A stretch of 64,000 nucleotides of DNA from Gautieria morchelliformis (lineage: Eukaryota; Basidiomycota; Agaricomycetes; Gomphales; Gomphaceae): NCBI GenBank assembly GCA_015179125.1, contig WHVA01000532.1:1-64000 (forward strand). The letters are read 5' to 3'. Positions within the stretch are counted from its first letter, which is position 1. The number at the start of each line of letters is the position of its first letter. Under the pieces are notes generated by a model, which made no database searches, had not been told where the DNA came from, and worked only from the letters and a program-made list of their open reading frames with translations. Shown here piece by piece: positions 1-64,000 of the stretch. Position numbers and translations under genes: made by a program.

Positions 1-1236
1 AACTGTAATACATATTGTGTTTGAGGATAGATTAGTGGCAGACTTGAACTTGAAGAGGGAAGCGCGTACTGCTGCCGAGCCCAAACTGCCCATATGCAGG
101 AGAAGACCAAGGCCTCCAAGCGCCCACCGCATCCCTTGATTGTGCTGGGTCATGGCGTATACTCGTGCCCATAAGAGTCCTGCAAGGGCTGTGTGTAAGT
201 CTATGACTGAGGACCTATCAGTATATAGTTACCTTCTATACCTGGAAGTACCACAATGGATAGACTATCCAGGAAATGAACCCAGGTGTTACACATGCTG
301 TTTGGCATCAGATCATGTATACAAGAACACAAATGTCATACTGGATATGTATGTGAGCCACCTGCGTTTCACGACTAAACCATCTCACCTCATGTGGGAT
401 GTTTGCTATATCCAAGTATACCGAAAGGATAAAGGCAAGTAAGGCAGCGTAGCGAGCGATCAGGTAAAGGACAGATCCTAATCTGACTCTTCTGTGCCAG
501 ATATAGGTAATCTCATAAGGGAGGGTCAAGAGAGTATCATAGGCGAAGAGTGCTGCTTGGATCAGGGATACGTTAATAGTCCATGATTACTCGTTACACA
601 CTGAGGGTGGCAACGTCCACATAGATAAGAGCCAGACTTCTGGATTGTCAGACTACACCACTGAATGGCCCGACACACTCACCCATCTGATATAACCTGA
701 ATATCCACGCTCTGTTGAGATGCCATATGGTGATCGTATACGGTAAACTAATCGATATCTCGGTGTTAAAGATGAGCCATCCACCAAGAGAACTTTATAG
801 CATAGGATGGCAGAGGGGGACGGAACTGAGACCGGGGTTAAGGCCACCGCGACGAGTAGTTACCCTCGCTGACAACACGTTAATCTTCGCAGGTGCCTCC
901 ATGAAAGATAACACTGTCGATAGTCAGAGAGCGGGATGGCACGCTCACAACTCACTCCCCGAACCGTGATCACAGTCTAAAATCCATACAATAGTGATGA
1001 CCAAGAAGCTTATACAAACGCTGCTATCGAGTGCGTCTGCGGTATGGCGGTTAGAGTATGATGATCTGTTGGGGACTTGGCGTTTCAATCACATCAGACC
1101 CTGACTAAAGAGGATGCACTACAATACCTAGAATCCAGGAGTCCATGCTAACTGCTCGAGCCACGAGACACGACTGGATTGTTAGCTTGGCGTGGGATCT
1201 GGAAACGGTGTTCCCCATCCTCAAGACGAAGTACCT
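1..1236. other. no recognisable gene
   Basis: Only short, unrelated reading frames occur on both strands. I see no domain motif, no tRNA or rRNA, and no LTR terminus. It may be decayed transposon or ordinary intergenic DNA. Confidence 0.5.
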
Positions 1237-1895
1237 CTAGACATCGAGAGTTGAGGGTTTCTTGATGCCTTGAAGTCGAAGGGTGAAGGAGTGAGTACCC
1301 GCTCGGGAAATGATCTCAAAAGGACCCAAAAACTTCTCGCCGAGCTTCTTGGTAGGCCGAGTTGTTCTGAAATACTGTGCCTTTACAAAGGTGAGGGATC
1401 CTACTTGGAAATCAGGAGCGGGTGTGTGGCGAACATCAGCTGAGGCTTGGTAGGTCTTCTGAGCCTCGAGGATGGTGCGGCGAAGTTCTTGGTGTAGCTC
1501 GTCCAGGTCAACCACGAAGTCTCGAGCTCATGCTGAGGCGAGGTCGCGCTCAGGGTGGACTGCGAGGTTCGGGTGGTAACCCTTATTAGCAAAGAATGGG
1601 GATATGCCGGTGGTTGCGCTAGGCGCATTGTTGTAAGCGAACTCGGCTAGGGGAAGGAGCGAAGCCCAATTGGACTGTTGATAGTTGCAGTATATCCTGA
1701 GGTACTGTTCCAAGGTCTGGTTAGCATGCTCGGTTTGCCCGTCACCCTCGGGATGATATTCCGAGGTGGAATGCAACCGCATGTCCAATGCTTTCCCTAG
1801 AGAACGCCAGAAGTGCGAGACGAACTCGGAACCCCTGTCTGAGGTGACGTGCGAGGGGACTCCATGCTTGGAAAAGACATGAAGGATGAAGAGGT
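1237..1895 (-). pseudogene. Ty3/gypsy integrase fragment (relic F)
   Basis: The minus strand encodes the second half of a Ty3-type integrase. Near 1840 is the core motif SDRGSEF, which holds the second catalytic aspartate. Then come YHPEGDGQTE, holding the catalytic glutamate, the LAEFAYNN block, and the C-terminal GPFEI module that normally precedes a chromodomain or the element end. The frame is open from 1895 except for one TGA at 1528-1530, probably from a CGA arginine codon; reading resumes in the same frame. It stops at 1237 without the usual HPVFHVS ending. The upstream part of the gene is cut at 1895 by a copia LTR. The family differs from the G elements to the right. It is a non-functional remnant. 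Confidence 0.85.
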
Positions 1896-2393
1896 TGTAG
1901 AGGACAGGAATTATAGGCAGTAGGTATGGACTGCTTGCTCAAAAGAATAGACTAGAAATTAATTCACTCTCTCAGTGAATTTAGTTGTCACTGTAAGTAT
2001 ATTATACACTACCTAGAAATTAATTCACTACAGAGGATTTCTAGGTCAATAAATCGAAAGAACACTAGACTAATTTACTTGCCTCTCTCAGTGAATTTAG
2101 TTGTCACTGAGAGAGGGGGAAATCTGTCTCACTGTGCATATACTACTACCCGGCCCTTTAGCGCCCAAGAGCTCGCGCGTCGAAGTCATTTCAGACTCCG
2201 CTGGGTGCAGCCGCTTGTGAAAATAGAAATAACAAGATGAAATGGAGAGGTAAGGAGTGACTGGAAAATTTCGAAAATAATCAGAGTGATGGGTGCATGG
2301 TACAAGAACAATGTGAGAAGAGATTGAAACCCCATACAGCAAATCAAATATATTATGCTTGATTTTGGTGCAGGAGCATAAATGCACCCAACA
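1896..2393 (-). repeat. solo LTR of the copia A/B family
   Basis: Read on the minus strand it begins TGTTGGGTGCATTTATGCTC and ends CCTGTCCTCTACA. Its start matches copia B LTRs and its end matches copia A LTRs further right. It carries the family's hairpin at 2082-2116 and a partial second copy near 1970. No target duplication is seen (GAGGT on the left, AGAGC on the right), and the flanks are two unrelated Ty3 elements. The LTR therefore probably marks a recombination or deletion joint, not a simple insertion followed by LTR-LTR excision. Confidence 0.85.
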
Positions 2394-2402
2394 AGAGCAA
2401 CA

Positions 2403-3245
2403 ATGTCGAGACGGGCACAAAGCCACGACTCAAACCGACGCTCTCGAAGTAGAGCGACGATGATCGTCCCTGAAGGAGGACGACGGCAAGAGAGACGAGC
2501 CCCAGACAATAGTCAGGACTCGGAATACTCAAGCTCTAGTCGTAAGAGCTCGAGGGCTCACGCCATCAACCACGAAATGGCAGAGGCCCTGAACAAACAG
2601 GTGCAGGCTGCGCTGCACCGAAGCACGCTGACGCGCCACAGGCATGATCAGCTGGCATCGCAGCTCGACAACACCACCGCCGCCCTAATGGCAATCGGCA
2701 AGGAACTCCACCAGGCAGAGGAGATCAGGCTGCAAGACGCAGCCACGCTGGAGGACGTCCAGAAAGCACTCCGCCCACGCGGGGAATGCGACGCAACGCG
2801 TCCAAGCTCGCGACAGTCCGTAGCTAATGAACGCAGTCGCGATGCGCGCCGAAATGAGCGAGACAAGCAGCGAATGCCGCCGCCAGCCGTCCTGGTCGAA
2901 CAGGACGTAAGGTTCGGGAACGAACCTCAGGAGCAACTGGCTGCCCCAACGGACAGCCGTAAAACGATCCAACAGATCGTTAGGGATCAGGTCGCCTCAG
3001 AGCCTGACTCTGAAATGACGACCGAGAGCTTAGAGCTCGAAGTCGCACACTGGCAGCGTAAGGAAGCCACAGCCGCGCGCCGCCACACACGGGCACTCGA
3101 GCTACTAGCCAAGAACGCCGAAGAGACGGTGGCCCACAGCCACACCGCTCAGCTGCCCGACGAGCAGCTCACGCAAGCCGTACAGGACGCACGGCAAGCG
3201 CGCGCTGCCTACAACAGCAGGCTACGGATCCGCAATGGGGACTGA
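2403..3245 (+). CDS. charged leader / gag N-terminal protein of element D
   Basis: An open frame of about 280 residues from ATG 2403 (an earlier ATG at 2382 lies in the neighbouring LTR). It is rich in Arg, Gln, Glu and Ala with long helical stretches, including heptad-like acidic and basic runs around residues 60-115 and 210-275. It resembles the coiled-coil N-terminal half of fungal Ty3 gag proteins and is followed directly by the gag core. I recognise no enzyme motif. Whether it was a separate protein or the first part of gag, joined by a lost frame or intron, cannot be decided here. Confidence 0.5.
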   Translation: MSRRAQSHDSNRRSRSRATMIVPEGGRRQERRAPDNSQDSEYSSSSRKSSRAHAINHEMAEALNKQVQAALHRSTLTRHRHDQLASQLDNTTAALMAIGKELHQAEEIRLQDAATLEDVQKALRPRGECDATRPSSRQSVANERSRDARRNERDKQRMPPPAVLVEQDVRFGNEPQEQLAAPTDSRKTIQQIVRDQVASEPDSEMTTESLELEVAHWQRKEATAARRHTRALELLAKNAEETVAHSHTAQLPDEQLTQAVQDARQARAAYNSRLRIRNGD

Positions 3246-3382
3246 CCGGGGACACCAGGCACAAAACGCCCCCGGAACCGAGAGCACAAAATGCTCCCGA
3301 TCCTGAGCCCGATCCGGGCCCGGGGCCCGTCAGGGCATATAACAGCTTACCCTGCGCGGCGTCACAACCACGCGAGCGATCC

Positions 3383-4400
3383 ATGGCCCCAACGGAAGGC
3401 CAGGGAATCCCTGACCAGGCCGACGTCGTACCACTGGAGCCATACGACGGGATCACGCGGATGATCCGCGTCGCGTTGGCAGACGCCGCGGACACAGACC
3501 CGGAGAAGTCTGTGCTAGCGAAGGCCGGCGTAAAATTGGCCCACCCCAAGCCATATGCAGGGGGATCGGACCTCGAAGAGTTTGAAATCTTCGTGGCAGC
3601 CATCCTACGATGGCTGAAAATGAATTGCCTCCTAGGACCAACCAGCATCGACATGCAGGTGGCTATGTGGGCACTCACCTCACCGGCGAAGCCCAAGAAT
3701 GGTTCCTTCGAAACGTTGAACGCTTCGATCGCCAGGTCCGCATCTGGACGCTGGAATCAGTGATGCAAGGCCTTCAAAAGAGGTTCCTGCACACACTGAC
3801 ATACCATCACGCCTCGAATAAGTTCGACGCGGTCATGCAAGGCATGAAAACCGTTCAGGAGATGCTGAACGAGCTCACGAAATACGCGCACGTATGATAC
3901 AGCCGCCAGACGAGTACACATTCCGGAGACGGTTCGTATCTGCGCTACGCGAAACGCTGCGCAACGAGGTCCTCAAAAAGGCTATAATGCCGAGAGCAGC
4001 TCAATAGAGCAACTCTTCGAGACGGCCCGGATGATCGAGGAGGCATCCCGATATAACATGGGGATGCGCCGCGCAGAAAGCGCAGCAGCAACGGCTAGCG
4101 CTGCCCGGCTCACAGGGAGCAAGCCGTTGACACAAACAGGCCTGACCAGGCCCACCTGTTCGCAAGAAGCGGAACAGGTCAACGGATACCGCCCTCACGC
4201 CCAGCACAAGCTGGACGCCCGCCTGAAGCTAAACAGCCTCAAGCGTCAGGATCGTCCCCGCGACCTGCCCCACCGACAAAACGTCGGGCCGGCCCAATGA
4301 CAGGCCCAGCGGCAGCCAAAACAACACCGCATGCTTTGAATGCGGCCAACCTGGCCACAAGAAGGCAGAATGCCCCCGGCTTAGGTCCGGTATAAGGACA
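3383..4400 (+). pseudogene. gag core of element D with CCHC zinc knuckle, frameshifted
   Basis: The capsid-like domain starts near 3383. The conserved stretch KPYAGG...LEEFEIFV is in one frame up to about 3660. The next conserved block, THLTGEAQEWF through QEMLNEL, is in a second frame up to 3897, and the block ending EEASRYNMGMRRAE at 4031-4090 is again displaced. At 4332-4373 a classical knuckle, C-x2-C-x4-H-x4-C (CFECGQPGHKKAEC), marks the nucleocapsid. Gag would package the element RNA. At least two indels break the frame, so it is not functional as it stands. Confidence 0.75.
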
Positions 4401-4773
4401 GCGGCCGTGAGGCACGACGGTGAAGCCGAGGATCGGAGACGGATCCCGATCAAAGCTCTCTTCAACAGATTGATGAAGAGGGGGAGGGTGATCCCAACCC
4501 AACGACACTCCGATAACGGAGACACGCCCGCTGAAGAGTGGGACCCTGAGCCGTCCCAATACTATGAATGGGACGAAGAGGTGGAGGACACCGCCTACAG
4601 GTCCAGCGCGATCAGATTCGCGCTGGAAGACGAAACCGCCACGAAAGTCATGGCGGCACGCACATCGGTCACGCCAGATAAGGCGGCCGAGCCGGTGTAT
4701 CACCACCGAAGCAAACACAGAACGCGGCCAATGCGTCCCGTAGTGAGAACCGTACCCTATCGGGTACTGGGAA

Positions 4774-5205
4774 ATAAACGGCGTAAAAGCCCACTGCCTG
4801 CTAGATAGTGGCAGCGAAGGGGTACTGCTGTCCCCCGAATTCACGCGAGCTACAGGGATGAAGACATTCTCCCTGGAGCAACCAATCGCGCTGCAGCTAG
4901 CCTGCATAGGCAGCCGTTCCACGATCAACTATGGAACGAACGCGACCATCAAGTTTGGTCGCGGGACATACGACGAATACTTCGACGTAGCAAACGTCGA
5001 ATATTACGACGCGATCTTAGGGACACCGTTCCTAAGGAGATTCGGCATAACCCTGGACTTCTCGAGCCCAGGGACGATCCGCAAGGGAAACGAGGTGATC
5101 CCCACGGGCAAGGTCTCATTCGACGATGACGAATCGAAGAACGAGGACAAGGGGCCACGGGTGAGCAGAATCACCCAAGCGCCAACGCCGAACCTGGCTC
5201 ATTGA
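4774..5205 (+). pseudogene. aspartic protease of element D pol
   Basis: The frame is open from upstream of the active-site triplet. The DSG motif is at 4804-4812 (LLDSGSEG), followed about 75 residues later by ILGTPFLRRFGITLDF, the typical flap-to-C-terminal block of fungal Ty3 proteases. It would cleave the gag-pol polyprotein. The fold looks complete within this frame, but it is separated by frameshifts from gag and from reverse transcriptase, so it belongs to a dead polyprotein. Confidence 0.75.
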
Positions 5206-5283
5206 AGCCAGGAGGACGAGTCGCGAGACGACTCGTCCTCGAACTCACCCTACGGTCGTAGGGAGAGACGCTCTCACCTAACG

Positions 5284-6349
5284 GTGAAAGCGATGGGAAA
5301 GAGGAAAGCGGGCCCGTGCGCCGCGGGACCTAATAGATGCCAACAGCGCCTAATGGCTTCTAAGCCAACCACTACCATCATCCTCATGGATGATGACCTT
5401 CCTCGCCTCCGCGAGGAATGGATGGAAAGAATCGCTGACCTAGTCAGTGGAATCCCATTAGAACTCCCGCCACTGTGGGAGATCAACCATGAGATCAACC
5501 TCATCGATCCCAACAAGCACATGCGGTATCGACTACCGAAATGCCCCGAACACTTCCGAGAGGAACTGTCGGCAAAATAGAACGATACACCACTGCAAAG
5601 TGGTGGATCCGGCAGTAGCGCAGCAGGCAGTGCCCATGCTGTGTGTGCCGAAGAAGAACGGTACGTTGAGAACCGTCTTCGATCTGCGCCAGCAGAACGA
5701 AAACACGATGAAGGACGTCACGCCCTTCCCGGATCAGGATATCATACGCAGCGACATGGCTCGCTGCCAATATCGAACTAGACTCGATATGTCAGAAGCA
5801 TACGAGCAGATCCGGATCCATCCGGATCACGTAGCAAAGACAGCCTTTGACACGATCCTCGGCACCTTCAGGAGCCAGGTGATACAGATGGGGGACTGTA
5901 ATGCCCCATCAACATTCCAACGGCTGATGACAGCCATTTTCCGCGACTGCATAGGTCGCTTCGTCCATGTATACATGGATGACATCTTCATATTCTCGCT
6001 CTCAATACAAGAGCATGAAGAGCACCTCTACATCATCTTTGACAGACTGAGGAAGAACCACCTCTTTCTGAGCAAGAAAAAGGTGGACCTCTACTCCATC
6101 CGAATGGAGTGCCTCGGCCATATGATCGATGGCCGAGGGGTACATGCCGACGAGGATAAGATGCAACGCATCCGCAAGTGGCGCAGGCCACGGATGTTCA
6201 ACGACGTCCAGCGTTTCCTCGGGCTCGTACAGTATCTGGCACACTACATGCCGGATGTTAGCGCATATACCACCCCGCTATCGGGCTGTGCACGTAATAA
6301 CCGTCCATTTGAATGGACGCCACTGCTCGAAATGCTGGCAAAGCATTAA
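5284..6349 (+). pseudogene. reverse transcriptase of element D pol
   Basis: Ty3-type reverse transcriptase. The frame starting at 5284 carries the connection region up to LPKCPEHFREELSAK and stops at 5578. The next frame, open from before 5620, continues with VPKKNGTLRTVFDLRQQN, RLDMSEAYEQIRIHPD and the active site VYMDDIFIFS (YMDD at 5972-5983). A frameshift at about 5580 separates the two. The thumb block FLGLVQYLAHYMPDVS follows near 6210. The catalytic aspartates are present, so decay is by frameshift and not active-site loss. Confidence 0.8.
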
Positions 6350-6884
6350 GGCGTTGGCCTGTAAGGCCCCGATCCTGCGTCCAGTAGACGCAAGGTGCCC
6401 AGAGCCGATCTGCGTGATCACCAACGGATCAAAAGCCGGCGTCGGTGCGGTCTACGGCCAAGGTCCTGATTGGAAAACTTGTCGACCGGCCGGCTTCTTG
6501 TCAAAGAAGTTCAGCGTTGCTCAGTAACACTACCGGACTCACGAGCACGAGACTATCGCGGTGCTCGAGGCTCTCATGAAATGGGAGGACAAACTGCTGG
6601 GGCGAAGGTTCACCCTCGTCACAGACCACAAGGGACTCGAGTACTTCGAGACCCAAAAGAGCCTATCTGACCGACAGGTCAGATGGTGGGAGTTTCTCTC
6701 ACGGTTCAATTTCAACACCGTTCATGTTGACGGTGTAGAGAACAAGGTAGCGGACTGCCTGTCGTGCTACTACGAGAGCGACACGAGTGATGACAATCGC
6801 CCGGACCACGTCTTCGTGAACGCGGATGCACGTCTAGATCCGGACGGTGAGTTATTGCCCACCGACCGGTATGTCGAGCTGTGA
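6350..6884 (+). pseudogene. RNase H domain of element D pol
   Basis: The first strand reads VITNGSKAGVGAVYGQG, where related elements have TDAS or TDGS, so the first catalytic aspartate appears to be asparagine. The frame shifts near 6525. The second half carries the glutamate in TIAVLEALMKWE, VTDHKGLEYF and the last aspartate in NKVADCLS. The domain would remove RNA from RNA-DNA hybrids. The frameshift plus the D-to-N change argue against activity. Confidence 0.7.
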
Positions 6885-6929
6885 ACAGCGGCGACAAGAC
6901 ACTCTAAACGCCTCGCTGAGAAGACAGAG

Positions 6930-7356
6930 GTGAGAGTAACGGAAGCCGCCGCATTAAACGAGGGCTCACCAGAGCCCACGCACGTCGCCACGTCAAGCGA
7001 CGACGACGATGACGTCAGAGCCATCGCCGCAGGGAATGACGGCGCACCCCTGCGCCGGATCGTTGAGCAAGGCGTAGACCTGTCTAAGGTCCTACGAGAC
7101 GCGTACCATAGGGACACCATGTTCACAAAGATCATGGCACACCCGGACGCGCACCTGAGATTCGGGATCCGGGACGGGCTGATCTGGACTAAGAATCAGC
7201 TCAAAAGAGACGTCATTGCCGTCCCCCGCTCTGTTCTTCAAGGGGGAAGGAGGCTGATCGAAATTATCATCGATCGGGCACATCAGATAGTCGGCCACTA
7301 CGGCCATCTGAAGACTTCGAACTACGTTCGAAGAGCATATTGGTGGCCGGGCATGA
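6930..7356 (+). pseudogene. integrase N-terminal stump of element D
   Basis: After an acidic linker the sequence shows the zinc-binding HHCC start of Ty3 integrase (IIDRAHQIVGHYGHLKTSNYVRRAYWWPGMSR), ending near 7355. The two cysteines and the whole D-D-35-E core that should follow are missing. The next bases run directly into the extra reading frame. This is best explained by an internal deletion that joined the integrase start to a downstream gene, so D cannot encode its own integration. Confidence 0.7.
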
Positions 7357-9273
7357 GCCGCAGACATTCTCCGTGCTCCGATAGACCAGGAGCACTGGAC
7401 GATTGTGGGATGGGAGGACGCCCTCGCCATCGTCCACCCGGACGATTGCGCAACATGCGCGGACTACACCGTGCACCTTAGGGCCGCGACCGGCACCCGC
7501 AAGGTCAAGTTGCGGGATGAAGACATCGGCGACGCCATCGATGCAGCTTGGGGATGGCTCCCAAGGGGCATCGCGCGTGACGTGCGAGAAGAGCCCCTCC
7601 GGGACGTCCACGACCTCAAGAAAGAGGTCAAGGAGCTAGAACGCACAGTCGAGGACCGCGACGACGCGCTCGTAACCAAGCGCGCCAGGATCAAGGAACT
7701 GGAGCAGCAGCTGAGTGCAGCCCAGCTCCAGGTTACCCTGGTCCACGCTGCCTCAAAAAGGCCGCGACATGACCCGGCCACAGACCCAGTGGCCGGGCCA
7801 TCTTCACCTCGCGCGACGGCGCCGTTGCTGGCGCGCGCAACATCGGGGCTCGCGTCCCGATTGTCGGCGCCGACTCCGACCACGACAACAACAGAAGGGC
7901 AGAGCGCACCTTCCGACTCTGCGTATGGCGTCCCAGATGGATGGGAGTCAGACTCGTCCGTCTGGAAGACGTACGACCCCAAACGGGGACAGTGGCTGGC
8001 AGAGCAGCCAAAGAAAAAGCGCAAGAAATTGCGCGGCTCCCTCCACACCGTCAATGGGCTAGCCATTGCGAAGGAAAGCGCAATCAGCGCTTACCTAGCG
8101 GCGTCATCGTCGCACACCATCAACGACCCCGCCCTTCAGCGGCGGGTAGCACAGGTCGAGGCCCAGTACATCGGGCCTGGCGTGGCCCTACATCCGCCGG
8201 CGGGGACAGTTGAGTCGGTTCATCCTCCATACCTGGGGGAGGGAAGACTCATCCCACTCGGAGATCCACCGATCTCCGAGACGGGCCTCCTACCACGACC
8301 GGTAGGAAAGGCCCAACAACGTCGTACCCAATGGTACGACGTCTGCCCGCTCGACGAACCCCGCTTCGTCGAACTCATAGCGCGGGCAAAAGAAACGCCG
8401 CAGCTCGCGCGTACGCGTGAGATGATCGGCGTGTTCAAACGCATCGAGCGCGAACAACGCGCTCGCAATCCCAAAAGGGATTGTCTCGTGATAGCGGGCG
8501 GTACCCCGCACGACATCACGGCCATTCTAAAGGGTTGGATACACAACCCTGAAGGAATCCCCTCCACTATCCGTGACAACGCGGATGGCACCTTCAACCT
8601 AGACAACATGGATGTCTGGATGTGGTTGAAGGCCCTTGCACCCTGGGTCAAAGGGGTCGCATCACCGCTCAGGGCAAGGCTACTCGACCTCTTCGGCTCG
8701 ACGGACCAATGGTCGAGCCTCGTCGACACCAGGGAAGTGCTGACGCCTCAGAGCACCACCCTGCGGCTCTCAATCATGGGCCCATTCCCTGTGGAGGGCC
8801 GGGCCGGCCCCAACATCCCACTCGCGGAGATCGCGAGATGGTTGGCCCGCTACGCGGGAGTCACTCGTGAGTGAGCGGCGCGCATTGAACATTACGTTCA
8901 GTGCAGCATCACCGGCGCGGCATTCAGCGCCGCCGCCCGTGAGGGCCAACAAAAGGTCATCAAGACCAGCCACGTGAGGGCTGCTGTGCCGCGACCCCTC
9001 ACTCACGCTCAGCTCGACCAAGAGCTGGCGCGCTTCCGGCCCCCTCCTCAAACGGAGGACCCGGCTGTTGAGGCCATGCTCCGCGAGGACACGGGCCCCA
9101 GCGCCCAAGCGGAGACCGCCGCTAATGGTGAGGCCGACCAGCCTCACCCGATCGCCACCGATGACGCGGAGGTGCCCCCGGAGGAGTCACGTGCTCCTCC
9201 GGCCCCGTACGACGACGTCGTCATCGTATCGGCCACTCTAGAGGACTCCCTCATGGACGACCTCTATGAGTAG
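7357..9273 (+). CDS. extra reading frame of element D, unknown function, one in-frame TGA
   Basis: The frame is open from 7357 to 8871, interrupted by TGA at 8872-8874, and continues in the same frame to a stop at 9271, about 640 residues in all. The first start-like codon is GTG 7405. Visible features are a Cys-x2-Cys pair near residue 15 counted from 7405, a strong heptad region (about residues 70-115), a Ser/Thr/Pro-rich linker, a nuclear-localisation-like PKKKRK at about residue 202, a mixed C-terminal domain with several tryptophans, and an acidic tail. It lies between pol and the 3' LTR on the sense strand. It matches no gag, pol or chromodomain that I know. It could be an accessory or structural protein of this lineage or a captured host gene. 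Confidence 0.6.
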
Positions 9274-9297
9274 GCGTTAACCCCTATAGTTGTCTAT

Positions 9298-9309
9298 AGA
9301 GGGGGAGGG
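9298..9309 (+). other. polypurine tract of element D
   Basis: A purine-only run (AGAGGGGGAGGG) abuts the LTR start at 9310, where plus-strand DNA synthesis is primed in LTR elements. Confidence 0.75.
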
Positions 9310-9523
9310 TGTAAATAACCCGTGTATCTACATGTACATTAGTTATTACATAATCCCAGTGGGCCCCTTAGGGACCCACTGTATAGTTTATGCGTGGGAA
9401 CCGGCTAGCGGTCCCCATCGCATCTTACTCTTACCTGTCACTACGTAGCATTCAGAATACCACTCATTGGTCAAGTTCTGCAGTGCCCTTGTGATACAAG
9501 GTCCTAAGATCGACATCTTTACA
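9310..9523 (+). repeat. 3' LTR of element D (214 bp)
   Basis: It begins TGTAAATAACC and ends ATCTTTACA, giving 6-bp inverted termini TGTAAA/TTTACA. A polypurine tract precedes it and G1 integrase sequence starts at 9524. The short length is unusual beside the 430-1,030 bp LTRs elsewhere in the window. No second copy is present to test the boundaries. Confidence 0.75.
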
Positions 9524-12500
9524 TCCCGAGTCAGTTCCACGACAAACTGCGGACCTCGGTCGGAAACAACTTGCTTCGGGAGCCCATGCAACTTCCAGAC
9601 ATGTGCAAGGAACAGGTGGGCCGCTCCGAGGGCTGTGATTGTCGTGTGTGTTGGAATGAAGTGGGACACCTTGCTTACCGAGTCCACGATGTTCATGATC
9701 GCGTCGTAGCCATGAGACTCTGGGAGTTCAACGATGAAGTTGACACTGATGGTGTCCCAGCGGGATTCAGGAATCGGGAGCGGAACAAGTTCTCCGACAG
9801 GCGGATGTCGTTGCGCTTTGGTTCGGAGACAAAGGTCACATGTCTTCACGTACTGTCCAATGTAGCGGGACATCTGAGGCCACCAGTAATTCCGAGCCAC
9901 TAATTCCAGTGTCTTCCACCTGCCAGCATGCCCAGCGACCCGTGTGTCATGGTGCTGGGACACGATGCGGCGGCAGAGGTCCGCCCCACATGGAACATAG
10001 ACCTTGCCTCTGAAGTGGAGCAGTCCATCACGTTCTGACCATTCCGCTGCCCGTACAGACCGTGAGTGTCCTTTCCAAAGTTCCTCCACCGCCTTCACCA
10101 CCGACTCCTCCTTCTCTCCATTCCGGTACTGCCTCCGGATGTCTCGGAGCATTTCCGCTTCCGCCCCAACTGCAGTCACTCCCTCTAGGGCGTGGATTGC
10201 AAAGAGACTTGGGCGGAGCAGTGTCATATCCGCGTTGTCTCCACTTCCGCTTCCATGATCCACACGGCGGGATAGGGCATCGGGCTTGCCCATGGTGCGG
10301 CTGGGGCGGTGGTGGAGCATGAAGTCGAACCGGGACAGGTGCAGGGACCACCGTGCTTGTCGTCGGTTCAACTTCTTAGATGTGTGGAAATACTCGAGGT
10401 TTTTGTGGTCTGTCCAGATCTCAAACGGGCATAGAGCACCCTCGAGGAAGTGTCGCCACTCCTCCAGCGCTCGGATGATTGCCAGCATCTCCTTGTCGTG
10501 GATCTCATAGTTCCACTCGACCGGACTAAGGCTTTTAGAGAAGAAGGCAATCAGATGCCATCCCCCATCATCTTCCGATGACTGTTGTGACAAGACTGCT
10601 CCGGTAGCTGTGTCGGAAGAATCCGCCTCGACTCGATAAGGGCGAGAGTCATCGGGAAAGATCAGGACCGGGGAAGACATGATCAGCTCCTTGAGTTTGT
10701 CAAAGGAGGCCTGTTCCGGCTCTCCCCACTGCCATCCAACCTCCTTCTTGGTGAGGTTGAAGAGGGCACGAGGGTGGCAGGAGAAGTCCTTGATGAACCA
10801 CCGGTAGAAATTGACAAACCCAATGAAGGACTGGACCTCCTTCTTGTTCCGGGGCACGGGCCAATCCGATACACCGGAAACTTTGACTGGGTCCATTTCC
10901 ACCTTTCCTTCTGACACAATCACCCCAAGATACTCTATCCGTGTCCACTCAAATTCGCACTTTTCCAGCTTGAGACACAGGTTGTATTCCCGGAGCCATT
11001 CCAGCACTCTCCGCATGACTTCCTGATGTTCTGACATTGTTTTTGTGAAGATGAGGATGTCATCGAGGTAGACGCAGACAACCCCTTCTGCTATCATGTC
11101 ACGGAAAATGTCATTCATCATCGTCTGGAATGTGGTGGGACTGTTGGTGAGGCCAAAGAACATGACCTGTGGCTCAAAGAGTCCGCGGTTGGTGCGGAAT
11201 GTGGCCTTCCACTCGTCTCCCTCCCGGATCCAAACATTATTGAAGCCCCAGTGGACATCCAGCTTAGTGAAGTACCTTGCCCCGTGGAGTTGTGTGATTA
11301 GTTCGGAAATGAGTGGAATGGGGTACCGGTTCTTGATTGTGATCGCATTCAAGGCCCGGTAATCCTGCACAAGTCTGAGCGAGCCGTCCTTCTTCTTAAT
11401 GAAGAACACCGGAGATGCCATGGGTGACTTGGAGGGGCGGATCCTCCCTGTATGGAGGTTTTCTGCCAGGAATGCATCGAGCTCTACCTGCTCCTTGGGT
11501 GACAGCGGGTAGACTTTGCAGTTGGTGGGCTTTGACCCAGGCTCCAACTCGATGGCATGGTCCCACAGCTTCCGTGGAGGCAGGGCATCAAACGACTCCT
11601 TGGCAAATACATCCTCGAACTCCCGGAGGTACTCCGGAATTTCCGCCTCCACTCTATCATGCTTCTTGGAGGCTTCAGCAAGGCGTTGCAAAATATTTCC
11701 GGTGGCGCGGATGTGTTCCGCTTCTGGTGGAAGGTTCACATACAGCAAGTGCTCCCCTTCCGCCAGAGTGTCTTCCGGGCCGAGTCGGATGACGTCAGAA
11801 TCGGAATCGGAATCGGAAGTGGGACCCGGTTCAAATTCCGCTTCCGAGTCTTCTTCTGCAAGCAGTGGATGGGGGCCAGAACGACATGTCTGTATGAGCC
11901 GTTTGGTCTTCCGCTGCTCCTGGTGCTCCTTCCGCACTTCCGACCGGCACATGTGACACTTGGCTGGGCATCGACTCATCAGTACTTTCCGAGTCTGCCA
12001 ATTGATCTCCGGGTTGTGCTCCTGAAGCCAGGTAAACCCGAGGATGATGTCTTGCTTCCCCAGGCTGGTGACTGCAAAGGAAGTGCATTCTGTGTGTCCG
12101 TCGTAGCAGAGAATTGTGTCTACTATCTCTGTGATAGACCCTGACTCATTGGGGCTTCCATCCACATTGAACACCGGGATTGCACGTTGCAACTTCTGCG
12201 TAGTCAGTCGGTTCCGTTCCACATAGTCCCGGTCCATAAACTGACCAGTGGCTCCGCAATCGACAAGGGCGGGTCCGGATTTGACTTCCGCCGTATCTGT
12301 CATCTGGATCTCCACCTTAATGACTAGTGACTTGGGGCCCGGGGTGGCAGCAACAACATAGCGCTTCGGGAGGCGTCTCTCCCAAGGGCGGATGCGAGAT
12401 GGATGGGGTGTCGGATTTGGTTTTTGTGTGACTTTATCCGGTGGGTCTGTACGAAGTGAGGGGAGTGGGGGATTTTCATTCTCTACTTCGAGACAGGCAA

Positions 12501-12537
12501 ACCGGTTATGTACAGGCAGCAGGGGCACACATCTCAC
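9524..12537 (-). pseudogene. pol of chromovirus G1 (PR-RT-RNase H-INT), 3'-truncated
   Basis: One open frame of about 1,000 residues. In order it has protease VDCGATGQF (about residue 93), an acidic Ser-Asp linker, RT with VYLDDILIF (YLDD at 11059-11070, about residue 490), RNase H starting EADSSDTATGAV, an integrase HHCC finger, and the core through SDRGPQF. It reads through the D junction at 9524 into unrelated codons. The first integrase catalytic position, SVDF in G2, is SVNF here (codon at 9739-9741), a D-to-N change. The frame overlaps gag in the -1 phase: the gag stop is TGA 12534-12536, and pol is open across it. Confidence 0.9.
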
Positions 12538-14747
12538 CCGCTGCGTGTCACAAAATCCGACGCATCTTCCACTTCCGATGCGCCATGTTCCCCATTTTCG
12601 GAAATTCCTTCGGCAGTGGGCACTCCGCTTATGTCCATGAGTGCGAGGAACTCTGGAAGGAGCTCAAGTTTCTCCTCTGTGGTCATAAGCCGGATGTCGA
12701 AGGCTTGGGGGCACTCGCAGGCATAGTGGCCTGGTTGTCGGCATCGGAAGCAGGTGATGGTTCCGTGGCCTTTTCCGCGCATGCGGTCAACATCCATCGG
12801 GGCAGGGCCACTCTTAGAGGGAGGGGGGATAGGGTTCCTAATAGGAGCAGGCGGAGCAACCGTCGGAAATATTTTCTGTGTGGGAATGAATGCACTTCTG
12901 GGTTTTGGCACAGGTGGAGTAGGACGAGTGGAACTGTGTGTCATGTTCCGGTTTGTCTCCACAAAGGCCTCATTTGCTTCCCTGTTTCGGGACACCCTCC
13001 GCGCAGCTTGGTACCACCCTTCCGGGTCATCGAAATCCAGAGCTCCATCCCCAAGCAGCGCAACTTGGTTCTGGAGTGTCAGATCAAGCCCTCGTCGGAA
13101 TTTGATGACGATCGTCTTGTCATCGTCATACTCCGCAAGGTCGATGAGCTCCTGGAAGCGGTCGATGTAGTCATCGACTGGATCCTTGTGTCACGACCGG
13201 TTTATTTCTCCTACTGCGCTACCTCTATGTTCCCCCTCGTCACTCCCTAGCATCTTCGCCAGAGTTTGCCGCACCTACCGACCACTCACCCTCTACGTCC
13301 ACTCTACCCACTGTTTGCCCCATTCTCTGAACCACTATTCGCTGCTCGCGCATTTCGTCAGCAGGCACGCCATTGAATATGATCGATACCATTCACCCGG
13401 CATGATGGTTCATCATTAACCCCATCATCTTCTTAATCCAACCCCATTGGGTGTTCGTATGGCCAAAGTGTGATCGCAGGACGTCTCTTCCATAGGCCAT
13501 GTGGGATCAACCCAGTAAACGAAGAGCCCATGCAGGGTAGCATGTATGCGGGTCCCAAGACATGGTTTTGTCCATAAGTGCCTTTGCTCCCTTTATTCTC
13601 CGTCGCTTCATGTTCGCATTCTCCCCTGACTCTATTGTATGTTTATTCCATCTACCTAGTATCATGACTGCGCACCCCTATCCAACCCTGACTTGTGACG
13701 GCCTCTTTCCTATTCGCTGATACCTTACGAGCATTCGATATAAGTAGTTTACATTCGCATGTATATTCCCCAGTTCAATTATCATACATCGTTCATCTTG
13801 TGCAGCTTTGACCTCGCCGTGGTCATCGTCTTAAGCCTTCTCTTGGAGATTTCCATCTTCGACTAGCAGAGGACTTAGGCAGCACTGGTGAGTTCTCATA
13901 CTTCATCTTCGTTACCTTAGCCTTCGAACCATTTTCTGTGCTGTTGGCGAAGGGCTCCGAAGGAGCACCTTCGCCAGCGAAGGGATTGTCGAGACTTAGA
14001 CAGCCCTTCCGTTGAGACCTTGCACGTTACATCGTCAAGAGTCACAGGCTATTTCGCTACGACTGTAGATAGGGTGAGCCCCATTTAGGCAAACCCTCTT
14101 ACCTTGTGAACATTCATTGGTTCACCTATTCGCCGAATGGCATACTTATTCGCACAAGTTATTCGGGCATTCGCTGTGTTCACTAATACACGATATTAAC
14201 GCCTGAAAACCAATCTTGACACCTTGGCCTGGTACCAGCTGGTCCCCTCGAGCTTCATAAGGGCGGTTAGCTGCTCATTTTTTGGGCAGAACTGGTCGGA
14301 AAATGTTTTCTCGAAGGCATCCCAGTCTCGGAAGTAGTTCCCCTTGCCCCTTGCTTCATGTCGGATCACCTTGTTTGCAAAACGGGCTGCGCGGTCCGAC
14401 TTGAAAAAGGACAATGCCCAGTGAATCCGAGCCTGGTCGTTCGGAAAGAGGTCTCCGACAATTGCGAAGTAGATGCTGCATGTGTTGAAGAATGCGCGTC
14501 CCTTCTCCCGATCTCCGTCAAAGTCCGCCGGAGTTGCAGGTTTGACCTTTGCCAATTTCAAAGACATCCTCTCTTCCGCTAGTTCCACTTTTCTGAAATC
14601 CGGCTCATCCAGCATTGCATTTCCACCACCTTGTGGAATATCTAACTTAGCCAAAATCGTTTGTAAGGCTGTTTCAATCGCGTCGGTCTTCATCCGGTTC
14701 CGCATCAATTCCTCCTCCATATTCCGAAGACAATCATCCGGATCCAT
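12534..14747 (-). pseudogene. gag of chromovirus G1, split by a solo LTR
   Basis: The first ATG is at 14747. The capsid region (TPADFDGDREKGRAFFNTC onward) runs to 14222, where a solo LTR interrupts the codon after QAK. Reading resumes at 13183 in the correct phase once one CCTTG copy is discounted, and ends at TGA 12534-12536. Without the LTR it would be about 391 residues with no stop. A CCHC knuckle, CFRCRQPGHYACEC, lies near 12730. The downstream pol frame overlaps in the -1 phase. Coding was therefore intact until the LTR element inserted. Confidence 0.85.
13189..14221 (+). repeat. solo LTR of family L (1,033 bp) inside G1 gag
   Basis: Begins TGTCACGACCGG and ends CAATCTTGACA, with inverted termini TGTCA/TGACA and a perfect 5-bp target duplication, CCTTG (13184-13188 and 14222-14226). 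A TATA-like GATATAAG near 13738 suggests plus orientation. No internal region is present, so it arose by LTR-LTR recombination. Its right half is nearly the same as the right arm of the 16-kb insertion at 34823-50863 and resembles the partial LTR ending at 22109. Confidence 0.95.
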
Positions 14748-14922
14748 GTTGGAAGGAGAAATATGGGACGGGATTTCCGGGGTTGGGAGCTCGACGTAAG
14801 AAGAGGGACTGTCGTATGCCGTGTGCGTGGAAGAGGTTGCGATCTCCGAGTCGCTGTCTCCGATTCCGAATGCACCTATGGCGAATGCAACACGCAATAC
14901 GACCGCCGGTCCTCTAGGGAAG

Positions 14923-14932
14923 AGACTTTTCT
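14923..14932 (-). other. self-priming primer-binding site of G1
   Basis: Just inside the 5' LTR the minus strand reads AGAAAAGTCT. This is the exact reverse complement of AGACTTTTCT at 15065-15074 within the LTR, which lies about 33 bp downstream of a TATAATA box (15101-15107). No TGG-type tRNA site is present. The same layout is found in G3. Confidence 0.7.
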
Positions 14933-14934
14933 GC

Positions 14935-15404
14935 TGTAAGGGCAACCCTGGCTAGTTGTGGAGATCACACTACCACACAACTGACAAGGGGGAATCCAAA
15001 GTATGTATAAATGAACAGAGTATACAAGAGAGGGGATTCTCACCTGACAAGGGGGAATCCAAAGAGAAAAGTCTAAGGACCCTCAATGTCAGCGAGCCCG
15101 TATTATACTACGCTGCACAGCCAGGGACAACACTTGGCACCCGCCATCAACCCTGCATCCTCCTGACCTCCCTGACCCTTGATTGACCCTTGATGCCACC
15201 TATCACATGAGCCGCTTGATTTCCGACACTGTTCCGAGAGTGGAAGTCGGAAATTGGAGTGGAAATGGCAAAGGAACAGAACTGGTGGGAGTTCTCCCAG
15301 AAGCGGAATCCTTTCCGAAAGTGGAGGCGGAGATGGAATCGGAATGGTGTCGGAACTGGGTGTGGTGTCGGAACTGGAAATGGAGAACAGGGTGTTCCCT
15401 GACA
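14935..15404 (-). repeat. 5' LTR of chromovirus G1 (470 bp)
   Basis: On the minus strand it begins TGTCAGGGAACACC and ends GGGTTGCCCTTACA. It is homologous to the LTRs at 54359-54811 and 58665-59154. The U3 part is rich in CGGAA-type repeats. A TATAATA box and a predicted transcript start AGACTTTTCT follow. The flank at 15405-15409 is GCTGC; the partner flank is not in the window. Confidence 0.9.
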
Positions 15405-15527
15405 GCTGCTCCTGCTGAGAAATACCCACTGCAAAACCCTGGCAATATTGTGAAGTAAGTGATGATGTAAAATCTGAGAGTGTGCCCAACTGACACATCG
15501 ATGAGTTCTCTTCCCCCTGAGGTGAAC
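15405..15527. other. spacer between G1 and solo LTR C3
   Basis: 123 bp with no recognised feature. It joins the sequence right of C3 (16239 onward) once that LTR and one TGAAC copy are removed. Confidence 0.4.
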
Positions 15528-16233
15528 TGTTACGTATTGGAAATCCTGGAGATTGGAACTGGAAAGGACAGTGGCTTCAACTTTTGAACTTATGTGTTGC
15601 ACCCCTGATGAACTATCGTCCTAAGTCTTTCAGATTTGAGTTCCGGAGATCAGAGCAGGCGGAGATCAAGAGGATGAGTGTTGAGAGTCGGAGGTCAGAG
15701 AACAGAGGTTAGAAGAGGCAGAGGACAGTGTGTCAAAGACAGAGAGATAGACAGAGCTTTGCAAAACTTGCTGTGCTAACAACAGGAGATAGTGTGAGGG
15801 AATTCACATATTGAAGTCAATTATCTGATTGCAGAAACAGAGGCATACATGCAGGGTTTTATACAAAGAGCTGAGACAACAGGTAATAGGGTGGTACTAA
15901 GCAAATTCCAGAGGGAGCGGAAATCGGATAGACATATGGGGTAAGTAACTAATGCAGAACAAGGGGACTACAAGGGCGTGCAGGGTAGAGTAAGAACAAT
16001 GGCAAAAGAACAAAGGGTGCGTAAGTCTAATGGACAGTGGAACAATTGGAAATCTGGAAATGGTATCTTGCTGTGCTAAGGGTCGAGCACGGAGGCCGAT
16101 GAATAGAGTTGACCAGGGGTACTGAAGAACAAGGGGTCGAGGTCGAGGGATGCAGAGGATGTGGAATAGAGTCGGAGGTGGTGCGGAGGTGTTCCGGAGG
16201 TGGCGGAGATGGTCAAGCGGCATGGTTGTAACA
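15528..16233 (-). repeat. solo LTR of family C, copy C3 (706 bp)
   Basis: Plus strand starts TGTTACGTATTGG and ends GGTTGTAACA. It is flanked by TGAAC (15523-15527 and 16234-16238), a perfect 5-bp target duplication. It is homologous to copies at 49531-50192 and 51130-51811. The TATAAAA box, read on the minus strand near 15860, indicates minus orientation. No coding region of this family occurs in the window. Confidence 0.93.
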
Positions 16234-16294
16234 TGAACATTGACAGAATCATCCTGAAAGAACATGCTCTCAAGGAGCATGGAAGGTCTAGTTA

Positions 16295-16747
16295 GTGGAC
16301 ATTTATGGCCCTAGAGCTAACACTTACTGGACATGTGTTCCTCCAGAGTTGCTTATAAGAGATACTTACAAAGACCCTCGTGCTTTCAGTGGTCCTCCCC
16401 AGGGCAGGTCGGTCAAGAGAGCAAGTGGGCGGAATGGATTTGGAAAGATACATGTCTCCCAAGAGGACACATCCAGAAACTTGGCCAAGCTGAAACATAG
16501 TCAATTATCGAAGAAGGAAAGAATGCTCAAGACCACTCTGCAGGCATGTCCTATGCTTTATAAGTTTTCACCTTTGTTGATCACATTTAAAGAGCTCAAA
16601 GGGATAACAACAACTCACAAGAAAATTCAGGCATCAGTGCCATTGCCAGGGCGACATCCTGCAGGTGCACCACCATGGCTGAATGACATGGGTGGCGGAC
16701 TGTTGGATCCACGCTTCTATGCCGATGTCTTGCACCCAGCCAATTGA
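16295..16747 (+). CDS. unrecognised reading frame, probable gene fragment
   Basis: Open frame of 150 codons starting at GTG 16295, with no ATG at the start and a TAG just upstream, so any N-terminus would lie elsewhere. Composition is protein-like (Lys/Pro/Gly rich, with PPWLNDMGGGLLDPRFYADVL at the end), and it stops at 16745. I recognise no domain. It may be an exon of a broken gene or transposon-derived. Codon use does not show clearly that it is expressed. Confidence 0.3.
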   Translation: MDIYGPRANTYWTCVPPELLIRDTYKDPRAFSGPPQGRSVKRASGRNGFGKIHVSQEDTSRNLAKLKHSQLSKKERMLKTTLQACPMLYKFSPLLITFKELKGITTTHKKIQASVPLPGRHPAGAPPWLNDMGGGLLDPRFYADVLHPAN

Positions 16748-19700
16748 GCAGCAAGAGGACTGCTGATCTAGCTGTCCAATCGTTGAATGTAAGCAATAGG
16801 CTTAAGTATTCTGATACATCACTCACCTATATCTTGTAGGAAGACAAACGCTCACTGCTATTGGAGTTCGCTAAGACGACTTTCAAGGGGTACTGTACAC
16901 GATATCAAGCTCAGACGGACGAGATCAAGGAGAAAATGGAACGCGCAACCGGAATATTTAAAATAGATATGCAACTACTATATAAACTATATATTTTACA
17001 ACATGGACCCAGCTGTGTAGGGTCTCGGTATCAGAATGGTTTAAAACGAATGAATGTTGATGGCCTAATACCATGGCACTCTCGACACTCATCTGCCGCT
17101 CAGCGTCGGAAAGGGCTGGTCACAAGTCTAGGAGGAATAGCAAGGGTCAAGAGAGACGTGGGCTGGCCAAGGGTCATAGATGTATCAACGTCTGATAGAG
17201 ACGTGAAAGCTGCGCGACTAGACTGTTTGGGCCATCGTGGGGTAACGCCGCTCTTCGGTCTGAACCACGGTCACCAGTTCGATGCCTTCGGCGGACGGCA
17301 AATCCTGTTCCGCGTGTTCATCCACGGCTTCAGACGGGGGATCTCGAGTTTCTTCGTGATTGCCAAGCTCGGAATCAAGGTTGATGTTGAAAAACGAGGC
17401 GATGGCACAGGATGACAGGAACCCGTCATCAGACCAAGTCGTGCGCCCTTCGGGATCTCGGGATGACGCGTTTGTCCTGTTGGAGGAGGTTTTTAAGCAT
17501 GACCGCCGCTCGCTTTCCTTACGCAGACTGAGGACTAGTCGACAGACTAGCACACTCGACACGGTTTGGCTGAAGCTATAGAGTGAGGGTGAAGCTTAAG
17601 CATGGGCAATCGGTATATGTATGATCCGTAGTCACTTACGTTGATCCCAATATTTTTAGTCCAGGGGACGCGAGCTTAGAAGACATGAGCCGAATGAACC
17701 TTCTGATCGTGGCCAAACTTACAAAGGTGATCAGAAAATTGAGTAGATGGATCCCAAAGACCCCCACGTAGTACACGGCGCCATCTCGCAAATAGACGTT
17801 TACGAGCCTAACATCAAGCGCGTGTCAACGACGTCGGACACCGTCGACAATGAACGACGAGCTTACGCCGTGACGGGGTTTCTTGGGTGTCGATGTCGTG
17901 TATACTTGCTGGTTTTCCGGACGGTCAGCACAAAAACAGTAGTGTCTAGTACCAGCTGTGCCGCCCAGAATACAGATACTAGCTTGCTGAGCGTCCGCCC
18001 CAGCAGACATATTTCGGCCGTGGCAGCTGCCCCAACTCGTGAGCTTCTTCGGCAAGCATACAAGAAATGCAAATGCACCTATTTGAGTAGCAGGATTGCC
18101 CATGTGGTCTGTAAGACAGGAAGCATCAGCTTGACTCGAGTCACTCGGCTTAGTCGTCATCAAAGGCTTACGGCCAAAACTGGTCAACACCAGCGCCATT
18201 AGTACGGTTGTGACAACCCACAAGGCTCCAAGAGAAAGGAGTATTCTTTTGTTGAGTGTATACAGAGCGTAAGTTCGAAGGATCGTGATCCCTAATATTC
18301 ATGTGTGAGTACAGTGCTAGACCGAATCTGCAACATTGGCAGACAGTACATACAACTCGCCACTACGAAATATGGGGTGATCAGTATCCTGTCGACGAGA
18401 CCAGCAGTATCATCAAGGACTCACGAGACAGGATAACGAGCGGGGCAATTACAGGAAACATGGAGCGAATGTATGTTTGGCAGCTGTAGACACATGGGTG
18501 TAATTGAATAAGCCAATATTATAGAACGCCACGCTCGCCTCTTCGAATAAACCAGGATAAATCACGGCGAAAATATATAGGAAAGGCATATGAGCGACTC
18601 ACAGGAATTGTCCAAATTGGGTAGACAGCTGTCGATGATGGTTGGTCACTGACTTGATGTGGCTGTTTCAAGGCGAGCCACTCACTCAGAAGATCCAGAA
18701 TCATAGAGATGGGTGTTGCATATCGGGAAGCAAAGAAAAGAAGAGTAACCGTGCTTTGTCGGTAATTCCAAATGAGGTTGACCTACACTGGCGTTCAGTG
18801 AAACCCAGAAGCTGCCCCAGTGCCCCAGGCTTGTTAAACGGCTCGCTCAGATAGATACTCACCTCTTCGTCAAATGTTACTACTTAGGGTACGTCAGCTA
18901 GAGCAATCATTGTAGAGACCGCTGATACACCTCACAATATTCGTAGAATATCATGCACGAAGAGCTTAGCAAGCAGTATCGTTGCAACTCCCAACTGAGC
19001 GACAGGTTAGATAAACGGGCAGCTGGATAACTGGATATAAGGCTTCACTTTGAAGTTACGGCGATAATGAGGGGAATTGAAGGGTCGTTTTCCTGCATGG
19101 TACACGTTGATCTCTCATCTTGCCACTCGCCAGTGTTTTATGTGAGTTTGAGCACAGATGTCTACGGAGTACCGACACCGGGCAGAAAAGCTTAAATTTA
19201 TGTAATGGACCATGGCCGCTCCTGCTTCGAGATATGCGAGATTTCGTGAAAGCTCAGCTCGCCGTACAATCCAACTGGATGAAAATTTAGGGTGGTAGTT
19301 ACTTACATACAGAACTGTATCTGGCTTAATGGGGCAAGACCGCAATTGGTAGGGCGGCGCGGCGGTGAAAGCGCAGTTTTGGGCGTGTTCCCGTTCCGCC
19401 CGGGGATCAATATAAATAACAATTGACGATTTTGAGACATTCCATGATGCCGCTCGCCAATCCGGGTGTGCGCAATGCATAAGTACGGCAAGTTGAATAT
19501 TACATTATTTCTAGCTAGTAGCTGCTCCTCGTCCAAAGGGATTCAGAGAGACTTGGATAGCATGCAGTCATTTCGAGGAGTACTGGGATGGACCTTCCGG
19601 GGCCGAAGGAATCAGCATAGTACTAGTCCCACAGATGTCCATCTTGACGTACAGGAGGAAATGTTCTAAAGAGCGCCCTGTAAAATTGAAGAGGAGATTG

Positions 19701-20932
19701 AGCTACCAAACTCCGGTGATGATACGGAAAGTGTTCCAGTGGATTTTAGGCTACTGTGTTTGAGACTTTCTCCGAGAGAACTGTGGAGCACGTACGTAAG
19801 GGAAGAAGACGCGGCCTCAAAAACGGACTCATGAATGTGATGATTATGCAGGAGAACCAAACTTACACCACTTACATGAATTGGGGCGCACAAAATTACA
19901 GCAACAGGATCGGGATTGCGAGCCCTGGGACGGAATGTTTTGACCTGACTAAAAGGCAACGAAGCATGTCTGATGTGCATGGACGACTCACATCAACGCA
20001 ACGAAAATTGATTACCGGCATTGTATAGGAAGCCGATTGGCCAGAAAGCTAGCAAGACACTGCTGCCAATAGCACGATAAAATCACCTCGCGAGCCAGAT
20101 GTACGGTAATAGTCACCGCTTAGTGCGGGAATACGTGTACCGAGTTTCTATGTGGAGCTGTCTGTTGCTATAGCGCCGTTGTAGGTAGATGATGTCGTTT
20201 GGACGTTGCTTCCCCGCCGTTGCGCTGCGCTTCGACAAATCCAGGGCGATTAAATTCACTGATCGAGGAAAGGTGGAGAGCGTTGAGGCCTGAAACCCAG
20301 GAGTCACAGGAACAATCATCAGTCTTCTACTTGGTACAATAGAGTATTTTGCTGCGGGAGTGGAGCTCACCCCCAGTGAGAATCAACCCGCGTCGGAGCG
20401 GTTCAGGTCGGTGAAAACCGTGGTCCCGGTCTGATCAGGACTCGGACCTCAACTTACTTTCCCACGGTCCAGTGTATAGGCCCAAGACAGCTAAACCTTT
20501 CTCTTTCCGAATACTTGTTAAAATAAGAGAGACGCGAGTAAGAACGATGCAAGAGTGTATATGAGGCGTTTGTCCTGTGAGCTTGTTGGGGCAAACGGAT
20601 AGTTACATACATGAAAAGTAAAGACTTATAAATGTTCTCAGAACAAAAGGAAAATAGAACAATAGGAAAAGCGAGAACAAAAGGGTTTGACAATGTACAC
20701 GCAAGCCTTGGATTAGATAAGCGGAACGAACGCATAACCAGCTTGTCATAATTCCAACAATACTTGCGGATACACCCGTACACGCTCGTGTCTCATGCCA
20801 GCCCTTCCCAACCCGCCCGGCGTACTACAGTCGCAAGGATTGGGGACACTGGCGCCCAACTAGGTCATCCCCCAAAGCAGAACCGCCCGCTCGCCCACGC
20901 CAATTCCAGACCCTGGTGATCCCGTCTCCGTA
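16748..20932. other. long stretch without recognisable genes
   Basis: Only short frames occur on both strands. The one with most protein-like composition is on the minus strand at 17218-17562 (about 115 codons, acidic C-terminal half), without a recognised motif. I see no LTR termini, terminal inverted repeats, tRNA or rRNA here. Confidence 0.45.
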
Positions 20933-21370
20933 TTGAACACCAGGGGAATAAACGAAGGTAATAAGGCTGACATCTCAGCCCTTGCCACCGCCCTCGAGTC
21001 TTTCGGAGACTTCAAGCGTGGAACCTCGTGGAACCTGGGCAAAGAATGCGCCACCCAGCTTGTCGCAATCACTAAGCTGTTGCGGGAGGCCTCCTCCTAT
21101 ACGGGGCGAACAGACTGGCGACAAACAACAACTTGCAGAAGGCGGTCTCCAATATCAAGGAGGCAGTAGCTACGGCCACGGGCAGTCTGCCCCGGCCTCG
21201 AGTGGGACCTCATACGCCGCTGCTGCCAAATGCGGTCTTGGGAAGCCTCGAGTCAAGCGGCTATGCAGAAGCAGAAGATGATTGCTGATCTTCAGCAAAA
21301 GCAGATTTTCCTGTATATGAAGCACGTTGCCAAGGACCCCCACATTCTCAAATGGGAGCCGGTGTCACTA
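20933..21370 (+). pseudogene. LINE-like ORF1 fragment
   Basis: Two overlapping frames carry pieces resembling the ORF1 of fungal Tad-like LINEs: an ALATALESFGDFKRG segment, a Gln/Gly/Ser-rich linker and the SYAAAAK motif typical of the linker before the nucleic-acid-binding part, then a Gln/Lys-rich helix. Frame changes near 21120 and 21240 make it a pseudogene. A LINE reverse transcriptase fragment lies 0.7 kb downstream on the same strand beyond a partial LTR, so both probably come from one element. Confidence 0.45.
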
Positions 21371-21709
21371 CAAGGTACTGTAGTGGTATTATTACTAACT
21401 ACTTTGAAATCTTGTGAATATAATTAGATTAGTCAGAATAGATTGTATTCTGGATGCTCAGGGAGTTGTGGTGCTTCATGCACCCCTTGTGCAAGATATA
21501 TGTGTGGGCTGACTAAGCTCAGTGGAGTGTGTGTGTCACAGTCACGTGATTGGGTCGAGGAGAAAACAGGTGAGAACAGAGGAAGGAGGGATCCGAAGTG
21601 TTTGCTTTTGGAATAGTATAGAGTGACCAATGATAATAAACTCTCAACAAAGAATTAAAGAAAACTATCAAGAACTAAGGCTGAATGATTTTCGCTTTTT
21701 TATTCATTA

Positions 21710-22109
21710 GACTATCATCTTAAGCCCTCTTCTATAGACTACTATCTTAGACCAGAGGAGGAATTTAGCACCACTGGTGAGTTTCCATACTTCACCTTCA
21801 CTACTTTAGTCTTCGAACCATTGTCGGTGCTGTCGGTGAAGGGCTCCGAAGGAGTACCTTCACCGGCAAAAGGATTGCTACTACTAGACAACCTTTCTGT
21901 GGGGCCTTGTATGTTACATCGTCAAGTATCACGGGCTATTTCACTTTGACTGTAGACAGGGTGAGCTCCATTCGAGCAGCCCCCTTTCCTCATAAAACTT
22001 TATTGGCTTAACATTGTTCGCTGAACTACACATCTCATTGCACAAGCCGTTCGGGCATATGTTGTGTTCACTAATACATGATATTAACGCCTAAAATCCA
22101 ATCTTGACA
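21710..22109 (+). repeat. partial LTR of family L
   Basis: From about 21710 the sequence follows the right half of the solo LTR at 13189-14221 (ACTGGTGAGTTTCCATACTTC, GTGCTGTCGGTGAAGGGCTCC) and ends CCAATCTTGACA at 22109. The left part is unrecognisable or lost and no target duplication can be assigned (right flank CATCT). It is clearly more diverged than the 13-14 kb copy. Confidence 0.75.
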
Positions 22110-22870
22110 CATCTCACCCATAATGTCGAGTCAGCCTGGTGCAGCCACAAGGTTGTCACAATCGTCTTTCTTGACATTGCAAATGCCTTCCCCAACGTGG
22201 TGACCAACTGCCTCCTCAAAAACATGTCCAGACTAGGATATCCAGCAGAGATTGTTGTTTTCTTTGAAGCCATGCTCAGAAATAGAAAAACCAGGCTAAG
22301 CTTTGATGACATCTCCTTGATGCCCATTGATATTGACAATGGAATCGGGCAGGGCGAAACTGCTTTGATCATCCTTTACCTCATCTATAGCTATGGCCTA
22401 GCCATTCCACAGGGTGCAAATTAAGATGGCGACGCCTACATGGACGACAATTTCTTCATAGCAACCAGTGACCCCTTCAAAGAGGCCAATGAGATACTCA
22501 ACATGCTCGACAAACAGACGGCCTGGTCAGCAGCCCACAATTCCCACACCAAACTCTCCAAGTTTCAATGCCTAAGGCTCATGCAATGTAAGAACATACT
22601 ACCTACTGACTTTATCCACAGACAGACACAGCATGTTATCGCATGTGTGCCAGAAGCGCGCTTTCTAGGGGCCCTGATCAGCCAGGAGCTCAGATGGCAC
22701 CAGCACGTACAGCAGGCGGTACAGAAAGCTGAGAGCCTTCTCCTGGCTGTGAAGAGGCTTACCCTGCCCTCATTCGGTCTCCCTGAACGTCATGTCCGCA
22801 AGCTCTACATCTCCATGGTGCTGCCCAAGCTTGAATACGCGCTCCCGGTATGGTACACCCCTCCACACCA
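22110..22870 (+). pseudogene. LINE (non-LTR) reverse transcriptase fragment
   Basis: The first frame has VFLDIANAFPNV (catalytic palm aspartate) and GIGQGETALIILYLIYSYGLA, then a TAA at about 22422. The second has AYMDDNFFIA (YMDD at 22437-22448, where many LINEs have YADD), FLGALISQELRWHQHV and LYISMVLPKLEYALPVW, which are typical thumb and connection blocks of Tad/Jockey-type enzymes. The 5' part is cut by the LTR ending at 22109, and similarity fades after about 22870 in changing frames. Non-functional. Confidence 0.8.
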
Positions 22871-24350
22871 AGCTGCCAGCATGGGACACCCACTTGTTAT
22901 CTCTCCTAACCCGATTGGTCCTTGTCCGGAAACCTCCTCGGTGTTCTCTACCACACTTGGCAGTTCTTTTCGCTCTGCGCCATCTTCCCGTCTATTGACT
23001 GTCAGCATGGATTTTCGTATCTGGGAGGAGCCCCGCCAAAGTTATGTGCTCTTCGTACGTCACTCCTCGCTTCTCGAAGAAGTAGAGCCCACCTCCATGC
23101 TGAACGACATGTTTGTCCCTTGGGGAAACTGGGGACCATAAAAGACCAGAATGATGCGTACATTGTTTAAGATGTATAGGGGAATGTGCCACAGCACATG
23201 TTCAAATGGGAACCGGTCCAACGCAAAGTCGCAGACTGATAGGAATGGATATCGCGCGGCCAGTCCCATTGAGACCACCAACTGCTTGCGGGTCCTCAAA
23301 CTTTGAACGGCTGATGGGATAGGTTCTGTGAAAGGCTGGGGAAGCAGTGGAAGACGTAGGTGTCTGAGAAATTAGCGTTTAAAAGCGACATGTTCTGTAA
23401 CCAACGCACCGCGCCGCTTGTTCATTGACAGGACATGCCGCGATGCGATCAGCGATCGGGAGCTGATAATAATGAAATACAAGGGGCCGACTTGCAAAAG
23501 CAGAAACGTCATACACGAAGAGTTTCTACCGTGTGAGATAGTCTTCATCAGCTTAGTATCCCCGTGCTGGACGAAGAGACAAAGGTAATGGAAGAAATCG
23601 TTGGTAGATGTCTCTCTCCTACAATGTTTCCAAGCAGATTGGAATGCTTGGACAGCCGCCAGGTATACGTGTGTTAGCATTTAGCAGGGATGCACGAATT
23701 AGAGGGGTCAGTTGGGGAGCGACTGTGCTGTTGTGCTTCCTTCGGTAATTGTGCGATATTTACCATCGTACTCAAGTCTCTATTGCGCAAATTCTGCGTG
23801 TATTCAGGCACGGAAGTCAAGTGTGCCTTTCGGGTCGAGTCGTCAATGAGAACCGTGGTATAAGTAGACATTCGGAAGAAAGTCGAGTACGCACAGGAAT
23901 TGAGCATGCTCCCGCAACGCGGGGCTTACCGTAAGACGGATAGAAAGCGTCCATTCAGGGCAAATATGAGCAGTTTTATATGTGAATAAGGGTATGCTGC
24001 ACGGAGCAAGACGGAGTAAGCAGCGGTGAGGTACCATGGATAGCCGAATTGGCAGAGATGCTGCCATAGCCTCTGTATACGAGCGGTCCTCTGCGGCAAA
24101 CCGATTTCGAGAACGCAAAATGTGGGTGTGGGTGGAAAATCGTTCCGGGGAACGCGTGACCCATGTCAGTGACGGCCAGCTGCGGCCAATGCTGCTCAAG
24201 TCGGTATCTTCTGACTTCAATCGTTCATCATACGATCCAGCGAGGCAATTTGCATCAGGCTCTCAAATTTCAATGAATTTGTCGGTATGGGATGCATGCC
24301 TTCTACGAGCACATGATTCTCAAATTTCATATGGGCCAACTCGTTGAAAA
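22871..24350. other. no recognisable gene
   Basis: Possible decayed 3' end of the LINE up to about 23150, then short random frames only. Confidence 0.4.
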
Positions 24351-24353
24351 CCC

Positions 24354-24719
24354 TCATGTTCTCCGCGACGTCTTGCCTTTGCGTGAAAAGGCTTTTGTGG
24401 CCACGTCATCTATCTCCTTGTCGCTGAGCGGCTTCCAGCATGTCTGCTCCAGATGTCGCCGAAGATGAGCTTTTCGGGCGTACGTCGTCGGCACACCATA
24501 TTTTGTGCACCTGTAGGGGCACGGCACCACCAGCTCCTCCGCACGGCGAAGGTCAGCCTCGGATTTGATGATCTTGGCACCAGATAGGTCCATCGACCCA
24601 TTCTTAATGCGCCTTTTATCGATACATCTACGCCGCATGTCTTGCCGCATCCACTGTCCAACCGGCACTGGGATGAGTGCTGTGCCGTCTCCGTATGCCA
24701 TACGGAGACGGCACAGCAC
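24354..24719 (-). CDS. hypothetical protein with a Cys/His cluster
   Basis: Frame of 121 codons starting at GTG 24719. The C-terminal half carries CPYRCTKYGVPTTYARKAHLRRHLEQTC, a Cys/His arrangement resembling one degenerate C2H2 finger, followed by a basic tail (SRKGKTSRRT). The start lies inside a 57-bp perfect palindrome, so the true N-terminus may be in an upstream exon, perhaps around 24740-25200, where overlapping minus-strand frames are also open. It could be the last exon of a small gene or chance. Confidence 0.3.
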   Translation of the reverse strand: MLCRLRMAYGDGTALIPVPVGQWMRQDMRRRCIDKRRIKNGSMDLSGAKIIKSEADLRRAEELVVPCPYRCTKYGVPTTYARKAHLRRHLEQTCWKPLSDKEIDDVATKAFSRKGKTSRRT

Positions 24720-24727
24720 TCATCCCA
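24669..24727. repeat. long perfect palindrome
   Basis: GGGATGAGTGCTGTGCCGTC (start of the left arm, 24670-24697) is followed after one base (24698) by its exact reverse complement at 24699-24726. One more pair (24669/24727) also matches, giving 29-bp arms around a 1-nt centre. Palindromes this long with no spacer are unstable in cells, so it may be recent or an assembly fold-back. Confidence 0.85.
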
Positions 24728-24739
24728 AAGCCGGCATGC

Positions 24740-25703
24740 GGTGACAGCAACAACGCGGGCAAGGGTCCCCTGACCTGGTATCCAGCTCTGCAGGATGCGG
24801 GGCAGCCGACGGTCCAGGGATGCCAAGAAATACGAGGCAGTGGCGCCGTTGCGTGAAGAAGACTGCTGGGCGAGAACGCAGGTGGCAGCGGCGCAGGGCA
24901 CGCGGAATGGGATGCTAGGGCTCGCTGGGACCTCTAGGAGTCGTTGGGGCCATGTCTGAAGGTGCGAGGAAGGCAAGGGAACGCTCTGGGGCCGAGGGCA
25001 CGAATGGATGACATTGCGCGCCCGGCGCGGCTTTCAGAACCTCCAGAGCAGGTTGGGGACCTCTTGAGAGTCTCCAAAGGTGGATGCAGGCAGCGGTAGG
25101 CCCGCAGAAAGCTTTCCGTTCGTTTTGAGCGAACGCGCCGATGGATGCGCAAGTCTGTCGTTGGTGTTGACGATGACGGCGAACGTGTGACGTGTGACAT
25201 AGAACAGAGACTGCTCAGAGCCGCAGCAGGCAGAAAAATGTGAAGTAGAAGTGGTGCTGGTAAGGACTATACCACAGAGTGGAGATTAGGTGATAGTAGA
25301 GGATGGCGTTGTGAAGACCGAAGAATCCACCACGTTCGACGCGGGGCACACCATTATGTGAGGTACTTAGCTGTCCTGTGTCAAGAGTGGGGTCCCATTC
25401 TTCTCTACCTACCCGATATCACTAGCTACTTATATAGCGTAACTAGAACAAGGGGAAAGAAAGAACAATAGCCGTTCGCACTTGTGGGCGCTTGTATGAA
25501 CCATAACTGTAACTAGACCTTACACTCGGAGTCAGTGGGATGAGCCGCGCGGTACGGCATAATGTCCGACACAGGCTCTTCGTTACCTACGTGGTCACAA
25601 CCTGTGTAGGGTATGTCCTGCCGGACAGAACGGTACTCTGAGCGAGCACTGCTGACCGCTGCGCTGTTCTGAAGTATCTTGTCACCGTAAACCTGGTCGA
25701 AGT
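24740..25703. other. no firm gene
   Basis: Overlapping minus-strand frames of 60-190 codons between 24410 and 25200 have GC-rich composition but no motif I can name. Nothing is recognised from 25200 to the hAT element. Confidence 0.35.
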
Positions 25704-26279
25704 TAGGGCTGCACACCGTCCGTATTACGGCTATGGCCATATAATGTACGGCGAGTTGACGGATACGGCAGACCGTATACCGTCCGTATGATCGACACCT
25801 CACCCCCTCTGACAGTACGGTACGGGTACCGTACCGTCCGTATTACGGTTGACGGATCCATAGGTGATCTATTATAGCTCAGCCTAAACTTAGATCACTC
25901 ACCGGCTTCCTTACTGCACATGACCGGCGGCAAAACTAAAATAATGATAATATCACACCCAGCCGCTCGCTACGGTGTGCGCGTGCGGCAGAATGTCAGC
26001 AGGGGTGAACGGGAGCATGAGCGCCACGTAAATGGCCTGCCTACCAGCGGTAGCGCCCGTCGGCCGATGCCTTTTTGGGCTCGGCTACAAGGTTTTCGGG
26101 ATTTTCCGAATGCATGCCGTACACACCGTACACGGCCGTATTTTTACGGTATCATACGGCGTCAACCCGTACCATATACCGTGCCGTCAGCAGCGCACAC
26201 AAACCCTTGACGGTACGGGTGCCGTGGCCGTAACACGGCACCGTACAGCCGTGGTTGTATGGCACGGTGTGCAGCCCTA
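25704..26279. mobile_element. non-autonomous hAT element (576 bp)
   Basis: Perfect 16-bp terminal inverted repeats, TAGGGCTGCACACCGT at 25704-25719 and its reverse complement at 26264-26279. A perfect 8-bp target duplication, GTCGAAGT, lies at 25696-25703 and 26280-26287. The 8-bp duplication and TAGGG terminus are diagnostic of the hAT superfamily. Both subterminal regions are filled with short CCGT/ACGG motifs in both orientations (ACGGTACGGGTACCGT near 25815, ACGGTACGGGTGCCGT near 26208), typical of hAT transposase binding arrays. No transposase is encoded, so it would need an autonomous relative. Confidence 0.95.
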
Positions 26280-26287
26280 GTCGAAGT

Positions 26288-28300
26288 TGCCCATCGGCGG
26301 TGCGCAATGCTGCCATTCCACTTGGCCGCTTGAGAAAAGGTGAGTACTGGTCTAGCGTGCCATAGGATGCTTGTCCCTACCCGTAATCTGAGAATATCTG
26401 ACCAGCCAAGTCGTATGTGACAGGTTCCGTCCCTGGGTGAAATTCTGGGCCGGCGACTGGTCCACTGGCAACACATGGTGGAAACTGTGGAACAAACCCG
26501 TCTGCCGTCAGAAGCGACGCATTTCTGTGTGTGAGCCAGTGAGCTTTTCTTCACTCTGACAGAACCTGGCGAAACATACTGAGAGGGTTGACCGGTGTTA
26601 TCAGTCCAATCTGGGGTGACCGAGGTGCTACCTGACACAGCTCCAACAAGCTGCTCTAGCGGATACTCTAACAGCCATGCTCGTGGGTGGACAGGTGCGT
26701 CCTGCTGAGAGTGATCTATAGCCGCATAACATGGGGTGGCGTATGCGGCCGAGACCTCGTTACTCCAGTGCTCTGACCCGCCTATATCACCCTGAAACAT
26801 TGTTAGTGGCATACATCGCAAGTTTGAGAAGAATGCTAACTCTTTGGTTCTGTGAAGGGCCGGTTAGTCCGAGCATATTCACTCGGACCGGCCACTGATG
26901 GTTGTGGCTCAAAAAAATCATTCTGGGGACTGTTGTACTCAACCCGGACAGGGGATGGCTGCAAGGGAAAATATGGCGCGAAGGCAGTTACATGGGTCCT
27001 CGTTAACGGCGTACTGCTATAGTGCGTGTAGCTGGTGTGGGACGCCATCTGGGATCAGAGTATGTTGCGGTAAGGAAATGAAAGCAAGCTCTTTATATAT
27101 CTACTTGGAGCATTCCACAAATAGTCAGCCTAATCCACGCTTGCATTGAGTCCGATATGCTGAGAACAGCGTTATAGAGTTTACGTGTCAAAAACGTCGA
27201 AACACGCATCAACGCCACGCAGATCACAGGACAAGAGTCATGCGTTAAGCATTTCAAATACAATGGCTGTGCTCTCAATGATACAAATTTGAATAGAGAC
27301 GATAGGAACAGGGAAAAGGTAGGGAAGTGACGCACTTGATCCAGTATCCTGGGGAATCACCCATCTTCACATGGAATAGATTGTGGTATGGCTCAGTTCA
27401 TTGTGACCTCATAGGCTTGGTTTAAGTCATGCACGTCCCGGAAGTTAAATATTTGTGTACCAATATCCGGTGCTCAAGGCCTCCTAGTCAGGGAGCAGTC
27501 AAACCAAGTTCGGATCGATCCTGTCGAGTTGCAATAATAAGGCGTGCCTGACACTCTAACCATGAGGTGTAAACGCTAGCTTCTGGCCAAGAATATCTAA
27601 CCATGTTTTAAGCAATCATAGAAGCACAAGCAAATATTCTGGGTAATGAGTGCCAAAGTACCATCGGGTTTTAAAAACATTTCTAAATGGGAACACACCG
27701 AACACGGCGATCGATCACCCCGTTTCTGAAAGTCGTGAGGCCTCGGACTTTGTCGACGAGTGCCTCAATTTATGGACGTGGACGGATGGCACTGCTGAGG
27801 ACAGCTTCGACCTGTGAAGGCTTGTCAGTGTTGAAGTATCCATCGCTCAACCATTCATTACTCATCTATGGTCACTCGTGGTTCCACCAGTTCAAGCTCC
27901 TCTCGAATAACGGTAAGGCTGACTTACGCAGCAACGCCCGCTACCAGCATTAAGTGCAGAATTACGCTGAGGCCAGCACCGGCTGCTTTCTGCGGGGAGT
28001 GAGTGTGATGCTATTTGATTTGTGTTCTGATCAAGTGACTATCGGTTTGAGTATTCCTCAAACACTTGTATGCAATAGTAACATTATGGCTTTTAACGTG
28101 ACAATAAAAGGGAAGTAGATAGTGTAGCAGTGAAGGTATAGCAAGTATTTATACTTATGCCGAAAGGGATGAACCTAAAAAAAGAAGGTAGCTAGAGTGA
28201 TACTTCAAGGAATGGTTTCAAAGACTGTCACCAAGTTAAGCAACATTTTACGCTGGAGATGGTTCTACCACCGCTTTTGTAATTAGCGCCATGAGTATCT
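26288..28300. other. no recognisable gene
   Basis: The longest minus-strand frame here (26162-26821) overlaps the hAT right end and has no known motif. No tRNA, 5S rRNA or LTR terminus is recognised. Confidence 0.4.
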
Positions 28301-28304
28301 CGTG

Positions 28305-28700
28305 CTACGCCATCAGCTCCAGCAATATCTGCGCTGCATCCAGGTTGGCTGCAGTGAATAGATGCGAATTACACTCTTTGTCCCAGAGCAGGTGATGCCG
28401 GTTGAAATCTCCCATCAACAGCATGTGTGCCATGTCAATCGCTCTCTCCCCTTGCCGGTCAGCTTGAATCGTGTCCTGAATTTGCTGCAACACTTGTGAA
28501 TGGGTGCCATCAACATATACATTGAATAAAGTAATGGTTCCTAGGTTAGTGTGTATGAGCATAGCTACTATGTCCTGAGATGCAACGTCAATCTGTCGCC
28601 ACATGCTGGAGCTGAGCCGCCTGCTGATGAAGGTGGTCACTTGGGTTTTTTTGGGGTTGTCTCTGTACGCTGTGGGGGTTAGCGAATACCACCTGTGTCC
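28305..28700 (-). pseudogene. LINE endonuclease fragment
   Basis: Minus-strand frame with TLFNVYVDGTHS and MLLMGDFNRHHLLWDKE, the catalytic block of the AP-endonuclease-like domain that nicks target DNA in LINEs, followed by NLDAAQILLELM. The frame is open upstream to about 28700 (TAYRDNPKKTQVTTF). The reverse transcriptase that should follow is absent downstream (below 28305), so this is a short relic, independent of the plus-strand LINE at 22 kb. Confidence 0.8.
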
Positions 28701-29399
28701 CCTTTGATGGTGCTATCGACCTTTGTCTTCTTGTTGCTTCAAGGGGTGACGGGTTGGGAAATGGCAGGCTATTGAGTACTCATACCAAAAAAGCCAGTAT
28801 GTTATTAAAAGAAGAGTGATTGGTCATACTGAGGGACATGTCTGAATTCGCCAGTAAAAAGCACTTCACATTTAGAACATGGTCAAGATAGATTCTGCAG
28901 GCATATGAAAAATTGCAGTCACCAAAAACAATTCCATGGCAAGAAAGGTCAGCTTGAACACCCGGCAATAACCAAGAAAAAGCGGACAAAATGGGGTGAA
29001 GGAGGGAGTCTATACAAGATATAGTGTGCACAATGGAGTTCAAAGGGTTTGGGGGTTGTCATTTGTGCAGACTGGACGCATGAGGAGGCTACTGACAACA
29101 ATTAAGAGCAAGGATGGACGAAAAGAAAAAGGTAACGTACAGGAAGCTACCATTCATAGGCATAAGACATAAAATAAAGCAAGTACAGTGTGTATTTGGC
29201 TTTCGTTGCTCTATTCTACTTACACGAAGCAATGAAAATGAAGACAGTAGGAGTTACATAAACACGAGTTGTCAGCGCTGTGAAAAAGTTTGAAGTTCTT
29301 TCGTGGGAGAAAAGGCGAATTACTCAGAGAAAAATGAAATTTTGGCAGAGGGCCTAAGACAATTGTCGCGTTCAAGACCCGCTTACCTAATGGTAGCAG
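28701..29399. other. no recognisable gene
   Basis: AT-rich short frames only. The flank or end of the E element's 3' LTR may lie at the right edge. Confidence 0.35.
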
Positions 29400-29702
29400 G
29401 AATCCCATAGTTACAGTAGCTAGTCACTGTATATTTTTCTGAGACCTCACGAGTCGAGGAATAATGTCCTTTTACTATCACTGTGGAACGAAGGAGTAAT
29501 AATAATCTGTTATCTGATGATCTACTCGAGATCGTCTGCCTTTATATACAAAATATGATGTCCGTTACATTACTAATATCTTCGAGCTGCTGTGCCGATG
29601 CGATGCCAGTGCACCAGCAACCCGGAGTCGAGAGTGTTTCAAACTTCCGGCTAAGTGCGTGCCGGCTCTGCCTTGGCGATACCATCGTCCCGATTACTAA
29701 CA
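29400..29702 (-). repeat. 3' LTR of copia element E, outer end unresolved
   Basis: Read on the minus strand, a polypurine tract TGAGGGGGAG (just above 29702) is followed by TGTTAGTAATCGGGACG, a TG-type LTR start. A TATATAAAG-like box lies near 29545 on the same strand. The far terminus could not be fixed because the 5' LTR is outside the window. The E pol frame runs into this LTR and stops at 29651. Confidence 0.6.
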
Positions 29703-31506
29703 CTCCCCCTCAGCGAGAAGTCCCTTCGGCAAAATCCTAATTTCCCTAGTAAATACCTATGTTGGTGTAAGTCCAGCCCCTTCGTAAATATGTCCGCTAC
29801 GTTCTCCTTCGTCGGTACGTACGTAAGTGATGCCTTGTGAGAGGCCACTTTTTCACGGATGAAGTGATATGCGACATTGATATGTTTGGTATGCGCATGA
29901 TACGTTGCGTCATGTGATAGTGTAATGGTGCCTAGATTGTCTGATCGAAGTGACGTGGGTTGGGCTTGATCTATTCCTAGCTCCTCAATGAAGCACCTCA
30001 GCCAGATCAATTGCTTGGCACCCTCGGTAAGTGCCATGTATTCGGCCTCCGTGGTAGATAACACGATCGTTCGCTGCTTCTTCGAGCTCCATGCAATGGT
30101 TCCCCCTCCTAGTATAGCTACATAGCCACTAATAGACAGTGCGTCGTTTCTATTAGCATAATCCGAGTCAACGAATATTTCGAGGTCGAGACCAGTGTCT
30201 CATCGGAAGGTTATGCCATCGTCACGTGACCCCTTGAGGTACCTGAGCGCGTGCTTGATTGCCGTCCAGTGCTCGGCTCCATAAGTAGTAGTGAATTGGC
30301 TCAGATGTTGTACGGTAAAAGCTAAATCGGGTCACGTGCTGAGTGCTGCATACATTAATGATCCGATTGCTTTAGCATAGGGTACTTCAGCAGTTGGACC
30401 TGGTGAGTCCATGGGTGTTGTGAGTTTGATCATTTTGTGTAGAGGTGTAGATACGGAATGAGCCGTCGCCATGTTGAATCGATCGAGTATGATGTCGATG
30501 TAATGTCCTTGAGACATAGTCAGTGTTCCCTCATCCCTATTCCTCTCAACTCTAATTCCCAAGATTTTCTTCATTTCTCTTAAATCTGTTAAAGGGAATT
30601 TTCCATGAAGCTCCCCCTTGAGCTTAACCATCCTTCCTTTGGAATCAGCAAATAATCCGAAGTCATCTACGTATACTGATATGACTTCGATTGAGTCCTT
30701 ATCTTGTCTGATGTAGACGCATTCATCGGCTGTACTTTGATGAAAGCTGAGATCAAGTAGTAATTTGCGTAAGCGCTGATGCCAAGCTCGTCCCGATTGC
30801 TTGAGTCCATAGAGTGCTCTGTATATTCTTAGAACACGTCCAGATCCATCATCAAAACCGTCAGGCTGGCGCACATCTATAGTTGAATTGAGATAGGCAC
30901 CTTTGACATCCATCATTTCGATTTCCCAATCGAGTGTGTTTGCGATGGCTAATAGAACACGTAGTGAATCGAACTTGACCACGGGTGAAGTTATTTCGTA
31001 GTAATCCATCCCTGGTCTCTGTGTGAATCCCTGAGCCACAACCCTTGCTTTGGCCTTATCAAATTGTCCATCCGGTTGCGTTTTGATGGCGTATACCCAT
31101 CGGCAACTGATAGCTACTCGTCCGGGTGGTAGTTCTGTTAATTCCCATGTTCCTAGCATCTTGTGTTGATCCATTTCAATTTCCATCGCTTTCTCCCAGA
31201 TCGGCGCATCATCACGTGATACCGCCGCTCTGTAATTCTCAGGTTCAGTGACGATTTCTCTCATTATGTAAACCTGCTCGGTGCATCCTGAATCATTCAG
31301 TTTCCGGTAATCCGGTCTTTGAGTGATACACGCGCTCCGTCGAATCTGTGGAGCTGGCGCTTGTTCAGGTGGATCAGGAACGGGCATCGTCTGGGGTGAT
31401 GACGTCTGCGGGGTAGATGGGATCGGGTCCGGCACATGCTCGCGCGGTGAGTGCTCCCCCTTGAGCGGTGCCGTAGTACTATCATCATCATTATCCGGGA
31501 TAGGAT
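29651..31506 (-). pseudogene. copia E pol, reverse transcriptase and RNase H part
   Basis: Ty1/copia-type RT, with WEKAMEIEMDQHKMLGTWEL, ALYGLKQSGRAWHQRL and the active site VYVDDFGLFA (about 30670), then RNase H with SSKKQRTIVLSTTEAEYMAL and the YVPTKENVADIFTKGL end block. The frame is continuous but holds two TGA codons, at 30332-30334 (in LST-stop-PDLAF) and 30200-30202 (in TFR-stop-DTG). The first replaces a codon that is normally Arg, so CGA-to-TGA is likely. The C-terminal codons run into the LTR. Non-functional. Confidence 0.9.
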
Positions 31507-31511
31507 AGAGT

Positions 31512-31937
31512 TGTTGGGTGCATTTATGCTCCTGCACCAAAATCAAGCCAAATAGATTCCACCATTCGTATTTCTTTTGATTTTGACTTGAAACCATGCT
31601 GACATTCATTCTATGATTTGTCAAATTTTTCTTTGATTTTTCGAAGCTGTATTTCTACTTCTTTTCATGTTCTGTCCAACCGACCCTTTGTGGGTGGTTG
31701 TGGACAGGTTTCCTTTTTGAGGTGCGGCTGTTCACTACCGTGCTACGTTCTATGGGCGCTTAGCATGGCATACGGTGGTACCACGGGCGCTAAAGCGCCG
31801 GCTAGTAGTACATGCGCATGAGACACATTTCCCCCCTCTCTCAGTGACAACTAAATTCACTGAGAGAGTGAATTAATTTCTAGTCTTCTTTTGAGCACCA
31901 AGTCTGGACCTACTGCCTATAATTCCTGTCCTCTACA
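31512..31937 (+). repeat. 5' LTR of copia A (426 bp)
   Basis: Begins TGTTGGGTGCATTT and ends CCTGTCCTCTACA. It contains a 12-bp stem, 9-nt loop hairpin at 31836-31868 (CTCTCTCAGTGA and its complement). Near-identical to 52934-53359. Confidence 0.95.
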
Positions 31938-31950
31938 GGGTTATGGGCCC
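31938..31950 (+). other. primer-binding site of copia A, overlapping the gag start
   Basis: GGGTTATGGGCCC abuts the LTR. It is complementary to the anticodon arm of eukaryotic initiator tRNA-Met (GGGCCCAUAACCC in animals, one U:C difference in yeast), the half-tRNA priming mode known from Drosophila copia. The gag ATG (31943-31945) is inside it, opposite the CAU anticodon. Confidence 0.8.
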
Positions 31951-34822
31951 CGGAGACATTTCACAGAAGCTTTTGGGTGTTGAGAAGCTTGCTACAGATG
32001 GAAGTAATTGGGCATTGTGGCGAGCCACTCTCATCAGCTATTTGGAGTCCAAAAATCTACTCAAGCATGTAGAAGGGAGAGTCACTCGACCTCCTGATCC
32101 TCCAGTCATGCTCCCAGGCCATATTCTTACAGAAGCTGAGGAAACTCAGATGGATAAGGTTGAGGAGAAGCTGGAGAGATATCTTGCTAGAGAAGGACAA
32201 GCCAAGACCCAAATCATCGTCTCAGTGTCAGAGTCACTAGCTCTGATGCTACAGAAACAAAAGACAGCAAAAGAGACTTGGGATGCACTGGTCAATGAAA
32301 TAACCAAAAAGCCCAAGATGGTCCTCACCAGCCTGCAGAGACAACTCCGCAGTATGAGATGTCCTGAGGATGGAGATTTGAGAGACCACTTGGACAAGGC
32401 CCAAGACCTATATGCTCGCCTTAATGAGATGGGAGCCAGAGTTTCTGAAGAAGAATTCATGGACATAATCCTTGCGTCACTTCCACCATCCTATGAGGCA
32501 GTCATGAATGCCCTCACCACTTCGCTTGAAGAATGCAGGAGGCCCTTAGTCCCTGATGACATTATTAGGGTACTAAACGCTCAGTATGACAGGAAGAAAA
32601 CACTCCCGCAAGAAGAGCAGGTGTTTATAGGTTTGTCTACCAAGAAGGACCAGAAGGGGCAGAAGGTGCATACATGCACCAACTGCAAAAAGCCTGGACA
32701 TTCTATTGAAAATTGCTGGGCTAAAGGAGGTGGTAAAGAAGGTCAAGGACCACGTCAGAAGAAAAAAGCCAAAGGCAAAAAGAAGAAGAAGGGTAAAGCA
32801 AAAGCGAATGTTGCCAAAGAAGAGACCTCTTCTGAGGAAAGTGATGATGGGCATCTTGCCTTCACCAATTTCGACGAGTGCTCTAATTTTAATTCGAGCA
32901 CATCCTCAGGAGTTGTAGTCATACTCGACACCGGAACGACATCACATATGACACCTCATAAAAATTTATTGAGGAACTACTGTCAATTCTCACAGCCAAG
33001 GACTATCCGAGCAGCCAACAAAGGCACTTTTGATGCCTTCGGCTCTGGACTGCTCGTATTATCCAATAAGGTTGGAGATAGAACAGTAGAAGTCATGTTG
33101 CAAGATATGTACTATGCACCAAAAATTGCTGTTACCCTCGTCTCAATCGGTCGGTGTGATGATGCTGGCTATGATATTCGACTCAGTGGCCAGAAATGCA
33201 CAATATCTAACACTGCTGGAAAGATATTGATGCAAGCACCGAAAATCAATGGCTTATATCGACTAGACCTCCAGTCACCAAGTGCTCAAGCCCATATGTG
33301 TTTGTCTGCCATGGAAATTCATCAGAGGATGGGGCACATCTCACAGAAGTCCCTACAACATTTACTTAACCGTGGCACGATATTGGGCATTGAACTGAGC
33401 TCCACAGGCGATAGAATTGTCTGTGATGCGTGCATTCAAGCCAAGATTGCACGCAAACCTCTTCCTCAAGAACCCAGAGACCGTACATCAAAATTCGGTG
33501 ACAGAATTTATTCTGATGTCTGGGGACCTGCAAGGCACCTCACAATCGATAAAAAGTCATATTATGTCTCTTTTATCGATGACTACTCAAGGGAATCGGT
33601 GATCTATCTCATGGCGAACAAATCAGAAGCATTCTCAAAATACAAACTCTACGAGGCTCTAATGCTTCAACAGAGAAATGTGCACATCAAGGCACTTGTT
33701 TCTGACCGAGGGGGCAAGTACACGAGCTCTGAATTTGAACAACATCTGGCCAAACAAGGCACGAAACATTGGTTGACAGTACACGACACACCAGAGTCTA
33801 ATGGTGTTGCCGAACGTCTGAACCGAACTCTCACTGAGAGAACTCGTGCCATGCTATTCGAATCAGGCCTTCCTAAGATATTATGGGGCTATGCGATACA
33901 GCATGCCAATTATCTTAGGAACAGGACGCATACAAGAGCTCTACCGGATAAAACGCCTTACGAAATGATTCACCATGAGAAGCCAAATCTCAAAGACATT
34001 CATATGTGGGGAACCGAAGTCTATGTCAAGGTCACTCAGGGAGATAAATTGGCAGCTCGTGCCAAGAGAGCTCGGTGGATAGGAATTTCTGCACAGAGCC
34101 ATGGTCATTATGTTTATTGGCCTGACTCTCACAAAGTTTCTGTCGAGCGAAACGTGGTATTTGATTCAGAGATGAAGAAGGGAAAAGTCCCAATCATTTC
34201 TATTGAGGAATCCAAGCTACCTACATCTAGAGAGGAGAAGAAGGCCATTCCAGCATCAGTGCCTGTGCCCGGTTGCTTAGTCAGCGAAGAGGCAAAGATC
34301 GAAGAAATTGATGAAAGCGCACCAGAGGAATATCTTGAAGAGCTGCAACCTATTCAGGGAGTTGATGACAGACCTAGAGAAGCTGAACCGATAAGGAGAA
34401 GCGAACGGATTAGTCAACAACAAGTGCAGCCGGCCCCAACAGGTCCCGTAACAAGATCTCAAACTCAGAGACAAGCTGGCGCACATACGACTACACTAGC
34501 TTATGAGGACGTTGAGGACCGTAAAGAAAATCTATTCGACCAAGAATTATCCTCCAAGATTGATGGCATCAGTTGTTATGAATTTGCCATCAGTGCGTTT
34601 CCAACCGACGATCAAAACAATGACAAGGCGCCGGATTTGAGTCAAATTGAACCTAGCAATGCAGACGAAGCTCTGAATAATCCTATGTGGAAGAAATCAA
34701 TGGACAAAGAGTACGAGGCCCTAATCGACAAGGGAGTGTGGGAACAAGCCAAACCACCTCCTGGAGCCAATATTGTCAGTAATAAATGGGTCTACCTTTG
34801 GAAGCGTAATCTAGAAGGGAAA
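31943..34822 (+). pseudogene. copia A gag-pol, first part (gag, protease, integrase, RT start)
   Basis: 960 codons from ATG 31943. Gag has the UBN2-like capsid region and a CCHC knuckle CTNCKKPGHSIENC at about residue 245, followed by a lysine-rich tract. Protease has VVILDTGTTSHMTPH (DTG at 32927-32935). The pre-integrase block is IHQRMGHISQKSL. The integrase core has YSDVWGP, FIDDYSRESV, VSDRGGKYTS and NGVAERLNRTL; B has GEYTS at the same place, so the Lys here is a change next to the catalytic region. A variable linker leads to the start of RT (WVYLWKRNLEGK), where insertion L begins at 34823. The rest resumes at 50869 and 51817. Confidence 0.95.
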
Positions 34823-35604
34823 TGTCATGATGCGTTTATTTCTCATATTCAGGTGCTCTGTCCTACCATTTGTCACTCCATCTCCGTGTTCGTTCCGATC
34901 GCCATTATCATGTTCGGCAACCAATTCTCGCTGTTCGCAACAATGACCATGGTTATGCCATCAACAAGCGATCGACGTCTTCGGACTAACTTAGCAGTCA
35001 TTGTTGGGCCTATCACCTCCTCTGCTCGGCCCTCTTCCGATGGTGTTCTGACAACCGGATTGTCATGACCTATGTATTTCCTGCACCTTGTTACCCCCAT
35101 TCCCTCGTTCGCTACTCCTCCTCCGTGTTCGCTCGGCTTCGCCCCTCCCTTCGGCCACGCCTCCTCTATGTTCTCTCCGTTCACACGTGTTAAATTCTCA
35201 ACTATTAATTGTTACCTATACATCAAGGCTCATCCGATTAATTATTTCCCTTCTTTCCGTTCATCCTCCTTGGTGGAATACTAACCTAATTGCGATGAAT
35301 CTCTGATTCCCCCGCCGATAATCCCAACCGATCTAATCTGCCCCCTCGCACATGCAGGCGGCCTGTCCCTCATCCACTCTTCAGTGTAAGAGACATTACT
35401 TTGACATTACATTGACTACCCTTGTCTCATATCCGCTGATAATTTTCCAATCACAGACTCGAAATCATGCCGCTGCATTATGGCAAATCCATCTCGACAT
35501 GTATAACCATCGAATTCCATAACCATCGAATCCTAACCAATACTCCCTGGTAGAATCGGATTGAACTGGATTCCTAGCATCTGCAGAATAAGTTATTGGC
35601 ACGG
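34823..35604 (+). other. left arm of insertion L, no coding content
   Basis: Pyrimidine-rich sequence without a recognisable gene. A second LTR-start-like TGTCATGACCTATGTATTTCC occurs at 35063, echoing the start at 34823, which may mean a further nested or rearranged LTR end. Confidence 0.45.
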
Positions 35605-35609
35605 ATATT

Positions 35610-36097
35610 TGTTGGGTGCATTTATGCTCCTGCACCAAAATCAAGCATAATATATTCACTTTATTGTGTGGTGTTTCAATATTTTCTCATACTGTTCTTG
35701 TACCATGCATCCATTTCTCTGCTTATTTTCGAAATTTTCTAGTCACTCTCTATCTCTCCATTTCATTCTGTTATTTCTACTTTTACAGGCGGCTGCACCC
35801 AGCGGAGTTTGAAACGACTTCGACGCGCGAGCCCTTGGGCGCTAAAGGGCCGGGTGCAAGTATATGCCTTCTGAGACAGGATTACACTCCTCTCTCAGTG
35901 ACAATAAATTCACTGAGAGAGGCGAGTAGTATCTTTCATATTTACATAGCATGTTGACTGAAAATCATGTAGTATATTTGATTCTAGGTACTGTATTAAT
36001 ACATCAGTGACAATAAATTCACTGAGAGAGTATATTTGATTCTAGCTTTCTAAGAACTCTACCGAACCTTCCCTGCCATAGCCCCTAGTTGCTAACA
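35610..36097 (+). repeat. 5' LTR of copia B (488 bp)
   Basis: Begins TGTTGGGTGCATTT and ends CCCCTAGTTGCTAACA. It has a 13-bp-stem hairpin at 35889-35922 and a second, shorter copy of the same palindrome at 36004-36025. The duplicated block (CAGTGACAATAAATTCACTG) distinguishes the B type from the A type. Confidence 0.96.
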
Positions 36098-36098
36098 A

Positions 36099-36111
36099 GG
36101 GTTATGGGCCC
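36099..36111 (+). other. primer-binding site of copia B, overlapping the gag start
   Basis: GGGTTATGGGCCC lies one base inside the LTR, as in A, with the gag ATG at 36104-36106 within it. The same complementarity to the initiator tRNA-Met anticodon arm applies. Confidence 0.8.
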
Positions 36112-39100
36112 CGCAGACACTTCGCAGAAGCTTTTGGGTGTGGAGAAGCTTGCAACAGATGGAAGTAATTGGCCTCTGTGGCGAGCTACTCTCACAAGTT
36201 ATTTTGAGTCCAAAAATCTACTCAGGCATATAGAAGGGAGAGCCATTCGACCTCCTGATCCTCCAGTCATGCCCCCAGGCCATATTCTCACAGAAGCTGA
36301 GGAAACTCAGATAGAGAAGGCTGAGGAGAAGCTGGAGAAATATCTTGCCAGAGAAGGACAGGCCAAAACCCAAATAATCGTCTCAGTGTCAGAGTCACTA
36401 GCTCTGATGCTACAGAAGAGACATACAGCAAAAGAAGTCTGGGATGCATTGGTCAATGAGATGACCAAAAAGCCCAAGATGGTCCTCACCAACCTACAGA
36501 GACAGCTTCGCAGTATGAGGTGTCCTGAGGATGGAGACTTGAGAGATCACTTGGACAAGGCCCAAGACCTCTATGCTCGTCTCAATGAGATGGGAGCCAG
36601 AATTTCTGAAGGAGAGTTCACCGACATTATCCTTGCATCACTTCCACCCTCCTATGAGGCAGTTATGAATGCCCTTACCACGTCGCTCGAAGAATGTGGA
36701 ATGCCCTTAGTGCCTGATGATATTATCAGAGTACTAAAGGCTCAATATGACAGGAGAAAGACCCTCAATATTTCACAAGAAGAGCAGGCATTTATTGGTT
36801 CATCTACGAAAGGGCAGAAGGGCCGGAAAGACCCGAAGGTGCCTGCATGCACTAATTGCCACAAGCCTGGACATGCTATAGAGAGTTGCTGGGCTAAAGG
36901 AGGTGGTAAAGAAGGCCAGGGGCCACGTCAGAAGAAGAAAGCGAAAGCCAAAAAGAAGAAGGGCAAAGCCAAGGCGAATGTTGCCGAAGAAGTGTCCTCT
37001 GAGGAGGATGAGAGTGGCAGTCCAGCCGCTTTCGCCAACTTCGACTGCTCTAATTTGAGTAGTTTATCTCTGGACACTGTTGTTATCCTCGACACTGGAA
37101 CGACCGCACATATGACCCCTCACAAGAATTTATTGAGGGATTACAGTCCATTCTCACAGCCGCGCACAATTCGTGCAGCCAACAAAGGCACTTTTGATGC
37201 CTTCGGTTCAGGCTCACTCGTGCTATCTAACAAGGTTGGAGATAAGACTGTGAACATTACATTGAAGGATACGTTCTACGCGCCAAAAATGGCTGTTACC
37301 CTCATCTCGATCGGCCGGTGCGATGATGCAGGCTATAACACACAAATAGCTGATCAGAAATGCACAATATCCAATCGTAAAGGCAGGATATTGATGCAAG
37401 CACCGAAGCTGAATGGCTTATATCGATTTGATTTACAACACACAAGTGCCGAAGCGCATGTATGCGCATCAGCCATGGAAATACATCAAAAAATGGGGCA
37501 CATTTCACAAAAGTCCCTACAGCACTTGCTCAACCGTGGCATGATATTAGGCATTGAATTGAGCTCAAAAGGTGACAAGGTTGTTTGCGATGCGTGCATT
37601 CAGGCGAAGATTGCACGTAAATCACTTCCTCAGGAACCCAGAAGCCGATCATCAAAATTCGGTGACAGAATTTATTCTGATGTCTGGGGACCAGCGAGAC
37701 ACTCCACAATTGACAAGAAATCCTATTATGTGTCTTTCATTGACGACTACTCAAGAGAATCGGTTATCTATTTGATGGCAAACAAATCGGAAGCATTTTC
37801 AAAATACAAACTCTACGAGGCCTTGATGCTTCGACAGAGGAATATGCACATCAAAGCACTTGTTTCCGACAGAGGGGGCGAATACACAAGCTCAGAATTT
37901 GAACAGCATTTGGCCAAGCAAGGCACGAAGCATCGGTTAACCGTGCACGACACCCCAGAGTCAAATGGTGTTGCTGAACGTTTAAACCGAACTCTAGTTG
38001 AAAGAGCTCGTGCCATGCTATTGGAATCAAGTCTTCCTAAGACTTATGGGGGCATGCAATTTTGCACGCCAACTATCTTAGGAATCGGACACATACAAGA
38101 GCTTTGCCAGACAAAACCCCTTTTGAAATGATCCATCACGAGAAACCGAACCTGAAAGACATACACGTGTGGGGAATTGAAGTCTACGTTAAAGTCAAAG
38201 AGGGAAACAAACTAGCAGCCCGTGCCAAAAGAGCTCGGTGGATAGGAATCTCTGGACAGAGCCATGGTCACTGCATCTACTGGCCTGACTCTCAGAAGGT
38301 TTCTGTCGAGCGGAATGTTATATTTGACTCAGAGATGAAGGGGGGCAAAGCTCCAATCATTTCTATTGAAGAGTCACAGCTACCTACGTCCAGAAAAATG
38401 GTACAGGCCATCTCGGCGCCAGCACCTATGCCTAGCCGCTTAGTCAGCGAAGAGGCAAAGATCGAGGAAATTGATGATGATGAACCAGAGGAACGTCTGA
38501 AAGAGCTGCAACCCAGTCAGACTGTTGATGCCAGACCTAAAGAAGCTGCTCCAACAAGGAGAAGCGAGAGAATCCGTCAGCAGCAGGTGCAGCCGGCCCC
38601 AAGTGGTCCCGTAACAAGATCTCAAACCAAGAGACATGCTGGTGCAGATATCACTACACTAGCTTAGGAGGACATTGAGGACCATCAAGACAAATTATTC
38701 GAACAAGATTTATCCTCTGTCACTGACGGCATCAGTGATTATAACCTTGCCATCAGTACACTTTCGACCTCCGATCAAAACAAAGATAATGTGCTGCCGG
38801 ATTTAAATCAGACCGAGCCTAGCAATGCAGATGAAGCCTTAAATGATCCTATGTGGAAAGCATCGATGGATAAAGAGTATAAGGTGCTACTCGACAAAGG
38901 TGTATGGGAAGTGGTTAAACCACCTCCTGGGGCAAATATTGTCGGAAATAGATGGGTATTCCTCTGGAAACGCAATCCAGAAGGTGAACCCATTACACCC
39001 AGATCGAGGATGGTCGCCCAAGGCTTTACACAAAGTTTTGGAGTCGACTACAATGAAACCTATGCACCTGTTGCTCGGATGACTTCCTTACGGATTATAT

Positions 39101-40353
39101 GTGCCATTGCTGCCAGGAACAACTGGCCTATTCACCAAATGGATGTGGACAGTGCGTATTTGAATGCTACACTGCCAGAACCTATTTACATGAGACAGCC
39201 GTATGGATATGAGACCGGAGACAAAGATGATGTCCTCCTGCTGAAGAAAGCACTTTACGGCCTCAAACAGTCTGGAAGGGAATGGTACAAACGTCTGAGT
39301 GGTGAATTTCTCAAGTTAGGATTCACTAAATCAGCTTCGGATGGAGCTGTATTTTGCAGACGTGGACCGAGAGGGCATGCGATTATTGCAACGGCGGTGG
39401 ACGACCTCACTATCACAGCTGAGAGTCAACCAATCCTCGATGAGGTAAAGCATGATCTTGCCCAGGTTTTTAGTATGAAAGACCTAGGCGAGATTCACTG
39501 GCTTTTGAACCTCAAAATCGAAAGAGATTGGAATAACAAATCGATTGCAATATCACAAGCCACATACATCCAGAAAATCATCAAAAAATTCAATCTGGAT
39601 GATGCCAAAACATTTTCCACGCCTCTCGACCCAGCCGTTAAATTATCCAGGGACCAATGCCCTTCCACAGATGAAGACAAACAGAAGATGTCAAGAATTC
39701 CATACAGACAAGCGATAGGATCATTGATGTGGGCAGCAGTAGCCACTCGACCGGACATTGCGTTCGCAGTGTCATTACTTTCTCAATTCCTCGAAAACCC
39801 AGGTCCAACACATTGGCATGCAGTCAAACGTGTCTTTAAATATCTAAAAGGCACGATGGACTACAAATTGACACTTGGGAAGAATCGAGACGGCCTCATT
39901 GGGTATTCAGATGCGTATTGGGCTTCTCAAGAGCACAGGCACTCATACTCGGCTTATATTTTTCAGATTGATGGTGGGACAGTATCATGGAGTTGTCAAA
40001 AACAATCCATAGTAGCCCTATCATCAACTGAAGCCGAATTCGTTGCTCTGACTCATGCGAGCAAAGAAGCCTTATGGATGCGCCACTTTATTTCTGAAGT
40101 ATTCCAACCGCTGAATTGTCCCATCAAACTTTATTCAGACAATCAATCAGCCATTGCCATCGTCTATGGCACTCAACAACACACGAGGACCAAGCATTTC
40201 GACATTAGATTATATTTCATCCGAGATATAGTCGAAGATGAAGAAATTAAGCTTGTGTACCTACCAACGGAACACATGCTAGCCGATCTTCTCACTAAAG
40301 GACTTCCTAGTCCTAGAGTGAGAATCCTCAACGAGAAAATCGGAATATATTAA
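36104..40353 (+). pseudogene. copia B gag-pol with one frameshift and one stop
   Basis: From ATG 36104: gag with CCHC CTNCHKPGHAIESC (about 36850), protease VVILDTGTTAHMTPH, integrase YSDVWGP...VSDRGGEYTS...NGVAERLNRTL. At about 38045, where A reads PKILWGYAIQHANY, one base is missing and the frame moves. A second frame carries the integrase end and linker to TAG 38665-38667, where A has TAT (Tyr). Reading then continues in that same frame, with the next in-frame start codon at 38791, through RT (LLKKALYGLKQSGREWYKRL, TAVDDLTI active site about 39400) and RNase H (STEAEFVALT, LADLLTKGLPSPR) to TAA 40351-40353. Everything else is intact, so only two lesions separate it from a complete polyprotein. 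Confidence 0.95.
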
Positions 40354-40355
40354 GC

Positions 40356-40366
40356 TTGAGGGGGCG
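40356..40366 (+). other. polypurine tract of copia B
   Basis: TTGAGGGGGCG directly before the 3' LTR; the same sequence precedes the A 3' LTR at 52923-52933. Confidence 0.75.
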
Positions 40367-40854
40367 TGTTGGGTGCATTTATGCTCCTGCACCAAAATCA
40401 AGCATAATATATTCACTTTATTGTGTGGTGTTTCAATATTTTCTCATACTGTTCTTGTACCATGCATCCATTTCTCTGCTTATTTTCGAAATTTTCTAGT
40501 CACTCTCTATCTCTCCATTTCATTCTGTTATTTCTACTTTTACAGGCGGCTGCACCCAGCGGAGTTTGAAACGACTTCGACGCGCGAGCCCTTGGGCGCT
40601 AAAGGGCCGGGTGCAAGTATATGCCTTCTGAGACAGGATTACACTCCTCTCTCAGTGACAATAAATTCACTGAGAGAGGCGAGTAGTATCTTTCATATTT
40701 ACATAGCATGTTGACTGAAAATCATGTAGTATATTTGATTCTAGGTACTGTATTAATACATCAGTGACAATAAATTCACTGAGAGAGTATATTTGATTCT
40801 AGCTTTCTAAGAACTCTACCGAACCTTCCCTGCCATAGCCCCTAGTTGCTAACA
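40367..40854 (+). repeat. 3' LTR of copia B (488 bp)
   Basis: Same length and, by eye, same sequence as 35610-36097. Followed by ATATT. Confidence 0.96.
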
Positions 40855-40949
40855 ATATTCCCTCCCAAATCCCATCGAATAGTATCAGTCCGATTGTTTT
40901 GATTGAAAATCGAACCTGTGCAATACACCTGCACAAACATCAAGGCCAA

Positions 40950-43900
40950 CGTATGTTAGGATGGCCTGGTGCTGCGGTGGACGACACCTTTGGCTTTCTC
41001 ATACTTTTGCTGACATTCGGCAGCCATACCTTCATACATGTCAGCCTGTTCGTGAGCGTACGCCTGACGGCCCACCCCCGCATGGGAATGGTCGCACCCA
41101 GCTGCAAGCACCTTCCAAACTTCACACATACGCGTAAACGACCTGTATGTGCGACGGAATTCCTCCTCTAGGATCTCTACCTCTTCCCGCCACCGATCCC
41201 TATGAGCCCTGGCTCGGAACCACTGCACCCGATCCACTGGGGGCGTACTTAAGTGCATGACATGAACTGTAAGATCAGAATCACGCACCATCTTTCTCCC
41301 ATTCGGTTCGGCTGGCGTCTGAAGGTGTAGTACCAAACCCCGTCCACCATATCCATGATTCTTCACGTCTGCCATCGCCGAGCGCATGCCCCTCCACTAT
41401 GGCTTTCATCCAGAGGTTGGTGTCACGCAAAGGTAGGTACGTGGTATTGTCAGCTGCCATTCCCAGTCGAATCATGGCGGCCTGGGCCACACGATACTTC
41501 TGCACATACTTGTCTCTTTCGCTGATGCTTGATTTCAAGATGCTTTGGGCGCGTGTATTGTCTCGCTGCCCACGTATCTCTTTCTTCTTGAAGGCCAAGT
41601 TGACTGAGAGCTGCTTGATGCAAAGTCGGACACTGTCCAGTGCATCGTTAGCCTCCCCCCATCTAAGTTCCATTTCTTTCAGCCCAAGGTCATATACACC
41701 CAGCTTTTGGCGTTGGGAAGTGGTAGGGAAGTGTGACGGCAAGAAGAGGGACTCTTCTTCGGGGTCCTCGTGCGGTGCATCAGATATTAGAGCCTGCAGG
41801 GCCGGAAAGTGTTCGACCTGGTACTTGCGCCACTTCTCAATGTCGTGGCGAAGTTTGAGCCTGGATCTGGCGATCTCAGCTTCCATTTGAGGAGTAGTGT
41901 CCGTTCCAGTGGTGGAACGAGATTGTTCTTTCAGACGCCGTCTGTGTTTCAACGTCCATGAACTTAGCAAATGCCCATATGAGTTCTTAACTTACTGGTG
42001 GGCATGGATCCGCAAGCCGGTGTTAAGGAACACTGCATCGCCACCGACAGCAGTCCCAGCCCTTTCTGCTGCGTGTTCTTTCAACGATAGCTCTTGAAAT
42101 ATAGCCACTTGGGTTGGCGCTGCAAGGAGGCACAATGGGTGCGTTCTGGAGAGGGTTCATGTTCGACATGACTACTGACCTTTCGCAAAGCGAGGTCGAT
42201 ATACACTGCACCATTCTCCTCCCTCCTTATATGGCTCGGTACTCATGGCTTCCCACTCCACAAGAACGTGTGGGGCCACGGGTATGTTTTCAAAAGCGAT
42301 TTGGGCCTGCTTGGCCATGCCTTGAGCGTCGATTAGCGAGTGATAGAGAGAGTCGCCTGCAAGCAATTGTCATCCATAGATACCATAGAAAGTTGCTTCA
42401 TGACTGACTCATGTTCTGAACCTTGCTCCAGTTCCAGTCACTGTATAGATCATCCAAAGTGTCGTGGCGGTGGCCATGATTCATTTCCTTGACGCTGCCA
42501 TTGGCTTGGTTGAGCTCACTCCACACAGTCTCAATAAGCTCCCCGCACGTTCGCCCCACACCATACGTGAAGTTCAGTGACCAGCGATATCCGCAATCCA
42601 ATTTATGCCCAGCAAGGTGCATTTTGGGGATCAGGGCTGTCATTCGGGAGACAACTGGTACCAATGTGGGAAAATGCTGCCGGAAGCGGGTCACGAGGTG
42701 CACCATATATTGGCATGCCACATCGTATGTCAGGCCTACATCTTGCAGTGATGTGCATTCTCGCAATGCCTGGGCTAGGGCATAATCTGCGTTGGCGTAA
42801 CTGCAAATTCGGCACGTGTCAGAGGGATTACACAGTTATAATACCGGAACGTCCCACCGTTCACCCTTTTGGAGGTCAACGACGGCACCAGGTTGTATGA
42901 TGCCATGGCGGGCACATACAACCGCAACCACACCGGTAATTTCAGTGTTCTTGAATTTAGCTTTGTTTTGCATGTTGACTGCTTTGAGGTGTGCGCACGT
43001 TGATTTCTGCAAGTTCCAGGCATCTCGAACCTTGATCGCACTCATTTTGTGATTGTCAACTTACCTCTGGGGTCTCTCCAATTTCCGAGAGGTATGTCCG
43101 ATAGGTTGAGCTTTCGGCACAGTACCCATGGCCCTCGCCCAGTGCGACATCATCAGGGTCATCTCGTTTCTTTTTCTTCTGGGCGGAAAAGTTGCCATCT
43201 ATAGACAGCCATCGTTGGTGGATGTATCGTCGTGATGCATGTGTGTTGCGCCAGCTGTCAGGCATGTTGAAGTTGTCCTCAGGACATGCCGGACAGCGCA
43301 CGGCGAGTGTCCCAGGCGTGTGATGGGAGAGGACGGAGTCTATGCCATGGACCTGTCCACTGTGTTTCAAGGCAACCAAATGACGCCACATCCGTACTAC
43401 TCGGAGAAATTCCTGGTATTTGGTCTGCCCAATTCCGTGTGTCAGCCCCTCATGGCTGAGGGAATGTACGGCACCTTACCGTGACTGTGTGAGAAAATGC
43501 TCGGTTTGTGTGCTGACATAAGGCTTCACAATAGTCATATGCTGATTTTTTGGACGTGAGACTCTGAATGTGAAAATCTGTGAGGGTGGCAAAAGTGAAA
43601 GCCGAACTGATGTGCTGGGGATCTTGTACTGTCGTCGGAAACAATCCCATGCGCATGAGCTGACGAACGGGGTCAGGGTGCCCATGACAGTGGCACAATT
43701 GCAAGGCGACACGATGATGTCCAACGGTATGGACCACAGTGAACTGTCGTGGTGGATGCTGGGGTGGAATGTGGGGGCAGAGTTCATTGTCCTCATGACC
43801 TAAACCGATGACAAGGCCCAGGTCAACCAATGGTGTCTGTATGTACCGCTCACCATTGCAGCGCTGCACACGATGGAACGGAAGGTGTCGGTGCGTTTCC

Positions 43901-44640
43901 ACAATACAGGATGCACAGAACCGTGGGGATTTCCAACATTCCAGACATCGGAAAATGCCTTCTTCTCCACAGTGGCAGGTAAGCAATTGTGGCATGGGTG
44001 CGTCATGCTCGAACATCCCGTCCAGCAGATCAGGGATTCGGTTAATGAATCCTTGCATGAAACTCGAGGCACCCTGGAGTTGGGGTGTGGCGATGTTAAA
44101 GGTGCTGTGGTGGGATAGAAACAACAAGCCTACCTGGTGTCGAGGCATTTGTATGGGCAGTGGGCATGTTTCAGGACATGGCATATGGCATTTGGTCCGT
44201 TTTGGAGGCCGACCAGAGTTGACGGCGAACTGCTTCACCGATGGGCGATGTGTTGGATCGCGGGCCAAGTTGGTATGAGTGACAATGGACTGGTGGGGGT
44301 TCGCGTGCCATCTGACAGGGCTGGCCATCACCTGGGGCTGAGAGGATGAGGATTCCCTTTTGAGGGCGGCTGCCAAAGTGGATCCATGGGGAGCGGTGGG
44401 AACCGTTTGGTTCATCTTCATGGCACGCACTTGTAAGTTACACAGGTTCACGGCAGACACCGTGAACATGCATGGGGTCACGTGATATCATGCCACCGAT
44501 GGAGGAAAATTTTCCTGATCCATGTGCAGTGACATCGGTTCCTGATCTTCGTCTGAAAACTGAGAATTGCTGGTGATCTTCCTGTTTTTTGGGGGGGGGT
44601 AGAGATGCAGGCCCGTCTACGCGCCGTTCTCGATTATTAA
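40950..44640 (-). CDS. KDZ transposase with CxC2 cysteine cluster, multi-exon
   Basis: About ten coding blocks on the minus strand. The N-terminal exon (about 44640-44483) is SQFSDEDQEPMSLHMDQEN. The CxC2 zinc cluster is CHCGEEGIFRCLECW...FCASCIVETHRHLPFHRVQ (about 43830-44030). Then come PACPEDNFNMP and LSIDGNFSAQ (first catalytic Asp, about 43195), TGVVAVVCARHG (about 42920), LTYDVACQY (second Asp, about 42720), IPKMHLAGHKLDCGYRWS, and ELIETVWSELNQANGSVKEMN (Glu, about 42520). C-terminal helices at 41970-41281 and 41240-40956 include VQWFRARAHRDRWREEVEILEEEFRRT. A short intron probably bridges the frame change near 41280. The transposase would cut and integrate its own element. The motifs look intact, but exon borders are inferred. 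Confidence 0.85.
44483..44605 (-). repeat. direct repeat of the KDZ N-terminal exon, copy 1
   Basis: About 120 bp, including the DEDQEPMSLHMDQEN codons and an adjacent poly-C/poly-A tract, recurs in the same orientation at about 46398-46520 with a few differences. A 1.8-kb block separates the copies. Confidence 0.8.
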
Positions 44641-44765
44641 CATGTATTATATATTGCCAACCACTCCCTATAATACTAGCATTCTAGGTATGGTAGCCTC
44701 AAGAATTCCAAGAGTGCACTTTGCATATTTCAAGAAAACACCATCTCGCAGGACCTACAGGGGCT

Positions 44766-45977
44766 TTACTCCTCGCTGTGACCTTCCAAGTCATCATCAC
44801 CATTACCATCAGCAGTGTTTCCTACCTCCTCAATATTTGCCAGCAGCTGAAAACCTTGGCCACCATTGTGGCATGTGTGTTGGTCATAGTTATACAGCCC
44901 GGCAAAATTCCGGTTGCAATGGGGGCAGACAATGTTACGTCCCAGCGCATAGAGGAAGACGGCACCAGAGGCACCTTGTGGCGAGTCCCAGGAGCGGAAC
45001 ACACTGCTGAGCACAGAGTGGTCCCGAGGATTGTTCCCTCGCTGATCATCAGAGGTCCCAACGTCCGAGTCGAATGGTGCGAGCAGGCGGTGCGGGAAAC
45101 GGTTGTGATTTGTTTCAATGTCAAATACATCATCTGTATTGGTATTAATACATGGCTATGTGCCAACTCTATAAGAACATACCAATGGACCGTGAAATCC
45201 GTGCTGGTGAACTAGAACGACGAGGGCGGCAGCCGGATGGTGGGTACGGTGCTGCCATCTGGCGCACCTGCCGTAGTTGACTCTGGCCACGAACAGGTTG
45301 ATGTGAAGTAGATGACCGGGAGCCCTGGATAAGCCGATGATGAAGCTGCACTTCATGTGCTTGTCCGGTGACTGGTAGATAGGATCAGCCATAGGAAGGT
45401 TAAGCACTGACCTGTACGTATGGGTCATGGTCCGGAATTGATGGTTTTCAAGTAGTACAGCTGATGTATCAAGTTAGAGTTGTGCAGTGTCGATAAAATC
45501 AAATAGCTTACCGATATACATGCAGCCGCTAACTCGGTTGAGGCGGGGACATTTAAAACAAAAATGTCGCACACCGTTGACAGTAACCGTGCCAAGTACA
45601 GCCCGGCATTCTTCATCCGTGGCGAACACATTCCACGCACAGAAGCAGAAAGGATAGCTAATGCCATCCTGCTGGCACTTGCGTGCAATGCCACTCGGGG
45701 CGACACGGTCACCATTTGCGTGAAGGAGACTTGCATAATAGATCAGTGTCTTCAAGATACGAATTTAAATACTTATAACTTACGGGGGCCATCTAATAAG
45801 TTCAGGAACAGTGGTATTCCGTCTCAACCCTTGGATAACGCCCCAAGCGGCGTAGATCTCAACCTCTTCTTGAAGATCACCCATAAGACTGAGCTGCATC
45901 CCACGACAGAGATGCACCGGGTCCTCGGTGCCGGCAACTTGCAACTGGCGAGAGGCGGCGGTGGGATATATCGACAT
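44766..45977 (-). CDS. hypothetical small multi-exon gene(s) between the KDZ repeats
   Basis: A first exon ends at a good donor (GTAAGT near 45783). A second is open to about 45510, with a Cys-rich stretch HFCFKCPRLNRVSGCMYIG and donor GTAAGC. A third, after an acceptor near 45455, is open to 45156 (MKCSFIIGLSRAPGHLLHINLFVARVNYGRC). Further down, 45014-44766 encodes CPHCNRNFAGLYNYDQHTC, a single Cys/His finger with an acidic tail, perhaps another exon or gene. I do not recognise the protein. It lies within the transposon region, between the duplicated KDZ 5' ends, and may be passenger DNA. Confidence 0.35.
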
Positions 45978-46345
45978 GTTTAAGATAACGTGTAAGGACA
46001 GTTTTGTGGTAGGTGCAATATGTTAGGCTGGGATCTACTGCTCACATTTTAAAGTCTCAGGCGATGATCTGGGACCTTTGCGCAGGCTTAATCGGTGTTT
46101 TTTTTCCCTGGTTTAATGCTTGCGTAGGGGGTCAATTCCTTTTTTTAGGTGTACAAGTAACAAAATCCCAGCAATCTTGCCAGGACGGGATTCACTGTAG
46201 GATATGGAAAAGTTTTAGGGATCGAGGTCAACTAGGCCCACCATCGTCGTTGAGGGTAGCAACGTCCATTTCCGAGGCAGAGGTCCAGAAATCGCTCGGA
46301 CTACCTTTAGACGCTGAGGACCTTTCGACTCTAGTAGGCCCTCGC

Positions 46346-46400
46346 TTCCCGCCCGCTGATCTGCACACATTGCCCTCTACCCAGTCATGTCAGCATTTCT
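46346..46400 (+). repeat. duplicate of the neighbour gene's 5' end
   Basis: CGCTGATCTGCACACATTGC...CAGTCATGTCAGCATTT repeats, with two differences, the sequence at 46571-46625 that holds the start of the plus-strand gene. Confidence 0.8.
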
Positions 46401-46593
46401 GATATCGTGCCACCGATTGAGGAAGATTTTCCTGATCCATGTGCAGTGACATCGGTTCCTGATCTTCGTCCGAAAACTGAGAATTGCCGGTGGTCTTCCT
46501 TTTTTTTGGGGGGGGTGGACCTTGGGCTCCACCATAGGCATGTGTTAATTCCCACATAAACCTCTCACAAGCTTCCCACCCGCTGATCTGCAC
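46398..46593 (-). pseudogene. second copy of the KDZ N-terminal exon
   Basis: A minus-strand frame reads MWELTHAYGGAQG, a proline/lysine tract (PPPPKKRK) and SQFSDEDQEPMSLHMDQEN, matching the exon at 44483-44640. It starts only about 20 bp from the divergent plus-strand gene at 46614. It is either the original first exon, separated from the rest by the 1.8-kb block, or a duplicate. Confidence 0.65.
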
Positions 46594-46613
46594 ACATTTC
46601 CCTCTACCCAGTC

Positions 46614-48690
46614 ATGTCAGCATTTCCAACCCCTGCAACGCCTAATCTTCAAGAAATTGTCTTGCTTCGAGGACCTGCCACAGAATGGCTTCGAGGCCAC
46701 ATGCCAGAGTACCTTAACCTTGACATGAAACGTGGCACCCGTGCCGCTTTCTCTCAGCGCAAGGCCAGTGAATTTATTGACCATTTTGGCCTTGGATCAC
46801 AGCGCCAGGGTGATGGTAGCACCCACAATCCCCTGGAAGGACTGTTGCTGCGCACGGGGCCAGCCACCGCTGGTGCACTTCAAGAGGTCCTTTTTTTGAC
46901 TTCCTCATGTTGACACACCCATGGACTAACTCTTGCTCGTGGCATCACAGGCAATTACACGGTGGTTCCTCAACAATGCCAAGGCTCACCGAGCAAATAA
47001 TACCAAAATTTCCCCATCGCTGATCTCATTTGCCCCACCAAGCAAGAAGAGCCATGCCAAGTCTGTCTTTGCTCAGGCACATTCCAGCGAGCTGAAGACC
47101 CGCATGAATGCAAAAGTCCGCGCCCTCGAACTGCCAACACAAAACAACCTCCCTTTTTGGTACGAAGCCTTGAATGAGCTTTGGGACCTCGAGACTCCTG
47201 AGGAACAAGCCGAATGGCACCGTAAGGCTGCAGAGCAAAATAAGCAGGTCCCCGGCGAGGCATCTGCGGTGGAAATTGACAGGTTGGTGACAATGTACGC
47301 TCGTGACAATGTACACTCATCTGTGTTTATCACCATTGATAGCAATCAGGAGCTGGCACCAGTGACTCTTCAGAAGGTTCTCCAACGTCTCCTCGGCCAA
47401 GAGCCAAATCAGATCGGGCAAGCTGTTTTTCACCTACAGGGCGCCATGCTTGGACAGGGTGATGTGATTTGGACATTCAGGTATGTGGCCCCTGTCTGCC
47501 TGTCAATGTGTACCAATACAGTCTAGCTGCTGCATTGGGCCACCAGGAGCAGAAGAACTAGAGTCATATTACAGTGAATATGACAGTCACCTTAGCCACC
47601 CCTTTGTTGACTGGGCCCACCATGTCCTTAGTCGTGAGTGATTCACAGTGGGTAACTGCTTTCAATGCTAACCAAGCTAGTCAGCGGTGGCCGCACCTCA
47701 TGTTGATGGTGTCACTGTTAACCCTAATGGAACCCCGGTCATTCCTGACCTGGACACTGAAGAGCTCTCCAATGCGCAGTTCACGCAGCTGTTGGAGGAG
47801 TACCTGGCGCATGCTTGGCGTAAGTGTCATTACCTTCCCAAGGACACTGTGCGAGTGACATGCCTTTGCCCGGCAGGCTTTGCACACGCAGTTGTGGGTG
47901 CTGCCACTGTGCCACCCATTCCCTGGACCAACATCGCCAGTTCCCCTGACCAATTCGTACATCCCAACCGCTTGCCCAAAAATATCACCTTCAGGAAGCC
48001 CAGTGATATGCTGGGCGCACATCGCCAACTTCTTTACCTCCATATCATCGAACATCAAGATCCCTTGGATGAGCTACATCAGTTTGAATTCACACCTATC
48101 TCAGAGATTGAAGAGATTCCTGAGTATGAAATAGAAACCCCAGGACATACAATGTAAGCCATACCTGTCATTTCACAGTCGACCCCTCTTATCCTGACAC
48201 ACTAATCAGACACGCAGATGGACAAATGCCAACACTCCCGACGGAAACATTTGCTTCCGACCTTAGAACGACTTACGTGGTTACCAACGTTGCGCAATAT
48301 GATGAGATCCCACCACCAAATACCCTCGAGGCCCAACCTGAAGAGACTGCAGAACCCATCGCAACACTTGAGACGCTTCCCCAGGATAATCTCGAGGACC
48401 CTGCCCATCCCCTCGATGTAGTTCAGCGACACCCACCACATGACCCAGAAATGGGGCTCCCGGGCCTGAGCACATGTCCAGCGCAAAGGCCAAGTGCCTT
48501 CCCTTCGACCGGTGACCTTGAACCCCGAGTCCCTGGCCGAAGTCAAGGTCAGCCCAAGTGGCACACTTGCGTGGATAAGGAGTGAGCGACCTTTGCAATT
48601 AGTGTGTGTACCATAAATCAATGACGGCTTACTCAGGGCGACTGAAACAAAAGAACTGCAAGGCCGTGGCAAGAGGTGCGTGCAACCAAT
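46614..48690 (+). CDS. hypothetical multi-exon gene divergent from the KDZ transposase
   Basis: Exon 1 is 46614-46886 (91 codons from ATG). An intron at 46887-46950 (GT...CACAG, 64 bp) joins in phase to exon 2, 46951-47480 (ITRWFLNNAKAHRANNTKISPS..., a long helical region rich in Lys/Glu). Later exons probably include about 47550-47630 (SHPFVDWAHHV), 47690-48150 (LSNAQFTQLLEEYLAHAWRKCHYLPKDTVR) and 48226-48585, a Pro/Glu-rich tail, perhaps continuing to about 48690; splice phases after exon 2 are uncertain. No known domain is seen. Its placement head to head with the transposase suggests a transposon-associated gene, possibly a host-derived passenger. Confidence 0.5.
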
Positions 48691-49072
48691 GCTGAAGAGG
48701 TGGTGACCAATGTGCATTTGCAGACCTTGAATCCTTTCAGAGAAGGCCGCGATCGCCGAACAGTATGTCCCCTGACCCCTGATCTTTACGTTGAACCTTT
48801 GATATAAACAGAGAACGTGCCGCACGCACATCGTTATCGGCATCTCATAGCCGTGGTGCAGGCAAGGGTGGGAGCAGAGGGTCACGAGGCCGAGGGGCTG
48901 GCAAATGACATTAGTAACTCATGATGTGAATTTCGAATCCCTTGCAACAATATTGGATTGATGTTGGATTTGTATTGAATGGCGATGTGTGTATCCTTGC
49001 GTTCGATTCCGTGTGAATGCATGGGTTACTTCAATGCGAATGTTGAGTTGGATTTTCATTGTATTCCAATCA
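48691..49072. other. no recognisable gene
   Basis: AT-richer towards the right; may contain the right end of the KDZ element. Confidence 0.4.
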
Positions 49073-49224
49073 TATTTTTGGGATGCTTTGCATAATAAGG
49101 AGTGGAATTGGATGCAGAAAGAAAATCCAATTAAAGACAAATTAATCGTATTTTTGGGATGCTTTGCATAATAAGGAGTGGAATTGGATGTGGAAAGAAA
49201 ATCCAATTAAAGAGAAATTAATTG
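49073..49224. repeat. two tandem copies of a 76-bp unit
   Basis: TATTTTTGGGATGCTTTGCA starts at 49073 and again at 49149. The copies differ at only a few positions and each ends in an AATTAAAGA...AATTAAT segment. They lie at the transition to the right arm of L. Confidence 0.8.
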
Positions 49225-49530
49225 TAAGGCCCTTGCTCATAAGGCGGGGATTTCAGAGCTTCAGCTTTATTGCCTGCTGTTCACCCTTCGCCGCATTTCG
49301 CCGAACCGCTATTCGCTGCTCGCACATTTCGCCAACAAGGCACGCCATCAAATACGATTGATACCATTTACCCGGCGTGATGATTCATCACTAACCCCAT
49401 CATCTTCTTAAATCCAACCCCTTTGGGTTTTCGTATGGCCAAAGTATGTTCGCGGAGCGTTCCTTCCGTAGGTCGTGTGGGATCGACCCAGTGGACGAAG
49501 AGTCTGTGCAGGGTGACATGTATGCGGGTC

Positions 49531-50192
49531 TGTTACGTATCGAGATTTCCACTAAGTCGGAACTGGAAAGGACAGCGGCTTCAACTTATAGGTTGCGCCC
49601 CCGATGAACTATCGTCCTAAGTATTTCAGAACTGAGTCGGAAGTCGGAAAGTACTGAACAAAAGGTTGGTCGGAACTTGGGTCGGAACTGAGGCGGAAGG
49701 CGGAAGACGGAAGGCGGAGAGAGACTGAGATCTTGCTAGACTCGCTGTGCTAAGAACAGGAGATGGAGCGAAGGAAATCAAGTATCGAAGGCGATTATCT
49801 GATTGCAGAATAACAGACATACATGAGGGGGTTTTATACAAAGAGCTGAGACAACAGGTAATGATATGGTACTAAGCAAATTCCGGGGGAAGCGGAAGTC
49901 GAGTAGACAATGCATGGGAACTAACTATTGGGAACAATGGGACTACAAGGGGGGTTCAGGGTAAGGTAGAACAATGGCAAAGAACAAGGGGTCGGGAAAA
50001 CATATCTGACAACGAATTACAAGGGTGACCGGATATGTGGTTTTGATGAACGATGAAACGGGTCCGGTGGGTCCGAGTAATTGAGTCGAAAGAACAAGGG
50101 AATAGAACAATGGGCGGAATGTCAGAAATATCGGAGGGGCAGAAAGTGTTGTGGAACTGAAGATCGGAAGTCGGAAGTGAGCGGTCGTAACA
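49531..50192 (-). repeat. solo LTR of family C, copy C1 (662 bp)
   Basis: Termini TGTTACG/CGTAACA and target duplication GGGTC (49526-49530 and 50193-50197). The uninterrupted sequence is seen in the solo LTR near 13545, which confirms the insertion. Minus orientation by its TATAAAA box. Confidence 0.96.
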
Positions 50193-50197
50193 GGGTC

Positions 50198-50863
50198 CCA
50201 AGACATGGTTTCATACATAAGTACCTTCGCCACCTTTACTCTCCGTCGTTTCATGTTCGCACCCCTCCCTCACTCTATTGTATGTTTATTCCATCTCCTT
50301 AGTATCATGACTGCGCACCCCTATCCAACCCTGACTCGTGACGGCCTCTTTCCTATTCGCTGATACCGTATGAGCATTCGATATAAGTAGTTTACATTTG
50401 CATGTATATTCCCCAGTTCAATTATCATACGTCGTTTATCTTGTGCAGCTTTGACCTCACCGTGGTCATCATCCTAAGCCTTCTCTTGGAGATCCCCATC
50501 TTCGACTAGCAAAGGACTTAGGCATCACTGGTGAGTTCTCATACTTCATCTTCGTTACCTTAGCCTTCGAACCATTTTCTGTGCTGTTGGCGAAGGGCTC
50601 CAAAGGAGCACCTTCGCCAGCGAAGGGATTGTCGAGACTTAGACAGCCCTTCCATGAGACCTTGCACGTTACATCGTCAAGAGTCACGGGCTATTTCACT
50701 ACGACTGTAGATAGGGTGAGCCCCGTTTAGGCAAACCCTCTTATCTTGTGAACATTCATTGGTTCACCTATTCGCCGAATGGCATACTTATTCGCACAAG
50801 TTATTCGGGCATTCGCTGTGTTCACTAATACACGATATTAACGCTTGAAAACCAATCTTGACA
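50198..50863 (+). repeat. right part of the family-L LTR ending insertion L
   Basis: Near-identical to 13550-14221 (GATATAAGTAGTTTACATTTGC, GCTGTTGGCGAAGGGCTCC) and ends TTGACA. Together with about 49240-49530 it forms most of one LTR. Confidence 0.9.
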
Positions 50864-50868
50864 GGAAA

Positions 50869-51129
50869 CCAATAATGCCTAAATCGAGAATGGTCGCCCA
50901 AGGCTTCACACAGAAGTTTGGAGTCGACTATGATGAGACATACTCACCTGTTGCTCGGTTATCCTCCCTACGGATCATATGCGCCATTGCTGCTAGGAAT
51001 GACTGGCCTATTCATCAAATGGACGTGGACTATGCATACCTCAATGCTACGTTGCCTGAACCTATTTACATGAAGCAGCCATATGGATATGAATCTGGAG
51101 ACAAAGATGAAGTGCTACTTTTGAAGAAA
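50869..51129 (+). pseudogene. copia A gag-pol, second part (RT fingers and palm)
   Basis: 87 codons continuing exactly in phase from 34822: SRMVAQGFTQKFGVDYDETYSPVARL, DWPIHQMDVDYAYLNATLPEPIY. It stops at LLLKK, where solo LTR C2 is inserted. Confidence 0.95.
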
Positions 51130-51811
51130 TGTTACGACCGTTCATTTCCGATTTCCGACCCTCAGTTCCACCACACCTTCCGCCCCTCCGATATTTCCGC
51201 ATCACATTCCGCCCCTCCGATATTTCCGACATTCCGCCCCTTGTACATTTCCCTTGTTCTTTCGACTCTATTACTCGGACCCACCTTACCGTTCATCAAG
51301 ACCATATGTCCGACCCTCCTTGTGTTTTGTTGTCAGATATGTTTTTCCGACCCCTTGTTCTTTGCCATTGTTTTACCTTACCCTGAACCCCCCTTGTAGT
51401 CCCATTGTTCCCAATAGTTAGTTCCCACGCATTGTCTACTCGACTTCCGCTTCCTCCGGAATTTGCTTAGTACCATATCATTACCTGTTGCCTCAGCTCT
51501 TTGGATAAAAGCCTGTCATGTATGTCTCTTATTCTGCAATCAGATAATCGCCTTCAATACTTGATTTCCTTCGCTCCATCTCCTGTTCTTAGCACAGCGA
51601 GTCTAGCAAGATCTCAGTCTCTCTCCGCCTTCCGTCTTCCGCCTTCCGCCTCAGTTCCGACCCAAGTTCCGACCAACCTTTGGTTCAGTACTTTCCGCCT
51701 TCCGACTCAGTTCCAAAATACTTAGGACGATAGTTCATTGGGGGCGCAACCTATAAGTTGAAGCCGCCGTCCTTTCCAGTTCCGACTTAGTGGAAATCTC
51801 GATACGTAACA
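51130..51811 (+). repeat. solo LTR of family C, copy C2 (682 bp)
   Basis: Termini TGTTACG/CGTAACA and target duplication AGAAA (51125-51129 and 51812-51816). Plus orientation (GGATAAAAGCC TATA-like box near 51502), opposite to C1 and C3. It splits the RT of copia A at LLLKK/ALYGLKQ. Confidence 0.96.
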
Positions 51812-51816
51812 AGAAA

Positions 51817-52920
51817 GCACTCTACGGCCTCAAACAATCTGGAAGGGAATGGTACAAACGTCTAAGTGGTGAATTCCACAAGTTAGGATTCACTACATCA
51901 GCCACAGATGGGGCTGTATTTTATAGACGTGGCGGAAAGGGGCATGTGATCATTGCAACAGCTGTGGACGACCTCACTATCACAGCTGAGAATCAGTCAG
52001 TCCTGGACGAAGTCAAACGAGATCTTGCTCAGGTCTTCAGTATGAAAGATCTAGGCGAGATTAATTGGCTATTGAACCTCAAAATCGAAAGAGACTGGCA
52101 GAAGAAAACCATTGCAATTTCACAACCCGCATACATCGAGAAGATCATCAAAAAATTCAATCTCGAAGATGCGAAGACTTATGCTACGCCTCTTGATCCA
52201 GCCATTAAATTATCTAAAGACCAATGTCCTTCTACAGAGAGAGGCAAGAAAGCCATGTCAAAGTTTCCATACAGGCAAGCCATAGGATCACTGATGTGGG
52301 CAGCTGTAGCCACTCGACCTGACATTGCATTTGCGGTGTCATTGCTCTCACAATTCCTCGAAAATCCAGGTGGCACACATTGGAATGCAGTTAAACGTGT
52401 CTTCAAATATTTGAAAGGCACGAAGCATTACAAACTCACACTTGGAAGAAATCGAGACGGCTTGATGGGGTATTCAGATGCGGATTGGGGTTCACAGAGT
52501 CATAGGCATTCATATTCGGCATATTTATTTCAGATTGATGGGGGCACTGTTTCATGGAGTTGCCAGAAACAATCGATAGTAGCCCTCTCATCAACTGAAG
52601 CCGAATTCATCGCCCTGACCCATGCGGGCAAAGAGGCTCTTTGGATGCGCCATTTTATTTCTGAAATATTCCAACCGCTGAACAGACCCATCCAAGTTTA
52701 TTCAGACAATCAATCAGCCATTGCAATCACGTATGGCACTCAACAACACACGAGAACCAAGCATTTCGACATCAGATTATATTTCCTTCGAGATATGATC
52801 AAAAATCAAGAAGCCAATCTCGTTTATTTGCCAACAGAACAAATGCTGGCAGATATTCTCACTAAAGGACTTCCTAGTCCTAGAGTGAAGATCCTCAACG
52901 AGAAGCTTGGAATATATTAG
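51817..52920 (+). pseudogene. copia A gag-pol, third part (RT active site, RNase H)
   Basis: 368 codons including the stop, in phase with 51129: ALYGLKQSGREWYKRL, TAVDDLTITAENQ (active site near 51970), GSLMWAAVATRPDIAFAV, RNase H SYSADWGS-type block, STEAEFIALT and LADILTKGLPSPR. Ends with a stop at 52918-52920. No internal lesions are seen. Confidence 0.95.
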
Positions 52921-52922
52921 GC

Positions 52923-52933
52923 TTGAGGGGGCG
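52923..52933 (+). other. polypurine tract of copia A
   Basis: TTGAGGGGGCG immediately before the 3' LTR, the same as in B. Confidence 0.75.
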
Positions 52934-53359
52934 TGTTGGGTGCATTTATGCTCCTGCACCAAAATCAAGCCAAATAGATTCCACCATTCGTATTTCTTTT
53001 GATTTTGACTTGAAACCATGCTGACATTCATTCTATGATTTGTCAAATTTTTCTTTGATTTTTCGAAGCTGTATTTCTACTTCTTTTCATGTTCTGTCCA
53101 ACCGACCCTTTGTGGGTGGTTGTGGACAGGTTTCCTTTTTGAGGTGCGGCTGTTCACTACCGTGCTACGTTCTATGGGCGCTTAGCATGGCATACGGTGG
53201 TACCACGGGCGCTAAAGCGCCGGCTAGTAGTACATGCGCATGAGACACATTTCCCCCCTCTCTCAGTGACAACTAAATTCACTGAGAGAGTGAATTAATT
53301 TCTAGTCTTCTTTTGAGCACCAAGTCTGAACCTACTGCCTATAATTCCTGTCCTCTACA
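52934..53359 (+). repeat. 3' LTR of copia A (426 bp)
   Basis: Matches 31512-31937 with one visible difference (53329 A against 31907 G). Followed by AGAGT and then copia E coding sequence on the minus strand. Confidence 0.95.
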
Positions 53360-53364
53360 AGAGT

Positions 53365-54358
53365 TTATTGTCACTTTCGTCGAATGTGATATTTCTTGAG
53401 ATTTGAACGTGCTTTGAGGCTTTATTGTAATACCTCCAGGCTTTTGCATGTTCAGCTACTCCAACGAATATGTGTTCTTCTGCCTTTGGATCAAGTTTAG
53501 CTCGACGTTGATCTGGCACCATAACCCAGCAATTTGTCCCCAATTCTTCCAGACGTGCTATGTTCGGCTTCTTGCCTAATAGTGCCTGGAACGGCATTGC
53601 ATCATCTCCAAGCGCTCGTGTGGGCGATCGATTTTTGATATAACACACGTAAGCCACGGCCTCGGGCCAGAGTATTTTTGGCAGGTTGTTGGCAAATATC
53701 ATTGCCCGTGCATGCTCGAGGAAGGTCCGATTGAGTCGTTCTGCAATTCCATTCTGGGCTGGGGAGTATGGAGCTGTGGTCTCCATGATAATGCCATATT
53801 TTGCACAAAATTCCTTGAAGTTTTTATTGACATATTCCCCTCCATTATCCGAGCGAAACCTCTTCAGTTTCTGACCTGTTTGGGTCTTGAGGAATGCTTT
53901 GTACGTCTCGAAGTGCTTGAGCGCTTCATCTTTGGCGCTCCCGAAATAAATGACCATGTACCTAGATTTGATGTCCGTGAAAGAATAGAAGTACTTTTCA
54001 CGTGATGGTCCCTCGGTCTGGGCAGGCCCCCATACATCGGATACTGGTAGGTCACCGACCTGTTCTACAGTGTCCTTGGCTCTTTTGGGGAACAGCTCCA
54101 CATGCCGTTTGCCTTGTATGCATGCCTTCCACTGGCTCGGCTCGTTTGACTCGTCGATCTCAAGTCCAGTAACTAGATCGTTAGATTTCAACATCTTTAT
54201 AGAATTTATGTTGACGTGCCCGAGTATCCTGTGCCATTTGTCCCATGACCGTCCTTTTGCAGCTGCGGCAAAATCCCGTGCCTCGACTGATCGGGTGACC
54301 CATGCCTTCATACAGAATAGCCTCCCACGCTTCTGTCCCTGTGCAAAAATAACTCCAG
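53365..54358 (-). pseudogene. copia E pol, integrase part
   Basis: Minus-strand frame of about 330 codons. Pre-integrase WHRILGHVNINSIKML is followed by the zinc-type KACIQGKRH, DVWGPAQTEGPSREKYFYSFTD, RSDNGGEYVNKNFKEFC, SPAQNGIAERLNRTF and the C-terminal NITFDESDN. It continues at 31506 after one AGAGT is removed. Upstream it is cut at 54358 by the G2 LTR, so protease and gag lie elsewhere. Confidence 0.92.
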
Positions 54359-54811
54359 TGTAAGGGCAACCCTGGCTAGTTGTGGAGATCACACTACCAC
54401 ACAACTGACAAGGGGAAATCCAAAGTATGTATAAATGAACAGAGTATACAAGAGAGGGGATTCTCACCTGACAAGGGGAAATCCAAAGAGAAAAGTCTAA
54501 GGACCCCCAATGTCAGCGAGCCCGTATTATACTACGCTGCGCAGCAAGGGACAACACTTGGCACCTGCCATCAACCCTGCATCCCCCTGACCTCCCTGAC
54601 CCTTGATTGACCCTTGATGCCACCCATTACATGAGTCGCTTGATTTCCGACACTGTTCCGAGAGTGGAACTGGCAAGGCAAACAGAACTGGTGGAAGTTC
54701 TCCCAGGAGCGGAATCATTTCTGAAAGCGGAGGCGGAGATGGAATCGGAACCGGAACCGGAGTCGGAAATGGAGTCGGAACTGGAAATGGAAAACAGGGT
54801 GTCCCCTGACA
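54359..54811 (-). repeat. 3' LTR of chromovirus G2 (453 bp)
   Basis: Minus-strand start TGTCAGGGGACACC, end TTGCCCTTACA. Shorter than the G3 LTR (490 bp), mainly in the CGGAA-type repeat tract. The predicted transcript-start motif AGACTTTTCT is at 54489-54498. Confidence 0.93.
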
Positions 54812-54823
54812 TCACCCCCCTCT
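54812..54823 (-). other. polypurine tract of G2 within the pol C-terminus
   Basis: Minus-strand AGAGGGGGGTGA encodes the last codons and stop of pol and touches the LTR, so the polypurine tract is coding. Confidence 0.75.
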
Positions 54824-57800
54824 AGCATGCTGCATCCTCGAAGCACGGGACACGAGGGATTGAAATGCCAGTGAGCGGATTCGGCGAGGGGCACCGGGGT
54901 GTGTCCTATAGAACTCGCGGAGTTTGTCTGGAGTGGAGACATCTTGCTCCGGGACCCACGAATTCTCCTCATACCCATACCCTTCCCATTTCACAAGGAA
55001 TTGGAGTCGTCCTCGCACAAACCGGCTGTCCAGGATCCGTTCCACCACATAGTGCTCTTCCCGATCTACAATTTCCGGCGGAGGTGGCGGACAAACCTTC
55101 CGACCTGGAATTGGGTCCTCAAGCGTAGGGAGTAACTTCACCACGTTGAAGACGGGGTGGAGGCGGGACATGGACATCGGAAGTCGGAGGCGGTATGCAT
55201 TCCGTCCAACCCTCTGCATCACTGTGAAGGGCCCAAGGTAGCAGTGGGCAAGCTTCTGCGAAGGGCGTGTGGTGCGGATGTCACTTGCATCTAGATACAC
55301 CTTGTCTCCAACTTGGTACTCCGGGGCAGGAACCCGGCGTTGGTTGTAGTACCTTGCCATGTCATCCTTGGCCTTCGCAAGGGCCGACTTGGCTTCCGAA
55401 AGGGTGGAGTCCATGCGGTCTCGGAACTCATTGACCGTCTTGAGTCGGGACTCAGCCTGGCACGGTTCAAAGCCCATCCGCGGGTGTTGTCCGGAGTCAA
55501 GCATGAAGGGAGTCTGTTGTGTGGCGGAATGTACATGGTTGTTGTATTGGAATTCCGCCAGTGGAAGTAACTCATCCCAGTCATCCTGCCTCTCATTGAC
55601 AAAGAGGCGGAGATATTGCTCCAACTCCTGATTGACCCGTTCCGTCTGTCCATCGCCCTGTGGATGGTATGCTGTGGTGGTAGCCAGCTTTATGCCAAGC
55701 AGGCGGTAGAGTTCCCAAGTCAGTTCTGCGACAAACTGCGGACCTCGGTCGGAAACGACTTGCTTCGGGAGCCCATGCAACTTCCAGACATGTGCAAGGA
55801 CCAGGCGGGCCGCTCCGAGGGCTGTGATCATCGTGTGCATCGGAATGAAGTGGGACACCTTGCCTACCGAGTCCACGACGTTCATGATAGCGTCGTAGCC
55901 ATGAGACTCTGGGAGTTCAACGATGAAGTCGACACTGATGGTGTCCCAGCGGGATTCGGGAATCAGGAGTGGAACAAGTTCTCCGACAGGCAGATGTTGT
56001 TGCGCTTTGGTTCGGAGACAAAGGTGACATGTCTTTACGTACTGTCCAATGTAGCGGGACATCTGAGGCCACCAGTAGTTCCGAGCCACTAACTCCAGCA
56101 TCTTCCACCTGCCAGCATGCCCAGCGACCCGTGTGTCATGGTGCTGGGACACAATGCGGCCGCGGAGGTCCGCCCCACATGGAACATAGACCTTGCCTCT
56201 GAAGTGGAGCAGCCCATCACGTTCTGACCATTCCGCTGCCCATACAGACCGTGAGTGCCCTTTCCGAAGTTCCTCCACCGCCTTCACCACCGACACCTCC
56301 TTCTCTCCATTCCGGTACTGCCTCCGGATGTCCCGGAGCATTTCCGCTTCCGCCCCAACTGCAGTCACTCCTTCGAGGGCGCGGATTGCAAAGAGACTTG
56401 GGCGGAGTAGTGTCATATCAGCGTTGTCTCCACTTCCGCTTCCATGATCCGCACGGCGGGATAGGGCATCGGGCTTGCCCATGGTGCGGCCGGGGCGGTG
56501 GTGGAGCATGAAGTCGAACTGGGACAGGTGTAGGGACCACCGTGCTTGGCATCGGTTCAACTTCTTTGACGTGCGGAAGTACTCGAGGTTCTTGTGGTCT
56601 GTCCAGATCTCAAATGGGCATGGGGCACCCTCGAGGAAGTGTCGCCACTCCTCCAGCGCTCGGATGATTGCCAGCATCTCCTTGTCATGGATCTCATAGT
56701 TCCGCTCGACCGGACTAAGGCTTTTAGAGAAAAAGGCAATCGGATGCCACCGCCCACCATCTTCCGATGACTGTTGTGACAAGACTGCTCCGGTAGCTGT
56801 GTCGGAAGAATCCGCCTCGACTCGATAAGGGCGAGGGTCGTCGGGAAAGATCAGGACCGGGGCAGAAGTGATCAGCTCCTTGAGTTTGTCAAAGGAGGCC
56901 TGTTCCGGCTCTCCCCACCGCCACCCAACCTCCTTCTTGGTGAGGTCGAAGAGGGCATGGGCGTGGCAGGAGAAGTCCTTGATGAACCGCCGGTAGAAAT
57001 TGACAAACCCAATGAAGGACTGGACCTCCTTCTTGTTCCGGGGCACAGGCCAATCCGATACACCGGAAACTTTGACTGGGTCCATTTCCACCTTTCCCTC
57101 CGACACAATCACCCCAAGATACTCTATCCGCGTCCACTCAAATTCGCACTTTTCCAGCTTGAGACACAGGTTGTATTCCCGGAGCCGTTCCAGCACTCTC
57201 CGCACGACTTCCCGATGTTCGGGCATTGTTTTTGTGAAGATGAGGATGTCATCGAGGTAGACACAGACAACCCCTTCTGCTATCATGTCACGGAAAATGT
57301 CATTCATCATCGTCTGGAATGTGGCGGGACTGTTGGTGAGGCCGAAGAACATGACCTGTGGCTCAAAGAGTCCTCGGTTGGTGCGGAATGTGGCCTTCCA
57401 CTCGTCTCCCTCCCGGATCCAAAGATTATTGAAGCCCCAGCGGACATCCAGCTTAGTGAAGTACCTCGCCCCACGGAGTTGTGTGATCAGTTCGGAAATG
57501 AGTGGAATGGGGTACCGGTTCTTGATCGTGATCGCATTCAAGGCCTGGTAATCCTGCACAAGTCTGAGCGAGCCGTCCTTCTTCTTAATGAAGAACACCG
57601 GAGATGCCATGGGTGACTTGGAGGGGCGGATCCTCCCTGTATGGAGGTTTTCCGCAAGGAATGCATTGAGCTCTACCTGCTCCTTGGGTGACAGCCGGTA
57701 GACCTTGCAGTTGGTGGGCTTTGACCCAGGCTCCAACTCGATGGCATGGTGCCACAGCTTTCGTGGAGGCAGGGCATCAAATGACTCCTTGGCAAAGACA

Positions 57801-58660
57801 TCCTCGAACTCCCGCAGGTACTCCGGAATTTCCACCTCCGCTTTATCATGCTTTTTGGAGGCTTCAGCAAGGCGTTGCGAAATGTTTCCGGTGGCGCGGA
57901 TGTGTTCCGCTTCCGGTGGAAGGTTTACATACAGCAAGCGCTCCCCCTCCGCCAGAGTGTCTTCCAGGCCGAGTCGGATGACGTCAGAATCGGAATCGGA
58001 ATCGGAATCGGAAGTGGGATCCGGTTCAAATTCCGCTTCCGAGTCTTCTTCTGCAAGCAGTGGATGGGGGCCAGAACGACATGTCTGTATGAGCTGTTCG
58101 GTCTTCCGCTGCTCCTGGCGCTCCTTCCACACTTCCGACCGGCACATGTGACACTTGGCTGGGCATCTACTCATCAGTACCTTCCGAGTCTGCCAATTGA
58201 TCTCCGGGTTGTGCTCCTGAAGCCAGGTAAACCCAAGGATGATGTCTTGCTTCCCCAGACTGGTGACTGCAAAGGAAGTGCATTCTGTGTGTCCATCGTA
58301 GCGGAGAATTGTGTCTACTATCTCCGTGATGGACCCTGCCTCATTGGGGCTTCCATCCACATTGAACACCGGGATTGCACGTTGCAACTTCCGCGTAGTC
58401 AGTCGGTTCCGTTCCACATAGTCCCGGTCCATAAACTGACCAGTGGCCCCGCAATCGACAAGGGCGGGTCCGGATTTGACTTCCGCCGTATCTGTCGTCT
58501 GGATCTCCACCTTAATGACTAGTGACTTGGGGCCCGGGGTGGCAGCAACAACATAGCGCTTCGGGAGGCATCTCTCCCAAGGGCGGATGCAAGATGGATG
58601 GGGTGTTGGATCTGGTTTTTGTGTGACTTTATCCGGTGGGTCTGTACGAAGTGAGGGGAG
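54812..58660 (-). CDS. pol polyprotein of chromovirus G2 (PR-RT-RNase H-INT-chromodomain)
   Basis: Continuous frame with no ATG near its start: GTG 58510, open upstream to the G3 junction. This suits expression by fusion or frameshift from gag. Counting from 58510: protease VDCGATGQF (residue 18), RT VYLDDILIF (YLDD 418-421), RNase H EADSSDTATGAV, integrase HHCC finger, then D861 (SVDF), D921 (SDRGPQF) and E957 (GQTE), a correct D-x35-E. The C-terminal chromodomain at about 1155-1195 (YVVERILDSR...LVKWEGYGYEENSWVPEQ) would bind modified histone tails and steer insertion to heterochromatin. All catalytic residues look intact. The stop TGA (54812-54814) directly abuts the LTR. Confidence 0.93.
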   Translation of the reverse strand, partial: LPSLRTDPPDKVTQKPDPTPHPSCIRPWERCLPKRYVVAATPGPKSLVIKVEIQTTDTAEVKSGPALVDCGATGQFMDRDYVERNRLTTRKLQRAIPVFNVDGSPNEAGSITEIVDTILRYDGHTECTSFAVTSLGKQDIILGFTWLQEHNPEINWQTRKVLMSRCPAKCHMCRSEVWKERQEQRKTEQLIQTCRSGPHPLLAEEDSEAEFEPDPTSDSDSDSDSDVIRLGLEDTLAEGERLLYVNLPPEAEHIRATGNISQRLAEASKKHDKAEVEIPEYLREFEDVFAKESFDALPPRKLWHHAIELEPGSKPTNCKVYRLSPKEQVELNAFLAENLHTGRIRPSKSPMASPVFFIKKKDGSLRLVQDYQALNAITIKNRYPIPLISELITQLRGARYFTKLDVRWGFNNLWIREGDEWKATFRTNRGLFEPQVMFFGLTNSPATFQTMMNDIFRDMIAEGVVCVYLDDILIFTKTMPEHREVVRRVLERLREYNLCLKLEKCEFEWTRIEYLGVIVSEGKVEMDPVKVSGVSDWPVPRNKKEVQSFIGFVNFYRRFIKDFSCHAHALFDLTKKEVGWRWGEPEQASFDKLKELITSAPVLIFPDDPRPYRVEADSSDTATGAVLSQQSSEDGGRWHPIAFFSKSLSPVERNYEIHDKEMLAIIRALEEWRHFLEGAPCPFEIWTDHKNLEYFRTSKKLNRCQARWSLHLSQFDFMLHHRPGRTMGKPDALSRRADHGSGSGDNADMTLLRPSLFAIRALEGVTAVGAEAEMLRDIRRQYRNGEKEVSVVKAVEELRKGHSRSVWAAEWSERDGLLHFRGKVYVPCGADLRGRIVSQHHDTRVAGHAGRWKMLELVARNYWWPQMSRYIGQYVKTCHLCLRTKAQQHLPVGELVPLLIPESRWDTISVDFIVELPESHGYDAIMNVVDSVGKVSHFIPMHTMITALGAARLVLAHVWKLHGLPKQVVSDRGPQFVAELTWELYRLLGIKLATTTAYHPQGDGQTERVNQELEQYLRLFVNERQDDWDELLPLAEFQYNNHVHSATQQTPFMLDSGQHPRMGFEPCQAESRLKTVNEFRDRMDSTLSEAKSALAKAKDDMARYYNQRRVPAPEYQVGDKVYLDASDIRTTRPSQKLAHCYLGPFTVMQRVGRNAYRLRLPMSMSRLHPVFNVVKLLPTLEDPIPGRKVCPPPPPEIVDREEHYVVERILDSRFVRGRLQFLVKWEGYGYEENSWVPEQDVSTPDKLREFYRTHPGAPRRIRSLAFQSLVSRASRMQHARGG

Positions 58661-58664
58661 TGGG

Positions 58665-59154
58665 TGTCAGGGGACACCCTGTTTTCCATTTCCAGTTCCG
58701 ACACCACACCCAGTTCCGACTCCATTTCCGACTCCGCTTCCAGTTCCGATTCCATCTCCGCCTCCGCTATCGGAAATGATTCCACTCCTGGGAGAACTTC
58801 CACCAGTTCTGTTTGCCTTGCCAGTTCCACTCCAATTTCTGACTTCCACTCTCGAAACAGTGTTGGAAATCAAGCGACTCGCGTAATAGGTGGCATCAAG
58901 GGTCAATCAAGGGTCAGGGAGGTCAGGGGGATGCAGGGTTGATGGCAGGTGCCAAGTGTTGTCCCTTGCTGCGCAGCGTAGTATAATACGGGCTCGCTGA
59001 CATTGGGGGTCCTTAGACTTTTCTCTTTGGATTTCCCCTTGTCAGGTGAGAATCCCCTCTCTTGTATACTCTGTTCATTTATACATACTTTGGATTTCCC
59101 CTTGTCAGTTGTGTGGTAGTGTGATCTCCACAACCAGCCAGGGTTGCCCTTACA
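58665..59154 (+). repeat. 5' LTR of chromovirus G3 (490 bp)
   Basis: Starts TGTCAGGGGACACC and ends GGGTTGCCCTTACA. U3 is rich in TTCCGA-type repeats (58690-58770). Confidence 0.94.
58982..58988 (+). promoter_or_regulatory. TATA box of the G3 LTR
   Basis: TATAATA lies 33 bp before AGACTTTTCT (59015-59024), the proposed transcript start. The same spacing holds in the G1 LTR (15107 to 15074). Confidence 0.6.
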
Positions 59155-59156
59155 GC

Positions 59157-59166
59157 AGAAAAGTCT
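59157..59166 (+). other. self-priming primer-binding site of G3
   Basis: AGAAAAGTCT, two bases inside the LTR, is the exact reverse complement of 59015-59024 in the LTR. No tRNA-type site is present. This fits Tf1/sushi-type self-priming by the RNA 5' end. Confidence 0.72.
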
Positions 59167-59341
59167 CTCCCCTAGAGGACCGGTGGTCGTACGGCGCGTT
59201 GCATTCGCCATAGGTGCGTTCGGAATCGGAGACAGCGACTCGGAGATCGCAACCTCTTCCGCACACACAGCGTACGACAGCCCCTCTTCTTACGTCGAGC
59301 TCCCAACCCCGGAAATCCCGTCCCATATTTCTCCTTCCGAC

Positions 59342-60594
59342 ATGGATCCGGACGATCGTCTTCGGAATATGGAGGAGGAATTGACGTGGAACCAGATGAA
59401 GACCGAGGCGATTGAAACAGCCTTACAAGGGATTTTGGCTAAGTTAGATATTCCACAAAGTGGTGGAAATGAAATGCTGGATGATCCGGATTTTGGAAAA
59501 GCAGAAGCAGCGGAAGAGAGGATGTCGGCGAAGTTAGCAAAGGTCAAATCCGCAACTCCGGCGGACTTTGACGGAGATCGGGAGAAGGGACGCGCATTCT
59601 TCAACACATGCAGCATCTACTTCGCAATTGTCGGAGACCTCTTTCCGAACGACCAGGCTCGGATTCACTGGGCATTGTCCTTTTTCAAGTCGGACCGCGC
59701 AGCCCATTTTGCAAACAAGGTGATCCGACATGAAGCGAAGGGCAAGGGGAACTACTTCCGGGACTGGGACGCCTTCGAGAAAACATTTTCCGACCAGTTC
59801 TGCCCGAAAAACGAGCAGCTCACAGCCCTTACGAAGCTCAAGGGGACAAGCTGGTACCAGGCCAAGGATCCGGTCGATGACTACATCGATCAGACTACAT
59901 CGATCACTTCCAGGAGCTCATTGACCTTGCGGAGTATGACGACGACAAGACGATCGTCATCAAATTCCGACGAGGACTTGATCTGACACTCCAGAACCAA
60001 GTCGCGCTGCTTGGGGATGGAGCTCCGGATTTTGATGACCCGGAAGGGTGGTACCAAGCTGCGCAGAGGGTGTCCCAGAACAGGGAAGCGAATGAGGCCT
60101 TCGTGGAGACAAACCGGAACGTGACACGCAGTTCCACTCGTCCTACTCCACCTATGCCAAAACTCGGAAGTGCATTCACTCCCACACGGAAAATATTTCC
60201 GACGGTTGCTCCGCCTGCTCCGATTAGGAACCATAGCCCTCCTCCTTCGAAGAGTGGCCCTGCCCCGATGGATGTTGACTGCATGCGTGGAAAAGGCCAC
60301 GGAACTATCACCTGCTTCCAATGTCGACAACCAGGCCACTATGCTCGCGAGTGCCCCCAAGCCTTTGATATCCGGCTTATGACCACGGAGGAGAAACTCG
60401 AGCTCCTTCCAGAGTTCCTCGCACTCACGGACATAGGCGGAGTGCCCACTGCGGAAGTAATTTCCGAAAATGCGGAACATGGTGCATCGGGGCGCGGAAG
60501 ATGCGTCGGATTTTGTGACACGCAGCGGGTGAGATGTGTGCCTCTGCTGCCTGTACATACCCGGTTTGCCTGTCTTGAAGTAGATAGAGAATAA
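59342..60594 (+). pseudogene. gag of chromovirus G3, frameshifted by a 14-bp tandem duplication
   Basis: First ATG 59342. The capsid region is as in G1 (TPADFDGDREKGRAFFNTC). At 59879-59906 the 14-bp unit GACTACATCGATCA occurs twice where G1 has it once, shifting the frame. The shifted frame carries the rest, including the knuckle CFQCRQPGHYAREC near 60315. Near 60490 an extra base relative to G1 moves the end of gag into what is the pol phase in G1, and it stops at 60592. Non-functional. Confidence 0.9.
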
Positions 60595-60739
60595 AAAGCC
60601 CCCGCTCCCCTCACTTCATACAGACCCACCGGATAAAGTCACACAAAAACCGAATCCGACACCCCGTCCATCCCGCGTCCGCCCTTGGGAGAGACGCCTC
60701 CCGAAGCGCTATGTTGTTGCTTCCACCCCTGGCCCCAAG

Positions 60740-63700
60740 TCACTAGTCATTAAGGTGGAGATCCAGACGACAGATACGGCGGAAGTCAAACCCGGACCTG
60801 CCCTTGTCGATTGCGGGGCCACTGGTCAGTTTATAGACCAGGACTATGTGGAACGGAACCGACTGACTACGCGGAAGTTGCAACGTGCAATCCCGGTGTT
60901 CAATGTGGATGGAAGCCCCAATGAGGCAGGGTCCATCACGGAGATAGTAGACACAATTCTCCGCTATGATGGGCACACAGAACGCACTTCCTTCGGAGTG
61001 ACCAGCCTGGGGAAGCAAGACATCATCCTTGGGTTTACCTGGCTTCAGGAGCACAACCCGGAGATCAATTGGCAGACTCGGAAGGTGCTGATGAGTCGGT
61101 GCCCAGCCAAGTGTCACATGTGCCGGTCGGAAATGCGGAAGGAGCGCCAGGAGCAGCGGAAGACCGAACGGCTCATACAGACATGTCGTTCTGGCCCCCA
61201 TCCACTGCTTGCAGAAGAAGACTCGGAAGCGGAATTTGAACCGGGTCCCACTTCCGATTCCGATTCTGATGTCATCAGACTCAGCCTGGAAGAGACTCTG
61301 GCGGAGGGGGAACGCTTGCTGTACGTAAACCTTCCACCGGAAGCAGAACACATCCGCGCCACCGGAAACATTTCGCAACGCCTTGCTGAAGCCTCCAAAA
61401 AGCATGATAAAGCGGAGGTGGAAATTCCGGAGTACCTGCGGGAGTTCGAGGATGTCTTTGCCAAGGAGTCATTTGATGCCCTGCCTCCACGAAAGCTGTG
61501 GCACCATGCCATCGAGTTGGAGCCTGGGTCAAAGCCCACCAACTGCAAGGTCTACCGGCTGTCACCCAAGGAGCAGGTAGAGCTCAATGCATTCCTTGCG
61601 GAAAACCTCTGTACAGGGAGGATACACCCCTCCAAGTCACCCATGGCATCTCCGGTGTTCTTCGTCAAGAAGAAGGACGGCTCGCTCAGGCTTGTGCAGG
61701 ACTACCGGGCCTTGAATGCGATCACGATCAAGAACTGATACCCCATTCCACTCATTTCCGAACTGATCACACAACTCCGCGGGGCGAGGTACTTCACTAA
61801 GCTGGATGTCCACTGGGGGTTCAATAATGTTCGGATCCGGGAGGCAGACGAGTGGAAGGCCGCATTCCGCACCAACCGAGGACTCTTTGAGCCACAGGTC
61901 ATGTTCTTCGGCCTCACCAACAGTCCCGCCACATTCCAGACGATGATGAATGACATTTTCCGTGACATGATAGCAGAAGGGGTTGTCTGTGTCTACCTCG
62001 ATGACATAGGTTGGGTGGCGGTGGGGAGAGCCGGAACAGGCCTCCTTTGACAAACTCAAGGAGCTGATCACTTCTGCCCCGGTCCTGATCTTTCCCGACG
62101 ACCCTCGCCCTTATCGAGTCGAGGCGGATTCTTCCGACACAGCTACCGGAGCAGTCTTGTCACAACAGTCATCGGAAGATGGTGGGCGGTGGCATCCGAT
62201 TGCCTTTTTCTCTAAAAGCCTTAGTCCGGTCGAGCGGAACTATGAGATCCATGACAAGGAGATGCTGGCAATCATCCGAGCGCTGGGGGAGTGGCGACAC
62301 TTCCTCGAGGGTGCCCCATGCCCATTTGAGATCTGGACAGGCCACAAGAACCTCGAGTACTTCCGCACGTCAAAGAAGTTGAACCGATGCCAAGCACGGT
62401 GGTCCCTACACCTGTCCCAGTTCGACTTCATGCTCCACCACCGCCCCGGCCGCACCATGGGCAAGCCCGATGCCCTATCCCGCCGTGCGGATCATGGAAG
62501 CGGAAGTGGAGACAACGCTGATATGACACTACTCCGCCCAAGTCTCTTTGCAATCCGCGCCCTCGAAGGAGTGACTGCAGTTGGGGCGGAAGCGGAAATG
62601 CTCCGGGACATCCGGAGGCAGTACCGGAATGGAGAGAAGGAGGTGTCGGTGGTGAAGTTCGGAAAGGGCACTCACGGTCTGTATGGGCAGCGGAATGGTC
62701 GGAACGTGATGGACTGCTCCACTTCAGAGGCAAGGTCTATGTTCCATGTGGGGCGGACCTCCGCGGCCGCATTGTGTCCCAGCACCATGACACACGGGTC
62801 GCTGGGCATGCTGGCAGGTGGAAGACGCTGGAGTTAGTGGCTCGGAATTACTGGTGGCCTCAGATGTCCCGCTACATTGGACAGTACGTGAACACATGCG
62901 ACCTTTGCCTCCGAACCAAAGCGCAACAACACTCGCCCGTCGGAGAACTTGTTCCGCTCCCAATTCCCGAATCCCGCTGGGACACCATCAGTGTCGACTT
63001 CATCGTTGAACTCCCAGAGTCTCATGGCTACGACGCGATCATGAACGTCGTGGATTTGGTAAGCAAGGTGTTCCACTTCATTCCAACACACACGACGATC
63101 ACAGCCCTCGGAGCGGCCCACCTGTTCCTTGCACATGTCTGGAAGTTGCATGGGCTCCCGAAGCAAGTCGTTTCCGACCGAGGTCCGCAGTTTGTCGCGG
63201 AACTGACTCGGGAGCTCTACCGCCTGCTCGGCATAAAGCTGGCCACCACCACAGCATACCATCCACAGGGTGACGGACAGACGGAAGGGGTCAATCAGGA
63301 GTTGGAGCAATATCTCCGCCTCTTTGTCAATGAGAGGCAGGATGACTGGGATGAGTTACTTCCACTGGCGGAATTCCAATACAACAACCATGTACATTCC
63401 GCCACACAACAGACTCCCTTCATGCTTGACTCCGGACAACACCCGCGGATGGGCTTTGAACCGTGCCAGGCTGAGTCCCGACTCAAGACGGTCAATGAGT
63501 TCCGAGACCGCATGGACTCCACCCTTTCGGAAGCCAAGTCGGCCCTTGCGAAGGCCAAGGATGACATGGCAAGGTACTACAACCAACGCCGGGTTCCTGC
63601 CCCGGAGTACCAAGTTGGAGACAAGGTGTATCTAGATGCAAGTGACATCCGCACCACACGCCCTTCGCAGAAGCTTGCCCACTGCTACCTTGGGCCCTTC

Positions 63701-64000
63701 ACAGTGATGCGGAGGGTTGGACGGAATGCATACCGCCTCCGACTTCCGATGTCCATGTCCCGCATCCACCCCGTCTTCAACGTGGTGAAGTTACTCCCTA
63801 CGCTTGAGGACCCAATTCCAGGTCGGAAGGTTTGTCCGCCACCTCCGCCGGAAATTGTAGATCGGGAAGAGCACTATGTGGTGGAACGGATCCTGGACAG
63901 CCGGTTTGTGCGAGGACGACTCCAATTCCTTGTGAAATGGGAAGGGTATGGGTATGAGGAGAATTCGTGGGTCCCGGAGCAAGATGTTTCCGCTCCAGAC
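60740..64000 (+). pseudogene. pol of chromovirus G3, several lesions
   Basis: Protease VDCGATGQF and the start of RT are open to TGA 61736-61738, where G1 and G2 have a CGG arginine codon. RT continues to YLDDI at about 62008, where about 310 bp (from after the active site to the RNase H boundary) are deleted relative to G2. RNase H follows in another frame, and near 62655 a 14-bp loss shifts the frame again. Integrase (DTISVDFIVELP, SDRGPQF, GDGQTEG) and chromodomain (FLVKWEGYGYEENSWVPEQ) are open to the window end. Confidence 0.9.

What the first reader, a model, noticed from the sequence alone, without database searches (positions are those of the whole stretch)
58982..59166. Tf1-like self-priming in a basidiomycete chromovirus
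The ten bases AGAAAAGTCT just inside the 5' LTR are the exact reverse complement of AGACTTTTCT in the LTR, and the latter sits 33 bp downstream of TATAATA, where transcription should begin. So the RNA 5' end could fold onto the primer site. No tRNA-type site is seen. The arrangement is conserved in G1 (14923-14932, 15065-15074, 15101-15107), and the LTR half is also present in G2. Self-priming is established for fission-yeast Tf1 and relatives.
Basis: partly seen in the sequence, partly recalled or inferred. Interest (0 to 1): 0.8.

Follow-up and report, generated by a model that had tools for sequence, protein, structure and literature searches.

The report
Self-priming fungal LTR retrotransposons
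A very abundant fungal jumping gene appears to start copying itself into DNA by folding the 5' tip of its own RNA onto a nearby site instead of borrowing a tRNA; this trick is known from fission yeast and relatives, and here sister families with different but still matching tips support it.

Summary
G1 and G2 share this. Genome-wide there are 651 window-type and 198 third-type pairs (controls 0) and 0 mixed window/second-type pairs. Against 30 of 47 tRNA genes the 3'-end match is at most 7 nt, while two copia elements in the window match a tRNA-Met over 15-16 nt. Eight leader RNAs are predicted to pair primer with site (P 0.82-0.96), but Tf1's flanking duplexes are not seen in the window family. 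Best explanation: Tf1-type self-primed reverse transcription, a known kind already proposed for basidiomycete Tcn1. RNA 5' end, cleavage and the basidiomycete label are untested.

The parts
58665..59154 (+). 5' LTR of element G3 (family A), TGTCAGGG...CCCTTACA, 490 bp; target-site duplicate GTGGG at 58660-58664, repeated after its 3' LTR (contig 64116-64541, beyond the window)
58982..58988 (+). TATAATA, presumed TATA box
   Evidence: motif only, not mapped
59015..59024 (+). self-primer AGACTTTTCT, predicted first 10 nt of the element RNA (start of R)
59025..59048 (+). direct repeat copy 1 in U5, directly after the primer (copy 2 at 59088-59111); only one unit remains in the 3' LTR
59157..59166 (+). 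primer-binding site AGAAAAGTCT, 2 nt after the LTR end
60313..60354 (+). Gag zinc knuckle CX2CX4HX4C of G3, read by eye from the DNA; G3's coding region is interrupted (separate frames; about 314 bp missing at 62007/62008 against G2)
60755..64000 (+). pol region of G3 in several frames, runs past the window; integrase zinc-binding, core (below Pfam's own cut-off only in G2), Tf2-type SH3 and chromodomain found in frame 62774-63998
14935..15404 (-). 5' LTR of element G1 (family A)
15101..15107 (-). TATA motif of G1
15065..15074 (-). self-primer of G1
14923..14932 (-). primer-binding site of G1
54359..54811 (-). 3' LTR of element G2 (family A); G3 is inserted in G2
54489..54498 (-). self-primer copy in the 3' LTR of G2
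54815..54823 (-). polypurine tract AGAGGGGGG of G2, followed by the TGA stop of pol and the 3' LTR
54812..58510 (-). uninterrupted pol frame of G2 (1232 aa): protease, reverse transcriptase, RNase H, integrase, chromodomain
36099..36114 (+). contrast, not part of the element: Ty1/copia site complementary to the anticodon arm of a tRNA-Met (16 nt)

Best explanation
The window carries three copies (two run past its end) of a chromodomain Ty3/gypsy LTR retrotransposon (family A) that starts reverse transcription by Tf1-type self-priming. Transcription starts at the A of AGACTTTTCT, 33 nt after the TATA box (inferred). The RNA's first 10 nt fold back about 140 nt onto the complementary site 2 nt past the 5' LTR (shown as sequence complementarity and predicted pairing). 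RNase H of the element's own reverse transcriptase cuts after about nt 10, and the released 3' OH primes minus-strand DNA into U5 (inferred from Tf1). The 2-nt gap leaves two extra bases past the terminal CA for integrase to trim (inferred). Two sister families in the genome use different, co-changed primer/site pairs in the same arrangement.
For: Exact pair at fixed geometry in 3 of 3 family-A 5' junctions held. Family B: pair AGCTTGATCT/AGATCAAGCT in 8 of 9 held 5' junctions. Family C: 12-nt pair in 2 of 3 held 5' junctions. Site offset after CA is exactly 2 nt in all three families and TATA-to-primer distance 32-35 nt. 7 of 10 aligned primer positions vary among families with matched change in the site. 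Pol identity A-B 54%, A-C 41%, B-C 38%. Genome-wide: 651 A pairs (control 0), 198 C pairs (control 0), 875 places for a degenerate A/B pattern (control 2), 0 mixed A/B pairs. Signature scan of 359,794 held bases at k of 10 or more: 17 hits, 13 of them these families, against 0-2 in 10 shuffled sets. Predicted primer:site pairing P 0.82-0.96 in 8 of 8 leaders folded, out of 13 intact pairs held. No TGG in the first 20 nt; longest match to the 3' ends of 30 tRNAs 6-7 nt and to whole tRNAs 6-8 nt, against 15-16 nt for two copia elements. Chromodomain and RNase H domains present in A, B and C.
Against: No RNA 5' end or cleavage is shown. The two flanking duplexes of the Tf1 'pretzel' do no better than shuffles in family A (189 to 261 of 300 shuffles as good), the upstream one does not in B or C, the downstream one is weak in B (55 and 49 of 300); only C's downstream one stands out (0 and 1 of 300). 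Only 30 of 47 detected tRNA genes were tested as primers. Family D and a further RT score class could not be tested. B locus L041 lost the primer part of its 5' LTR and L047 lacks the junction; in C locus L035 one LTR base differs, leaving 7 nt, which 98 of 2000 shuffles equal. At k = 9 alone the scan gave 1 further hit, no more than shuffles.
Confidence: 0.9

Rival explanations
1. Reverse transcription is primed by a host tRNA or a tRNA fragment, and the inverted decamers are incidental.
For: tRNA priming is the usual way (general knowledge); only 30 of 47 detected tRNA genes were available for the test. The best internal tRNA match in family C is 8 nt.
Against: No TGG near the LTR end; longest match to tRNA 3' ends 6-7 nt in A, B and C, while the same test finds 15-16 nt for two copia elements. 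It does not explain matched changes of LTR and site in three families.
Confidence: 0.04
2. The pair is an RNA or DNA hairpin with another role (packaging, translation control, termination), not the primer.
For: The leader folds well in the 8 leaders tested; other inverted repeats occur in the fetched loci.
Against: It does not explain why the downstream arm always starts exactly 2 nt past the LTR end and the upstream arm 32-35 nt after a TATA motif while the spacing between the arms ranges from 101 to 258 nt in intact pairs.
Confidence: 0.05
3. Chance complementarity copied many times by amplification of one family.
For: Copies within a family are close relatives, so 651 places are not 651 independent events.
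Against: Three families with different pairs are three separate observations; 17 signature hits against 0-2 in shuffles; 7 of 10 positions co-vary.
Confidence: 0.01

Closest known systems
Tf1/Tf2 of Schizosaccharomyces pombe
   Same: Chromodomain gypsy element; RNA 5' end complementary to the site next to the 5' LTR; no tRNA site. Tf1: first 11 bases pair with the site and RNase H cuts between bases 11 and 12 (PMC7175516, passages).
   Different: Primer sequence and length (10, 10 and 11-12 nt here); the flanking pretzel duplexes are not evident in family A; a Gag zinc knuckle is present in G3, absent in the fission-yeast elements (PMC10085805, passages).
Tcn1 of Cryptococcus neoformans (basidiomycete)
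   Same: Fungal chromovirus already proposed to self-prime (PMC7175516, passages, citing Goodwin and Poulter 2001, which is not held).
   Different: Sequence relationship not tested. Tcn2-5 of the same host were said to have possibly novel priming.
Tj1 of S. japonicus; Tosmo1-3 and Tcry1 of other fission yeasts
   Same: Self-primers inferred from sequence in Tf1/sushi elements; Tj1 is active (PMC4600332 and PMC10085805, passages).
   Different: Different host group; those elements form their own clade, and relation to families A-C was not tested.
marY1 of Tricholoma matsutake
   Same: An element listed in the chromovirus tree of PMC10085805 (figure legend).
   Different: Its priming was not seen in any passage read; relation to families A-C not tested.

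Membership tests
Tf1/sushi self-priming chromoviruses | Ty3/gypsy pol order with chromodomain at the integrase C terminus | tested here: met
   Family A frame 54812-58510 and family B (L045): RT, RNase H, integrase, chromodomain in one frame; family C (L037): the same over two frames. The family-D frame searched (L050) showed no chromodomain hit
Tf1/sushi self-priming chromoviruses | Site next to the 5' LTR complementary to an LTR segment | tested here: met
   10, 10 and 12 nt exact in A, B and C, offset 2 nt; one C copy (L035) is down to 7 nt
Tf1/sushi self-priming chromoviruses | That LTR segment is the 5' end of the RNA | not testable with these tools
   Only inferred from TATA spacing of 32-35 nt
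Tf1/sushi self-priming chromoviruses | No tRNA-type primer site | tested here: met
   30 of 47 tRNA genes tested; copia positive control found
Tf1/sushi self-priming chromoviruses | Three-duplex 'pretzel' leader | tested here: inconclusive
   Central duplex predicted in 8 of 8 leaders; flanking duplexes: none above shuffles in A, weak downstream one in B, strong downstream one in C
Tf1/sushi self-priming chromoviruses | RNase H cleavage releasing the primer | not testable with these tools
   RNase H domain present; cleavage needs RNA work
Tf1/sushi self-priming chromoviruses | Place inside the Tf1/sushi clade of an RT-integrase tree | not tested
   Reference sequences were not at hand; best solved relative is Ty3
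tRNA-primed chromoviruses | TGG-type site complementary to a tRNA 3' end | tested here: not met
   No TGG in the first 20 nt, at most 7 nt against 30 of 47 tRNA genes
Basidiomycete host | Host taxonomy | tested here: inconclusive
   An HSP60 frame from this genome scores 749 and 744 bits against two chains recalled to be fungal (named glomalin and a mitochondrial HSP60-like protein), 517 against the next, and 507 against chains named mitochondrial HSP60 and recalled to be mammalian: a fungus, phylum not resolved

The most novel reading that the evidence does not exclude
Self-primer sequence is a fast-evolving, family-specific 'address' in this genome: at least three co-resident chromovirus families keep an identical primer geometry while LTR segment and site are replaced in step, with no mixed pairs between A and B, possibly under selection against priming between families. 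Family A would do this with a simplified leader lacking the flanking duplexes that Tf1 needs.
Probability: 0.3. Interest if true: 0.5.

Novelty: new member of a known kind. Interest (0 to 1): 0.38.

Why it matters
It gives self-priming in a fungal chromovirus strong comparative support short of an RNA experiment: coupled change of primer and site in three families, hundreds of copies, and a working tRNA control in the same window. Tcn2-5 were described as possibly priming in novel ways (PMC7175516, passage), and a plant Tcn1-clade element as having no recognisable site (PMC2864245, passage). The simple signature used here (CA + 2 nt + complement of the segment 32-35 nt after a TATA motif) is an easy way to test such elements.

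Tried and rejected
Tried without result: viral-contig scan with the G2 pol protein gave no relative. Family D (L032, L033, L050, L051; 26-40% identical to A over the longer matched stretches) showed no LTR pair within about 10 kb, so its priming is untested. A further RT score class with 1257-aa frames (whether it is a separate family is not established) could not be fetched. A Pfam scan of 10 open frames beside tRNA genes did not place the host. The extra signature hit in L040 at 1242/1388 and the one at 9477 were left as probable chance, the two L034 hits at 2223 as a long inverted repeat; all four stay in the 17 counted. The separate genome-wide count of family-B pairs never came back, so the 224 places left after subtracting 651 from 875 are only presumed mostly B. 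In one search two of the eight sequences tested were flanks of copia 3' LTRs, not primer sites; they gave 6-7 nt and are not used. Considered and rejected: tRNA priming, a non-priming hairpin, chance (see rivals).

Dropped before the junction counts: L042 (family A without its 5' end), family C loci L037, L038 and L044 (no 5' junction held; only primer-like LTR copies seen) and B locus L047 (no 5' junction). B locus L041 is counted as a miss.

Full report
What is there. The two decamers are present at the stated coordinates and are exact reverse complements. Comparing copies fixes the anatomy. Element G3 has a 490-bp 5' LTR (58665-59154, TGTCAGGG...TTACA), target-site duplicate GTGGG, and its 3' LTR at 64116-64541 of the same contig, beyond the window. 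G3 lies inside element G2, whose 5' LTR and site are also just past the window end (site 65961-65970). G1 is a third copy on the minus strand. All three 5' junctions read CA + GC + AGAAAAGTCT, and all three LTRs carry AGACTTTTCT 33 nt after a TATA motif. In shuffles of the 40 nt after the LTR, so long a complement turned up in 3, 5 and 1 of 2000 trials for G3, G2 and G1, in 4 of 2000 for each of three B copies, and in 0 and 1 of 2000 for two C copies; the decayed C copy L035 (7 nt) was equalled in 98 of 2000.

What the element is. G2 has an uninterrupted 1232-aa pol frame with protease, reverse transcriptase, RNase H, integrase, a Tf2-type SH3 domain and a chromodomain; its best solved relative by sequence is Ty3. 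It is a chromovirus of very high copy number: a DNA search had 1897 first-look candidates and scored 40, all at 98-100%. The assembly is 122 Mb in 1113 contigs. The host is a fungus by its HSP60 (the organisms of the solved chains are recalled, not given by the tool); 'basidiomycete' was not established.

Covariation test. Searching the genome for integrase zinc-binding domains gave 150 scored matches; I chose 40 places and 20 of them were fetched. The 20 loci are: family B, 10 (pol 54% identical to A); family C, 5 (41%); family A, 1 (L042); family D, 4. Family B carries AGCTTGATCT in the LTR and AGATCAAGCT at CA + 2 nt in 8 of 9 held 5' junctions; L041 keeps the site but has lost the primer part of its 5' LTR, and L047 shows no junction. 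Family C carries CAGTCTGAAAAT and ATTTTCAGACTG, 12 nt, in L034 and in a copy in L001; L035 has one changed LTR base. Aligned from the predicted first base (A in all three), 7 of 10 positions vary among the families and each change is matched on the other side; A, G and T at positions 1, 2 and 5 are fixed. The spacing between the arms of intact pairs ranges from 101 to 258 nt, while the two anchors (2 nt after CA, 32-35 nt after TATA) hardly move.

Genome-wide counts. The exact A pair at 131-161 nt spacing occurs at 651 places (reversed-pattern control 0), the C pair at 231-261 nt at 198 (control 0), a degenerate pattern covering A and B at 875 (control 2), and A primer with B site, in either order, at 0. 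Pairs at other spacings, such as L036, are not counted. These are related copies, so the numbers show retention, not independent events. The C places include loci beside uninterrupted 1249-aa pol frames (for example on C157 and C182). A scan of all 359,794 bases held at that point for CA + 2 nt + a 10-mer whose complement lies 50-400 nt upstream and 26-42 nt after TATA gave 17 hits, 13 of them families A, B and C, against 0-2 in 10 shuffled sets; at k = 9 alone there was 1 more hit, no excess over shuffles.

tRNA control. 30 of 47 detected tRNA genes were compared with the first 25 nt after the LTR. A, B and C match tRNA 3' ends over at most 6-7 nt and whole tRNAs over at most 8, with no TGG in the first 20 nt. 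Two Ty1/copia elements in the same window match the anticodon arm of one tRNA-Met (taken to be the initiator, by recall) over 15 and 16 nt, the half-tRNA type of priming described for some copia lineages (PMC6317226, passage). The same copia LTRs show no self-complement above chance. This is a within-window contrast.

RNA structure. In 8 of 8 leaders folded (3 A, 3 B, 2 C, out of 13 intact pairs held) the primer:site helix forms with mean pair probability 0.82-0.96; no shuffled control was run for that number. Tf1 needs two further duplexes beside the central one (PMC10085805, passages). In family C a downstream-flank duplex is strong (0 and 1 of 300 shuffles as good), in B weak (55 and 49 of 300), and in A neither flank exceeds shuffles; the upstream duplex exceeds shuffles in no family. 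So the central duplex is well supported, while the full 'pretzel' is not shown for the window family.

Mechanism. Shown: complementarity, geometry, co-change, predicted pairing, lack of a site for the tRNAs tested, presence of RNase H. Inferred from Tf1: transcription start at the primer's first A, RNase H cut after about nt 10 (Tf1: between 11 and 12, PMC7175516, passage), extension into U5, and two extra bases beyond CA removed by integrase.

Known or new. Self-priming is described as a common feature of Tf1/sushi chromoviruses (PMC10085805, passages). It was already proposed for Tcn1 of the basidiomycete C. neoformans, whereas Tcn2-5 were thought to prime in possibly novel ways (PMC7175516, passages). 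It is predicted for the majority of plant Tcn1-clade elements (PMC6317226, passages), although an earlier paper found no sign of it in one of them (PMC2864245, passages). Seven library searches (listings seen, passages read in six of the listed papers) showed me no report of coupled primer/site replacement among sister families of one genome, but most subscription papers, including the original Tcn paper, are not held. The finding is therefore a new member of a known kind with better than usual support.

Noticed in passing
window 35610-40855 and 31512-31937 (sites from 36099 and 31938): Ty1/copia elements whose primer site is complementary over 15-16 nt to the anticodon arm of a tRNA-Met (half-tRNA priming), in the same window as self-priming gypsy elements.
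   Followed up: yes
window 59025-59111 and contig 64116-64541 (L001): A 24-nt direct repeat in U5 (96%, 63 nt apart) is present twice in G3's 5' LTR but once in its 3' LTR, as if recombined or slipped.
   Followed up: partly
window 54359-58664, 58665-64000 and L001: Nested insertions: G3 sits inside G2 (TSD GTGGG), and the sequence next to G2's 3' LTR looks like copia integrase coding sequence (by eye).
   Followed up: partly
L032 8951-8963/9092-9104 and L050 (reverse-complemented) 8950-8962/9091-9103: Family D carries a 13-nt inverted repeat in its 3' part whose arms differ between copies but stay complementary (AGGAATATTTGAA against AGGAATATTCTAA).
   Followed up: no
L044 301-312/438-449; also L033, L035, L037, L045: A 12-nt inverted repeat CTCTCTCAGTGA/TCACTGAGAGAG recurs in several fetched loci, probably in copia-type LTRs.
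   Followed up: no
L034 about 2175-2433 (locus coordinates): A cluster of inverted repeats (up to 32 nt) in an AT-rich stretch, possibly a small hairpin-type element.
   Followed up: no
L002-L031: Many of the tRNA genes found are predicted to have introns of varied length.
   Followed up: no
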